A stretch of 64,000 nt of DNA, from assembly GCA_015064735.1 (NCBI GenBank), contig SVRP01000001.1:124001-188000 (forward strand), written 5' to 3'. Source of the DNA: Oscillospiraceae bacterium. GTDB taxonomy: Bacteria; Bacillota; Clostridia; Oscillospirales; CAG-272. The notes beneath the pieces are model-generated. The model was not told the origin of the DNA, did no database searches, and was given only the letters and a program-made list of their open reading frames with translations. Shown here one piece after another: positions 1 through 64,000 of the stretch; the first letter of the stretch is position 1; each line of letters starts with the position of its first letter. Both the position numbers and the translations under genes were made by a program.

Positions 1-89
1 TCACGGAGCGTGGGAGAAAGGTCGTCCCTCTCGCCTTCGTTTCATTGCCTATTGGAAATGGAAGAAGGTAGAGCCGAAGGAGAGCGATT

Positions 90-467
90 ATGTTTGAGAT
101 CAGCACAGAGTTGAAGGAACTCGCTGACAAGGTATTTGCCAAGGTCAAAGAGTTCAAGCCCATCACAGACAGCGGTTGCCGCATCGCCTATCAGTACGCC
201 GATAAGGAGAAGAAAAGCGGCGGCAAGACGGTCTATGCCGACACTATGAAGGTGTCCGATAAGATGAAAGCGGTTGCTCCGTATGATTTCATCATCACGT
301 TCTACAAGCCGAGCTGTGTGTTGCTCTCGCCTGAAAAGATGGAGATTCTTATGAGGCACGAGCTGAAGCACATCGGCATTAAGGATGGTCGCTTCTTTAT
401 CGTCCCTCACGATGTCGAGGATTTCTCGGACATCATCGAAGAGCACGGTATGAGCTGGATCATTTAA
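90..467 (+). CDS. putative phage metallopeptidase (HELKH motif)
   Basis: 125 aa ORF with HELKHIG zinc-protease motif; ATG preceded by purine-rich RBS; head-gene context. Confidence 0.75.
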   Translation: MFEISTELKELADKVFAKVKEFKPITDSGCRIAYQYADKEKKSGGKTVYADTMKVSDKMKAVAPYDFIITFYKPSCVLLSPEKMEILMRHELKHIGIKDGRFFIVPHDVEDFSDIIEEHGMSWII

Positions 468-512
468 GTCCCGCCAAACCTCGCAAAACCTTCGGGAAAG
501 GAGGGCAAGCCC

Positions 513-1445
513 TTGAACAAACAAACACACCACCAACTCGTAAAAGAGGCGGTAAGCAAGAAATTTCGAGGTACCCAGCCTCTTAAAAGCAAGGTTATCC
601 CTCGGTATCCCGATTCGTGCGAACGTGAATTGCAACGAATCGCACGAGGATATACCAAGATGTTCTACGCCATCCTGAAAGACCATCTGCCTGAAATGAT
701 GTCTGCCTACAAAAAGGAAAGGCACGGCGACTCTCGGTTTGATGATGCGATGGACCTTGACAGAGAAATCCGTCAACAGTTCGCTGCCATCGCCCAAGAG
801 CTGGAGCGGAAGGTTTCTCAGCACGGCTTGGAAGAGCTGGTCGAAAAGGCTGGCAAATTGACAAAGAACGCTTCCGTTCGTGAATGGAAACGTGTCATAC
901 GCAACACGCTCGGCGTTGACCTTATGGATGACTACTATAACGGTGAAGCCTATGACCGAGCGTTGCGAAAATGGATTGATGAGAATGTCCTGAAAATCAA
1001 GAGCATACCGAATGAGGCTCTCGATGAGATGCAAGGCATCATTCGAGAGGGATACCAAAACGGTAGAACGATAAGGGATATTACGAAAGAGATCCAAAAA
1101 GAGTTTGGAGTAACCAAGAACAAAGCCGAGGCTCTTGCACGAGATCAGGTTTCCACGCTGAATGCACAGCTTACCCGTATGCAACAGGAAGATGCAGGGT
1201 GCGAGGAATACATCTGGTCGGATTCGGGAGACTCACGTGTTCGTGATTGCCACCATTCGCTCGACGGTAAACGCTTCAGGTGGGATAACCCGCCTGAAAT
1301 GTGGTACAAGACCAAATCAAAAGGCATCGTCTATACCGGACGTCGTTGCCATCCCGGAGAGGACTATTGCTGCCGATGTGTGGCAATACCCTATTTCAAT
1401 TTGGAGACAATAGATATTCCGATACAGCAAGCCGATGAAGTATGA
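513..1445 (+). CDS. phage head morphogenesis protein (Mu F / SPP1 gp7-like)
   Basis: 310 aa; C-terminal CxH...HPGEDYCCRC region typical of the Mu F-like family; TTG start after GGAAAGGAGG. Confidence 0.75.
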   Translation: MNKQTHHQLVKEAVSKKFRGTQPLKSKVIPRYPDSCERELQRIARGYTKMFYAILKDHLPEMMSAYKKERHGDSRFDDAMDLDREIRQQFAAIAQELERKVSQHGLEELVEKAGKLTKNASVREWKRVIRNTLGVDLMDDYYNGEAYDRALRKWIDENVLKIKSIPNEALDEMQGIIREGYQNGRTIRDITKEIQKEFGVTKNKAEALARDQVSTLNAQLTRMQQEDAGCEEYIWSDSGDSRVRDCHHSLDGKRFRWDNPPEMWYKTKSKGIVYTGRRCHPGEDYCCRCVAIPYFNLETIDIPIQQADEV

Positions 1446-1486
1446 GGCCCGACTATTCTCGAAGGCTTGAAAGGAGGAAACACTGA

Positions 1487-1684
1487 TTGTCGGACGGATA
1501 CAAGCAGCACATCAAGGTCTTTATTGACTTTGATGAGTTTTGCAGACCGAAGTGTATGTGTCTGCGATACAAGAAGAAGTGCAACAAGAAGTGTACTCCC
1601 GAAGTGGTCGAACGAGATCCGTATCGTGGTTGGGAGGATTGCTTCAAGGTTGACAAATACGGAAAATCGAAAGGTTCTCGATAA
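1487..1684 (+). CDS. small Cys-rich hypothetical protein
   Basis: 65 aa, TTG start after AAAGGAGG; fills the gap between head genes. Confidence 0.5.
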   Translation: MSDGYKQHIKVFIDFDEFCRPKCMCLRYKKKCNKKCTPEVVERDPYRGWEDCFKVDKYGKSKGSR

Positions 1685-1773
1685 ATGAAAGTATATGTTG
1701 CTGGAAAGAGCCGTGACTCTCCCCCAATGGAGACAGGACCTCCGGCTCATAGAACAGAAAGGAAATTGCTATT

Positions 1774-2079
1774 ATGAAAAATGCTTATCCAATCGGCGGA
1801 GTATGCCGACAGATCATCAAGACCTGCGAGAGAATCGAAACAATGGCGAGCGACACCGAGGGTTTTGAAAGCCAGAACCACGAGGCACTCGCCATTATGT
1901 TTGAAGATCTCGCTCTCGAAGAGTTGGAACACGTGCAGAAGCTCGTTCTTTCGCTCACAAGCCTCGTAGTCGAGGGTGCTTCCAACGGAGAGGGAGAGAA
2001 AACGGAGGCAAACGCCGATGACAGCGTTTTTGTCGAGGGTGAACTCACCGAAGAAAAGACGGTAGAGAAAGCCGAATAA
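1774..2079 (+). CDS. hypothetical phage protein
   Basis: 101 aa ORF with RBS, acidic C-terminus. Confidence 0.65.
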   Translation: MKNAYPIGGVCRQIIKTCERIETMASDTEGFESQNHEALAIMFEDLALEELEHVQKLVLSLTSLVVEGASNGEGEKTEANADDSVFVEGELTEEKTVEKAE

Positions 2080-2086
2080 TCGAAGG

Positions 2087-2107
2087 TAAGGTGCAATCAG
2101 CACCTTA
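2087..2107 (+). terminator. stem-loop TAAGGTGC-AATCA-GCACCTTA followed by T-run
   Basis: 8 bp perfect stem then TTTTTAT. Confidence 0.6.
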
Positions 2108-2143
2108 TTTTTATGTCATCACACAGAAAGGAGGCGGACAGAA

Positions 2144-3628
2144 ATGCCCCCTACGCTTACCAGAGTAGTTCGTCTTGACAGTTTTCCTGTCGCAACGACG
2201 TACTACACAGAAGAAGGATACTTGAAAGATCGCCCTATTCTTACGAGTACGGGCATCTTTGAGTATAGAAATCCTGATGGCAGCATCAGGAGGGAGCTTC
2301 GGCTCCCAGAGGAGGTTTTTGCTGAAGAAAGCCTGAAGTCATACAAGGGTAAGCCGATCATCATTACCCACGACGCTGGACTTGTTACAAAGGACAACGT
2401 GAGTAAGCATCAGATCGGTACGATCCTGACCGACGGCTATCGTAGCGGAGACGACGTGCGAGGCGAAATCATTATCCACGATACAGATAAGATGAAGCGT
2501 TGCAGGCTCAAAGAACTTTCGCTCGGTTATGATCTCGACTTGGAGGAGACATCAGGCGAGTGGAACGGTCAGCCCTACGATGCAATTCAGCGGAACATCC
2601 GCATCAACCACTTGGCACTCGTCCGTGAGGCGAGAGCCGGAGACCAAGCACGGCTGAATATCGACAGTCGTGACTCTAACACAATCCTTAAAGGAGGAAA
2701 AGCAATGAGCAAAAAGACCACGAAAGATGCTCGTCGTGCTGATGGCGTACTCACCAAAGAGGAGCTTGCCAAGGCAATTGATGAGTATATGGCTCGCCGT
2801 GCCGCAAGTGCGGAAGCCAACGGGGACGAAGGCACTCCCGATGAGGGCAAGGTAGTATCGACCGAGCCTGAAGTAAATGCCGCTGACACCGGTGCTGAGA
2901 ACGAGCCCGCTGTCGAGGAAGCTGCTTCCGTTGAAGAGAAGGTCCAGATGATCAAGGACCGCAACAACGGAGACAACGAACCCGCTACCGTAGAGGAAGC
3001 AACCGAAGTTCTTGCCAAGAAGGACGAGGATATGAACCTTCTCTACGACATCATCGACACTCTCCTTGCAGAGAGAGATTTCGGTGCTAAGGCTGACGGA
3101 TGCGGAACCGAGGGTGCGGAGAACACCGACGGTGACGATGAGAACGCCAAGGGCAACACCGATGAAGAGGGCGGCGAGGAAGGCAAGCCCGCAGAGGGTG
3201 CAACCGAGGAAGGCGAGAAGACCGATTCCGATGAGGAAGAGGAGAAGAAGCCCGAAATCGTTATGCCCGAAGTGAAGTCCACTTCCCAGATGAACGCAGA
3301 TGCAGTTGATGCAATTGTTCGTCAGCGTATCCAGCTCGGAATGCTCGGCAGAATCATCAACCTTGATGGTCTTGAAAATATGAGCATCACCGATGCGAAG
3401 AAGGCAATCGTGCTTGCACATCGTCCCTCTGTCCGTCTTGACGGTAAGAGCGAGACCTATGTAAATGCGATGTTCGATCTCGCAGTTGCCGACATCAATG
3501 CCGGCTCCAAGAAGGACACCAGCTTCCAGAGAAAGCAGATGTTCAACAAAGATTCTCGTGCTGACGAGTCCGACGGCGATTCTGCTGAGGCGGCTCGTGC
3601 GAGAATGATCGCAAAACAGTCCAGATAA
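2144..3628 (+). CDS. DUF2213-like prohead protease / scaffold fusion
   Basis: 494 aa; N-terminal DUF2213-like sequence (GYSLGYDLDLEE-like region, LALVREARAGDQARLN); acidic low-complexity scaffold-like C-terminal half. Confidence 0.75.
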   Translation: MPPTLTRVVRLDSFPVATTYYTEEGYLKDRPILTSTGIFEYRNPDGSIRRELRLPEEVFAEESLKSYKGKPIIITHDAGLVTKDNVSKHQIGTILTDGYRSGDDVRGEIIIHDTDKMKRCRLKELSLGYDLDLEETSGEWNGQPYDAIQRNIRINHLALVREARAGDQARLNIDSRDSNTILKGGKAMSKKTTKDARRADGVLTKEELAKAIDEYMARRAASAEANGDEGTPDEGKVVSTEPEVNAADTGAENEPAVEEAASVEEKVQMIKDRNNGDNEPATVEEATEVLAKKDEDMNLLYDIIDTLLAERDFGAKADGCGTEGAENTDGDDENAKGNTDEEGGEEGKPAEGATEEGEKTDSDEEEEKKPEIVMPEVKSTSQMNADAVDAIVRQRIQLGMLGRIINLDGLENMSITDAKKAIVLAHRPSVRLDGKSETYVNAMFDLAVADINAGSKKDTSFQRKQMFNKDSRADESDGDSAEAARARMIAKQSR

Positions 3629-3646
3629 TTAAGGAGGATAAAGATT

Positions 3647-4171
3647 ATGGCACAGACCAGATACGGTTTTTCCACCCCCAAGGGCGGTGCAGGTGGTATC
3701 CTTGACATCGCTCCCTACGCAATCGACACTTTCATCAACGAGGAAGCTACGGGTGTAATGCTTCACGGCGTTGGTGTTGTTGCAGGTTCCACCCCCGGTA
3801 CTAACGTAAAGCTCCCCGCAGCAGGTGCTACTGCTGCCAACTTCGAGGGCGTTGTTGTAAACAACAGAACCACCGAGCTCGACCTCGAAGGCAATATGCA
3901 CATCAAGACCAAGGCAGCTCTTGGTGTTATGCGTTACGGTCGTGTTTACGTCCGTCTCGCTGACGGTATCGAGCCCGCTTATGGCGAGGCTGCTTACCTC
4001 ATCACTTCCGGTGATGAGGCTGGTTTCTTCACCAACGTAGCCGAGGGCAATGTTGCTATCAAGGCTCGTTTCGTCGGCGGCAAGGACGCAACTGCCGCAA
4101 TCGCAGCTATTGAGCTTTTCAATCAGGCTCAGGAAGTAATCGACCTTAATCAAGGAGGTACAGCAGAATGA
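3647..4171 (+). CDS. capsid decoration / structural cement-like protein
   Basis: 174 aa, Gly/Ala/Val-rich, directly upstream of capsid gene. Confidence 0.6.
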   Translation: MAQTRYGFSTPKGGAGGILDIAPYAIDTFINEEATGVMLHGVGVVAGSTPGTNVKLPAAGATAANFEGVVVNNRTTELDLEGNMHIKTKAALGVMRYGRVYVRLADGIEPAYGEAAYLITSGDEAGFFTNVAEGNVAIKARFVGGKDATAAIAAIELFNQAQEVIDLNQGGTAE

Positions 4172-5196
4172 AAAAGCACACTCATTACGATAACAGAGAG
4201 ATGGAAACCCTCAGAGGTTCTTCTATCCCTTCCGCAATTCTTGCTTCCGAAGGCGTCCGCTTCGACAGTGCAGAGGACGCTTCCGTATTCTTCGCTCGTG
4301 AGCTCGACTACGTAAAGCAGCAGTCTTACGATGTCGAGTATCCCGAACTCACCGCTCTCAACCTTTTCCCCATCTCGTCCGAGGCAGACGCAGGTGCAGA
4401 GACTATCACGTACTACACCTACGACAAGACCGGTCTTGCAAAGGTCATCGACAACTACTCGACCGACCTTCCTCGTGCAGACGTAAACGGCACTCCCTCT
4501 TATGCGAAGATCAAGTCCGTTGGTGCTTCCTACGGCTACTCCGCACAGGAGATGAGAGCTTCCCGTCTTGCAGGCAAGTCCCTCGACGCTCGTAAGGCAG
4601 AGTCCGCTCGTTACCAGATCGACCGCCTCACCAACCAGATCGCTTGGGCTGGCGATGTGAATTCCGGTCTTATGGGTGTTCTCTCCGCAGGTCAGAACAT
4701 TCCTCTTTACACCATCGTTGCAGGTGCAGGCGGTGGCACGACTTGGGCTGAAAAGACCGCTGATGAGATCCTCGCAGACATCAACGGTATGGCAAAGCAG
4801 GTCGCAAGAACGACCAAGAACGTAGAGCGTCCCGACACTCTCTGCGTTCCCGCAGATGTTTATATGGACATCTCCACCCGTCGTATCGACCACACCAACA
4901 CCACGGTTCTCGCATTCGTGCTTGAGCACGCTCCCTTCATCAAGAATGTCGTTCCTGCGGCAGAGCTTGATGCAGACAGCGTTGACACCAACCCCTACGC
5001 AGCAGCGCAGAACGGTGCAGGTGTTGCGTTCCTTTTCAAGAACGACAAGAGAAAGCTCTCTCTGGAGAATCCTATGCCGTTCTACCAGTATCCTCTTCAG
5101 GTCGAGAAGCTGGAGACTATCATTCCTTGCGAGGCTCGCACCGCAGGCGTGATCGTTTACTATCCTCTCTCCTGCCTCATCGCAGTAGGCGTATAA
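4168..5196 (+). CDS. major capsid protein (DUF2184-like)
   Basis: 342 aa; position after protease/scaffold and decoration genes; capsid-like composition. Confidence 0.75.
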   Translation: MKKHTHYDNREMETLRGSSIPSAILASEGVRFDSAEDASVFFARELDYVKQQSYDVEYPELTALNLFPISSEADAGAETITYYTYDKTGLAKVIDNYSTDLPRADVNGTPSYAKIKSVGASYGYSAQEMRASRLAGKSLDARKAESARYQIDRLTNQIAWAGDVNSGLMGVLSAGQNIPLYTIVAGAGGGTTWAEKTADEILADINGMAKQVARTTKNVERPDTLCVPADVYMDISTRRIDHTNTTVLAFVLEHAPFIKNVVPAAELDADSVDTNPYAAAQNGAGVAFLFKNDKRKLSLENPMPFYQYPLQVEKLETIIPCEARTAGVIVYYPLSCLIAVGV

Positions 5197-5211
5197 TCGA
5201 GGATATTTTTT

Positions 5212-5245
5212 TACGGAGGGGTTGCCAATCGGCAATCTCTCCGTA
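5212..5245 (+). terminator. long stem-loop downstream of capsid gene
   Basis: ACGGAGGGGTTGCC-AATC-GGCAATCTCTCCGT. Confidence 0.5.
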
Positions 5246-5297
5246 CATTCTTGTCAAATAAATGCTACGGCAAAATCAAATTTTTGGAGGTAAAGAA

Positions 5298-5555
5298 ATG
5301 ATTATCAAGAATATCAAATCGAAGATCATCGGCATCGGAAAGACGGTGCTGATGCCTGACGAGTCCTTGCCTATCAGCAAGGAAATTGCAGAGAGTGCCG
5401 CTGTTAAGGCTTACGTTCGCCTTGGCTTCGTTCAGCTTATCGAAGAGAAGGTTGAGGCTCCCGTAGCCGAGACCGTTGAAGAGACTGCTGAGGAGACCAC
5501 GGAAGCTCCTAAGCCTGCTCCCAAGAAAGCTCCCGCAAAGGCGAAAGCCGAATAA
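5298..5555 (+). CDS. hypothetical protein, Ala/Pro/Lys-rich C-terminus
   Basis: ORF 5262-5555; ATG at 5298 follows GGAGGTAAAGAA. Confidence 0.6.
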   Translation: MIIKNIKSKIIGIGKTVLMPDESLPISKEIAESAAVKAYVRLGFVQLIEEKVEAPVAETVEETAEETTEAPKPAPKKAPAKAKAE

Positions 5556-5567
5556 GGAGGCTTCCTT

Positions 5568-5948
5568 ATGACCGCTCTCGAAGTATTCCGTATGACCGCC
5601 AAAGAGTTTGACGATCTGGAGGACAGTGAGGTTCAGAAGTGGATCGAACTTGTAACGCCTCTTATCAGCAAGAGAGTGTTCAAGGAGACCTACGAACAGT
5701 GCCTTGCTCTCCTTGCGGCTCACAATCTCAAAATGTCAGGATACGGCGACACTTCGGTTGGAACGGTAGATGACTCCCTTCGTGTCAGTTCGTACTCGGA
5801 GGGTAGCACCTCGATAGGATTTTCGACCTCACAGAGCAACAACCTCGCAGTTGATGCGGAGTACACTCTGACGGTTTACGGCTTGCGGTATCTCACGATC
5901 CGCCGCCTGAAAATCATATCTATCCATTCAGCCGGGGAGCGTCGTTAA
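5568..5948 (+). CDS. DUF4054-like head-tail connector
   Basis: 126 aa, position between capsid and neck genes. Confidence 0.6.
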   Translation: MTALEVFRMTAKEFDDLEDSEVQKWIELVTPLISKRVFKETYEQCLALLAAHNLKMSGYGDTSVGTVDDSLRVSSYSEGSTSIGFSTSQSNNLAVDAEYTLTVYGLRYLTIRRLKIISIHSAGERR

Positions 5949-6421
5949 TGGCTGCAAAGGCAAAGGACAAATTGACACCCGATGGCGAGAAGTTCTATGC
6001 GGAAATCGAAAAGCTGAAGAAATTGCAGGTTCGAGTAGGTTTCCAGCAAGGAACCGCACAGGAGGAAGATGGAACCGACATCTGCGATGTTGCGATGTGG
6101 AACGAACTCGGAACGTCATCCACTCCCTCTCGACCGTTCTTGGCTATGAGCGTTGATGACAACGCCGACAAGATAAACGCTTTCCTGAAGGGGCAACTCA
6201 AATTGCTCGCACAAGGAAGGACTACGGCAGAAGGGATCTTGAAAGCCATCGGTGTCTTCCAAAAAGGCTTGATACAGGAGAAGATCAAGTCTGGTGATTT
6301 TGAGCCAAACGCTCCAAGCACCATCGCCAAGAAAGGCTCCGACAAGCCCCTTATCGACACCGGCACAATGAGGCAATCTGTTAATTTCGCAGTCACGAAG
6401 AAAGGAGGTAACGACAAGTGA
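5948..6421 (+). CDS. HK97 gp10 / Mu gpG-like virion morphogenesis protein
   Basis: 157 aa; 'MWNELGT...PSRPFL' and 'PLIDTGTMRQSV' signatures. Confidence 0.75.
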   Translation: MAAKAKDKLTPDGEKFYAEIEKLKKLQVRVGFQQGTAQEEDGTDICDVAMWNELGTSSTPSRPFLAMSVDDNADKINAFLKGQLKLLAQGRTTAEGILKAIGVFQKGLIQEKIKSGDFEPNAPSTIAKKGSDKPLIDTGTMRQSVNFAVTKKGGNDK

Positions 6422-6822
6422 ATATTTGGAAAATCCCGTACACCCTGCGGAGATATAATCCGCAGAAGAAAAAGAAAGGTTATGTTACACGCAACTACAC
6501 CGATACCGTTGTGAAGCTGAATGTTCAGCCTATGTCCGCACAGGTCGAGGTCACGGCAGAAGGAAAGAGATGCCCCAAACGCATCAAGGCGTTCGGCACA
6601 TTCCCCATCCGCACAGTTGATACGACCAAGGGCATTAACGCTGACCGTTTGTTTTATCAGGGTGCTTGGTACGAGTGTGTGCAGAGCCAGATGTGGGAGC
6701 ACACGCCACTGTTCCACTACGAATCGGAGTTCACCCTCGTAACAGAGGCGATCCCCGAATCCGACAAGAAGCCGCCTTCATCGACCGACAGCGAACCCGC
6801 AGAAGACGGAGGCAATGAATGA
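6418..6822 (+). CDS. head closure / neck protein
   Basis: 134 aa; synteny, 4-nt overlap with neighbours. Confidence 0.55.
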   Translation: MNIWKIPYTLRRYNPQKKKKGYVTRNYTDTVVKLNVQPMSAQVEVTAEGKRCPKRIKAFGTFPIRTVDTTKGINADRLFYQGAWYECVQSQMWEHTPLFHYESEFTLVTEAIPESDKKPPSSTDSEPAEDGGNE

Positions 6823-7418
6823 GAATAGACGAACTTCGTGACGTTCTGTTCGAATTTATCCAAGGATATTTTGCCGGAGCAGATGTAGCGTGGGGACCAC
6901 GCCAAAACGCAACCAAGCCCATAAACCCGTTTTTAAGCCTCACAATGGGCAAGGTTCACAGAAGCCAACATTCACTCCTCGAAATCACAAACGAGGCATC
7001 ACGAAGCCTTATTCCTTGCACAGTGATACTCTCGACCGAACTCTTTACCCACGGTAGAGAGGTTGTTGACGAAGAGGGTGATTCGTACTTTGAGGACACG
7101 GCAGAGGCAGATATGATGGACTTCGTAAACTTTATGACATCGGATTATGCCGACGATCATTACGAACGTCTGAACATAAATGTCCGTCCTGAAGGTGATA
7201 TTCTGCCGACATCCGCAGTCCGAGATCAAGACTATGAGTATCGGGCAAAGCAAGAATTTCTCGTTTCCTTTATGGGAGAGGCAGAGGGTTACGCTGGCAT
7301 CAGCAGACCTAATTGGAAACAGACCGCAAGCGGAGGCGGTACGGAAGAGCTTGCAAATCTTCAGATTAACGATGTCGATCCCTTAACGCTCGACATCGAA
7401 CAAACACAGGAGGAATAA
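6819..7418 (+). CDS. phage neck terminator protein-like
   Basis: 199 aa; directly upstream of tail sheath. Confidence 0.6.
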   Translation: MRIDELRDVLFEFIQGYFAGADVAWGPRQNATKPINPFLSLTMGKVHRSQHSLLEITNEASRSLIPCTVILSTELFTHGREVVDEEGDSYFEDTAEADMMDFVNFMTSDYADDHYERLNINVRPEGDILPTSAVRDQDYEYRAKQEFLVSFMGEAEGYAGISRPNWKQTASGGGTEELANLQINDVDPLTLDIEQTQEE

Positions 7419-7421
7419 CCT

Positions 7422-8465
7422 ATGGCTTTAATCGACACTCTCGTAAAGATGGACATTTCGATCAGCACAGCCGCTGCTGATTCGGAGAGCTTCGACAATA
7501 TGCTCATCGTTGGTCCTGCTCCTGCCGCTGGCGGTGCCACGACTCCCCCCGATGTAGGTGTTTATACCGAAATCGGTGAGCTGACTTCCGCTGGATGGGG
7601 CAAGACGGATCCCGTATATATCGGAGCCTCTATCGCATTTGCGAACAATCCTTCGGCTCCTCTTTACATTGCGGTCATCAAGCTCGACGAGAATGCTACC
7701 GATGCACTCGACAGAGCTATCGAGACGCCCGGCTGGTATGGCATCGCTCCTTGCGGTGTTTCTACCGATGAGCTTGCCGACATCGCTCTTTGGGCTGATG
7801 CGAACACTAAGTTCCTCGGCTTCACTGTAACCGATGGAGAGAACCCCGTTGGTACGTCCTACGCTCGTGCGTATGGATTTAGCACCAAGAGTTCGCAGAC
7901 CTATCCCAACAACATTTACACCCACGTTGCTATGATGGCAACCGGTTTGAGCTACGAGGCTGGCTCTGAGACTTGGGCGTACAAGACGCTCAACGGTATC
8001 GAGCCTGAGCCTTACACCCAGACCGAGATCGCTGCCCTCAAAGCAGAAAACCTCAACTGCTACGTTCACTGTGCTGGCAAGAACATCACGCTGGACGGCA
8101 GAACGGTATCCGGCGAGTGGATCGACGTTATCCGCTTCCGTGATTGGCTCCAGAATGATATGCAGAAGGGTATCTACAACCTGTTCATTATGAACCCGAA
8201 GGTTCCCTTTACCTCGAAAGGTATCACGCTCATTCAGAACCAGATGATCGCCTCGTTGAAAAAGGGACAGACGAAGGGCGGCATTGCCGAGACCGAGTAC
8301 GACGCTGACGGAAACGAAATCGTCGGATTCACCACTTCTGTTCCTACCGCTGCAAGCGTCAGCGACGCTGATAAGGCAGCAAGAACGCTGAAGGGCTGTA
8401 AGTTTACCGCAAGACTTGCTGGAGCAATCCATCTCGTCGAGGTAAACGGAACCCTCGTATCTTAA
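7422..8465 (+). CDS. DUF3383-like tail sheath protein
   Basis: 347 aa; sheath-like N- and C-termini; position before tube gene. Confidence 0.75.
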   Translation: MALIDTLVKMDISISTAAADSESFDNMLIVGPAPAAGGATTPPDVGVYTEIGELTSAGWGKTDPVYIGASIAFANNPSAPLYIAVIKLDENATDALDRAIETPGWYGIAPCGVSTDELADIALWADANTKFLGFTVTDGENPVGTSYARAYGFSTKSSQTYPNNIYTHVAMMATGLSYEAGSETWAYKTLNGIEPEPYTQTEIAALKAENLNCYVHCAGKNITLDGRTVSGEWIDVIRFRDWLQNDMQKGIYNLFIMNPKVPFTSKGITLIQNQMIASLKKGQTKGGIAETEYDADGNEIVGFTTSVPTAASVSDADKAARTLKGCKFTARLAGAIHLVEVNGTLVS

Positions 8466-8479
8466 CGGAGGTATAACAA

Positions 8480-8902
8480 ATGGCAGCAGGAACTGTAAAA
8501 ACCTATAACAGCCGACAGGTCATCATTACCTTCGGCACTCACGCCGTTTCCGGTCTCGCTGACGACTCTTTCGTAACCATCGAAGAGAAGGGCGAGGGCG
8601 TTCTCTCCAAAACCGGCTGTGACGGTGAGATCGCAAGAGCGGTCGATCCCAACAAGCAGTACACGGTGAAGCTCGCACTCTTGCAGATGTCCGACACCGC
8701 AAAGTGGCTTCGCTCTATGTACAAGAAGGACAAAACCACAGGTGACGGTTTGTTTCCCATTCTCGTAAAAGACCTCAGAGGCGGCGTTGTTTTCTCTACC
8801 GACAATGCGTGGGTACAGAAGCAGCCCTCTTGGGTAAGAGGTAAGGACACGAACAATCAGGAGTGGTCCATCGAAACCGGTGAAGGCGAATTCACCGAAT
8901 AA
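8480..8902 (+). CDS. DUF3277-like tail tube protein
   Basis: 140 aa; follows sheath gene. Confidence 0.75.
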   Translation: MAAGTVKTYNSRQVIITFGTHAVSGLADDSFVTIEEKGEGVLSKTGCDGEIARAVDPNKQYTVKLALLQMSDTAKWLRSMYKKDKTTGDGLFPILVKDLRGGVVFSTDNAWVQKQPSWVRGKDTNNQEWSIETGEGEFTE

Positions 8903-8938
8903 AAAATAAAAGTATTTGCGTCAAGGAGGTATTAAACG

Positions 8939-9445
8939 ATGCAAGAGTCTAAGATGTTTACGCCGAGAGATGTAACAGTCTCCGGTACACAGTTTCACAT
9001 TTTCCCGTTCGGAGCGTTCAAGGCTGCCAACCTGAGTGGTGAGCTTGCACAGCTCGCCATTCCGCTCATTGCAGGCATTTCGGCTCTCCCCACGGGAGAA
9101 GGAGAAGATCCGCTTGACGCAGATTTGGAAAAGATTGCCCCTGCACTGTCGGGGGCTTTCGATTCCTTGTCTGGCGATAAGGTAGAAAACCTGTTGAGAA
9201 AGCTCGTTCTCAACAAGAACGTCTCCGTAGATTACGAAGACGAAACCGTATATCTCACGGAGGAGCTTATGAATGAGATCTTCTGTTGCGATATTATGGG
9301 TATCTATATGCTCGCTTTTGAGGTCATCAAGACGAACTACGGCGGTTTTTTCAAGAAGCTCGGAAACCTATCTGGCTCTGTAACCGAGAAAGTATCGACC
9401 TTGACGAAAGCGGCGGGATTGAGAAATACGGAAACCTCGACCTGA
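8939..9445 (+). CDS. tail assembly chaperone (G product)
   Basis: 168 aa between tube and tape measure; contains T TTT TTC slippery heptamer at 9346-9352. Confidence 0.75.
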   Translation: MQESKMFTPRDVTVSGTQFHIFPFGAFKAANLSGELAQLAIPLIAGISALPTGEGEDPLDADLEKIAPALSGAFDSLSGDKVENLLRKLVLNKNVSVDYEDETVYLTEELMNEIFCCDIMGIYMLAFEVIKTNYGGFFKKLGNLSGSVTEKVSTLTKAAGLRNTETST

Positions 9446-9630
9446 CCGCTTTTTCCGAACTTGAACTCAGAATGTACACGTTAATCAAGGCACAGCTCGC
9501 ATCGAAAATGGAACTCGAAGCGTGGTACACGCTTGATGAGGCATTGAAACTGTATGCTTTGTACAAGAGAGACGTGGATATTGAGAGGCTTCAAGCGGAA
9601 GACTTGAAAAGCGAGGTGAGTAAGCGATGA
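9349..9630 (+). CDS. -1 frameshift extension of tail assembly chaperone (GT product)
   Basis: Reading frame -1 to the 8939 ORF, open from the slippery site to TGA 9628-9630, overlapping the tape measure ATG. Confidence 0.7.
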   Translation, partial: FQEARKPIWLCNRESIDLDESGGIEKYGNLDLTAFSELELRMYTLIKAQLASKMELEAWYTLDEALKLYALYKRDVDIERLQAEDLKSEVSKR

Positions 9631-12600
9631 CAATAAGGGACATTGCTATTGCATTTGGCTACGAGGTCAACAAAGGCACCGAAGCAAGTGTAAAGAAAAG
9701 CATTAACTCCCTTAAAAGTTTTGCAACGAAAGCCCTCGGTGCTATCGGCGTCGGTGTTTCTCTTACTCAACTGAACGCTATTGTTGAGGAGTTCCAAGAG
9801 GTAAATCAGCAGATCAAGTATGCTACCAACAACATTGCAAATCAGGAAGAATTGCAACGTGCAGTTGGAGATGCGGCAAACGCAACGAGGCAGACCTACG
9901 CTGCTATGGCTACGACAGTAACCGACCTGATGAACACCCACAACAAGTTGTTCAAAACGGTGGAGGATACCGCCGCTTTTGCAGAACTTACCAACAAAGC
10001 ATTCAAGTCCGCAGGAGCAAATGAGTCAGAAATCAGCTCCTTGAACGGAGCGATCCAAAACGCATTTACAACAGGAAAGGTCAGTGCAGGAAGCTTTCAG
10101 ACGATAATGAAGTCCTGCCCGAAGGTGATAACCTACCTTTCCAAAACGCTCGGCGTAACCGAGCAGCAAGTCAAGGCACTCGGAACCGCAGGTGCTATAA
10201 CCGCAAATCAGCTATACACGGCATTCAACAGCAATTCCGCCGCCATAGAATCGGATTACGGTCAACTCGCATTCACCATAACGGATGCGATGAAGTACAT
10301 CAAAAACGAATTCGGTCTTTGGTTGGTTCAGCTTAACGAAACGCACCAAATCACCCAGAAAGTAGCCAAGTTTATGACTCGTGCATTCGACGGGATTATG
10401 AACGTGGTGAAGAAAGCGACGGCTTGGGTTGAAAGGCTATCGTCGAAGGTGGGGGGCATAGGAAATCTCCTGAAGATTATCCTGATAACCATTGGAAGCA
10501 TAGCAGGTGCTACTGCCGGTCTTAAAATAGTCGGCAATGTTATGATGGGTAATTCGGCACTCCAGAAACTCGCAGAAACGCTGGGAACGGTGGGAGCGGG
10601 TGCTGGAGGTGCTTTTGCTGGCTTCAAGGGGCTTGGAGCCGCAATCGGCAAAATAGCTCCAATGGTGGCAAAGGCGTGTCCTTGGGTGCTACTCATCATA
10701 GCAATTATTGCCGCCCTAATGGTTGCACTCGAAGACCTGATAGCATTCTTCAACGGAAACGATAGTATCGCAGGAGGATTTTTCGCCACAATTGGAAAGT
10801 CCGCCGAGGATATGAAAAACAAGATAGCGGGCATAGTTGAAAAACTCGGCTCCGTCTTCTCGGACGTTTTCTCGGTGGTGTCTCAGGTAATCGGTCTTGC
10901 TGCCACGGTAATCAGCGGTGCTCTCGTAGGTGCGTTGGAAATACTGGTCGAGGTTCTCGATCCTGTATGCTCGTTGCTTCAAATGATTATGGACAAAATA
11001 ATGCCCGTAATCAATAAGTTGATGCAGTCCCTATTCAACATACTCGAAAAGCTGATGAATGGGGTATTGAAAATTATCGTATCCTTGCTGGATATAATCG
11101 TACCAATTCTCGACTTGCTCATAGCGGTTCTTGAACCTATACTCGATCTCGTCGTGATGATAGTCGATGCAGTGTTGCCGATCCTTGACATCCTGAACCC
11201 GATCATCGACATTGTAGTAAACCTCGTAAACCTCGCCCTGAAGCCTGTAATCTCCATAATTAAGTTGCTCTGCAACCTGCTCAACTCTGTGCTCGTTCCG
11301 GTGCTTAATATGGTGAATCAGTTGTTAGCCCCTGTGCTCGGCATAATCGAGAGCGTTTTGTCTATCCTGACACCGCTTTTGGATATGCTTTCGAGCCTCC
11401 TAAATCTGATTTTGTCCCCCATCATCGACGTTCTCACGGTCATAATCGACATTCTTTCGGGAACGCTCGGAGGCGTAATTTCGTTCATCACAACGCTGTT
11501 ACAGCCATTGATTGATGCACTCTCTTGGATAATCGGATTGTTCGACAAATTGATAGGGGCAATAGTCGGTCCCCTTGAAGGAGCGGCAAGCAAGTTCAAG
11601 GATTTCACGTCCTCTGTGACCGGCAACTTGACAAAAGGCATCGGAGGTCTCGGTCAAAAGGTTACGGGGTGGATGAGCAACGTCACCTCGTCGTTCAAGA
11701 ATGCCATTTCCAACTGGACTAAGAATTTCGCTCAGGGAGCGAAGGACATAGTAAGCGGTTTCGGAAAAGGCATCACCGATTTCTTCTCGAACATCGGCAG
11801 TTGGATTAAGAAGAACATCTTCGATCCTTTTGTCAACGGCTTCAAGAAGTTGTTCGGGATCCACAGTCCGTCAACTGTATTCGCAGAACTCGGCTCAATG
11901 CTTATGCAGGGACTTGGAGAGGGATTGAAAAACGCTCTCGGTTCTGTACTCAATATTCTTTCGGACATCGGTTCGAAGATACTCGACGGAGTTAAGAGTA
12001 TTTGGGAAGGAGCCAAAAACATCGCCGGTAAAATCGGCGAAACGATTTCAGGTGCAGCATCGAAAATCGGCGAGTGGGCTGGCAACGCTTGGGATAGCGT
12101 GAAGAGCGGAGCACAAAACGCTTGGACCTCTATTTCGAGTGGCTTCCAGAGTATGACGAGCAAGGTTGGAGACGCCCTGAGCGGAGCGGCAAGCAAAGTC
12201 AAGGATTTTGCAAGCGGTGTAGCAGAAAAGGTATCGACCGGTATCGGCAATGCCGTATCGGGTATCAAAAATGCAGTAAGCGATACGGTGAACAAGGCAG
12301 TAACCGCTGTCAAGGATAGTGCAATCGGCAAGGCGGTATCGTCTGCGGTCAGCACAGCAAAGGAAGGCGTGAGCAAGGCGGTGGAAACCGCTAAGTCTGC
12401 CATCAGTAGCGTAGCATCGAACGTCGGTGCGAAGGTATCCGAGATAGCAAGCAACGTCAAGAGCACCGTCAGCTCTGTTGTGGACAAAGCAAAATCGACC
12501 GTCAGCAACGTAGTTAGCTCGGTCAAAAACAGTAGTGTTGGAAAGGCGGTAGGCGGAGCGGTAAGCAAAGCCAAGAGTGCCGTATCCAGCGGATTGAAGA

Positions 12601-12953
12601 AGCTCGGCAGTTTCTTCGGTCTTGCAAATGGTGGTTACATCGGGGCAAACAAGCCCACCCCCGTAGTTATCGGTGATAACAAGAACGAGGGCGAGATCGT
12701 ATCTCCTATCAGCAAGATGAAGAACACGATGCTCGATGCTTTGAGCGTATTCGCAGGAGCAAGACAGCCCGCCCAAGCAGCACAAACCCTTAATCAAGAT
12801 TCAAGCAATCGAACCATCACGCAGAACGTGAACATCACCAACCAGTTTAATGGAGGTCCTGCTCAGGCTCAAAAGGATGGAGCGAAAGCTATGAAGAAAT
12901 CTTCCAGCGATGCAACGGCTGAAATGGCACGTGCATTGTCGTATGCGAGGTGA
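9627..12953 (+). CDS. tail tape measure protein
   Basis: 1108 aa, long hydrophobic and coiled segments, location after chaperone. Confidence 0.9.
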   Translation: MTIRDIAIAFGYEVNKGTEASVKKSINSLKSFATKALGAIGVGVSLTQLNAIVEEFQEVNQQIKYATNNIANQEELQRAVGDAANATRQTYAAMATTVTDLMNTHNKLFKTVEDTAAFAELTNKAFKSAGANESEISSLNGAIQNAFTTGKVSAGSFQTIMKSCPKVITYLSKTLGVTEQQVKALGTAGAITANQLYTAFNSNSAAIESDYGQLAFTITDAMKYIKNEFGLWLVQLNETHQITQKVAKFMTRAFDGIMNVVKKATAWVERLSSKVGGIGNLLKIILITIGSIAGATAGLKIVGNVMMGNSALQKLAETLGTVGAGAGGAFAGFKGLGAAIGKIAPMVAKACPWVLLIIAIIAALMVALEDLIAFFNGNDSIAGGFFATIGKSAEDMKNKIAGIVEKLGSVFSDVFSVVSQVIGLAATVISGALVGALEILVEVLDPVCSLLQMIMDKIMPVINKLMQSLFNILEKLMNGVLKIIVSLLDIIVPILDLLIAVLEPILDLVVMIVDAVLPILDILNPIIDIVVNLVNLALKPVISIIKLLCNLLNSVLVPVLNMVNQLLAPVLGIIESVLSILTPLLDMLSSLLNLILSPIIDVLTVIIDILSGTLGGVISFITTLLQPLIDALSWIIGLFDKLIGAIVGPLEGAASKFKDFTSSVTGNLTKGIGGLGQKVTGWMSNVTSSFKNAISNWTKNFAQGAKDIVSGFGKGITDFFSNIGSWIKKNIFDPFVNGFKKLFGIHSPSTVFAELGSMLMQGLGEGLKNALGSVLNILSDIGSKILDGVKSIWEGAKNIAGKIGETISGAASKIGEWAGNAWDSVKSGAQNAWTSISSGFQSMTSKVGDALSGAASKVKDFASGVAEKVSTGIGNAVSGIKNAVSDTVNKAVTAVKDSAIGKAVSSAVSTAKEGVSKAVETAKSAISSVASNVGAKVSEIASNVKSTVSSVVDKAKSTVSNVVSSVKNSSVGKAVGGAVSKAKSAVSSGLKKLGSFFGLANGGYIGANKPTPVVIGDNKNEGEIVSPISKMKNTMLDALSVFAGARQPAQAAQTLNQDSSNRTITQNVNITNQFNGGPAQAQKDGAKAMKKSSSDATAEMARALSYAR

Positions 12954-13504
12954 TGAACGTGGCAAAAGTTTATACGCCTTCCAATCTCGGAGGAGTACAA
13001 TTTGACGCAATCATCAGCAGAGATCGAGCCTACGAAGCAGAAGTTCCCACCTACCCCGTCGAAGACGGTTACAAAGTGAGTGACGCTGTTCTTCGAGGCC
13101 CGCTCTCTTTGAGCGTTACTGCGTTCATCTCGAACTCGCCGATTACTTGGAGGAGACAGTTAGGAAATTCTCAGAATAGGGTTAGCAGAGTGTGTAAGCA
13201 ACTCGAAAAGCTCTACTTCTCAGGAGATCCTGTTACCTTTACATCGGGTAACAAAGTTTACCGAAATATGGCACTTGTCAGCTTGACGATTCCCGAAAAC
13301 GCCGAGATGATGAATGCCGTTGAGGTTTCGTTTCAATTGCAACAGGTCGAGATAACAAAATCCAAGACCACCACGATTCCTGCTTCTTATGGAGCGAGCG
13401 GCACAACCGGCGAAAGTGGAGGTACGGCGAGCACGACAGAGGAGAAGAAAGAAGGCTTTCTCTCCAAAGCCTGCTCGCTTTTGTTCGGCTTGTTTAAGAA
13501 ATAA
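12950..13504 (+). CDS. tail/baseplate protein
   Basis: 184 aa; synteny after tape measure. Confidence 0.5.
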   Translation: MMNVAKVYTPSNLGGVQFDAIISRDRAYEAEVPTYPVEDGYKVSDAVLRGPLSLSVTAFISNSPITWRRQLGNSQNRVSRVCKQLEKLYFSGDPVTFTSGNKVYRNMALVSLTIPENAEMMNAVEVSFQLQQVEITKSKTTTIPASYGASGTTGESGGTASTTEEKKEGFLSKACSLLFGLFKK

Positions 13505-13521
13505 GAGAGGAGGAAGGAACA

Positions 13522-13860
13522 TTGACAATCATATCCCTACCCGATATGAACGACAGCTTTTCAAGGGTTGTCTTGCGGGGAAAGGAGTATCTGCTCCGCT
13601 TGACGTATAACTCAACGGGAGATTTTTGGACCTTTGGCATCTACACGTCAGAGGATACGCCGATCATCACCGAGATAAAGATCGTTCCGTCCTTTCCTCT
13701 CAATCGGTATTTCCATACGAGCGAAATGCCCGATGGGATCTTCGGAGTGCTTACGAACCTCGAACGTGTTGGGCGTGATGCGTTCAAGAACGGCGAGGCT
13801 CAGTTCGTATTCATTCCCTCTGAAGAATTGATCGAGGAGGCGAAAGAATATGTCGATTAA
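13522..13860 (+). CDS. baseplate plug-like protein
   Basis: 112 aa; synteny. Confidence 0.5.
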   Translation: MTIISLPDMNDSFSRVVLRGKEYLLRLTYNSTGDFWTFGIYTSEDTPIITEIKIVPSFPLNRYFHTSEMPDGIFGVLTNLERVGRDAFKNGEAQFVFIPSEELIEEAKEYVD

Positions 13861-14752
13861 GTTCTTCGACCGACAGTACAGGTTAAAGGCTGGTGTAGCG
13901 GGCTCTGTTGGGTTCGAAATCGGGCAACCGTCATCGGACACCAACAAAGCTCTGCATATCAACTTTTCGCTCGAAAGGACAGACTCATCTACCCTGAATA
14001 CCGCAAAGATCCAGATATGGAACCTGAACCAAGCACACCTTAACACGCTGGCAAGAACCAACTGCCAGATCGAGTTGAATGCAGGATACGGCGATAGCCG
14101 ACCTTGCATTTTCAAAGGTACGGTAAGCAACGTGCAGACCGACCTTGATGGTGCGGACAGAATGACGGATATAGAGGCGATTGACGGTTTCGCAGAGACC
14201 AAAGACACCTTTGTTTCCATTTCCTATCGTGGAAAAACGGCTGTAAAGACGGTTATTGACGATGCGGCAAAGAAGATGGGGCTTCCTGTAAGATACTCGT
14301 CAAAGGCGAGGAGCGTTGCTCTACGCCGTTTCTTTTCCCGTGGTTACAGTTATGTTGGAGCCGCCAAAAACGCTCTCGATGCAGCTTGCAGACTTGCGAG
14401 CATCGCTTGGACGATACAGAATGGTACGTTGCAGGTAACGCAGAAGAACGAGCCGATCTCCACCATAGCACAGGTGCTCGACAAAACGTCAGGGCTTATC
14501 GGCATCCCGAAGAAGATATACAACAGTGCGGTTGCGGCTGGTGAAGACACCGGAAGCACGTTGCAGGATAGCCTTTTTGGTTATGAGGTTGTGTTCTTTT
14601 TGAACGGAGCCATTAACGTCAACGACCTTGTGAAGCTCCAATCGGAAGTAGTTACGGGTATATTCCGTGTCTATAAGTTGACAATCCAAGGTGACAACCT
14701 TGAAGGAGATTGGCAATGTACGGCACAGCTTGTGGAGGTAGGAAGCGTATGA
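13850..14752 (+). CDS. baseplate hub protein (late control D-like)
   Basis: 300 aa; position before spike gene. Confidence 0.6.
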   Translation: MSIKFFDRQYRLKAGVAGSVGFEIGQPSSDTNKALHINFSLERTDSSTLNTAKIQIWNLNQAHLNTLARTNCQIELNAGYGDSRPCIFKGTVSNVQTDLDGADRMTDIEAIDGFAETKDTFVSISYRGKTAVKTVIDDAAKKMGLPVRYSSKARSVALRRFFSRGYSYVGAAKNALDAACRLASIAWTIQNGTLQVTQKNEPISTIAQVLDKTSGLIGIPKKIYNSAVAAGEDTGSTLQDSLFGYEVVFFLNGAINVNDLVKLQSEVVTGIFRVYKLTIQGDNLEGDWQCTAQLVEVGSV

Positions 14753-15303
14753 TGCAAGATCTCGTAAAGGCGATTACGGATACCGTAACGTCTATGCTTA
14801 ACGAAGTCCACACAGCATTACCGGCAGAGATTGTGGAATTCGATCCCAAAGATTGTACCGCAACGGTTCTGCCGTTGGCAAAAATGGTGCTCACAAACGG
14901 AAAGGTCATCGACTATCCGCAAATCACAGATGTTCCCGTTATGTTCCAGCAAGGAGCAGGGCGGGATGTTTCTGTCGTTTTCCCCGTAAAGAAAGGCGAC
15001 GGATGCCTGCTCATCGTGAGCGAGCAAACGCTTGATATGTGGAGAGGAGAGGGAGAGCAGTTTTCGGAAATGAAATACGCCCTCTCGAACGCCGTAGCTC
15101 TTCCGGGACTATTCAGCAAGCCACCGAAGGAAATCAAGGACGCAATCGAGGATGATTGCATCATTGTAACCAACAAGAACTTGAAAATGGTTATCTCGGA
15201 AAAGCACATTGGCATCGACGGTGACGTGAAGATTCGAGGCGACGTCAAGGTGTCTGGATCTGTGAGCGAGCACCAGTTGCTACTCAATCCATTTAACAGT
15301 TGA
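14749..15303 (+). CDS. Gp138-like baseplate spike protein
   Basis: ORF 14710-15303; MMQDLV start likely; 'GRDVSVVFPVKKGDGCLLI' Gp138_N-like. Confidence 0.7.
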   Translation: MMQDLVKAITDTVTSMLNEVHTALPAEIVEFDPKDCTATVLPLAKMVLTNGKVIDYPQITDVPVMFQQGAGRDVSVVFPVKKGDGCLLIVSEQTLDMWRGEGEQFSEMKYALSNAVALPGLFSKPPKEIKDAIEDDCIIVTNKNLKMVISEKHIGIDGDVKIRGDVKVSGSVSEHQLLLNPFNS

Positions 15304-15321
15304 CCGAAAGGAGGATAGGCG

Positions 15322-15675
15322 ATGAAAGATATTTTGCTCGACGACAAAGGCGACCTGAAGCTCTCGGAAACGGGAGATATTCAGTTCACCGACAGCGTGA
15401 AGCAAGCAATCGCAATCCGACTGCGGTGGTTTCAAAACGAATGGAAGCTCGGACCTGAACTTGGCATCCCGTATTACGAGGAAGCCTTTGTGAAGAATCC
15501 GAGTTTGGTTCTGCTCGAAGACCTGATGCGAGATGCGATACTCGACGTGGAGGAAGTCACGGACGTAGAGAATTTGGTTCTCACCCTTGACCGATACCTG
15601 AGAAAGTTAAGCGTTTCGTACAAGGTTCACGCAGGACAAAGTTCAATAGAAGGGAGGTTGACACTCGATGTATAA
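15322..15675 (+). CDS. gp25/W-like baseplate wedge protein (DUF2634-like)
   Basis: 117 aa; 'QAIAIRLRWFQNEWKLGPELGIPY'. Confidence 0.75.
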   Translation: MKDILLDDKGDLKLSETGDIQFTDSVKQAIAIRLRWFQNEWKLGPELGIPYYEEAFVKNPSLVLLEDLMRDAILDVEEVTDVENLVLTLDRYLRKLSVSYKVHAGQSSIEGRLTLDV

Positions 15676-17137
15676 CCAAAGAGGTGTAACACCGAACGGT
15701 TTTGTGAAGAAAAGGCTTGATGAGATCTTAGCCGAGCTTCAGCAAGACCTTACCGAAGAATTCGGATTCGATGTAGCACTCAATCCTCAATCCTTCTTGA
15801 ATGTTCTTACCACGAATTTCGCTGATAGACTCGCACAGCTCTGGGAGGTGGCGGAGCAAACGTACTTCGCACACTATCCTTCCACCGCAGAAGGAGTAAA
15901 CCTCGACTTCGCCGCACAGTTCGGCGGCTTAACGAGAGAAAGAGATCAGCAAACAGCCTACACGGTTCTTTGCACAGGCAAAGATGGGACGCTCATCGGT
16001 GACGGTACACGTATCGCATCGAACACGACACCCCAGATTTTCTTCAAAGCAATGCAGGACTTCGAATTGACAAGAGAAGCCTTCAACAAAGCATCTGTTT
16101 CCGTGGTTTCGGCATCAGATGACACAGTATATACCGTAACGATAAACGGCGATGCCTGTGTTTATCGCTCTGGCGTAAGTGCCACAGCATCCGAAATCTT
16201 GCTCGGACTCCAAGAACAGATAACCGCTACGGTTGGAGACGATTTCGAGGCAGTTGCAGAGGATTCTGTATTGAAGATCACGTGCAAGAGCGATAGAAAG
16301 ACAAACCATCTTTCGCTTTCGGAAAACCTGACAACCGAGACCGTTTCCTGCCTGTTTACATTCCACAGTGAGGAGTTCGGAAAAATCGTCCTTCCGGCAG
16401 GCTCCATTACCGAGATCGTTACAACGATTGTCGGCTTCGAGTCTTGCTCGAACCTTTCTTCCCCCACATACGGACGACTTCGGGAAACCGACATCGAATT
16501 CCGCCAGTCTTACTTGCAGAAAATCGCCTCCCGCTCGACTATGATGCTGGAGAGCGTTGTTGCAGGTATCCTTGAAAACGTGGAAAACGTAAGCAGTGCT
16601 TCGGGATACGAAAACGATTCGTCAGAAACGGATGCGGAAGGCAGACCGCCCCACTCGATAGAAATTGTCGTTGATGGCGGTTCGGACGTCGATATTGCCG
16701 CACAGATCCTGAAGAATAAGGCTGCGGGCATCGCAACCTACGGAAGCGTAGAAGTAGATGTTCCCGATTTGTTTGGTGGCGTTGTGGTGGTTCGCTTCAA
16801 CAGACCTCAGCCTGTCTATGTATGGTTGAAGGTAAATGTAACGAAGAACCCGTCACAGCCTATGCCCCCGAACTACACAGACCTCATCAAGCAGGCTATC
16901 GTGGAGAAATCCACAGACCTGAAGGCTGGAAGTGCTGTTCTCACGCAGGATTTCTACGAAGGTATCAAGGCAAAGTGTTCGGGTATTGCCTATATAGACA
17001 TATCCGCATTCAGCACAACCGAAAGCGATTCCGTTCCGACCGAGGGCGACTATACCGAGAGGAACGTGTTCGTTACATCTCGGCAGAAAGCCGTTATAGA
17101 CACGGACAGAATCGAGGTGACGCTGATTGAGCATTGA
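15668..17137 (+). CDS. baseplate J-like protein
   Basis: 489 aa; 'RERDQQT...G' and 'GR(L)RETDIEFRQSY' signatures. Confidence 0.85.
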   Translation: MYNQRGVTPNGFVKKRLDEILAELQQDLTEEFGFDVALNPQSFLNVLTTNFADRLAQLWEVAEQTYFAHYPSTAEGVNLDFAAQFGGLTRERDQQTAYTVLCTGKDGTLIGDGTRIASNTTPQIFFKAMQDFELTREAFNKASVSVVSASDDTVYTVTINGDACVYRSGVSATASEILLGLQEQITATVGDDFEAVAEDSVLKITCKSDRKTNHLSLSENLTTETVSCLFTFHSEEFGKIVLPAGSITEIVTTIVGFESCSNLSSPTYGRLRETDIEFRQSYLQKIASRSTMMLESVVAGILENVENVSSASGYENDSSETDAEGRPPHSIEIVVDGGSDVDIAAQILKNKAAGIATYGSVEVDVPDLFGGVVVVRFNRPQPVYVWLKVNVTKNPSQPMPPNYTDLIKQAIVEKSTDLKAGSAVLTQDFYEGIKAKCSGIAYIDISAFSTTESDSVPTEGDYTERNVFVTSRQKAVIDTDRIEVTLIEH

Positions 17138-18281
17138 AACTCTCGTCAAGGAATTTCCCTTGATAAATGATTTTCCTGAGCAGTTTAAGGAAAAGAAACT
17201 GATCCTCGGTCTTACGAGAGCATTCGACAAGCAGTTGGGTGAGTTGCTTGGAGTTTTTCAACAGCTCCAGACAGACCTTTCGCTCGACCACGCTGAGGGA
17301 AAGCAGCTCGACCTTATAGGCGACATCGTAGGACTTACGAGGGCTGAGGCGGGCTTGTTGTGCGGTGACGAGATCTTCTTCCCGATCTTGGAGGATAGAC
17401 GTTACCGCCAATATCTCAAATACAAGGCGTATAAGAATTCGAACAACTGCACCTATTACGACCTGATCCAGCAGTTGCAGACGGTGTGGGGTGTTGATGA
17501 GATCCAATACGAAGAGGATGAGCTTTACCCCGCAACGATTATCGTAACCGCATCACTGTTGACACCTGAAGGCGGACCTGCGGACATCTCGTATGTCCCG
17601 TCGGTTCACCCTGCCGGTGTCGGCTTTTTGTATCGCTACCGACTGAAATATGTCATTCAGGTAGGAAAGCTCCTCACGCTATACGGCTATGAACAGCCTA
17701 TGTGTGGGGCGGTTGTTTGCGGCGTTTATCCGACCGTTGCAACTCTCGGTTCCAGCCACGAAAACGGCGTTATTGTTTCTGACGCTCATAGCGAGCATAC
17801 CCACGAATACGACCTCGCCGGAACATACCCCGAAACCGCCACGATTGGAATGACGAACGAGAAAGCAGTTGAGGCATCGTCCGAAATTGCACTCGACGAA
17901 AACCAGTATGGATTTATGGGAGATGACACGGTGATGGGAGTTACGCCTGAAATCGCTTCGCTTGGCGTTTCTGCTTCCGCAGAGGTTGATGCTTCGGCAG
18001 ATACCGAGCTGAACGCAAACGACTACGAGGCAACGGGTACGATTCCCGATAAGGCATCGGTAGGAACATCTTATGCAAATGAAATTGAGGCATCGTCCGA
18101 AATCGAACTCGAAGGAAGTGAGTACGATGCGGTTGGTTCTGGCGTTATCGCAGGAACCGCTCCGTCCAAAGCATCTTCGGGAACGCAATCCAGTTCCAGC
18201 ATAACGTCTGCCGAAACCACGACGGTCATCAAGACCGACTACACGGTTTCTGGTAAGATCAAGTGTGGTAAATATTTTTAG
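17127..18281 (+). CDS. gpI-like/DUF2313 tail protein with degenerate C-terminal repeats
   Basis: 384 aa; N-terminal 'GKQLDLIGDIVGLTRAEAG'; C-terminal G-x-x-P-x-x-A-x-x-G repeats. Confidence 0.7.
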   Translation: MSIETLVKEFPLINDFPEQFKEKKLILGLTRAFDKQLGELLGVFQQLQTDLSLDHAEGKQLDLIGDIVGLTRAEAGLLCGDEIFFPILEDRRYRQYLKYKAYKNSNNCTYYDLIQQLQTVWGVDEIQYEEDELYPATIIVTASLLTPEGGPADISYVPSVHPAGVGFLYRYRLKYVIQVGKLLTLYGYEQPMCGAVVCGVYPTVATLGSSHENGVIVSDAHSEHTHEYDLAGTYPETATIGMTNEKAVEASSEIALDENQYGFMGDDTVMGVTPEIASLGVSASAEVDASADTELNANDYEATGTIPDKASVGTSYANEIEASSEIELEGSEYDAVGSGVIAGTAPSKASSGTQSSSSITSAETTTVIKTDYTVSGKIKCGKYF

Positions 18282-18294
18282 GAGGTAAACGATT

Positions 18295-18600
18295 GTGGGA
18301 TTTTTCGCAAATGATTTTCTCGCAAAACGCAGAAAGCAGTGGATGGATTCCATTGTAAAGTTTCAGTATCAGGTATCCGGCACTTGGTACGATGCTGTAA
18401 TCAACAAGCGTGAGGTGAGCGGCACAAAGGTTATGTTTACGGTTCACATACCGAACGTACCTGCGAGCGGTCACACCATCAGGGGCTTGCGGATTATCGA
18501 CATTGAGGGGACCGTGGCTGGTTCCCAAGAGATCTCGCTGGAAAGAACGGCTACGCAGGGCGTTCTTGCCACTTTTGAATTTCCGATACAGGAGGTATAA
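18295..18600 (+). CDS. hypothetical tail-associated protein
   Basis: 101 aa, RBS AGGAGG, GTG start. Confidence 0.6.
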   Translation: MGFFANDFLAKRRKQWMDSIVKFQYQVSGTWYDAVINKREVSGTKVMFTVHIPNVPASGHTIRGLRIIDIEGTVAGSQEISLERTATQGVLATFEFPIQEV

Positions 18601-18606
18601 AGCGAT

Positions 18607-19017
18607 ATGTACAACAGAACCTTTTGGCTGGACCACGTTACCGACGGTAGTGGCAATGTGATTCAGCAAGGCACGAACTTGTCGCAGGATAACTTCAACA
18701 AAATCGAGTTGGGCGTATTCGAGGCTGGTATCGAGCAGGACATCAATGCCATTATGAACAGGCTCAATGCGAGAGAAGCGGCTCACGCAGAGCCCGTGAT
18801 TATCACAGGTATTGAATTGACCGCTGATTCGCTTACCGATCTTATCCCGATTCCCGCTGCCAAGACCAGAAACGCCACAGACTATGTGGTTCAAGCTATG
18901 ATTACGAGCGGAGCTCCCGGCAACATCGTAATCAGCTCGAAGCAGGCGAACGGCTTCAAAGCTACGGCTGACGGTTCGGGAACGGTTACGTTCATCGTTA
19001 TGGGAGGTATTCTGTAA
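18607..19017 (+). CDS. tail fiber-associated hypothetical protein
   Basis: 136 aa; 'NRTFWLDHVTD...GTNLSQDNFNKIE' common in phage tail fiber regions. Confidence 0.6.
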   Translation: MYNRTFWLDHVTDGSGNVIQQGTNLSQDNFNKIELGVFEAGIEQDINAIMNRLNAREAAHAEPVIITGIELTADSLTDLIPIPAAKTRNATDYVVQAMITSGAPGNIVISSKQANGFKATADGSGTVTFIVMGGIL

Positions 19018-19193
19018 TGGCAAACGTAATCATCAAATCTGACGAGCAGAGACGCTACGAAGAGAGGGTTCTCCGTGACTTCCACAAGGTAAGAACACAG
19101 GGGAGCCAACCCACCAAAGAGCAGAGAGAGGCGGCAGAGGTTATCGCTCGCAGATCCGCTGAGTATTCTGCTCAGAACGCCAACAAAAGATAA
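19017..19193 (+). CDS. small hypothetical protein (58 aa)
   Basis: ATG overlaps upstream stop; MANVIIKSDEQRRYEER...; not in supplied ORF track. Confidence 0.6.
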   Translation: MANVIIKSDEQRRYEERVLRDFHKVRTQGSQPTKEQREAAEVIARRSAEYSAQNANKR

Positions 19194-19208
19194 AGGAGGA
19201 ATACGGCT

Positions 19209-19538
19209 ATGATTATCAAAGAAGTGAATGAGGGCGTAAAGGTCGCATACGCAGAGGAAGGCACTCGCCTATATTTTGGGGACGATGAGCTTATGCTCAA
19301 CCTCAAAAAGTACGAGAGAGACGAGGAGGTAACAATCGACATCTGCACTGATGACGATATGATCCTTATCGCCGGTCTTTCCAAGTATTTCGTTGCGAAC
19401 ATCATCATTCCCGCAAGAGCCTATGAGGACGAAGAGAAGACCACTCCCGTCCCCTTCAATATGGATAGAGTAACCCTCTGTCTGTGGGCTCTGCCTACCA
19501 TCGAGCCTGATGGCGTACCTGTAACGGAGGAGGTATAA
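19209..19538 (+). CDS. hypothetical protein upstream of DGR target
   Basis: 109 aa, RBS AAAGGAGG. Confidence 0.6.
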   Translation: MIIKEVNEGVKVAYAEEGTRLYFGDDELMLNLKKYERDEEVTIDICTDDDMILIAGLSKYFVANIIIPARAYEDEEKTTPVPFNMDRVTLCLWALPTIEPDGVPVTEEV

Positions 19539-19542
19539 TTCT

Positions 19543-20607
19543 ATGACAGATCTTGAAGTTGCCGTTCAGCTCTTGGGCGGCGAAACCAACAAAGTCATCT
19601 ACGACGATGTGGGTATGCCCTCCATTATGGTTCGTTTTGACAAAGGCAATATCGCCGATGTTATCACGGGCGGTTCGGAGAACACGCACCCCGCATTCTC
19701 GGTAGATAATGCAGAAAAAGCCGCATTCTGGTATTCCAAATATCAGAACGTGGCAATCAGATGTGCGGATGGCTTGTACAGAGCTTATTCGCTACCCTTG
19801 CAGGATCCTAAAACGGGCATCAACTTCGATGTTGCAAGAGGATACTGCGAGAACAAGGGCAACGGTTGGCACATTGCAACCAACGCTGAATGGGCTTGGA
19901 TTGCCCTTCAGTGCAGAAAGAACGGCTTTATGCCGAGAGGTAACAATAACTACGGCAAGGATCATTCGAGACCTGACGAGAAAGGTATCGTTACCTACAC
20001 CTACATTGACAATGGGACGCTCTACAACGGAAGAGTTGCTACGGGCTCCGGTCCTAAGTCTTGGGCTCATAACAACGATGCAAGCGGTGTGTGGGATTTG
20101 AACGGCAATGTTTACGAGTGGATGGGCGGTTACAGAACCGTAGCTGGAGAAATCCAGATTATCCCTTACAACAACGCCGCAAACAAGCTCAATCCGCAGA
20201 CGGTTGACAGCACTCTCTGGAAGGCGATTATGCCTGACGGTTCTCTCGTAGATCCCGGCACGGCAGGAACCTTGAAGTGGGATTATGCAAACAGCAAAAT
20301 CACGCTTGCAACCGAGTTCACATTGCAGGAAGACGCCTACAAGTCAACAAGCTTTAATGCTCTTGCACTTGCGGACGGAGTTACCTGCCCTGAGATTATG
20401 AAGGCTCTCGCTCTGTTCCCCGCAGATAGCGGAAATCACGGAGGCGACTACTTCTATATGAACAACGGTGCCGCAGAGCGGTTCGCCTCTCGTGGCGGTA
20501 GCTGGAGCGGCGGTTCCTACGGCGGTGTCTTCAACTTGCTTGGCAGCAATGCCCGTTCCCATACGCATCACAACTTCGGCTTCCGCACCGCTTTTGTAGA
20601 ACTGTAA
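19543..20607 (+). CDS. DGR target protein 1 (FGE-sulfatase/C-type lectin-fold variable protein)
   Basis: 354 aa; FGE-like core (GWHIATNAEW..., GVWDLNGNVYEW) ending in RGGSW...NARSHTHHNFGFRTAF; VR1 near stop. Confidence 0.92.
   Translation: MTDLEVAVQLLGGETNKVIYDDVGMPSIMVRFDKGNIADVITGGSENTHPAFSVDNAEKAAFWYSKYQNVAIRCADGLYRAYSLPLQDPKTGINFDVARGYCENKGNGWHIATNAEWAWIALQCRKNGFMPRGNNNYGKDHSRPDEKGIVTYTYIDNGTLYNGRVATGSGPKSWAHNNDASGVWDLNGNVYEWMGGYRTVAGEIQIIPYNNAANKLNPQTVDSTLWKAIMPDGSLVDPGTAGTLKWDYANSKITLATEFTLQEDAYKSTSFNALALADGVTCPEIMKALALFPADSGNHGGDYFYMNNGAAERFASRGGSWSGGSYGGVFNLLGSNARSHTHHNFGFRTAFVEL
20478..20586 (+). repeat. DGR variable repeat VR1
   Basis: Ungapped 705-bp-offset alignment to TR 21183-21291; 15 mismatches, all at TR adenines. 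Confidence 0.95.
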
Positions 20608-20628
20608 ACTGTTCGCTGTTAAACTGAT

Positions 20629-20650
20629 GGGGTGGGCGGTAGCCCGCCCT
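20629..20650 (+). promoter_or_regulatory. hairpin downstream of VR1 (GGGGTGGGC-GGTA-GCCCGCCCT)
   Basis: 8-9 bp stem (including G:T pairs) with 4-nt loop; analogous hairpin follows VR2. Confidence 0.75.
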
Positions 20651-20674
20651 ATCTTTTAAGGCTATGGAGATGCT

Positions 20675-21148
20675 ATGGAAAACGAAGAAATCCAAATGAA
20701 TAGCCCCAACCGTCGAGACGACCAAAAGGCGTTTATCCTCAAAGAGCGGATTGCCGATATGTATAGATACGGCAAGAAGATTGTGGATAGATTTCCCGGT
20801 CGAGACAAGGAATTGGCAAGCGAAATAAGGCAGTCGATGCTGACGATGTTCCGACTTGTCGTCAAAATCGAGAAGAAATATTACAAGAAGTCCACATTGC
20901 AGGAGTTGGATGAGGAACTGGAGGTTTTGCGGCATCTCGTAAGAATTGCCGCAGACAAAGATTATTATGATCAGGAGGTTCCAAAGAAAGATAAGAACGG
21001 CAACAAGGTATATGACGAGCAAGGAAAGCTCATCACTGTATCTGTTTCTCCGCCTCTTTCCCTGCATAAGAAATACGTGTGGAACAGTCAATATTTAGAT
21101 GAGATCGGCAGATTGATCGGAGGTTATTTGAACCACCTGAACAAGTAA
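20675..21148 (+). CDS. avd: DGR accessory variability determinant (Avd)
   Basis: 157 aa helical protein between target gene and TR/RT; Avd-like sequence (ERIADMYRYGKKIVDRFPGRDKELASEIRQSM). Confidence 0.85.
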   Translation: MENEEIQMNSPNRRDDQKAFILKERIADMYRYGKKIVDRFPGRDKELASEIRQSMLTMFRLVVKIEKKYYKKSTLQELDEELEVLRHLVRIAADKDYYDQEVPKKDKNGNKVYDEQGKLITVSVSPPLSLHKKYVWNSQYLDEIGRLIGGYLNHLNK

Positions 21149-21181
21149 GCCGTTTTCATAGGGACGAGTCTATTTTATATT

Positions 21182-21297
21182 AGCGGTTCGCCTATCGTGG
21201 CGGTAACTGGAACAACAGTTCCAACAACGGTGTCTTCAACTTGAATGGCAACAATGCCCGTTCCAATACGAATCACAACATCGGCTTCCGCTCCGCT
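21182..21297 (+). repeat. DGR template repeat TR
   Basis: Adenine-rich AAC/AAT codons; aligns without gaps to VR1 and VR2; lies between avd and RT. Confidence 0.95.
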
Positions 21298-21448
21298 CTG
21301 CGTCTGGCATACCTACGATACGAATGGCTCTCTACGGAGACCGAAAAGTGTCAGGCCCAAAGGGACTCGCCGCCGTTCCGCAAGGAGAAAGAGTAAATTG
21401 CCGAGAAGACGGAGACGCCCCGCTCGGCTCATTCTTTTTTTAAGGTTT

Positions 21449-22765
21449 ATGGAAAACGAATACCAAATAGAACAGTACGTCGAGGGTATGTCTGTCCTCA
21501 CCGATGTATATGACAAGATGTGTTCCTACGAAGACCTCGAAATCTCGTATCGAGAGGCTCGTAAAGGTAAACGATACAGACCTGAAATCCTCAAATTTTC
21601 AGATAAGCTGGAAACGGGGCTGGATCTGCTTCTGTTTGAATTAAACGAGCAGGTCTATGAGATGGGTAGATACAGAATGTTCTACGTTCACGAACCGAAG
21701 CTACGGCTCGTGATGTCGATTCCGTTTCGTGACCGTATCGTTCAATGGAGCATATATCGGTATCTTTTTCCGTTCTATGACAAACAGTTCATCGAAGACT
21801 CGTATGCTTGCAGAAAAGACAAAGGCTCACACGCCGCTGCCGACAAGTTGCAGTATTGGCTTCGTCAAGCTCACCGAAAGGAACTCGAAAACCCCGACAA
21901 GAAATGCTATTATCTGAAGCTCGACATCAGTAAGTATTTCTATCGTGTCAATCACGAGATCCTGCTTGACATTCTGCGTGTACGTATTCACGATGAGAAG
22001 ATGATGACGCTACTGGAAAGGATTATCAACAATCCTAACCAGAAGTTCGGTCTTCCCGCTGGCTTCAGCCCGGAAGATTGTCCGTATGAAGATTGGCTCG
22101 ATGATACGGGTATGCCTATCGGCAACCTCACATCGCAAATGTTTGCGAACATCTATCTCGACCAGCTCGACCAGTTCTGTAAGCACACCCTCGGAATCAG
22201 CCACTACATACGGTATATGGACGACGTTATCATTCTATCGGAAAGCAAGGAGGAACTGCACCGATGGAAAGATTGCATCGAACGATTCCTTAATGAATGT
22301 CTCGCTCTCAGCTTGAATAACAAGACAGCTATTCGACCGATAACTCTCGGTATCGACTTTGTAGGCTACAAGATATGGGCTACCCATAGAAAGTTAAAGA
22401 AGTCAACCGCACGGAAGATCATCCGTAAAGTCAAGGTGATATGCTATCAGTTATCCATAGGCGAGATGACAAAGGATGAATTCAAGAGGAGAGCCGCTTC
22501 GTATCACGGCATCCTCATTCACTGTAACAGCCACGGGCTCTGCACCGAGCTGAACAGGATCTACTGCTCCTACGTGAAAACGCTGGAGCAAAACGGCATT
22601 GGACTATCCCAAGTAGTTGTGCCTGAACCAAAAGAAACCAAAACGGAGGTACAGACAGTTGAATGCCATCGAAACAATCGACCGCCTTTGCGAAGTTGTG
22701 AAGATGCAAGCCGAGATCATCAACAGGCAGGCATTGTTCATAGCGGAGATGAGTGCGGTGGATGA
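21449..22765 (+). CDS. DGR reverse transcriptase
   Basis: ORF 21245-22765; probable ATG 21449 after TAAGG; motifs GMPIGNLTSQ and RYMDD. Confidence 0.93.
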   Translation: MENEYQIEQYVEGMSVLTDVYDKMCSYEDLEISYREARKGKRYRPEILKFSDKLETGLDLLLFELNEQVYEMGRYRMFYVHEPKLRLVMSIPFRDRIVQWSIYRYLFPFYDKQFIEDSYACRKDKGSHAAADKLQYWLRQAHRKELENPDKKCYYLKLDISKYFYRVNHEILLDILRVRIHDEKMMTLLERIINNPNQKFGLPAGFSPEDCPYEDWLDDTGMPIGNLTSQMFANIYLDQLDQFCKHTLGISHYIRYMDDVIILSESKEELHRWKDCIERFLNECLALSLNNKTAIRPITLGIDFVGYKIWATHRKLKKSTARKIIRKVKVICYQLSIGEMTKDEFKRRAASYHGILIHCNSHGLCTELNRIYCSYVKTLEQNGIGLSQVVVPEPKETKTEVQTVECHRNNRPPLRSCEDASRDHQQAGIVHSGDECGG

Positions 22766-22862
22766 AGAAACCAAAAAAGAATTTGATGACGACCGCCGAA
22801 AAGCCGAAGATGAGCTGAAGCTATTGGGACAAGGTTCTCCTTTCGTCAGCTTGAACGCATAG
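22659..22862 (+). CDS. small coiled-coil hypothetical protein
   Basis: TTG start after ACGGAGGT, overlaps 3' end of RT ORF in another frame. Confidence 0.55.
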   Translation: MNAIETIDRLCEVVKMQAEIINRQALFIAEMSAVDEETKKEFDDDRRKAEDELKLLGQGSPFVSLNA

Positions 22863-22879
22863 TCGGAAAGGAGGTATCT

Positions 22880-23251
22880 TTGGAAGCAGTCGAAATCATA
22901 ATCACCATCGGTGGAGTAGCAACTGCTATTGCGGCAATTTGGGGACTTGTATATGGTCTTACCAAGTGGGTGCATAAGCAGAACTCGCAATCCACCGATA
23001 TTGAAAAGCTCGAAAAAAAGCACGATACAGATACTCAAAGACTTCTCGATCAAGAGAAAAAAGACATCGACCTTCTCCGCTCGGAAGAGAGCGAGAGAAT
23101 ACAGAGGGTTGAGGACGAACTCTGTGTTATATCCTACGCAGTTCTCGCTGTCCTTGACGGTTTGAAACAGCAAGGTTGTAACGGTGAGGTTACAAAAGCA
23201 CACACCGCCCTTGAAAAGTATCTGAATCAGAAGGCACACGGGCAGAAGTAA
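22880..23251 (+). CDS. membrane-anchored protein, holin/XhlA-like
   Basis: N-terminal TM segment then coiled coil; TTG start after GGAGG. Confidence 0.6.
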   Translation: MEAVEIIITIGGVATAIAAIWGLVYGLTKWVHKQNSQSTDIEKLEKKHDTDTQRLLDQEKKDIDLLRSEESERIQRVEDELCVISYAVLAVLDGLKQQGCNGEVTKAHTALEKYLNQKAHGQK

Positions 23252-23392
23252 TATGCTATGCCTATGTGCGAACAAAGAACAGAAATCGCACTTTCAACCC
23301 TGAAAGTAGCATTTTTGTTGAGAAAGATTGTCAGTGTACTGATAATCTTTGACAAAATAATTGCAAAAACGAGAGAAACGGAGGAAACCCCA

Positions 23393-23767
23393 ATGAATGA
23401 CTTTCTCGAAATCCTTTTGTCGAACCTGTTGGAACTCGTACTCGCCGCAATCGCAGGTGTTGTATCCGTATTCGTAGTTCCGTGGATCAAGAAGACGGTT
23501 ATCCCGTGGCTTCAGGAGAAACGGCTCTATACGGTGGTACAGCACTTTGTCGAAGCTGCCGAAAAGTATTCGGAAAACCACCAGATCGACAAGAAACAGT
23601 ACGTTGTGAATCTGCTCCACGAAAAAGGCATTGTCGTTACAACCGAAACCGAAGCCTACATCGAGAGTGCTGTAAAGCAACTCGATAATTCGGTACAGCA
23701 GGTAATCGACGTTATCACAGATAGCCCTGAATCACTTACTGCCGACAACAAACCGACAGGACAGTAG
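23393..23767 (+). CDS. phage holin-like protein
   Basis: MNDFLEILLSNLLELVLAAIAGVVSVFVVPWIKKTV; ATG after ACGGAGGAAA; follows tail/DGR module. Confidence 0.65.
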   Translation: MNDFLEILLSNLLELVLAAIAGVVSVFVVPWIKKTVIPWLQEKRLYTVVQHFVEAAEKYSENHQIDKKQYVVNLLHEKGIVVTTETEAYIESAVKQLDNSVQQVIDVITDSPESLTADNKPTGQ

Positions 23768-23880
23768 CAGGCTCTCCTACGGGAGAAAATAAATAAGGCG
23801 TTATCGGGTAAACCTCCAGCCCGATTTCGTCCGCATCCGTGAGTATGCTTTGGCAGAAAGCGGGTGCGGTTATATAAAGA

Positions 23881-23926
23881 ACCCCAGTTTTGGCTGTAAA
23901 AGGTCAGAGCTGGGGTTTTTCTTTTT
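23881..23926 (+). terminator. rho-independent terminator after late operon
   Basis: ACCCCAG...CTGGGGTTTTTCTTTTT. Confidence 0.75.
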
Positions 23927-23979
23927 GTCCCACGGAAAGTCCACGGGACATTCCACAGGACAGTCCACGGGACATTCCA
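23927..23979. repeat. tandem 12-bp repeat cluster I (GTCCACGGGACA-like)
   Basis: Tandem units gtcccacggaaa / gtccacgggaca / ttccacaggaca / gtccacgggaca / ttcca. Confidence 0.85.
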
Positions 23980-24146
23980 TAATAAAGGTATAGGACAGTC
24001 CCAAGCAAAATCCCGCAACGATTCTTGAACCGACCTTGTACCAACCTTGAACCAGAAATCGAAAGAAATCTCGAAAATAAGGATAATCGGCGAATATTCG
24101 CTCGGCATAAACGAAAATGTTTATGAAAATCCTCGCCTCGTTCCGT

Positions 24147-24194
24147 GTCCTGCGGACAGTCCACGGGACAGTCCTGCGGACATTCTGCGGAAAA
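24147..24194. repeat. tandem 12-bp repeat cluster II (GTCCTGCGGACA-like)
   Basis: gtcctgcggaca / gtccacgggaca / gtcctgcggaca / ttctgcggaaaa. Confidence 0.85.
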
Positions 24195-24203
24195 TCCAGC
24201 GTA

Positions 24204-24251
24204 AACACTAACACTAACACTAACACTAACATTAACACTAATAATAACAGT
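24204..24251. repeat. AACACT hexamer tandem repeat
   Basis: aacact x4, aacatt, aacact, then aataat, aacagt. Confidence 0.9.
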
Positions 24252-24280
24252 AACAGAAAGAACGTATAAATACGTTCTCC

Positions 24281-24330
24281 CCCTCTCGCTTCGCTCGATG
24301 TGTGCGTTGTGAGAGGGCTTTTTTATTTTA
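24281..24330 (+). terminator. stem-loop CCCTCTC...GAGAGGG followed by T-run
   Basis: 7 bp stem then CTTTTTTATTTT. Confidence 0.6.
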
Positions 24331-24483
24331 CCGATTGGTATTTTATCTGCAAGAATAATGCACAAAAAATAGACCTCGTTTTTGACAAATCAAGTCCCTC
24401 GCCCTTTTCAGAAACTTTTGATACATCTATACCCCTGAACAACAAAACCCCGCTAAACTGATTTTTAGGCTCTCACGGGCATC

Positions 24484-24585
24484 TGTTTTTGAAAATCAAC
24501 ATAAATAAATATTTTTGAAAAAATTTGAAAAAATATCGAAAAACCTATTGACTTTTGACGCTCGGTATGTATAATAAAGTAAAGC
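24484..24585 (+). promoter_or_regulatory. early promoter P1 with AT-rich UP-like region
   Basis: TTGACT 24548 / TATAAT 24570, 16-nt spacer, followed by AAAGTAAAG. Confidence 0.8.
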
Positions 24586-24629
24586 CCACCACAAAACACC
24601 ACAAACAGGGTTGAAAGGAGATAGACGAT

Positions 24630-24884
24630 ATGACAATCAGTTACAGAGGAACGGTCGCAAATGAAAAGGTCGGTCACTACTGTAAGGGTAAGAGATTCGC
24701 TGAATTCTCCTACGAAGACCACGAGGAAGAGCGGTTCTTCAAGATAGCCGAATACCTGAAGCAGCAAGGTTGGAACATCGACACGGGCGTTTATAATTGG
24801 GCGTCCATCGAAGTTGCTGACCGAGAAGAATACGAAGCAGTCCTCGATGATTGGAAGGACGCCAAGAAGCTCATCAAAAAGTAA
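24630..24884 (+). CDS. hypothetical phage protein
   Basis: 84 aa, RBS AAAGGAG. Confidence 0.65.
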   Translation: MTISYRGTVANEKVGHYCKGKRFAEFSYEDHEEERFFKIAEYLKQQGWNIDTGVYNWASIEVADREEYEAVLDDWKDAKKLIKK

Positions 24885-24894
24885 GGAGGCAGAG

Positions 24895-25071
24895 ATGGCA
24901 AGATACAGATTGACCTGTCAGTTCTTCGATACAGAGGATCAGGCGAAATCATTCTGCGACAGAGAGAATCAGAACAGATACCTGAAGAAGAACCACCCGG
25001 CACACTATACGCCTTGGACCAGCCAAGACAGAACCGAACACAAATTCATAGCGTGGTATTACACGAAATAA
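24895..25071 (+). CDS. hypothetical phage protein
   Basis: ATG after AAGGAGGCAGAG. Confidence 0.6.
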   Translation: MARYRLTCQFFDTEDQAKSFCDRENQNRYLKKNHPAHYTPWTSQDRTEHKFIAWYYTK

Positions 25072-25083
25072 GGAGGAGCGAAA

Positions 25084-25341
25084 ATGGAACCACTCGCAAG
25101 CGATTACAGACACTATTCCCTCGAAAGACTCATCAGGGAGTACCTGATGGAAACCCAAAGAATTGACGAACGGAACCGCAAGCAGTCCCAGAAGCTCATC
25201 AAGGATGAAATTCTCGACAGAGCAAGACGCATTGTTAAGTTCCTCGAAGATGAGAAGCACATCGAATATGACCTGAAGAACAGAACCATCGACGAAGAGG
25301 TTGAATCGGTTATGCGTTGGATCGTCGGGATCGGAGGTTGA
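25084..25341 (+). CDS. hypothetical phage protein
   Basis: 85 aa, RBS AAGGAGG. Confidence 0.6.
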   Translation: MEPLASDYRHYSLERLIREYLMETQRIDERNRKQSQKLIKDEILDRARRIVKFLEDEKHIEYDLKNRTIDEEVESVMRWIVGIGG

Positions 25342-25342
25342 G

Positions 25343-25552
25343 ATGGCGTACATAGTTGTTGCAAGAAGAGATGGAAAACCCCGTGGATACGTGAACGTGG
25401 GACGCTTGTTCGGATGTCCGTTCCTTGATTTCGGGCAGAAAGAAAACGCAATGAAGTTTAAGACGAAGAAGGATGCGGCAGACCTTGTTAAGATTTGCAA
25501 TAAGCAAGGCATCGAAGCAGAAATCGTTCCTTATGAGGAGGTTAAGAAGTGA
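25343..25552 (+). CDS. hypothetical phage protein
   Basis: MAYIVVARRDGKPRG..., RBS GGAGG. Confidence 0.6.
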   Translation: MAYIVVARRDGKPRGYVNVGRLFGCPFLDFGQKENAMKFKTKKDAADLVKICNKQGIEAEIVPYEEVKK

Positions 25553-25788
25553 AAGTAGAATTGAACGAGCGTGAATTGCTTGTAGTAAGATGCGTTCTCG
25601 GAATCGAGGGCAAGAATTTGGAGATCGAGAAGTATCAGTTGGAGATGCGGATTGACAGTCTATCGAAGTTCAAGAGCATCGACATCGAGGATGAAAAGAA
25701 ACGTCTCGGCATTATCGAGGAGAGATTGCCCGAAATACATACGCTCGAAAGAAAATTTCAGGAGGTGCTTGAAAGTGTTCGAAGTTGA
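25549..25788 (+). CDS. hypothetical phage protein
   Basis: 79 aa, 4-nt overlap with upstream gene. Confidence 0.6.
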   Translation: MKVELNERELLVVRCVLGIEGKNLEIEKYQLEMRIDSLSKFKSIDIEDEKKRLGIIEERLPEIHTLERKFQEVLESVRS

Positions 25789-26134
25789 TTTCAGACAGCA
25801 CAAGAAGCTCATCAGAAAAGCCATCGCCGACAACGGCTTCCGGGATAAGAATTGGAGATGGTCGGTCAAGTCAGTAACCAAGCATAAGGTTCTCATCAGA
25901 TGGACCTACCTCGACTACTGCGAGGAGAAGTTCCCGAAGAACTGCTTCGTTATCGAATGCGAGTATCCGAAGGACGAGGAGCTTTGGAACGCAATCAAGA
26001 CCAAGACACCCGACGGAGAAATGATAGAGCTTCGTTTCTTTGGAGATAAGAGTTGGGATACAGATGATACCCTTGAACAGTCCATCGCAAGATCTGTCAG
26101 GGACATTATCTGTTACGCCCTTGAACGATATTGA
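25775..26134 (+). CDS. hypothetical phage protein
   Basis: GTG start after GGAGG; within ORF 25652-26134. Confidence 0.6.
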   Translation: MFEVDFRQHKKLIRKAIADNGFRDKNWRWSVKSVTKHKVLIRWTYLDYCEEKFPKNCFVIECEYPKDEELWNAIKTKTPDGEMIELRFFGDKSWDTDDTLEQSIARSVRDIICYALERY

Positions 26135-26148
26135 AAGGAGAATCGAAA

Positions 26149-26427
26149 ATGAAAAAGGTTGACAAAGAACTGTACGCAGAGTTGATTTCAGGCTGGATAA
26201 TCGGAGAGTCGGCAGCCAAGACCTATTCGGGCAATTACTGCACGTACTTTGAAGAGATCGACGAGAAGTTCGACACGGAGCTCTCGGAAGATGCCGAGAT
26301 GGTCGAGATGATAAGATACGCAATCGAGGCACAGGGCGACATCGTTTGTGATGTGTCTGTTTACAATGAGTGCTTCGACGTGAACCTGTACACCTCGTTT
26401 TGCCCGCTTCTCGGAGAGGAGGCGTAA
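26149..26427 (+). CDS. hypothetical phage protein
   Basis: ATG after AAAGGAGAATCGAAA. Confidence 0.6.
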   Translation: MKKVDKELYAELISGWIIGESAAKTYSGNYCTYFEEIDEKFDTELSEDAEMVEMIRYAIEAQGDIVCDVSVYNECFDVNLYTSFCPLLGEEA

Positions 26428-26673
26428 ATGCAGTTGGATACATACGAAAAGATCAAGAAAAGATGCGGGGGCGTGTCGCTCCCTTGCGTTACCTTTAACG
26501 AGCTGAATGAGAGCATCATCATCGAAGGCGGAAAGGATGCCGAGCTCGGCAATTTCTATCAGCTCACAGTTTGTCAGGAAAATGGGTGGTGTAGAATCGA
26601 ACGATATTTCGAGAAAGACATCATCGACACCGAATACAGAAAATCGAATAGCAACCGAGTCGGTATCGGTTGA
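26428..26673 (+). CDS. hypothetical phage protein
   Basis: 81 aa adjacent to upstream stop. Confidence 0.55.
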   Translation: MQLDTYEKIKKRCGGVSLPCVTFNELNESIIIEGGKDAELGNFYQLTVCQENGWCRIERYFEKDIIDTEYRKSNSNRVGIG

Positions 26674-26687
26674 GAAAGGAGTTACGG

Positions 26688-26936
26688 ATGCTCACCTTAT
26701 CGGATAGAGAAAAGGATATGCTGAAAGCAATCATCAACGACGACGAAATTGCAGAAACCTTTGTAGAGATCCTGCTCGAAGAAATCGACTCGGACGATGA
26801 AAAGCTCGCAACCAAGGGCAGAAACCTTGCTCGACACCTGCTTGAAAACAGCGGTCCCGACGTGCTTATGGATATGTGCGGATGGACGGTATCGGCACTG
26901 TTCAAGAAAGTTAAGGAAAGGATGTGCGAGAAATGA
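26688..26936 (+). CDS. hypothetical phage protein
   Basis: MLTLSDREKDMLKAI...; RBS AAAGGAG. Confidence 0.55.
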   Translation: MLTLSDREKDMLKAIINDDEIAETFVEILLEEIDSDDEKLATKGRNLARHLLENSGPDVLMDMCGWTVSALFKKVKERMCEK

Positions 26937-27094
26937 ACGAAGCGGCGTATGAAAGGGCTATCACGAAAGCCCAGCTCGACATCATCAAGAGAGGCGAAGA
27001 TCAGAACTACCCTCTCGAAGATAGCATCGCAGATATTGATGTTATCGCAGATTTGACGGAACTCAAAATCAGAAAAAGAAAGGAAATGCTATGA
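26933..27094 (+). CDS. small hypothetical protein (53 aa)
   Basis: ATGA overlaps at both ends; not in supplied ORF track. Confidence 0.5.
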   Translation: MNEAAYERAITKAQLDIIKRGEDQNYPLEDSIADIDVIADLTELKIRKRKEML

Positions 27095-27336
27095 AAGAAT
27101 TTGTTATCGCCATCACAGAAACCCTGAGCAGAAATGTCGTTGTCAGACTCGAAGATGACGAAGCTACCGCAGACGATGCGGTTGAGTTCGTCGAGAACCT
27201 TTGCAACGACGGCATCATCGACCTTGATGGCAAAGACTTTTTGAGCAGAGATGTTCAGGATGAAACCGAGGAGTATAAGGGAACGAGCCTCGTGAACCTC
27301 AAAGTATATGACGAAAAGGAGTTGAAGGAAGTATGA
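27091..27336 (+). CDS. hypothetical phage protein
   Basis: 81 aa, ATGA overlap. Confidence 0.6.
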   Translation: MKEFVIAITETLSRNVVVRLEDDEATADDAVEFVENLCNDGIIDLDGKDFLSRDVQDETEEYKGTSLVNLKVYDEKELKEV

Positions 27337-27983
27337 AGCACTACGTACTGACAGTCGATTACGCAACCGATGGAGATGCTGGCTCCGACGTGCTTGGCGT
27401 TTTCCATTCGCCCGAAGCGGCAAAATCGGAGTACGACAAACAGGTTGCCACCGAGAGGGAGAACGCAGAGAATAACAACTGGACGGTCGAGGTTGATGAG
27501 GACGTCTTGTTTGAAGCTAACGCAGAAGGCGACCACGCCAACAATCACGTTTGCCTGTATGTTCAGGAAGTGAACGCCATCGACGACGGAGAATGGGAGC
27601 AGTTGCTCAAAGGCAAGGATGATTTCATCGTCGAGGTTTGCCCGTTCTGCGACCGTGAGGTTTATATGAGATGGAGCATCGAGGAAGATGGATACGTGGC
27701 TCACTGCCCGTACTGCGGAGAAACGATGATGCTCTGCGACGAATGCTTCCACCGAGACGGAAACGAAGGAGACGGACCTTGCGATTACGACGGAGAGCGT
27801 TGCTCCTGCTACCGCAATCCCGAAGGCAGAGTTCTCCCTTCCAGAAAAGCAGAATTGCTTGACAATGCAATCGCCCATCTTACCGAGCTGGCAGGACGCT
27901 CGGAAATCCATAACACGCTTCGCTGTATCGGCTTCACCGATTACGAAATGAAAATGCTCTTGGAGGTAGAAGAAGATGGTTAG
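27333..27983 (+). CDS. zinc-ribbon-containing hypothetical protein
   Basis: 216 aa with CPFC...CPYC...CDEC...CSC cysteines. Confidence 0.65.
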   Translation: MKHYVLTVDYATDGDAGSDVLGVFHSPEAAKSEYDKQVATERENAENNNWTVEVDEDVLFEANAEGDHANNHVCLYVQEVNAIDDGEWEQLLKGKDDFIVEVCPFCDREVYMRWSIEEDGYVAHCPYCGETMMLCDECFHRDGNEGDGPCDYDGERCSCYRNPEGRVLPSRKAELLDNAIAHLTELAGRSEIHNTLRCIGFTDYEMKMLLEVEEDG

Positions 27984-28356
27984 TTTTTACGAAAAGGACG
28001 GTTTCCTTTATACGCATCAGCTCGGACACCCCGATCACGTTTTCGAGATCGTAGATTTCGTCCCGCTCGGATATACGATTTGGAACATCGGAAAGAATAT
28101 GCCCGAAGGGTATCTCCCACTCTGCCGGCTCAAAGCAGTTCAGGAGTTCGAGGGCGGTTGCAGCATCGAACCTGACACTCTGAAAGCCATCCGTATTCCT
28201 GAAGCACAGATTATTCTCAAAGGAGCGAGCTGTGCGGGAACGCTTGACGAAATGGAAGCATTCGTTAAAAGGCATAAGAAAAGCAAGAAGCAGTCCTATT
28301 GGGTTAAGTGCGTGGAAGACGCTCTGCCCTATGTAAGACAACTGAAATGGCGTTGA
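27976..28356 (+). CDS. hypothetical phage protein
   Basis: 126 aa. Confidence 0.6.
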   Translation: MVSFYEKDGFLYTHQLGHPDHVFEIVDFVPLGYTIWNIGKNMPEGYLPLCRLKAVQEFEGGCSIEPDTLKAIRIPEAQIILKGASCAGTLDEMEAFVKRHKKSKKQSYWVKCVEDALPYVRQLKWR

Positions 28357-28377
28357 GCCAAGAAAGGAGATAACCCG

Positions 28378-28572
28378 ATGAAATTGGTATCCAAAAGAAA
28401 CCTCGATCAGAAAAATCGAGTGTTCATACCAAAGGAGTACATTACCGCTGCGGGCGGGATCTACGACGGTGAGTGCTACATCACCTTCGACGAGGACACG
28501 AAGAAAATCGAGATTCTGTTTCCGTCCGCACTGGAGATGATAGAAAAGAGCGAAAGCTCGGAAAGGAGATAA
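28378..28572 (+). CDS. AbrB/SpoVT-like DNA-binding protein
   Basis: MKLVSKRNLDQKNRVFIPKEYITAAG swapped-hairpin-like. Confidence 0.55.
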   Translation: MKLVSKRNLDQKNRVFIPKEYITAAGGIYDGECYITFDEDTKKIEILFPSALEMIEKSESSERR

Positions 28573-28576
28573 GACT

Positions 28577-28741
28577 ATGCTCATAGCATTCAAGATCTTG
28601 ACGATCATCGCTTTTGCTATTGCCACACTGTACGGTATGGGAGGCAAGGAAGAGATCGAAAAGAAATACGGTCTTTGGATTTCCGCCGTAGCTGGCGTGT
28701 TGTTCATCGCCGCAGAAGCAGTATCCCGAATTTTACCCTAA
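28577..28741 (+). CDS. small membrane protein (54 aa)
   Basis: MLIAFKILTIIAFAIATLYG...; two hydrophobic segments; not in supplied track. Confidence 0.5.
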   Translation: MLIAFKILTIIAFAIATLYGMGGKEEIEKKYGLWISAVAGVLFIAAEAVSRILP

Positions 28742-28753
28742 AAGGAGAACAGA

Positions 28754-29350
28754 ATGAAAGAACAGTTTATCGAGATCTACACTAAGTACATCAAACGCCC
28801 CGGAGCTGACAAGCTCCTTGAATGGCTGAAGACCACCGATTTCTTCACAGCTCCCGCAAGCACCCGTTTCCACCTGTCGAGAGAGGGCGGCTTGGTCGAG
28901 CACAGCATCGGAGTATTCAACCGACTGAAAGACCTCTACTACCACGAAGGCCTGAACGAAAAGAACGAGCAGACAGACGAGGAAGCAATGGAAACCATCG
29001 CTATCTGCGGTCTGCTCCACGACGTTTGCAAGGCTAACTTCTACGGAGTTGAGATGAGAAACAAGAAGAACGATCAAGGTTTTTGGGAGAAAGTCCCGTT
29101 CTACATCGTAGATGACAAGCTCCCCTACGGTCACGGCGAGAAATCGGTTTATATCATTTCGAGCTTTATGAAGCTCGCAAGAGATGAGGCGATGGCAATT
29201 CGCTGGCATATGGGAAAATATGAAGCCGAAGGAAGTGCAGCAATGGCTCTCGGAGCAGCATTCGAAAAATATCCTCTTGCGGTTCTGACGCACGTGGCTG
29301 ACCTGCTCGCTACCAGCATCGACGAGGCAGGGACGGAGGAAAAGAAATGA
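28754..29350 (+). CDS. HD-domain phosphohydrolase-like protein
   Basis: H..GGLVEHSIGV...GLLHDVCKANFYG...HVADLLATSIDEA. Confidence 0.75.
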   Translation: MKEQFIEIYTKYIKRPGADKLLEWLKTTDFFTAPASTRFHLSREGGLVEHSIGVFNRLKDLYYHEGLNEKNEQTDEEAMETIAICGLLHDVCKANFYGVEMRNKKNDQGFWEKVPFYIVDDKLPYGHGEKSVYIISSFMKLARDEAMAIRWHMGKYEAEGSAAMALGAAFEKYPLAVLTHVADLLATSIDEAGTEEKK

Positions 29351-29568
29351 GTGTAAAAAAGAGAGAAATCAAAGAACCCGGAACAATGCTCCGAGCAGCA
29401 GCGTGGCGTAGGCAAGGCTACATTAGCGGAGCAAGAGAAACAGCCTTGAAGATTCAGGAGTTTTTGCACGAAAGAGAGGACAAAGCGGCTTGTTCTGTTA
29501 GCATCTATGCGGTAGATGAAGTGGTCGGAGAAATATTGAGGTGGTTGGAAGATGAAGATAACGGCTGA
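29347..29568 (+). CDS. hypothetical phage protein
   Basis: 73 aa, overlaps upstream stop. Confidence 0.55.
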   Translation: MSVKKREIKEPGTMLRAAAWRRQGYISGARETALKIQEFLHEREDKAACSVSIYAVDEVVGEILRWLEDEDNG

Positions 29569-29959
29569 CATCATCAAAGAAGGGTTGACGCACTGCAACC
29601 TCACCGAGAAAACCAAGTGCGATAATTGCCCGTATGCAATCATCGAGCTGGCAGACGATGAGTTATGTTCGGAACGTCTTGCGAATGATGCCATTGCCCT
29701 CATTGACAGACTCCAAGGAACCAACGAAGATCTCGCAAATGCAATCCTGAAGAAAGAGGATTGGATGCAGGAGATGCTCACGAAGAACCAGCAGCTCTCT
29801 GACAGGCTGGCATCGGCGAGAGATGACACGATCAAGGATTTTCAAAAGAGGGCAAAAGAAAAGTTCGTTTCCATTGATGGCACGTTTGAATGCTCGGAGG
29901 TTGAAGAGCTGATAGACGAAACAGCTTTGGAAATGGGAGAGGAGATTTACGATGAGTAA
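29552..29959 (+). CDS. hypothetical phage protein
   Basis: 135 aa, N-terminal KCDNCPY motif. Confidence 0.55.
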   Translation: MKITADIIKEGLTHCNLTEKTKCDNCPYAIIELADDELCSERLANDAIALIDRLQGTNEDLANAILKKEDWMQEMLTKNQQLSDRLASARDDTIKDFQKRAKEKFVSIDGTFECSEVEELIDETALEMGEEIYDE

Positions 29960-30293
29960 CACTCGTGAAGAGATCCTGAGACGTGATTTTTCGGCTGAGT
30001 TCGTCAGAAAGATGGAGAATGCAATCGAGATGTCGCACTATAAGTACGGTTGGTCGAGCGACACCTACCCCGAACTCGCTCAGGCGTACAAGTGCATCGA
30101 GGAGAGACTCGAAATGTACCGCAAGACGCATAACACAGAGTATCTCGTGGACGTTGCGAACTTTGCAATGCTGGAGTATATGCACCCGTCATTCTCGGAT
30201 GCGGAATACACCCCTACCGACAGCGACAAATCCTGCGGACTCGCAGGAGGAATTTCATACAAGCAAATGATGGAGGAAACGTATGACACCTGA
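29952..30293 (+). CDS. hypothetical phage protein
   Basis: 113 aa. Confidence 0.55.
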   Translation: MSNTREEILRRDFSAEFVRKMENAIEMSHYKYGWSSDTYPELAQAYKCIEERLEMYRKTHNTEYLVDVANFAMLEYMHPSFSDAEYTPTDSDKSCGLAGGISYKQMMEETYDT

Positions 30294-30618
30294 AGCAAGC
30301 AAGGACATCGAAAGAATGGTCGATATAATGACCGAACACGCTCTGAAAAGCTCTCGCATCACTCCAACAGGTCACGATCTCAAGACCACACGCCAAAGGT
30401 ATAGAGAAATTATGCAAGGATATGCAGAAAAGCTCTATAAGGCTGGATGCAGATTCGAGGTCAAGGGTGAGTGGATCGGCACAGAATATGACGGATACGC
30501 CGATGGTGTTCCTGTATATGACGTGTACGAATGCTCGGTATGCGGCAACGAATACCACGGAGACGAGCCGCCAAGCCACTGCCCTGATTGCGGGGCGAAG
30601 CTGAAATGGGGCGATTGA
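30283..30618 (+). CDS. zinc-ribbon hypothetical protein
   Basis: C-terminal CSVCGNEY...CPDCGAKL. Confidence 0.6.
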   Translation: MTPEASKDIERMVDIMTEHALKSSRITPTGHDLKTTRQRYREIMQGYAEKLYKAGCRFEVKGEWIGTEYDGYADGVPVYDVYECSVCGNEYHGDEPPSHCPDCGAKLKWGD

Positions 30619-30619
30619 T

Positions 30620-31294
30620 ATGGGAAAACACGTCAAAGGATATGTCGTCCCGGAAGAAATCCTCGAATGCTGTGCGGAATGCCCGTTCCGCTCTAAATCG
30701 GAGGAGATCCCTGCGGGCAGAGGTGTTTACAAGAAGATTTGCCGATGCCTGTTAGCACCCGAAGAGATCGAGGATCCGTGGAGAGATCTCGAATGGACTT
30801 GCGACCATAAGGAAGAATGGTGTCCCCTCAAAACCGTAGAAGAATATTTGCAAAGCAAAGGAGAAAAAGCAATGAAAGTAAGAATCAACACACACGGCAA
30901 CCCCGTACCCGAAAAGGCAGAGGGCGGAGATTGGTATGATCTTCGCACTTCGGAAGACGTTTCCCTGAAGGAAGGCGAGCTGAAGATTATCCCTCTCGGT
31001 ATTTCGATTGAGATCCCGAAGGGATACACGGCGTACATCTTGCCGAGAAGCAGCACACCCAAGAAGTTCGGGATCCAGATGGTAAACAGTATGGGCGTCA
31101 TCGACCAGTCCTACGGCGGCGATAACGACATCCTCGGATTCGTAGCCAAGGCTCTCCGTGACACGACTATCGAGAAAGGCACGAGAGTCGCACAGCTCGC
31201 CATCTACAAGTCGCCAGAAACACTTGAATTTGAATCCGTGGAACGCCTCGGAAACGCAGATCGTGGTGGCTTCGGCTCCACCGGAACAAAGTAA
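30620..31294 (+). CDS. dut: dUTPase with N-terminal Cys-rich extension
   Basis: 224 aa; dUTPase motifs LPRSS, GVIDQSYGGD, RVAQL, RGGFGSTG; internal ATG 30872 with its own RBS. Confidence 0.8.
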   Translation: MGKHVKGYVVPEEILECCAECPFRSKSEEIPAGRGVYKKICRCLLAPEEIEDPWRDLEWTCDHKEEWCPLKTVEEYLQSKGEKAMKVRINTHGNPVPEKAEGGDWYDLRTSEDVSLKEGELKIIPLGISIEIPKGYTAYILPRSSTPKKFGIQMVNSMGVIDQSYGGDNDILGFVAKALRDTTIEKGTRVAQLAIYKSPETLEFESVERLGNADRGGFGSTGTK

Positions 31295-31310
31295 GAAAGG
31301 AGGCGTGGAA

Positions 31311-31517
31311 ATGAAAAAGAAGGTGAATGAAATGACGAAGGAAGAAAGAGTCGGCGGAATGATTACCAGAATTCAGGAAGCGGCAATTGAGTTCGGCTTG
31401 AACATTACTATTTACGAAGGTAAGATCGGCTTCGTAGATCAGAAAGAGGGCAAGATTGTAGCTCTTTGGAATGCAACTCACAAGATGAGCGAACTCAAAG
31501 GAGCGAATGATGAGTAA
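31311..31517 (+). CDS. hypothetical phage protein
   Basis: ATG after AAAGGAGG. Confidence 0.55.
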   Translation: MKKKVNEMTKEERVGGMITRIQEAAIEFGLNITIYEGKIGFVDQKEGKIVALWNATHKMSELKGANDE

Positions 31518-31746
31518 ATATTTCGCAATGTACAAATGCCAGATGTGCGGGGCGGTTATCAAATACGGAGAATCGGCTGACTTGCCACCCGAAGCGATAC
31601 CCCAACTTCTCGGCAAAGTAGTTCAGCAAAATCAGCTTTTTGCCGGAAATCCAGCTCTGCATCAGGCACAAATGTACTTGCCTCACCGTTGTAAAGACGG
31701 AAGTGGAGGGTTGGCAGTATTTGCAGGATTCAAGCGTGAAATTTGA
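31507..31746 (+). CDS. hypothetical protein, N-terminal CxxC
   Basis: 79 aa; ATGATG start. Confidence 0.55.
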   Translation: MMSKYFAMYKCQMCGAVIKYGESADLPPEAIPQLLGKVVQQNQLFAGNPALHQAQMYLPHRCKDGSGGLAVFAGFKREI

Positions 31747-31813
31747 CTCGTAGGAGTAATTCTACGACCTCCGAACCTACAATACCCCATTTGACCTTGC
31801 TCTATTTGATATA

Positions 31814-31848
31814 GGCGACCTCTTCGGATTGAAAAGGTCGCCTTTTCT
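31814..31848 (+). terminator. stem-loop AGGCGACC...GGTCGCCT + TTTT
   Basis: 8 bp stem followed by TTTTC. Confidence 0.75.
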
Positions 31849-31859
31849 GTTTACCAAGC

Positions 31860-31910
31860 GGTTGACGATTTGGTTGACGAAATGGTTGAAAAACGGTTGC
31901 CGAGTGGTTG
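31860..31910. repeat. five helically phased GGTTG direct repeats
   Basis: GGTTG starts at 31860, 31872, 31884, 31895, 31906. Confidence 0.75.
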
Positions 31911-31932
31911 TCGCTCCGCCTTGTTTTGCTTT

Positions 31933-32030
31933 GATTATAAATAAAATTGTTTATTTTGAAAAAATATTGAAAAAATATCCGTAAAACTATTGACAAATGT
32001 TTCGGTTTATTGTAAGATAAAGTAAAGATA
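31933..32030 (+). promoter_or_regulatory. early promoter P2
   Basis: TTGACA 31990 / TAAGAT 32013, 17-nt spacer, AAAGTAAAG downstream, AT-rich upstream. Confidence 0.8.
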
Positions 32031-32066
32031 AACCAACACCAGTTGGAATAGAAAAGGAGAAAAGAA

Positions 32067-32447
32067 ATGGCAGAAATCAAGATTATCAGCAAAGAGGAAC
32101 TCTACAAGATGTTCGACGAGGAAGAAAGGACCGGCAGAGATTTTCTCGACATCGAAAGACAGCAAGAAGTTGACGGTAAGTGGTGTCAGGTTTACAGGAA
32201 CACCAGAAACGGAGAGCTTTACGCAAGCCAAACAAGAAAGTCAGTACATATGGGGTTCAACTCCAACGAGGAAGGAAAGGTCGAGGAGCTCATCGCAACC
32301 GTAGAGAAGTACGGAGAAGCAGAAGCGAGCTACGGAGTTACCGGAAGAACGTGCCACGAAATGTTAGCACACGACCTTGCAAAGTTGCTCCCTCAGTTCA
32401 GATTTGTTATCGGGTATAACTACCAGTGCGAGGTGTACCAGAACTGA
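32067..32447 (+). CDS. hypothetical phage protein
   Basis: 126 aa, RBS AAAGGAG. Confidence 0.65.
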   Translation: MAEIKIISKEELYKMFDEEERTGRDFLDIERQQEVDGKWCQVYRNTRNGELYASQTRKSVHMGFNSNEEGKVEELIATVEKYGEAEASYGVTGRTCHEMLAHDLAKLLPQFRFVIGYNYQCEVYQN

Positions 32448-32461
32448 CAGGAGGTAAAGAA

Positions 32462-32626
32462 ATGTTTGCATTGTCCCTGTGGAAGCACGAGGAGTTCAAG
32501 AAACTCCTCGGCTTCGCCAAAGATCAGGCAGAAGCCGAAGAAAAAGTCGCAGAAATCGTTAAGAAGTACGGAGCGGATTACCTGAAAGATTACGGGTACA
32601 GCATCCGCATCGAGCTTGCTATTTGA
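32462..32626 (+). CDS. small hypothetical protein
   Basis: ATG after CAGGAGGTAAAGA. Confidence 0.6.
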   Translation: MFALSLWKHEEFKKLLGFAKDQAEAEEKVAEIVKKYGADYLKDYGYSIRIELAI

Positions 32627-32639
32627 AAGGAGAACGAAA

Positions 32640-32792
32640 ATGAAGAAATGGGTTGTTCGAATCGTAAATGCAGATACAGGCAGAGTAAGAAATGCAACCG
32701 CAATGGCTGACACCAAGCAGCAGGCGGTTGATAAGGTTCGGATGAAAGACTCCGAGTACGTGGCGTTCTGTTACGTGGAAAGCGAGGGATGA
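32640..32792 (+). CDS. small hypothetical protein (50 aa)
   Basis: ATG after AAAGGAGAACGAAA; not in supplied track. Confidence 0.5.
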   Translation: MKKWVVRIVNADTGRVRNATAMADTKQQAVDKVRMKDSEYVAFCYVESEG

Positions 32793-32795
32793 CAG

Positions 32796-32969
32796 ATGTT
32801 CTACGTGTATATGGATAGTCCCTACGGAACCGAGCTGATAGGTAGCTCAGAAGACAGAAAAACAGCCGAAGAGATCAAGGCTAAACAGGATGCGAAATGG
32901 GAGCCCGGCTTTATGTGGAGCACCCGCATCACCGAAAAAGAAGTAAAAGAATTCACTTGTTTCGATTGA
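32796..32969 (+). CDS. small hypothetical protein (57 aa)
   Basis: MFYVYMDSPYGTELIGSSEDRKTAEEIK; not in supplied track. Confidence 0.5.
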   Translation: MFYVYMDSPYGTELIGSSEDRKTAEEIKAKQDAKWEPGFMWSTRITEKEVKEFTCFD

Positions 32970-32982
32970 AAGGAGAAACGAT

Positions 32983-33306
32983 ATGGCAAAGTTCAAGTTC
33001 AAGAAGAATGACACGGTAGTAACCCACGACAATTTCGTAGCAATCGTAGTCGATATGGGAGAGGGCGAGGACGGAGTGAACTACTACGAGTGCAAGCCCG
33101 CAGCATTCCCCGGCATTGCTCGTGAGTTCCCGGAAGACCACCTGAAGCCTATTGAGTTGACGTGGAGATGGCTCTGGGAAGAAGTTCGCAAGACCTGCTC
33201 CTGCGATGAATTTGCAGACAACATCATCGGACACCTGATGGATGAACACGAGAGTTGGGAGTGGGATGCAATTATCCCTATGTCCGCCCTCTCGGCACTG
33301 AACTGA
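32983..33306 (+). CDS. hypothetical phage protein
   Basis: 107 aa, RBS AAAGGAG. Confidence 0.6.
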   Translation: MAKFKFKKNDTVVTHDNFVAIVVDMGEGEDGVNYYECKPAAFPGIAREFPEDHLKPIELTWRWLWEEVRKTCSCDEFADNIIGHLMDEHESWEWDAIIPMSALSALN

Positions 33307-33318
33307 AAGGAGAAAGAT

Positions 33319-33561
33319 GTGGGTTATTACGTTGCGAATACGCTGAATGGCTGGAAGCGTTTTGTTCAGTTAAGAGACGCTAAAAAGGCTGTTCTTGAAA
33401 GCAGTAGAAAATGCAAAGACACTCGATATTACGTATGCGACGGTTCGATAATCGGTCCCGTGGTTTGTTATGCACTGGGCGGAGAGTTGTACAAGGCAGA
33501 TGGATACCTTTACGAAAGGAGAGACAGCGATGACACTATTCGATTTGAAAGGCGTGATTGA
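33319..33561 (+). CDS. hypothetical phage protein
   Basis: 80 aa, GTG start after AAAGGAG. Confidence 0.55.
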   Translation: MGYYVANTLNGWKRFVQLRDAKKAVLESSRKCKDTRYYVCDGSIIGPVVCYALGGELYKADGYLYERRDSDDTIRFERRD

Positions 33562-33910
33562 TTTCACCTTCGACATCGCAGATGACGAGATCGACGCCAG
33601 TTTCTACATAGAGCTCGACGAGATCAGGCAAGATTACCTGAAGGAGATCGAGGTTGTAAGAATCTCGAAAGACCTGATTGTGTGTAAGCTCACACAGTTC
33701 CTTCGCAGAAAGGCGATTTTTCACCCGACCGAGATCACGAAGTATCTTGATGACAACTACGATGACATCGAATGGAAGAACTATTTGAAAGCTCAGCTCA
33801 CCAAGACACCGAAAGGCAAGGTTGACATCACAGATGATGGCGGTGAAGCCGTGTACCGCTTCATCAATGACGATATGTACGATTTCCTCACGGCAGAAAA
33901 AGAAGATTAA
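33530..33910 (+). CDS. hypothetical phage protein
   Basis: ATG after AAAGGAGAGACAGCG; within ORF 33470-33910. Confidence 0.6.
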   Translation: MTLFDLKGVIDFTFDIADDEIDASFYIELDEIRQDYLKEIEVVRISKDLIVCKLTQFLRRKAIFHPTEITKYLDDNYDDIEWKNYLKAQLTKTPKGKVDITDDGGEAVYRFINDDMYDFLTAEKED

Positions 33911-33922
33911 GGAGATAAGAAA

Positions 33923-34279
33923 ATGGCAAGAAAGAAAATGTTCAAGACAACGGTTGATATTCACGAGAAGATGCTCGGCGGCAACTTCGACACGGGAGCC
34001 TACACCTACGTTAAGGAGTGCGATACGCTCGAACAGGCGAAGGACATCAAGGATCTGCTTTGGCAGGCTATCGAGATCGAAGGCATCGGCGACACCGAAT
34101 GCTTTGTAGAGGTTTTGATCGAGAAGAACGGAGAATACCGTGACAGAGATGAGTTCGTTATGGTAACGAAGATCGTCAGAACCGATGTCCCCAGCAAGTT
34201 CGTTGTATGGGGAGATATGGAACCCCATCTGTTCGAGGTTGACAAAGAAAAGAGCGTCCTCAATATCGAATTGGCATAA
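33923..34279 (+). CDS. hypothetical phage protein
   Basis: 118 aa, RBS AAGGAG. Confidence 0.6.
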   Translation: MARKKMFKTTVDIHEKMLGGNFDTGAYTYVKECDTLEQAKDIKDLLWQAIEIEGIGDTECFVEVLIEKNGEYRDRDEFVMVTKIVRTDVPSKFVVWGDMEPHLFEVDKEKSVLNIELA

Positions 34280-34293
34280 AGGAGAAAGAAAGT

Positions 34294-34686
34294 ATGGTTT
34301 TCACAGAAGCAGACAAGGAGAAGCTAATCAGCAACATCGAAGAGATGGTTGCCTACATCAAGGAAAGCATCCAGCCAAGAGTGAACGACGAGATCGAGGT
34401 TCACTTCGGGGGCAAGCACACTTGTATCAGAAGTGGTTCCGTTACAGACGAGTATCATCTGAAGGTTACGCCGAAGTGTATCGAATATGCCGTAAAGTTC
34501 GGTCCATACGGAAACTTTGGAGAAAAGGGTTCAAGAAACCTCGCATCCAGCATTAACAGAATCACCGAGTATCCTGAGTTTATGCTCGATTTTGTCAAGA
34601 ACTGGTTCGACATCAAGTGCAGACTCAACACGGCAGTATCGGAACAGGAAGACGCTATGAAAGCGATTTACGAATTCAAAGTGTGA
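34294..34686 (+). CDS. hypothetical phage protein
   Basis: 130 aa, RBS AAAGGAG. Confidence 0.6.
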   Translation: MVFTEADKEKLISNIEEMVAYIKESIQPRVNDEIEVHFGGKHTCIRSGSVTDEYHLKVTPKCIEYAVKFGPYGNFGEKGSRNLASSINRITEYPEFMLDFVKNWFDIKCRLNTAVSEQEDAMKAIYEFKV

Positions 34687-34696
34687 GGTGAAAGAT

Positions 34697-35017
34697 ATGA
34701 CATTCAGCAAATGAAACATCGAATCAGAGCTCGGATATAAGCCCATCACGACCTTTTGGATGGATTTCAGCATTGCCGAGCAGTACAGTAAGTCGGGTGT
34801 TATTGACACCTTCCGCAGAGCGATGAAGGAATGGAAGCACAATTACAAGTATCTGACGGAGCTTGTAATGGTTCTCAATCACAAGGTCGCCCAGCACTAC
34901 CGCACGTTTCCCGATCTCGCCGCACTGTACCAGCAGTTGTTTGAGCAGGCGGAGACATACGCCCTCGAAAACCTGAAGGGCGAAGAATTGCAGTATTACT
35001 ACGACACCACGAATTGA
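34697..35017 (+). pseudogene. hypothetical phage protein interrupted by in-frame TGA
   Basis: MTFSK-TGA-NIESELGYKPITTFWMDFSIAEQYSKSG...; ATG with upstream RBS, same frame as ORF 34760-35017. Confidence 0.7.
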
Positions 35018-35028
35018 AAGGAGCGACT

Positions 35029-35226
35029 ATGGCAAGAGTGAAGTATTTGCCGAGAAAGAGAGGTCTCGAAATCGGCATCCAGCAGTTCCCGAATTTCAGC
35101 GTCACCGGAAGCGTTATCGGTATGAAAGAAAAGTATTACGGCAAAGACGCCCTGCTCGTTCGATGTGGTTCGTGGATCTACAATGTAACGAGCCGACCTG
35201 ATATTTACTATGGAGAGGCGTATTGA
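35029..35226 (+). CDS. hypothetical phage protein
   Basis: ATG after AAAGGAGCGACT. Confidence 0.55.
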   Translation: MARVKYLPRKRGLEIGIQQFPNFSVTGSVIGMKEKYYGKDALLVRCGSWIYNVTSRPDIYYGEAY

Positions 35227-35399
35227 CCTGCGACCTCCCAAACACCCTTAAACACCCTCGAAAATCGCACAAAACTCTCGCCAAGAGGTTTTCTTTGGGC
35301 GAACCACCAAATACCCTACCGAAAACAAAACCCCGCACAAGCGAAATTTGAGGCATCTACGGGCATTCAGTTACCAGACGGATATGGAAGGAGAAACAG

Positions 35400-35786
35400 A
35401 TGGCAAAGAAATTGACACCGGAACAGATTGAGAAGATGGCGGTCGAAGTCAGAAAGTTCTTGCTTGATAAGCAGCTTTGGATCGACGTGACTATCTATTT
35501 CAACGGAAAGGCGTTCAGCACGAACGATAAGAGCGGAGAACACTTCGCATACAACGATCCGAATGACCTCATCGTAATCGAGGACGCAGATCCCAAGCGT
35601 TGCCTCGAATACACGGGAGAAATCCTCTGTATGACTTTCGAGGGACCGCTTTACGAGTGCATCAACGGATACAGCGGAGCATATGGTAATAAAGTGGTCG
35701 AAGGTCTTATGAAGATCTTCGGAAAGTACGGTTGCTATTACGAGCAGGGATACGCTTGGTCGCTGGCACTGTACCCTAACGATTGA
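35400..35786 (+). CDS. hypothetical phage protein
   Basis: 128 aa, RBS AAGGAG. Confidence 0.6.
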   Translation: MAKKLTPEQIEKMAVEVRKFLLDKQLWIDVTIYFNGKAFSTNDKSGEHFAYNDPNDLIVIEDADPKRCLEYTGEILCMTFEGPLYECINGYSGAYGNKVVEGLMKIFGKYGCYYEQGYAWSLALYPND

Positions 35787-35803
35787 GAAAGGAAGAAAAA
35801 AGA

Positions 35804-36637
35804 ATGTTAAGGAAGATTTACGCAGAGATCGAGTTCGACCAAGAGGTTGCAGACCGATACGCAGAAACCAACGGCTTGGATGAGCCGACGCCCATCGACC
35901 ATCTCGAAAAGGAATTCGGTTGGCTCGAACAGAGCGGATTTACCCTTGGGAAAGCCGTGATCGCCGATGGTGACGACGACTCCGTTTGGGAGCGATACAT
36001 CAACTACCTGTTTGAGTGGGCGTTGGAACGTGCAGAGGATTTTGACCGAAAGGGAGAATCGCCTATGTCTTACGAGAGATTCGAGACGAAAGCACACCTT
36101 TCCGCCCCTCTCGTTCTCGCCTATCCCTCGATTGTCAATGTGATGATCGCCGATCTCGGAAACGGAGAAAAGACAGACGCAGGAGACAGAACGAGCTCGT
36201 TTTTCCAAATCGCCAAGAAGAAGGTAGGAGACAGTTGGAAATACCTGAACGTGCAGCTCATCGAGCGTATCGTTGCAGGGAGAATCGACAAGGACTACTA
36301 CGAGCTGTACGTGGTTGATGATATGAACGGCAAAGACTGTCATTCCTTCGAAACGAAGCACCTCTCGGAGAACGAGCTGTTTACGCTTATGAGCGAACTG
36401 ATGGAACGCATAGAGAAAAGAGCCGGAATCCGTGGAGTGCCTACCGTCCGCTCTGTTCAGAACAGTCTGCCCCGAAAGAAAGATCAGACAGTCGAGGAAA
36501 CGAACCGATGCTACCGTTGGCTCGTAGAATTTATGGCTGACAACAATATGTCCGTCAAAGAGCTGGCTGATTTTTGCGAGAGGAACGACGAATGGGTTTT
36601 CAGCAGGATGCTCGAAGATTGCGAGGAGGGAGAATGA
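35804..36637 (+). CDS. hypothetical phage protein
   Basis: about 277 aa; ATG 35804. Confidence 0.6.
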   Translation: MLRKIYAEIEFDQEVADRYAETNGLDEPTPIDHLEKEFGWLEQSGFTLGKAVIADGDDDSVWERYINYLFEWALERAEDFDRKGESPMSYERFETKAHLSAPLVLAYPSIVNVMIADLGNGEKTDAGDRTSSFFQIAKKKVGDSWKYLNVQLIERIVAGRIDKDYYELYVVDDMNGKDCHSFETKHLSENELFTLMSELMERIEKRAGIRGVPTVRSVQNSLPRKKDQTVEETNRCYRWLVEFMADNNMSVKELADFCERNDEWVFSRMLEDCEEGE

Positions 36638-36638
36638 T

Positions 36639-45562: not shown

Positions 45563-46103
45563 CATCTACCACACAGATCGGCAGTACGATGTGATATACG
45601 CAGATCCGCCTTGGAAATACCGAAAGTATTCGGGCAAAGGCGAAGGAAAACGAACTGCCGAGAACCATTACGACTGTATGGAGCTGAAAGACCTCAAAGA
45701 GATGCCCGTAAAGAAAATCGCCAAGAAGGATTGTATGCTCTTTATGTGGGTGACTTTCCCCTGCCTGAAGGAAGGGCTTGAACTTATGGAAGCGTGGGGC
45801 TTTAAGTATAAGACCTGCGGTTTCGTATGGGTGAAGCGTAACAAGAAATCGGACAGTTGGTTCTTCGGTCTCGGACATTACACGAGAGCCAACGCAGAGA
45901 TTTGCTTGATAGGCACAAAAGGACACCCGAAAGTCAAGTCGAGATCGGTCAGCCAGATATGCGATGCAAGAGTAGCCGAGCATTCAAAGAAGCCCGACGA
46001 GATCCGTGATCGAATAGTCAAAATTGCGGGGGGGGTACACCTTATCGAGCTGTTCGCCCGTCAGGAAGCCGAGGGCTGGGATTGCTTTGGAAATGAGGTA
46101 TAG
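45552..46103 (+). CDS. MT-A70 family adenine methyltransferase
   Basis: YDVIYADPPWKY; GVHLIELFAR...GWDCFGNEV. Confidence 0.9.
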   Translation: MKIDIYHTDRQYDVIYADPPWKYRKYSGKGEGKRTAENHYDCMELKDLKEMPVKKIAKKDCMLFMWVTFPCLKEGLELMEAWGFKYKTCGFVWVKRNKKSDSWFFGLGHYTRANAEICLIGTKGHPKVKSRSVSQICDARVAEHSKKPDEIRDRIVKIAGGVHLIELFARQEAEGWDCFGNEV

Positions 46104-46118
46104 GAGGATGCACCGTCT

Positions 46119-46880
46119 ATGAAAGCTATCCTCAAATACCCCGGAGCAAAGTGGAAAACGGCAGATTGGGTGATCGAGCATCTGCCCGAACACAGGATTT
46201 ACCTCGAACCCTTTTTCGGCTCTGGAGCGGTGTTCTTCAAAAAGAAGCCCGTTTACATAGAAACGGTAAACGACATAGATGGCGACATCGTAAACCTGTT
46301 CCGTGTATGTCGAGAGCACCCCGCCGAGCTTGCGGCAGCAATCAACCTGACACCGTTTTCGAGAGAAGAGTTTGAGGCCTGCGAGAACGTGGATGTCGAG
46401 GATCCTGTCGAGAGAGCAAGAAGAACTCTCGTCAGATTTCACCAATCGTTCGGCACAAGCAACAGCACCAAGAAATCGTGGAGAAATATCCAGACCGCTG
46501 GAGGACCGAGACCTGAAACGGTTTGGAACTATCTCCCCGAAAGCGTTATCGAGTGCGGAGAACGTCTGAAGCTCGCACAGATCGAGAACACTGATGCGAT
46601 TTCCCTCATTCGCAGATATAGCAAAAAGGAAGCCCTGATATACTGCGATCCTCCGTATCTCCAAACACTTCGGAAGAAATGTATGTACGCACACGAGATG
46701 AGCGAAGAAAAGCACGTGGAGATGCTCGAAGCCTTGCTCGAAAGCGAAGCAAAGGTTATCGTGAGCGGATACGACAGCACCCTATACAACGAAATGCTGA
46801 AAGGTTGGAGAACCGATGAGGCTGTAACAACCGTTCAGCTTGGGCTTCACAGAACAGAAAAACTTTGGATGAATTTTTGA
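46119..46880 (+). CDS. dam: D12-class (Dam-like) DNA N6-adenine methyltransferase
   Basis: KYPGAKWK...EPFFGSGAVFF...YCDPPY. Confidence 0.9.
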   Translation: MKAILKYPGAKWKTADWVIEHLPEHRIYLEPFFGSGAVFFKKKPVYIETVNDIDGDIVNLFRVCREHPAELAAAINLTPFSREEFEACENVDVEDPVERARRTLVRFHQSFGTSNSTKKSWRNIQTAGGPRPETVWNYLPESVIECGERLKLAQIENTDAISLIRRYSKKEALIYCDPPYLQTLRKKCMYAHEMSEEKHVEMLEALLESEAKVIVSGYDSTLYNEMLKGWRTDEAVTTVQLGLHRTEKLWMNF

Positions 46881-46895
46881 AAAGGAGAAAGAAAA

Positions 46896-47504
46896 ATGAG
46901 AATTAACACCATTAGATTGAGAGTCGTTATCGGAGCATTGGGTATGCTTCTGCCTTGGATTGTAGCACTCCTGATAGGAAAGATCCCGCAGTCCATTTCG
47001 GCAACCTACTACACAAACGCTGGAGCGGCGTTTATGATTATTCTCGGATGGGCTTCAGGAACCCTGATTTGTTACAAGGGCTACGAGCTGATCGACGATA
47101 TAATCCTGACTTGCTCAGGAATCGCAGGTTTCCTCATCTGCTTGTTCCCGTGTGCGATTTCAGGAGCGGATATTAAGGTCGGTACATTTATGATAGATCA
47201 GAGTGTAAGCAATACGATTCACTGCATCGCCGCAGTAATTTTCTTTGCTCTGCTCGCCTACAACTCGTTCTTCCTGTTCACCAAGAGTTCGGGAGATATG
47301 ACCGATAAAAAGAAAATCCGCAACATTATCTATCGAGTGTGCGGCGTAGGTATGCTCGCTTCGTTCCTCATTCTGCTCCTGCCTGATTTCAGAATCAAGG
47401 TATGGCTGATGGAAACGCTCGCATTGACATTCTTCGGAGTCAGCTTCCTTACGAAAGCAGACGTATTCCCATTCCTGTTCTGCGATACCCCGTATAAAGA
47501 TTGA
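46896..47504 (+). CDS. multi-pass membrane protein
   Basis: 202 aa with about six hydrophobic segments, RBS AAAGGAG. Confidence 0.6.
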   Translation: MRINTIRLRVVIGALGMLLPWIVALLIGKIPQSISATYYTNAGAAFMIILGWASGTLICYKGYELIDDIILTCSGIAGFLICLFPCAISGADIKVGTFMIDQSVSNTIHCIAAVIFFALLAYNSFFLFTKSSGDMTDKKKIRNIIYRVCGVGMLASFLILLLPDFRIKVWLMETLALTFFGVSFLTKADVFPFLFCDTPYKD

Positions 47505-47583
47505 CACGCAGATATAAACGGATTTGTTTACTTTTGAAAATTTGAGAGGAGAAAAAATAAAATGGTTGATTTCGAAGAAAGTA

Positions 47584-47612
47584 TTGACAAAATCTCCAAT
47601 TTGGTGTATGAT
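47584..47612 (+). promoter_or_regulatory. predicted promoter P6
   Basis: TTGACA-17 nt-TATGAT. Confidence 0.65.
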
Positions 47613-47651
47613 GATAGCAATGACACCGAAACATCGAATGGAGGAGAAGGA

Positions 47652-48152
47652 ATGAACGCAAAGGATATGCTCTTGGCAGCCCTTCGTGAAACGAAGACAA
47701 CGCAGGCGGAAGCCGCTACGAAAGTAGGTTGGATGCCCCAGCAGTTGAGCCAGAGAATTGTTCGCAATTCGATCAGAGCAGACGATTTCCTGTCTTTGCT
47801 CGAAGCAATCGGCATCGAAGTAACCCTGACAGTCAGAGACACCGGCAACCCCGTCCGTGTCTATGTCAAAGGTGCTGGCAGACGAGTAAAGGCTATGGTT
47901 GACCGTGTTACCTACGACACCGCAGCATCGAATGCAATCTCGAACAATTTCTACGCCGATGGCGTGAATGAATATACCGACGGAAAAGCAATGGAGCTTT
48001 ACATCGACAAGGAAGGCAGATACTTTTTTGCCGAGTATTCCAACTGGGAAGGCGGCAAGGATCGCATCAGCCCCGTGTCCGCAGCAGAGGCGGCGGCATT
48101 CATCGAGAAGTACGGAACCGAGCTTGACAAAAAGCCGAAGACAGACGAATAA
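47652..48152 (+). CDS. XRE-like HTH DNA-binding protein
   Basis: ATG after GGAGGAGAAGGA; TTQAEAATKVGWMPQQLSQRI; lies in ORF 47562-48152. Confidence 0.65.
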   Translation: MNAKDMLLAALRETKTTQAEAATKVGWMPQQLSQRIVRNSIRADDFLSLLEAIGIEVTLTVRDTGNPVRVYVKGAGRRVKAMVDRVTYDTAASNAISNNFYADGVNEYTDGKAMELYIDKEGRYFFAEYSNWEGGKDRISPVSAAEAAAFIEKYGTELDKKPKTDE

Positions 48153-48160
48153 GAAAAGAG

Positions 48161-48198
48161 ATCCCTCGACCGAGATGGTCGGGGGATTTTTCTTTTTG
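48161..48198 (+). terminator. rho-independent terminator
   Basis: ATCCCTCGACC-GAGAT-GGTCGGGGGAT + TTTTCTTTTT. Confidence 0.85.
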
Positions 48199-48374
48199 TC
48201 AAATTGTAACTCGGAATTTCATAGTTGGATTTCGAGTTACCCTATTAGATAGGGCAAAACACCCTGCCATACCTCGCCAAACCCTCAAATTTTGGTTTTC
48301 TTGACTTACCCTATCACTTACCTATCGCAAAGCTAACAACCGCCATAAAGCAAAATTCAGCCTCTTGCGGAATA

Positions 48375-48466
48375 TCAATAAAAATAATTATTTTTGAAAA
48401 ATATTTTGAAAAAATCCGCAAAAACTATTGACTTTTGCCGATAGGTGTGTATAATAAAGTAAAGAC
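48375..48466 (+). promoter_or_regulatory. early promoter P5
   Basis: TTGACT 48428 / TATAAT 48450, 16-nt spacer, AAAGTAAAG downstream. Confidence 0.8.
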
Positions 48467-48548
48467 CACAAAACAAGGGCGAGTGGTAGCCGGAGCAATA
48501 GTTTCGGAAAGCCACCGCCCGAATCTCTCAAACAAAGGAGCAGGTAAA

Positions 48549-48806
48549 ATGACAAGAACCATCGAAGCTGAAATGACAGTAAGAACCAACTCGGTACAGA
48601 AAGCGATTGAAAAGTTCTTCGGAAAGCATCCTGAACTGGATTACTGGAAGGAGATGTTCGAGTATATGGCAGAGAACGGTGTGGATCACGAAAGCAACGA
48701 GTGGTTCGACAAAGCAAATCGTGTCAGAAACACTGAATGGACTTGGGCGTTGCATCTTGACATCGAGGATGGTTGCATTTACCTGTGCGTGATTGAAAGA
48801 GCTTGA
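48549..48806 (+). CDS. hypothetical phage protein
   Basis: ATG after AAAGGAGCAGGTAAA. Confidence 0.6.
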   Translation: MTRTIEAEMTVRTNSVQKAIEKFFGKHPELDYWKEMFEYMAENGVDHESNEWFDKANRVRNTEWTWALHLDIEDGCIYLCVIERA

Positions 48807-48818
48807 AAGGAGTAGCTT

Positions 48819-49010
48819 ATGAAGGTTTTTAGCAGAAGCAAAGGCAAGTACACGGTACACGGCGAGGACAGGTACACTTATGAAATCCATCTGTTCGGAT
48901 TGACGTTCCTCGTCTATACAAAGACAAAGCATTGCGAGAAACGCATAAGGGTTGATCGTGATAAGTTTTTCGGGACAGGAACGACGATATGTGTGTTCCT
49001 GCCTTTTTGA
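48819..49010 (+). CDS. hypothetical phage protein
   Basis: 63 aa, RBS AAAGGAG. Confidence 0.55.
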   Translation: MKVFSRSKGKYTVHGEDRYTYEIHLFGLTFLVYTKTKHCEKRIRVDRDKFFGTGTTICVFLPF

Positions 49011-49030
49011 ATTTGAAAGGAGTGCTTGAT

Positions 49031-49300
49031 ATGGTAAGAACTTTTGGAAGAACAGATCCAAGAAGCCAATGGGGAGATTCGCTCCCTGCGGATGTTTGGG
49101 ATCGCCTCGGTCATTGTAGATCGAGGAAGGAAGACATTCTTCCTCTCGCACAGGCGAAGTGGCAGTACATCAAGAATAAGAACAGAGAGTACACAAAGGA
49201 AGACGCCCTCGTGTGCGTGATCGAGCATCTTGATTGCAACGGTCAGGATTTCGAGCTGACACGTGAGGAATGGAACGACATCCTTGCTTGCATCCATTGA
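49031..49300 (+). CDS. hypothetical phage protein
   Basis: ATG after AAAGGAGTGCTTGAT. Confidence 0.6.
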   Translation: MVRTFGRTDPRSQWGDSLPADVWDRLGHCRSRKEDILPLAQAKWQYIKNKNREYTKEDALVCVIEHLDCNGQDFELTREEWNDILACIH

Positions 49301-49311
49301 GGAGGTAGAAT

Positions 49312-49521
49312 ATGATCGTAAAGAACATCCCGACCTTGTACATCGGATATCGAGATGTAAAGGCGAATGAATTCGTAAAACTCGGTCCGTTTTTCACAGC
49401 CAGCCCTGACGGGTATTTGGCAGGAGAATGGATCACCTACAAAGTGCAAACGGAGAGCCTGAATTTCACAAGAGTTACAGTTCCTTGGCATCACACGATA
49501 ACAGGAACGGTAGAAAGGTAA
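49312..49521 (+). CDS. hypothetical phage protein
   Basis: 69 aa, RBS GGAGG. Confidence 0.55.
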   Translation: MIVKNIPTLYIGYRDVKANEFVKLGPFFTASPDGYLAGEWITYKVQTESLNFTRVTVPWHHTITGTVER

Positions 49522-49529
49522 AGATTGGA

Positions 49530-49703
49530 ATGAAAAAGGAATGCAAGAACTGCACCCACTTTTACAGGGTGATGGTAAAAGACAGCGGATACAACCCGTT
49601 CCCGTGCTGCCAACTGTTTGACGATACGGGAGAAAGACCGAAACCTCTCACAAGGGAGTGCTTCGAACCGAAAAAGAAACCTAAAAAGGAGGTTCAGAAA
49701 TGA
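49530..49703 (+). CDS. small Cys-rich hypothetical protein
   Basis: MKKECKNCTHFYRV...PCCQLFDD. Confidence 0.55.
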   Translation: MKKECKNCTHFYRVMVKDSGYNPFPCCQLFDDTGERPKPLTRECFEPKKKPKKEVQK

Positions 49704-49957
49704 AATACGAGAACGGAAGATCAAGATTGTTCGATCTGAAATATACGCATATCATCAGGCACTACTCGCAGGAGACGATCAAGAGAGGAGTAACACGAAG
49801 AGGCGTCGTGAATGACTACGTTGCAGCGAATGTACGCAAGACCAGTACGCACATCATCTACGAAAGCGAAAAAGCTTGGAATCAGCTCATCGAAACAAGA
49901 GTTCCACTCGGAGATGTGATTTCGATTGAAGAAATCTCGGAAGGAACTGTTGTCTGA
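49700..49957 (+). CDS. hypothetical phage protein
   Basis: 85 aa. Confidence 0.55.
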   Translation: MKYENGRSRLFDLKYTHIIRHYSQETIKRGVTRRGVVNDYVAANVRKTSTHIIYESEKAWNQLIETRVPLGDVISIEEISEGTVV

Positions 49958-50277
49958 TGGTAAGCAAGAACGTCAAGGCTCTTGCTGAAAGAATAAAGAA
50001 AGAATTCGGATTTGAAGTGCTTCCCGAATCTTTCAAAAGAACCTACGCAGGACATTGGTTGAGGAGTGCGGGAGCGTACAGTTGGACGATGGAAACAGCG
50101 GGTGGCTTAACCACCATCGGAGGATGCGAGCCGATAAGCAAGTACGTTGTGAAACGAAATATCCTCGAAATCGAGAAAAGATACCTGTTCGACTTTGAGC
50201 TGTTTGTTTACAGCCCAAAGGACTACGGATACGAAAGAGCCAAAAAAGAAAAAGAAGAAAAGGAGAAAAGCAAATGA
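49957..50277 (+). CDS. hypothetical phage protein
   Basis: 106 aa. Confidence 0.6.
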   Translation: MVSKNVKALAERIKKEFGFEVLPESFKRTYAGHWLRSAGAYSWTMETAGGLTTIGGCEPISKYVVKRNILEIEKRYLFDFELFVYSPKDYGYERAKKEKEEKEKSK

Positions 50278-50480
50278 TTACGGAAGGTCAGATAGTATCC
50301 AGCTCGAAGAGCAAAGATTTTTTGGATATGCTCGGAGATGCTATCGGAAAGATGCAAGGAAAAGGATACGAGGTTGAGGTTCAGTATAAGCCGGTTGCAT
50401 ACGTGGGATCGGAAGAAGGCGTCATATACACCGCACTTGTTCTTTCCAAAAAGAAAGAGGAGACAAAGAATGAGGGTTGA
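50274..50480 (+). CDS. hypothetical phage protein
   Basis: 68 aa. Confidence 0.5.
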   Translation: MITEGQIVSSSKSKDFLDMLGDAIGKMQGKGYEVEVQYKPVAYVGSEEGVIYTALVLSKKKEETKNEG

Positions 50481-50754
50481 ACGCAAGATCGGAAAGTTCG
50501 GCGAGATAACCGACATCATTCACCTTGACAACAGCGAGGTGGAAGCTCTCGATCAGGCACACGAAATCATTCGTGAGCGTTGCTTGCAGGAAGGAGTTCC
50601 ATACGATAAGGAAGCAATCGAGTATTGGTTGGAAGGAATTTTGAGATGCGAAGGTGTTGATAAGGTCTTGCATATGGCAAGAAACGCACCCTTTGCAAGA
50701 AAGAAAACGACTCGTTCGGTAGGATACGCCGGTAAAACGGAGGTGGAAGAATGA
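50470..50754 (+). CDS. hypothetical phage protein
   Basis: ATG 50470 within ORF 50338-50754. Confidence 0.55.
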   Translation: MRVERKIGKFGEITDIIHLDNSEVEALDQAHEIIRERCLQEGVPYDKEAIEYWLEGILRCEGVDKVLHMARNAPFARKKTTRSVGYAGKTEVEE

Positions 50755-51023
50755 ACAAATCAGTTTACGCATACCAGTACAACTACGAGCAGATGAAGGT
50801 GATGGCTATGCTCGGCAAGCATCCCGACGCCGAGGATCTTGACTATGAAGACTTGGCACAGATTGCCATTCTCGTAGAAACGACGTGGAATGAAAGGTAT
50901 CAGCATAAGCCTGAAATGGATTGGGCTGACATTCAATCCCACTCGGAAGAAGGCTACATTCAGGCATACGCAGACCGAACCCTTGACGAATTTATCAAGT
51001 ATTACAAGGAGACGAGAAAATGA
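50751..51023 (+). CDS. hypothetical phage protein
   Basis: 90 aa. Confidence 0.55.
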   Translation: MNKSVYAYQYNYEQMKVMAMLGKHPDAEDLDYEDLAQIAILVETTWNERYQHKPEMDWADIQSHSEEGYIQAYADRTLDEFIKYYKETRK

Positions 51024-51451
51024 ACGCATACCAGCAAATGAAAGAGCTGCACCAGAAAGAATTCAACGCATTTCCCCTTGGCTTCGCCCTCACAGATGAG
51101 AGCTTCGACAAGATGATGCGTGATTGGGGCTTGGAGCCGACCGACACCAAGAAAATCTGCAAGATCCCGAACACAGGTTTCGGATTTATGAGAAAGTCCG
51201 ACGTTCCTGCCTTTCTTGAAATGATCGAACGACATCGTAACGAAGAAAAAGAGCTGATGGAGACGATTCCTGATTTCGCCTACGATATGTTCCGCTACGA
51301 GCTGGCGAATCACGAATACGGCTATACATACGATACCGATGATACGGTTGAAGCACTCGGCTTGACATACGATGAGATCGAGGCTGATCCGAAGCTCAAA
51401 GACGCTTTCGAGAGGGCAAAGCGTGATGTTATTCAACAGGAGGATTGGTAA
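51020..51451 (+). CDS. hypothetical phage protein
   Basis: 143 aa. Confidence 0.6.
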   Translation: MNAYQQMKELHQKEFNAFPLGFALTDESFDKMMRDWGLEPTDTKKICKIPNTGFGFMRKSDVPAFLEMIERHRNEEKELMETIPDFAYDMFRYELANHEYGYTYDTDDTVEALGLTYDEIEADPKLKDAFERAKRDVIQQEDW

Positions 51452-51834
51452 TGTTTAGTCTCGGAGATAAGGTAAGAATCCCGTATATATCGGACCGCAA
51501 CCCTCACAATAACCAAGTGGGAGTGATTGTATGGCTCCACAAGTATCATCGTTATCCCGAAGGAAGAACGGATACCCACGAAGAAAAGTATCAGGCGACC
51601 GTCAGATATGAAGATGGTTTTACCGAGAACGTGGGAGACCTTTACCGAAAAGGAAGCGGTCTTGTATCGGAGGTAGAGCTGGTTGAAAAAATGACCGACG
51701 AGATCCTCGTGTATGACAAAGATTTTGCGGAGAGATGCAAAGAAGAAAAGCTATTCGATGTGGCTACACCGCAAGAGGTTGCAGACATTTTTCAAAAGAA
51801 CGTGAGATTTGGCGACGCGATGCTGATAGAATAA
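51451..51834 (+). CDS. hypothetical protein, last phage-type gene
   Basis: MFSLGDKVRIPYIS...; stop codon lies inside flanking repeat. Confidence 0.6.
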   Translation: MFSLGDKVRIPYISDRNPHNNQVGVIVWLHKYHRYPEGRTDTHEEKYQATVRYEDGFTENVGDLYRKGSGLVSEVELVEKMTDEILVYDKDFAERCKEEKLFDVATPQEVADIFQKNVRFGDAMLIE

Positions 51835-51991
51835 AAGAAAATTCCGCCCGAGATCCTTCACTGCGTCGCTACTCGCGGTCATTCTCGAGCGAAGCGAAGA
51901 ATCTCGAGTGGCGACTTCGTTCGAGGATGACACGGGCGGGATTCTTATATCGCATACATTACGGCGATGCGATGCTGATAGAATAAAAGAA
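51820..51991. repeat. palindromic dispersed repeat, copy 1
   Basis: CCGCCCGAGATCCTTCACTGCGTCGC...ACACGGGCGGG flanked by ATGCTGATAGAATAAAAGAA direct repeats. Confidence 0.9.
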
Positions 51992-52035
51992 CTTTTGTAT
52001 GATATAACAAAAACAAAAAGTGGTATTTATACAAG

Positions 52036-52073
52036 GTTACCAATTGGCAACTACCATAGCCGATTGGTAACTT
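52036..52073 (+). terminator. inverted repeat GTTACCAAT...ATTGGTAAC + CTTTTC
   Basis: 9 bp perfect stem. Confidence 0.6.
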
Positions 52074-52196
52074 TTCTTATACTTCAAATCGTTCGTCAAA
52101 ATACACAAAATTATCTTTTATGCATTTTGTGTAGCTTTTTCAGCATCGGTTGGTGATGCTGATGACATATAAGAAAATAATTCTTAAAAAAGCATT

Positions 52197-52224
52197 GACA
52201 AAATCACGGTATCGTGATATAATG
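52197..52224 (+). promoter_or_regulatory. promoter with operator-like palindrome for DUF4160/DUF2442 module
   Basis: TTGACA-17 nt-TATAAT; ATCACG-GTAT-CGTGAT at 52203-52218. Confidence 0.8.
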
Positions 52225-52256
52225 TGATTGAGGATAACATCAAAAGGAGAATAACA

Positions 52257-52511
52257 ATGCCTGTATTATCAAGATTTTACGGAATTATTATCAGAATGTA
52301 TTTTTTGCAGAGTGAGCACAATCCGCCGCATATACACGCAATTTATAATGAAGATGTCGCAGCAATTGATTTTATGACGGGAGAGTTGCTTGAAGGGCAT
52401 CTCCCGAGTAAAGCAATGAATATGGTGCAGGAATGGATTTCTATGCATAAGGATACTTTGATGGAAATATGGAAAACACAGGAGTTCAAGAAGATCCCAC
52501 CGCTTGAATAA
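52257..52511 (+). CDS. DUF4160 family protein (putative TA component)
   Basis: MPVLSRFYGIIIRMYFLQSEHNPPHIHAIYNE; RBS AAGGAGA. Confidence 0.85.
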   Translation: MPVLSRFYGIIIRMYFLQSEHNPPHIHAIYNEDVAAIDFMTGELLEGHLPSKAMNMVQEWISMHKDTLMEIWKTQEFKKIPPLE

Positions 52512-52523
52512 GGAGGTAGTATA

Positions 52524-52964
52524 ATGTTTCACAAAATCAAAAATGTTTTTGCTCTTCCCGAATATAAGCTAAGTGTTCAGTTTTCGGAGGGAGTTACGAA
52601 GATTTATGACGTAAAGCCGTTGTTTGAAAAGATTCCGTTGTTTGCTGAATTAAAGGATAATCAGGCGGAGTTTGCTTGCGTTTCTGTGGATGTCGGTGGC
52701 TACGGTATCGTTTGGAACGATGATCTAGATCTCTCTTGCGACGAGCTTTGGGAAAACGGTGTGCGGGTTGATACACCCTTTGACGGACTGATGGCATTCA
52801 GCGATGCAACCGAGCTTTGGGGACTCAATGAAAGTACGCTTCGTAAGGCAATCACATATGGCAAATTGGTCAACGGCGTTGACGTTTGCAAATTCGGGAA
52901 ACAATGGGTCGTGTCTGTTGATGCAATGAAAAGGGAATACGGAAACGGTCATGAAAGGGTATGA
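52524..52964 (+). CDS. DUF2442 family protein with C-terminal DNA-binding-like segment
   Basis: KIKNVFALPEYKLSVQFSEGVTKIYDVKPLFEK; C-terminal LNESTLRKAITYGKLVNGVDVCKFGKQWVV. Confidence 0.8.
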   Translation: MFHKIKNVFALPEYKLSVQFSEGVTKIYDVKPLFEKIPLFAELKDNQAEFACVSVDVGGYGIVWNDDLDLSCDELWENGVRVDTPFDGLMAFSDATELWGLNESTLRKAITYGKLVNGVDVCKFGKQWVVSVDAMKREYGNGHERV

Positions 52965-53031
52965 TTACCGACTGATTTGTTCAATATTACCAATCGGTAA
53001 AATCTTATATAGCATCAGCATCGTAGATGCA

Positions 53032-53203
53032 ATGCTGATAGAATAAAAGAAATTCCCGCCCGAGATCCTTCACTGCGTCGCCACTCGCGGTCATTCTCGA
53101 GCGAAGCGAAGAATCTCGCGTGGCGACTTCGTTCGAGGATGACACGGGCGGGGTTCTTATATCGCATACATTACGGCGATGCGATGCTGATAGAATAAAA
53201 GAA
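53032..53203. repeat. palindromic dispersed repeat, copy 2
   Basis: Near-identical to 51820-51991. Confidence 0.9.
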
Positions 53204-53343
53204 ATTCTGTAGTGATCATTCAAAAATGACCCTCGGACGATTTGCGAATCGTCTTTTCGAGAAACCGGTTACATATTCACGGCAAAAGAAATTTTAAGGC
53301 ATAAAAAAACAATTCAGAGAAACGCTAAATAAGGACTTATTTG

Positions 53344-54282
53344 ATGACTAAAACACGAATACTCGCCGTTGTAGGTCCTACGGGCGGAGGAAAAAGCGCT
53401 CTTGCCCTTGAGCTTGCAAAAAGACTTAACGGTGAAATAATCTCCTGCGATTCTATGCAGATATATAAAAACATGGACATAGGTACGGCAAAGCCCACAA
53501 GGGCAGAGCTGGACTGCGTTGTTCATCATATGATAGATATAGCCGAGCCGCATGAGAGCTTCTCCTGCGCCGAATACGTTGAAATGGCAAGCAGAGCAGT
53601 GGAGGATTGCGCAAAGCGAGGAAAGCTTCCCATTGTCTGCGGTGGTACGGGGCTTTATCTTGATGCTCTTTTGAGAAAGAATGATTTCGAGCCCGATACC
53701 TTTGACGAAAATATTCGCAGAGAGCTTGAGCAATTTCATGAGAACGAGGGAGCAGATGCCTTGTGGCAGCTACTTTACGAAATAGATCCTGAAAGTGCTG
53801 AGTCTATTCATAAAAATAACGTAAAAAGGGTTATCCGCGCAATAGAGATATATCGGGTCTGCGGAGTTACGAAAACCGAGCTTGACCGTCGATCAAGACT
53901 GGGCGGAGACAGGTACGATGCCTGTGTTATAGGTCTCAGATATGACGACCGTGATGTGCTTTACGAGCGTATAAACAGAAGAGTGGATCTGATGCTTGAG
54001 GAGGGGCTTGTCGATGAGACACGCAGGCTTATGGAAATGGACGTTTTTGCAACCAATGCTACCGCATCTCAGGCAATAGGATATAAGGAGCTTTTTCCGT
54101 ATATGCAGGGAGAAGAAAGCATTGATACCGCCGTCCAAAGACTTAAGCTGGCAACAAGAAGATACGCAAAGCGTCAGATGACGTGGTTCTCCGCAAAGGA
54201 CTACGTTAAGTGGATCACAGTCAACGGAAAAACATTTGAAGATATTGTAAATAATGCTTTGGAGCTCTTTAAAAATAACTGA
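53344..54282 (+). CDS. miaA: tRNA dimethylallyltransferase
   Basis: GPTGGGKSALALELA, ISCDSMQIYKNMDIGTAKP, GGTGLYLDALL. Confidence 0.95.
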   Translation: MTKTRILAVVGPTGGGKSALALELAKRLNGEIISCDSMQIYKNMDIGTAKPTRAELDCVVHHMIDIAEPHESFSCAEYVEMASRAVEDCAKRGKLPIVCGGTGLYLDALLRKNDFEPDTFDENIRRELEQFHENEGADALWQLLYEIDPESAESIHKNNVKRVIRAIEIYRVCGVTKTELDRRSRLGGDRYDACVIGLRYDDRDVLYERINRRVDLMLEEGLVDETRRLMEMDVFATNATASQAIGYKELFPYMQGEESIDTAVQRLKLATRRYAKRQMTWFSAKDYVKWITVNGKTFEDIVNNALELFKNN

Positions 54283-54327
54283 AAATATGTTATAATTAAA
54301 GTGTGAATTTATGAAAGGGGAAGTCGC

Positions 54328-55581
54328 ATGAGGATAAAGACGGGCTTGAAGCAGCGAATAGCCCTGGGACTTGTTTGCTTGCTTATAATTTCATATACCG
54401 TTTATCATGTAATCAACCTTTTCGGAGAGGATTACACTACCTATGCGGCAGGTGTTACTACCGAAAAAAAAGTAGTGAGCTATAACGGATACCTTTTCAA
54501 GGATGAACAGGTTCTTACCTCCGATAATACGGGGATAGTCGATTATCTGGTCCCCGACGGTACAAAGGTAGGAAAGGGGCAGTCGGTTGCCACGGTCTAT
54601 GAAAAAAACGCGTCGGAGCAGTCGTATATATCAAGGCTTGACGAGTATATCTCCATATTTGAGAGAAGTACGGGAAGCAGTATAGAAAACATTGATTACG
54701 GTGCTCAGAACAAGGAAAATTCGGATACCTACGATGCGCTTGTAAAGCTTCTTGCAAACGGAGATTCGTCGGGACTTGAGTATAACATAAACAAATTGCT
54801 TGTGGGAATTAACATTTCGGATGAGATTAAGGCAGTGGACAGCCTTGACGGAGCTCAGGAGAGCACCCAAAAGGAGAAAACCCTTGAGTCGCTTCGTGCA
54901 GAGAAGGATAATATCTTTTCTCAAAGCGGGAAAGGGATTACCTGCAGCGTATCGGAGCCCGGATATTTCTTTTCCGAAACAGACGGGTGTGAGGGATACT
55001 TTACAATAGCCGCCGCCGACGGTATAACTCATGAGACGTACAGGGAGCTTGTAAATATCGCTATGTCCCCAAAAGCTGTTCAGGGTGCCTACGGAAAGCT
55101 TGGAAGCAGCAGTCAGTGGAAGCTTATCATGGCGGTCAACAGAGCGGATCTTAAGCATTTTGCGACCGAACAGACTTACTCTGCCGTATTTTCCGAAAAC
55201 AACGGAACGGAATTACCCTTGTATCTTGAAAAAATAGTAAAGGGTGGCTCAACGGACGATCCCTTGCTGGTGTTCAGCTGCGACCGCTTACCAAAGAACT
55301 TTTCTTTTGACAGATGCCAGAGTGTCAGCATAACCGTTGACACAGAGAGTGGAATATACGTTCCAAAGGATATTGTTATAAGGGAAGAGGGAAGAATAGG
55401 GGTATATATACTCCGAGGTAGCGTAGTTCAGTTCAGATATATAGATATTGTTTACGAGGGAAGCGATTACTACCTTGTAAAGCATGACTCCGAGGACAGG
55501 GACGGACGCAAATATCTTCGTGAAAACGACATGATTATTCTGAATACAACAAATCTTTTTGACGGAAGGATACTGAAATAA
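54328..55581 (+). CDS. HlyD-like membrane protein of the division gene neighbourhood
   Basis: 417 aa; N-terminal TM and lipoyl-like VDYLVPDGTKVGKGQSVATVYE; upstream of yggS/sepF. Confidence 0.75.
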   Translation: MRIKTGLKQRIALGLVCLLIISYTVYHVINLFGEDYTTYAAGVTTEKKVVSYNGYLFKDEQVLTSDNTGIVDYLVPDGTKVGKGQSVATVYEKNASEQSYISRLDEYISIFERSTGSSIENIDYGAQNKENSDTYDALVKLLANGDSSGLEYNINKLLVGINISDEIKAVDSLDGAQESTQKEKTLESLRAEKDNIFSQSGKGITCSVSEPGYFFSETDGCEGYFTIAAADGITHETYRELVNIAMSPKAVQGAYGKLGSSSQWKLIMAVNRADLKHFATEQTYSAVFSENNGTELPLYLEKIVKGGSTDDPLLVFSCDRLPKNFSFDRCQSVSITVDTESGIYVPKDIVIREEGRIGVYILRGSVVQFRYIDIVYEGSDYYLVKHDSEDRDGRKYLRENDMIILNTTNLFDGRILK

Positions 55582-56280
55582 ATGGGCTTTGAGTATATAA
55601 AAGAAAACACGGAAAATATAAGAGCCCGTATAGCAAAGGCAGAAAAACTCGCGGGGCGCCACGAGGGAAGCGTGATGCTTCTTGCGGCTGTAAAATATGC
55701 CGAGGTAGCTGAGATTAGCTACCTTTGTACAGAAATGGGCGTTAAGAATATAGGCGAAAACCGAGTTCAGCAGCTTCTTGAGCATTATGAGGGACTTCCA
55801 AACCGAGACGAACTTAAGTGGCATTTTATTGGCACGCTTCAGACAAATAAGGTAAAGTACATAATCGATAAGGTGTGTATGATACATTCATTGGATTCCC
55901 TGAAGCTTGCGTCGGAGATAAATAAGCAGGCAGTAAAGCACGGAATCGTAATGGACGTTCTCGTTGAGATAAATTCGGGCGAGGAGGAGAGTAAGAGCGG
56001 TCTTGCCCCCGCCGACGTAGAGAGCTTTTGCGAGGAAATTTCTGCGTTTTCAAATATAAAGCTGCGCGGATTTATGACTATGGCTCCAAAATGCGAAAAA
56101 AAAGAGGAATATATAAAATATTTTCAACAAACTTACGGTCAAGTTCTTGACATTTGGACAAAAAAATTGCATAATATAGATAGACCTATTATTTCTATGG
56201 GCATGAGTGAGAGCTTTGAGGAGGCTATTGCTTGCGGTTCGGATATAGTAAGGATAGGAAGAAGCCTTTTTGTAAGGTAA
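55582..56280 (+). CDS. yggS: YggS family PLP homeostasis protein
   Basis: LLAAVKYAEVAEI...GENRVQQLLEHY...WHFIGTLQTNKVKYI. Confidence 0.95.
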   Translation: MGFEYIKENTENIRARIAKAEKLAGRHEGSVMLLAAVKYAEVAEISYLCTEMGVKNIGENRVQQLLEHYEGLPNRDELKWHFIGTLQTNKVKYIIDKVCMIHSLDSLKLASEINKQAVKHGIVMDVLVEINSGEEESKSGLAPADVESFCEEISAFSNIKLRGFMTMAPKCEKKEEYIKYFQQTYGQVLDIWTKKLHNIDRPIISMGMSESFEEAIACGSDIVRIGRSLFVR

Positions 56281-56326
56281 AATAAAAGAAGAATAAAAAA
56301 TAATAATAAATAAAATGGAGGACAGT

Positions 56327-56746
56327 ATGGGATTTTTCGGAAAGAAAACAGAGAACTACGACGAGTACACAGAGGAAGATAAGGACTTCGGTAACGACGG
56401 CTACGGCTACGAGGATGATACCATGGCTAACGATTTCGAAGCGGATCCTCAGCCCGTGCCTGCAGAGCCCGAGGCATTTGCTCCCGCAGCTCCCGCGCTC
56501 AAGATCGTAAACCCCAAGGAGTATAAGGATGCTATCGAGATAGCTAATCTTCTTATTAACGGCAACACGATCCTTCTCAATATCGAGAGCATAGCAAAGG
56601 ATCAGGCGATTCGTCTTCTTGACTACCTTAACGGGGCGGTACACGTTGCCGGCGGTATTATGACCAAGGTAAGCAAGACGACCATCGTAATCGCTCCCAA
56701 AAACGTTGATGTTAGCAGCATTGAGGCTATGGTAAGCGGAGACTGA
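56327..56746 (+). CDS. sepF: cell division protein SepF
   Basis: VNPKEYKDAIEIANLLINGNTILLNIESI...RLLDYLNGAVHVAGG. Confidence 0.9.
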   Translation: MGFFGKKTENYDEYTEEDKDFGNDGYGYEDDTMANDFEADPQPVPAEPEAFAPAAPALKIVNPKEYKDAIEIANLLINGNTILLNIESIAKDQAIRLLDYLNGAVHVAGGIMTKVSKTTIVIAPKNVDVSSIEAMVSGD

Positions 56747-56839
56747 TTGTTCGGGGTTGTTGCAAGTCCTTTGCAGCAGCCCCAAGTGCTTTTATTTTGC
56801 TCCCTCAGTGAAGGGAGCTATTGATTCTATGGGAGGAAC

Positions 56840-57112
56840 TTGGTTTTGGTAGAAGCTTTATACGTGGTATCCACCATTGTCAGGATTTTTCTGATGGTGC
56901 TTCAGCTGGCGATGCTCCTGAGGGCTATACTTTCGTGGTTTCCAATGGATTCCAATAAATTTTTGGAATTTCTGTACGGTGTTACCGAGCCCTTTGTTTA
57001 TCCTTTTCGTGCGCTGTTCAATAAGCTCAATTGGTTTCAGAATATTCCTATTGATATCTCGTTTACGGTAGCATATCTGGCAATATTCCTTTTGGGTATT
57101 TTTTTGCCTTGA
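56840..57112 (+). CDS. YggT/YlmG family membrane protein
   Basis: LRAILSWFPMDSNKFLEFLYGVTEPFVYPFRALF. Confidence 0.85.
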   Translation: MVLVEALYVVSTIVRIFLMVLQLAMLLRAILSWFPMDSNKFLEFLYGVTEPFVYPFRALFNKLNWFQNIPIDISFTVAYLAIFLLGIFLP

Positions 57113-57115
57113 GCC

Positions 57116-57928
57116 ATGGGTGTCAAAGAGAACGCAGAGCAGAGAGAACTGCTTTACGCAAGGCTTGATGATCTTTACGGGCTTTCGCAGCGCGGAGAGC
57201 TTGGCATGTCGGATTTTCTGTCTCCTGCCGAGCTGCATTTTGCATCGGTATACCTGAGACGGCGGGGCGTCAGCTTTTTTTCTTACGGAGGTTATTCCGG
57301 CGCAGAGCGGCAGAGAATATATATTTTTCCCGACTATATGGGCATAGATGAGGCATTTTCGGGAGATATTGAGAATTATCTTGAGGATTTCGGATTTTCA
57401 GCCGATATTGCAGCAGTAAAAATTATCGGAAGCGGATATAGGCGACTTACGCATAGGGATTTTCTTGGGTCTGTGTTGGGACTTGGCATAGAAAGATCTG
57501 TCGTTGGAGATATTCTGATTTCCGAACCGGAGGGAAAGGAAGCCGTTATATTATGCAATGGCGGAATAGCCGAATTTATTCTTTCGGAGCTTTCTTTCGT
57601 TGCAAGTGATAAGATTAAAACAAAAAGAGTAGATCGCGGGGAGTGGAATGCCCCCGAAAGAAAAATGCAGCCTATCCACGATACGGTTGCGTCGGGCAGA
57701 CTTGATGCCGTTGTAGCGGCGCTTTGCAATCTGTCCAGAGATAAAGCAAGAACGGCGGTTGAGTCGGGTCTTGTGGAAATAGACTTTGAAAGCGAGGAAC
57801 GCCCCGACAAAGCGGTAAACGCTCCCGCGGTAATATCCGTAAGGGGAGTGGGAAAATTCAGGGTATTGTCTCTTTGTGATAAAACGAAGAAGGGCAGATA
57901 CCGCCTCGAAGCCGAAAAATATTTGTAG
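57116..57928 (+). CDS. ylmH: YlmH-like S4-domain RNA-binding protein
   Basis: LTHRDFLGSVLGLGIERSVVGDI; S4-like SRDKARTAVESGLVEID. Confidence 0.9.
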   Translation: MGVKENAEQRELLYARLDDLYGLSQRGELGMSDFLSPAELHFASVYLRRRGVSFFSYGGYSGAERQRIYIFPDYMGIDEAFSGDIENYLEDFGFSADIAAVKIIGSGYRRLTHRDFLGSVLGLGIERSVVGDILISEPEGKEAVILCNGGIAEFILSELSFVASDKIKTKRVDRGEWNAPERKMQPIHDTVASGRLDAVVAALCNLSRDKARTAVESGLVEIDFESEERPDKAVNAPAVISVRGVGKFRVLSLCDKTKKGRYRLEAEKYL

Positions 57929-57943
57929 GGCGGAATAACATAT

Positions 57944-58519
57944 ATGATGTGGTTGATTGTTTATTTTGCCATAGCTGCCGTTTCGGTGGCTGTGGATCAG
58001 ATTACCAAGGTGGCGGCTGTCAAGCATCTTGCAGATATTGAATGTATTGAAGTAATACCAAAGGTTCTTGAATTCAGATACATTGAAAACGACGGAATGG
58101 CATTCGGACTTTTGTCGGGTGCGAGATGGATATTTATGAGCGTGTCGGTCATAGCCATAGTAGGACTTGCGGTTTACCTTGTTAAGTGGAGACCCGCAAG
58201 TAAGTTTGCCTGCATCGGCATATCGCTGATAATAGGCGGCGGTATAGGAAACATGATAGACAGGCTTTTCTTTACCAGTGTTTTTGACCCCGAACAAGGT
58301 GGCAAGGTCGTAAGAGATTTTATATACTTCTGCGGATTCGGAGACCTTTGGGTCTGGATATTCAACGTAGCCGACGCTTGTGTTTGCGTGGGCGGAGCAA
58401 TGCTTCTTTTGTGGTGCGTCAAGTCCATAATCAAGGAGTATAAGGAAGAAAAGCAAAAAAACAAAGAGAAGCCCGAGGAAGTGGCTTCTGCTGACGGTCA
58501 GGAAGAAAAAGAAGAATAA
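57944..58519 (+). CDS. lspA: lipoprotein signal peptidase
   Basis: VAVDQITKVAAV...IGGGIGNMIDRLF...FNVADACVCVGG. Confidence 0.93.
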   Translation: MMWLIVYFAIAAVSVAVDQITKVAAVKHLADIECIEVIPKVLEFRYIENDGMAFGLLSGARWIFMSVSVIAIVGLAVYLVKWRPASKFACIGISLIIGGGIGNMIDRLFFTSVFDPEQGGKVVRDFIYFCGFGDLWVWIFNVADACVCVGGAMLLLWCVKSIIKEYKEEKQKNKEKPEEVASADGQEEKEE

Positions 58520-58546
58520 AGCATATAGGGCTCGGAGGTGATTGAA

Positions 58547-59530
58547 ATGTCTGAATATATCGGAGACGGATACGTTGAGGATATGGTAGAGGAGATCGTT
58601 TCCGAGCCCTCTGATGTCGGAAAAAGAGCCGACGCATTTATTGCCGAGCGTACGGAGCTTACAAGATCGGCGGTGGCAAGACTTATAGAGAGCGGAAACG
58701 TGCTTGTAGGAGGTAAGGCAATAGCGAAGAATTATAAAATAAAACGGGGCGACGTGTTTTCCTTGGAGATCCCTGACGCAGAGCCTGACGAGGCATTACC
58801 GGAAAATATTCCTCTTGATATAGTTTACGAGGATAAGGATATTATAGTCGTAAATAAGCCCAAGGGAATGGTAGTTCACCCTGCCGCGGGAAACGCCAGC
58901 GGAACCCTTGTAAACGCTCTGCTTTACCATTGTGGGGATAGCCTTTCGGGAATTGGGGGAGTTATCCGTCCCGGTATAGTTCACCGAATAGATAAGGATA
59001 CCGAGGGGCTTTTGGTGGTTGCCAAGAACGATGCCTCTCATATATTTCTTGCCGAGCAGATAAAGGAGCATAAGGTAAGAAGAATTTATTACGCAATAGC
59101 AATAGGAAACTTCAAGGAAGACAGCGGAACGGTGGACGCGCCTATAGGCAGACACCCCGTGGATAGAAAGAAAATGGCGGTAATACGCGACCCGAACATG
59201 AGAAGCCGTAATGCCGTTACCCATTGGAGCGTAATAGAGAGGTTTGGAAGATACACCCTTATTCGCTGTGAGCTTGAGACGGGAAGAACTCATCAGATTA
59301 GAGTCCATATGTCGTATATAGGACACCCGCTTCTCGGAGACGATGTTTACGGAGGCGCGGGAACGGGCTTTGAAGCAAAGCACAGAAAGTATATATCGGG
59401 GCAGTGCCTTTGCGCTACCGAGCTTGTGCTGACTCACCCGACGACAAAAAAAGAGGAACACTTCACCGTTCCCATGCCAAAGGAATTCGATGCTCTTTGC
59501 GAGATAATGAGAAGAGAATCTTTGGAGTAG
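58547..59530 (+). CDS. RluA/RluD family pseudouridine synthase
   Basis: VVNKPKGMVVHPAAGN...GIVHRIDKDTEGLLVVAKND...TGRTHQIRVHM. Confidence 0.93.
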   Translation: MSEYIGDGYVEDMVEEIVSEPSDVGKRADAFIAERTELTRSAVARLIESGNVLVGGKAIAKNYKIKRGDVFSLEIPDAEPDEALPENIPLDIVYEDKDIIVVNKPKGMVVHPAAGNASGTLVNALLYHCGDSLSGIGGVIRPGIVHRIDKDTEGLLVVAKNDASHIFLAEQIKEHKVRRIYYAIAIGNFKEDSGTVDAPIGRHPVDRKKMAVIRDPNMRSRNAVTHWSVIERFGRYTLIRCELETGRTHQIRVHMSYIGHPLLGDDVYGGAGTGFEAKHRKYISGQCLCATELVLTHPTTKKEEHFTVPMPKEFDALCEIMRRESLE

Positions 59531-59693
59531 CAGCAATAGGGCTGTGCCGGATTTGACAGACAGATTCGCGCAGCCCTTTTTACATAACAAAAATAAAAAA
59601 ATATTTTTAAGTTTTTCGGAAAAATACGCTACAAATTCAAAAAAATGTTGATATGTAGTATGTAGAAACATTTTTTCTGAAAAGGAGCGAAAA

Positions 59694-60299
59694 ATGAAAA
59701 AGACCAAAGATATTCCCGAAAGCTCCATATTGCCCGACGAGCAGATAGTCGAGTTATATTGGAACAGAGAGGAAAAGGCAATCAAGGCGACCGACGACAA
59801 ATACGGAAGATATCTTATGACCATCGCATACAACATCGTTCACGACGATCTTGACAGCGAGGAGTGTCTGAACGATACCTACCTCGGAACGTGGAACAGT
59901 ATTCCACCATCGCGCCCCACGGCACTGCAGGTATTTCTTTCGAAAATAATGCGAGGTGTTGCAATCAACAAGTTCAAGAGCAAAATGAGACAAAAGCGCG
60001 TAGCCAGCGAGTTTGCGGTGTCTATCGAGGAGCTCGAGAGCTACATATCCACCGACAACTCCATCGAAGAGGAGCGCATGAGCAACGAAATAGGCAGGGT
60101 GATCAATGAATTTCTTGAAAGCCTTGACGATAATTCCGCTACCATGTTTATTTGTCGGTACTACTATTCCGATAAGGTAAACGATATTGCCGATATGATG
60201 TGCGTTCATCGGACAACCATTTCGAGAAGCCTTTCGGATATGCGCGACCGCTTAAAGGAAAGATTAATAAAGGAGGGACTGTGGTATGAGCAACAATAA
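59694..60299 (+). CDS. ECF-type RNA polymerase sigma factor
   Basis: 201 aa; region 2-like HDDLDSEECLNDTYLGTWNSIPP; region 4-like NDIADMMCVHRTTISRSLSDMRDRLKERL. Confidence 0.85.
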   Translation: MKKTKDIPESSILPDEQIVELYWNREEKAIKATDDKYGRYLMTIAYNIVHDDLDSEECLNDTYLGTWNSIPPSRPTALQVFLSKIMRGVAINKFKSKMRQKRVASEFAVSIEELESYISTDNSIEEERMSNEIGRVINEFLESLDDNSATMFICRYYYSDKVNDIADMMCVHRTTISRSLSDMRDRLKERLIKEGLWYEQQ

Positions 60300-63200
60300 C
60301 AGGAAGAAAACTATAATTATAGATGCCCTCTCAAACATAAATGACGAAACTCTCGACAAAGCCACCGAAAAAAGAATCGGTTGGATAAACAGCATGCAAA
60401 AAAGAAAAAACAAGAGAAGAATAGCCGTAATGGCGCCGATAGCGGCGGTTGTGGTAATTCTTACTTTGCTTACGGTAATTCTTATACCCATATTGGGAAG
60501 AAAACAGGTACCCGTATACACGGGAATGACAGTTTCGGGTGCGGTAGATGAAAGTGTTGCTCTTCAAAATCCCGAGGATCACGTTGTTATACGTCAGGAT
60601 GAGAACGGCATTAGCATTACTCCTCTTACAAAGGATCCCGTATTTTTGGCGGGCAAAGGCAATGGTAACGGAAACGGAAACGGAAATCAAGCTATACCCA
60701 AGGGTGAGGCGGCAGAGAAGGCGGAGAATCTTCTGAATTCCGCGTATAGCGCGCAGGACATATATTACGCAAAGGCAAACGAGGATATTTATATAACCGT
60801 TCACGTGGACAACCCCGATGCATTTGAAATACTTTCATTCACACTTAACGGAAATAAGTATTCAAGCTATATGTTCGAGCGAGGCTCCGACCTTGAAAAC
60901 CTTATACTTAAGGTCAACGTGGGTGATGCAGAGGGTGTTATCGAATATACCCTTGACAATATCAAGTACGTAGACGGAACCGAGATAAAGGACGTTCGTC
61001 TTGAGGGAGACCGAACTGTAGCTGTGGGTGTATATACCGAAAGACAGCCAAGCGTCAGCGTATCTAACGTGGAAATGGGAATGTACGGCGTAAAGGCAAA
61101 GGTTGCGCTTAATGACCCCGTAGGACTTCTTGCATTGAGCAATTGCACGCCTATGGCGGTAGTTTACGACGGAGAGAATATAGTAGGCTCTCAGGAGCTT
61201 GTACTCGGAAATAACGATATTGATATTGATATGCTTACTCCCGAATCGTACTATAAACTTGCGATAGTCGCAAAGTACGACAAATACGACGGAAACGGAA
61301 TAGATACTTATACTCTTTACGAAAGCGGTATTCGTACGAAGGGCGTTTTGAGCTTTAATATAACCGAGACCACTCAGACGGGAATAAGCTTCTCCTACCT
61401 TTGGAACGAGGGTGAGGGACAGATAATATCCTCGGAGCTTTTCCTTGGAGATGAGAAGATATGCGATATTACGGGGGATAGAATAGACGGGCTTTTGTCG
61501 GGATTTACGTACAAGGCGGTAGTTAAATTTGTTCACAATAACACGGAGAATACCGTCGAACAGATATTCACGACTGTGGCAAAGATCGCGCCTGAATATA
61601 GGGTGGAAATTTCCCAAGCTACCTTCGACTCAATATCCGTGGCTTTCGAAGAGACCGATACCGATAATATAGGAGAAATTGTAAAGGTAGAGCTTCTACA
61701 CGGAGACGACACGCCTATTATGGCAGCTCCCGTAAGCTCGGTATTCTTTGGAAATCTTCTTTCTGATAATGCCTACACCGTAAAGGTAACCTACGAATAC
61801 GACCTCAACGACGGCAAGGGTGTACATACCGAGACTGTTACAAAGACGGTAAAAACCCTTACAAAGACTGCTCCGACCTACGAAATAATAAATACTAACA
61901 CAACTAAAACAGAGGTATCGTTTGGAATCAACGAGACCGACGTTGATAATATAGGCAGTATCACCGAAATTAAATTAAGCCACGCAAACGGAACGACTCT
62001 TACAAAGGCTCTTGCCGATACGGTAGTATTTGACGGCTTGCTGTCAAATAACGACTATACGATAACCGTAACCTATGCCTACGACCTTAACGACGGCAAC
62101 GGTGTACATACCAAGACTGTTAGAAAAACGGTTAAGACCCTTGCAAAGACTGCTCCCGTAGTTTCTGTTACAGATCCTACCCAAACGCAAACGAGCGTAG
62201 GATTTGATATTGGCGTGGTTGACACGGACGATTTATGCACGATTACCAAGGTAGAGCTTTATAAGGGCGCAGAACTACTTAAGGAAGCGGATAGCCTTGA
62301 CGTAAGAAGCTTTGACGGCTTGGTTTCGTACACCGAATACAGCGTCAAAATCTCATACTCGTATGACCTTAACGACGGCAACGGAGTGCGTAGCTCGTAT
62401 GCAGTGAGGTCAATTGTAACCTCTGCTCGGGACATAACTATTGAGACTCTTGAAACAACCTATTATTGTTATAGTCCTAATGTCAAAACTAAATTAAAGA
62501 TTACCGTTAACAATCCCGATAACGCCCTTATCGAGTCCTTTGTCATTAACGGTCAGACCTGTATTGCTACGGTGTACCGCCCCGATCTGTTGGGTCAGAC
62601 CGTATATGAGCTGATCTATAATGTAGGCGCTGTGGGAAAACACGGTTTGAACGTTACTGCTCTTACGTACGGTATGGGCAACGGAGAGAAGGCTCAGGCG
62701 GATATTCAATATCAACACCCCGAATTTATATACGTTATAGATACGTTTGAAATCACAAAATTCGGGTTATTAGAGGATAATAGCTTGTTCCGTGAAGGTG
62801 ATGCGATTATCGGTGTTCTCGAGGTTGAGGGTGCAGAACCGTACACTCTTAAGTCTGTTACGCTTAAGTTGGGCGACGAGTCCTTTGTTTGTCCGCTGAC
62901 AAAGATATCCGACACAAAATATACCTTTGAAATACCAATCGTTGCATCTAACAGCGTTTCTCTGTTTGAAATTGTAGAATATGAATTATATTGGATAAGC
63001 TATGGCATTGATGATAAGATATCAACTTGGAGATGGTGGCAGTCAGATAAGCCTGAAAGAGATAGTTATATGCCTAATATTGTATTTTATTTAATATACA
63101 AACAGGCGGAGATCATAGATGTTTCAACCCCTGATCAGCTCCAGAATATGGAAAGCGGAAAGATCTACCGCTTGACTCAGGACCTCGATATGACGGGCTT

Positions 63201-63831
63201 TGATTGGCAACCCTACGAATTTTACGGAGTTCTTGACGGAAACGGATATGCGATAAAGAATCTTACAATCCAAAAGTACGGTATAGTTTCGCTTCCCGCT
63301 GGTAATAATGAGTCGTTGCAACTTCTATCTTACGGTATGTTCAGTAATTTCAGCGGATTGCTATATAGAGTTGTAATGGAAAATGCAGAAATCAACATAA
63401 ACATAAGTGAAACAACATCCGATGAACTATATATTTCTTGTGGATTAGTAAGCGGTTTGGGCTCCGGAATTCATAATACTGACGAATCGATGTGGATCAG
63501 CAGTTTGGTTAATTGCAAGATCGAGGGCAACATTAATGTTATGTGTTTGGCGGAAGGCGAAGGTATTTGCGGAGGATTGATAGGTGTCGGTCTTTTGGTA
63601 GACGTAAAGAACTGCGAATATGTCGGAAAAATCTCTATAAACTCGTTAATGGAGTTCTCTGTAAGTTCTCTGTATTTTTCCACTTTAGAACGACCGGGGG
63701 CAGATTCGTTTAGCTCGTATGCGGACATAACCGTTAACGGAGAAGTGATTGCTCCTGAAAATCATGTTAATGACGACGGTGCTTGCTATAATTGCATCTT
63801 CGACAGCTATGAAAACCGTCCGAATAAATAA
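60286..63831 (+). CDS. large FN3-repeat surface protein with N-terminal TM/anti-sigma-like segment
   Basis: 1181 aa; short N-terminal cytoplasmic segment, TM, GN-rich linker, FN3-like repeats, GLUG-like LDGNGYAIKNLTI; overlaps sigma gene. Confidence 0.75.
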   Translation: MSNNNRKKTIIIDALSNINDETLDKATEKRIGWINSMQKRKNKRRIAVMAPIAAVVVILTLLTVILIPILGRKQVPVYTGMTVSGAVDESVALQNPEDHVVIRQDENGISITPLTKDPVFLAGKGNGNGNGNGNQAIPKGEAAEKAENLLNSAYSAQDIYYAKANEDIYITVHVDNPDAFEILSFTLNGNKYSSYMFERGSDLENLILKVNVGDAEGVIEYTLDNIKYVDGTEIKDVRLEGDRTVAVGVYTERQPSVSVSNVEMGMYGVKAKVALNDPVGLLALSNCTPMAVVYDGENIVGSQELVLGNNDIDIDMLTPESYYKLAIVAKYDKYDGNGIDTYTLYESGIRTKGVLSFNITETTQTGISFSYLWNEGEGQIISSELFLGDEKICDITGDRIDGLLSGFTYKAVVKFVHNNTENTVEQIFTTVAKIAPEYRVEISQATFDSISVAFEETDTDNIGEIVKVELLHGDDTPIMAAPVSSVFFGNLLSDNAYTVKVTYEYDLNDGKGVHTETVTKTVKTLTKTAPTYEIINTNTTKTEVSFGINETDVDNIGSITEIKLSHANGTTLTKALADTVVFDGLLSNNDYTITVTYAYDLNDGNGVHTKTVRKTVKTLAKTAPVVSVTDPTQTQTSVGFDIGVVDTDDLCTITKVELYKGAELLKEADSLDVRSFDGLVSYTEYSVKISYSYDLNDGNGVRSSYAVRSIVTSARDITIETLETTYYCYSPNVKTKLKITVNNPDNALIESFVINGQTCIATVYRPDLLGQTVYELIYNVGAVGKHGLNVTALTYGMGNGEKAQADIQYQHPEFIYVIDTFEITKFGLLEDNSLFREGDAIIGVLEVEGAEPYTLKSVTLKLGDESFVCPLTKISDTKYTFEIPIVASNSVSLFEIVEYELYWISYGIDDKISTWRWWQSDKPERDSYMPNIVFYLIYKQAEIIDVSTPDQLQNMESGKIYRLTQDLDMTGFDWQPYEFYGVLDGNGYAIKNLTIQKYGIVSLPAGNNESLQLLSYGMFSNFSGLLYRVVMENAEININISETTSDELYISCGLVSGLGSGIHNTDESMWISSLVNCKIEGNINVMCLAEGEGICGGLIGVGLLVDVKNCEYVGKISINSLMEFSVSSLYFSTLERPGADSFSSYADITVNGEVIAPENHVNDDGACYNCIFDSYENRPNK

Positions 63832-63851
63832 TTCAATATTTTAATCTGTAA

Positions 63852-63887
63852 AAATAAGCGGTGGGCATTATATGCCCACCGCTTATT
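63852..63887. terminator. bidirectional terminator
   Basis: AATAAGCGGTGGGCA-TTATA-TGCCCACCGCTTATT. Confidence 0.85.
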
Positions 63888-63901
63888 GCGTCAATGTGTT
63901 A

Positions 63902-64000: not shown

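Follow-up and report, generated by a model that had tools for sequence, protein, structure and literature searches.

How does a diversity-generating retroelement (DGR) pick the gene that it diversifies, and what does Avd do beyond its part in cDNA synthesis? These two open questions are raised by the window, a 64,000-nucleotide (64 kb) stretch of the genome of an Oscillospiraceae bacterium, in which one template repeat (TR) faces two recipients that lie far apart.

Judged by sequence comparison, the window holds a complete DGR within a prophage, in which target gene 1 with its variable repeat (VR1), a bAvd, the TR and the reverse transcriptase (RT) follow one another and a second target gene, with VR2, lies at a distance; the parts of the DGR located below are on the forward (+) strand. 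Target gene 1 (19543-20607) encodes a C-type-lectin/FGE-like protein (PHROG 2889), and its 3' end is VR1 (20477..20592), which shares 86% identity with the TR. This identity stops with an IMH-like segment common to both (GGCTTCCGCACCGCT, 20578..20592 in VR1), which is conserved in alignment A2. Avd (20675..21148) belongs to the bAvd family (Pfam bAvd, 5.7e-19; PDB 4dwl/8ub7 by profile and fold) and is followed by the TR (21182..21297) and the DGR reverse transcriptase (21449..22765, start codon approximate; RVT_1, PHROG 1423, PDB 8ub7_A 6.6e-46). The 3' end of target gene 2 (42506-43630) is VR2 (43488..43603), situated 22 kb from the TR and 82% identical with VR1 in register. Of the 16 differences between VR1 and the TR, 15 fall on TR adenines, as do 15 of the 17 differences between VR2 and the TR, and VR1, VR2 and the TR are the only matches in the whole 2.1 Mb genome. 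All features expected of a DGR are present, namely a DGR-type RT, TR and VR copies differing at TR adenines, and Avd.

Target gene 2 is not within the DGR cassette; a PemK/MazF-like protein (44126-44644) is encoded two genes downstream of it, and the neighborhood of VR2 (42506-44644) differs from the tail region. Three IMG/VR contigs (L004, L005 and L006) carry an RT that is 100% identical together with the same VR1 downstream flank; from these sequences, the prophage or a close relative occurs in several metagenomes. An A-rich element is present in five copies of 46-85 nt each (24512, 31954, 36956, 40668 and 48392) and reads TTTTGAAAAATATTTGAAAAA...CTATTGACTTTTG, the longer copies extending to TATAATAAAGTAAAG; by its sequence it resembles a strong promoter, present repeatedly and preceded by an A-rich tract. 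Direct repeats of 186 nt, 95% identical, occupy 51814-51999 and 53026-53211 and enclose an ORF (52524-52964).

An initial annotation of the window had described a tetraloop hairpin downstream of each VR, and its letters and coordinates are exact at both sites: GGGGTGGGC-GGTA-GCCCGCCCT after VR1 (20629..20650) and GGGGTGGCT-GATA-AGCCGCCCC after VR2 (43647..43668), each directly preceded by AAACTGAT. Both stems consist of nine pairs around a 4-nt loop and are G+C-rich, with 8-9 bp if one T.G pair is counted; at VR1 an extension to 12 pairs is possible (20626-20653). The compensatory changes claimed for the stems are likewise present, with two pairs altered on both sides between VR1 and VR2 (G-C to C-G and C-G to T-A) and the outermost pair altered on one side (G.T to G-C). 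Folding of the flanks as single-strand DNA gives z values of -5.1 for VR1, -4.3 for VR2 and +0.5 for the TR. A search of both strands of the 64 kb for GNNA hairpins with a 4-nt loop and no fewer than 7 pairs, at least 4 of them G-C, gives only three, two of which are the VR1 and VR2 hairpins.

For comparison, DGR loci were gathered from viral contigs, bacterial genomes and named phages by RT similarity, with no use of the hairpin. TR and VR were located via adenine-biased repeats with a script of our own, and clustering of the flanks gave 146 clusters. A hairpin of at least 6 pairs with a GRNA loop within 115 nt occurs after the VR in 91/146 clusters and after the TR in 1/146; the same structure was met in 11/2920 dinucleotide shuffles (0.4%), in 13/2572 stretches taken at random from these loci and after 25/2110 of their other stop codons, and the reverse-strand form of the loop in 0/146 VR flanks. 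The earlier statement that nothing comparable follows the TR is thereby upheld for the GRNA hairpin, although an RNA fold places a different, weaker and bulged hairpin, with a TACG loop, after the TR (21325..21343). Hairpins with a YNNG loop (TACG, CAAG, CACG) are found 18-23 nt after the TR in 51/146 clusters, with variable but paired stems, and probably belong to the DGR RNA spacer, by which RT-Avd is recruited; Rfam returned no family above the gathering score in 20400-21500.

When 34 closer relatives were aligned by sequence only, the structure seen at VR1 was paired in 96.1% of cells, as compared with 42-58% in slid controls; these relatives were picked for RT closeness and a detected hairpin, a selection effect of which the comparison with TR flanks and shuffles in the 146 clusters is free. 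Covariation among homologues, the absence of which had been named in advance as refuting the BPP-1 reading of the hairpin, is found at every position of the stem, with two-sided changes at 9/9 pairs. The inner seven pairs contain 8 G.T and 0 A.C mismatches, which identifies the sense strand as the constrained one. Of 121 relatives, 99 have T or C as the third base of the loop and 116 have C-G as closing pair, the T-A pair at VR2 being an exception. Loop and closing pair are unlike those of RNA GNRA loops and, as far as sequence can tell, fit the stable DNA tetraloop d(cGNNAg), a class named by Nakano et al. 2002.

The counterpart of these hairpins is found in phage BPP-1. According to Guo et al. 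2011 (PMC3240598), phage DGR hairpins have a G+C-rich stem of 7-10 bp and a 4-nt GRNA loop at a flexible distance of 4-34 bp from the VR; the BPP-1 stem matters by its structure and the loop by its sequence, and nuclease tests showed a DNA hairpin. In a 2026 reconstitution of BPP-1 in E. coli (PMC12875486), deletion of the stem-loop severely impairs homing, of which some remains. Like the BPP-1 element, the hairpins of the window lie downstream of the VR, have no counterpart after the TR and keep their pairing with free stem sequence. The initial annotation had read them as the BPP-1 counterpart, and location, stem length, 4-nt loop, VR-versus-TR asymmetry and covariation bear this out; it had overlooked that GGTA and GATA both match the BPP-1-type GRNA consensus on the sense strand. 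Differences from BPP-1 are the T-A closing pair at VR2, the presence of two VRs with a hairpin each, a full periodic array in the spacer, and the distance, which measures 36 and 43 nt here from the end of TR/VR identity (mostly 28-47 nt in relatives) as compared with 4 in BPP-1 and the published range of 4-34, the paper defining the VR end differently. Because of the BPP-1 experiments a role in homing is assigned to these structures, and the VR1 and VR2 hairpins are almost certainly homing elements, as predicted. The hairpin itself is a further member of the known BPP-1 type, and the apparently new part of the site is the array that precedes it.

This array, four ACTG words between IMH and hairpin, first became visible on aligning relatives; the initial annotation had quoted its last copy as AAACTGAT and missed its periodicity. 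After VR1 (20601..20626), four NCTG units have their CTG at 20602, 20609, 20616 and 20624, and after VR2 (43619..43644) four ACTG units have theirs at 43620, 43627, 43634 and 43642, with a spacing of 7, 7 and 8 in both cases. On either strand of the 64 kb, four-unit CTG chains occur at VR1 and VR2 alone, and when the genome was scanned with an exact-match pattern, the two VR flanks were the only hits. The stop codons of both target genes lie inside the array, TAA at 20605-20607 for target gene 1 and TGA at 43628-43630 for target gene 2. Since the two genes thus end in different frames within it, the array is conserved as nucleic acid; a peptide repeat was rejected on this ground and because 7-8 nt does not correspond to a whole number of codons.

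A triplet-recurrence test that assumes no motif was applied to the 45 nt after the VR. Compared with dinucleotide shuffles, identical triplets recur with z values of 46 at lag 7, 23 at lag 8, 15 at lag 14 and 33 at lag 15, an excess that is absent in TR flanks and at 56-100 nt after the VR; 32 held-out ACA1-like clusters, collected afterward by means of the RT of a Pseudoalteromonas phage, gave the same lags. Chains of at least 4 CTG at 6-9 nt are present in 77/146 VR flanks and 0/146 TR flanks, with about 0.5 expected. If YTG or CCG is allowed, 104/146 VR flanks have at least 4 units, 362/368 gaps are 7 or 8, and in most cases 1-3 nt separate the end of the last unit from the stem. Named carriers of the array include VHML, ACA1 (with ATTG units), an Aeromonas phage, BalMu-1, Lagaffe and Dulem virus 37. 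By the strict definition 48/172 Avd-bearing DGRs are without an array, partly since some use TTYA or ACCG units. The array is very likely a functional part of the target site.

Several variants were observed among the more distant loci. A group including Pseudomonas and Burkholderia phages (L448, L449, L453, L454, L457, L306 and L307) has two to three TTYA/TTTG units with a spacing of about 8 nt after the VR, an array variant that is mostly without a GRNA hairpin. In phage nd4 (L311), an array-like TCTG-TCCTCTG-ATCTCCTG starts at 5342 after a VR that is internal to its coding gene. The L078-like clade (L401-L426, L074 and L075), in which no Avd is recognizable, has neither array nor GNNA hairpin, with one exception for the hairpin, and must mark its targets by other means. 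Pairing of the array with the DGR RNA was considered in view of a single CAGT in several TR flanks and was rejected, as ACA1 with its ATTG units keeps CAGT (compared by eye). The parts of Guo 2011, DiGReF, MetaCSST, Roux 2021 and the archaeal, tentaclin, multicellular-bacteria 2024 and 2026 BPP-1 papers that were covered do not mention the array; this coverage is partial, and an earlier description is possible.

In BPP-1 the nearest equivalent is the IMH. Its 21-bp directionality part, as described in Guo et al. 2011, is VR-specific and separates the shared G+C-rich segment from the hairpin, as does the array here. It contains CCTG-ATT-CTTG and has only two units with a spacing of 7, CCTG being absent from the TR copy, whereas the array of the window has four units in a register of 7, 7 and 8 and lies wholly outside the TR/VR repeat. 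The BPP-1 spacer substitution SpM4, which retains wild-type activity in the same paper (PMC3240598), altered only 4 nt after the two units.

The letters of the unit vary among relatives, and all copies in an array switch together (ACTG, TCTG, YTTG); the base preceding YTG is alike within an array at 0.636, compared with 0.375 on permutation. About 12-14 changes of unit type were counted on the RT and Avd trees. When all protein columns were compared as predictors of the unit, Avd residue 66 (numbering of the window, where codon 66 is GAG for Glu at 20870-20872) carried 1.22 of 1.43 bits, followed by 0.89 for the next Avd column and 0.68 for the best RT column. The 54 array-bearing loci with Asn66 have 166 TCTG versus 13 ACTG units, the 46 loci with Glu66 have 150 ACTG units, Gln66 goes with mixed units, and small residues at 66 go mainly with YTTG. 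In simulations of unit evolution on the RT tree, 0/300 runs reached the value observed for the best Avd column (maximum 0.75), nor did any of 400 on an Avd tree built without column 66 (maximum 0.99). Because the signal is confined to a single column, physical linkage of avd and VR1 is no explanation for it, and VR2, 22 kb from avd, has the ACTG expected for Glu66. In additional novel loci, the two with Asn and a YTG array (L443 and L445) fit TCTG, Ser cases are mixed and do not fit, and another Asn clade has TTYA units. At the level of sequence, the correspondence is firm for the pairs Glu/ACTG and Asn/TCTG in the main clades, whereas for Gln, Ser and elsewhere it is loose.

In an AlphaFold2 model of Avd (mean pLDDT 92.6), residue 66 ends helix 2 and stands beside a conserved basic/aromatic loop, KKYYKK. 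The model matches BPP-1 Avd both alone and within the bRT-Avd-RNA complex, and RT and Avd of the window are homologous to that complex (PDB 8ub7-8ube, Avd 4dwl) by sequence profile and fold; BPP-1 Avd has Gly at the position of Glu66 and is without the KKYYKK loop. Covariation and model together make it somewhat likely that Avd reads the array, presumably by binding to it. Presence of the array was rejected as an independent proof of dependence on Avd, since the contrast of 124/172 versus 0/20 goes back to only about three independent Avd changes on the RT tree.

Instead of Avd, a host factor such as primase, a recombination protein or a single-strand binding protein might recognize the array, its covariation with Avd being indirect. 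CTG, the commonest unit core, is also the template trinucleotide at which E. coli DnaG primase starts. In the 2026 study (PMC12875486), DGR homing in E. coli depends on replication direction, in line with such a factor, but perturbation of DnaG is without effect. A fixed host factor would hardly tolerate concerted switches of the unit to TTTG, ATTG, ACCG or TTYA, and the strict spacing of 7-8 nt as well as the better prediction of the unit by an Avd residue than by any RT column also speak against this explanation, which is unlikely.

Alternatively, array and hairpin could be recognized by Avd or the RT within the mRNA of the target and either bring the DGR RNA-protein complex to a transcribed target or regulate the translation of avd. 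The constrained sense strand suits RNA as well as single-stranded DNA, and Avd does belong to an RNA-protein complex (8ub7). Nevertheless, the pyrimidine at the third loop position is unlike stable RNA GNRA loops, the prevailing C-G closing pair is that of the stable DNA class cGNNAg (Nakano 2002), and VR2 has both elements with no avd after it. The BPP-1 nuclease results cited above from Guo et al. 2011 also indicate a DNA hairpin, and a role in mRNA appears quite improbable.

Another proposal concerns the hairpins alone, which could be intrinsic terminators of the target genes unrelated to homing, the alternative already offered in the initial annotation. G+C-rich stems just after stop codons are in keeping with it, the VR1 stem is followed by ATCTTTT and listed as terminator-like, and a loose U-tract test is passed by 35/95 relatives versus 4/95 control windows. 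The U-tract at VR1 is weak, however, and the VR2 stem is followed by TATAAAGA, which has none; a T4 run stands at the stem base in only 15/121 relatives. Termination moreover has no need of a loop fixed as G-purine-N-A, which is rare after other genes of the same loci, and the 24 nt between the VR1 hairpin and the start of avd would hardly accommodate a separate promoter for avd. Termination thus fails as the sole explanation, for which the chances are very slight, and may be a second role at some loci.

That the likeness downstream of VR1 and VR2 reflects merely a recent duplication of the gene end, as the 80% identity of the spacers might suggest, has a negligible chance and is refuted by the family data, in which stem letters differ with pairing kept and the same architecture recurs in more than 100 unrelated flanks, maintained by compensatory change.

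We therefore return to a composite target site consisting of the IMH-like VR end, the NCTG array and the GRNA hairpin as 3' boundary, in which the hairpin serves homing and the array is read by Avd; this joint reading is reasonably likely. The sense strand would be exposed during replication, for example on the lagging-strand template, and would fold the hairpin, which might pin an open state of the site for cDNA integration. The Avd pentamer of the RT-Avd-RNA complex could meanwhile contact successive NCTG units, probably along the single sense strand, with the end of helix 2 (Ile65-Glu66) and the basic loop KKYYKK as the contact surface, after which the cDNA would pair with the IMH end of the VR. 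In this scheme the array would mark the VR rather than the TR as recipient, and the same machine would find the second VR 22 kb off; transfer would be one-way, as the TR has neither array nor hairpin. What we infer here is that Avd physically binds the array, that it reads DNA and not RNA, which step this serves and in what order the steps run, and the integration step of BPP-1 is called unknown in the 2026 study (PMC12875486). TRAP, an 11-mer ring, binds RNA with GAG/UAG repeats. The likeness is one of analogy only, an oligomeric ring facing evenly spaced short units on one strand, and no homology is claimed. We give an even chance to the wider proposal that the array is a general mark of the VR as recipient versus the TR, read by the ring-shaped Avd via a one-residue code (Glu66 for ACTG, Asn66 for TCTG), and that the BPP-1 IMH is a shortened form of it.

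A periodic element that is restricted to the VR and whose letters track one residue of Avd offers a specific handle on the choice of recipient. If the reading is true, it would tell engineers what, besides IMH and hairpin, has to be transplanted so that a DGR of the Firmicute or Vibrio type can be aimed at a new gene, and it would account for one TR serving targets 22 kb apart.
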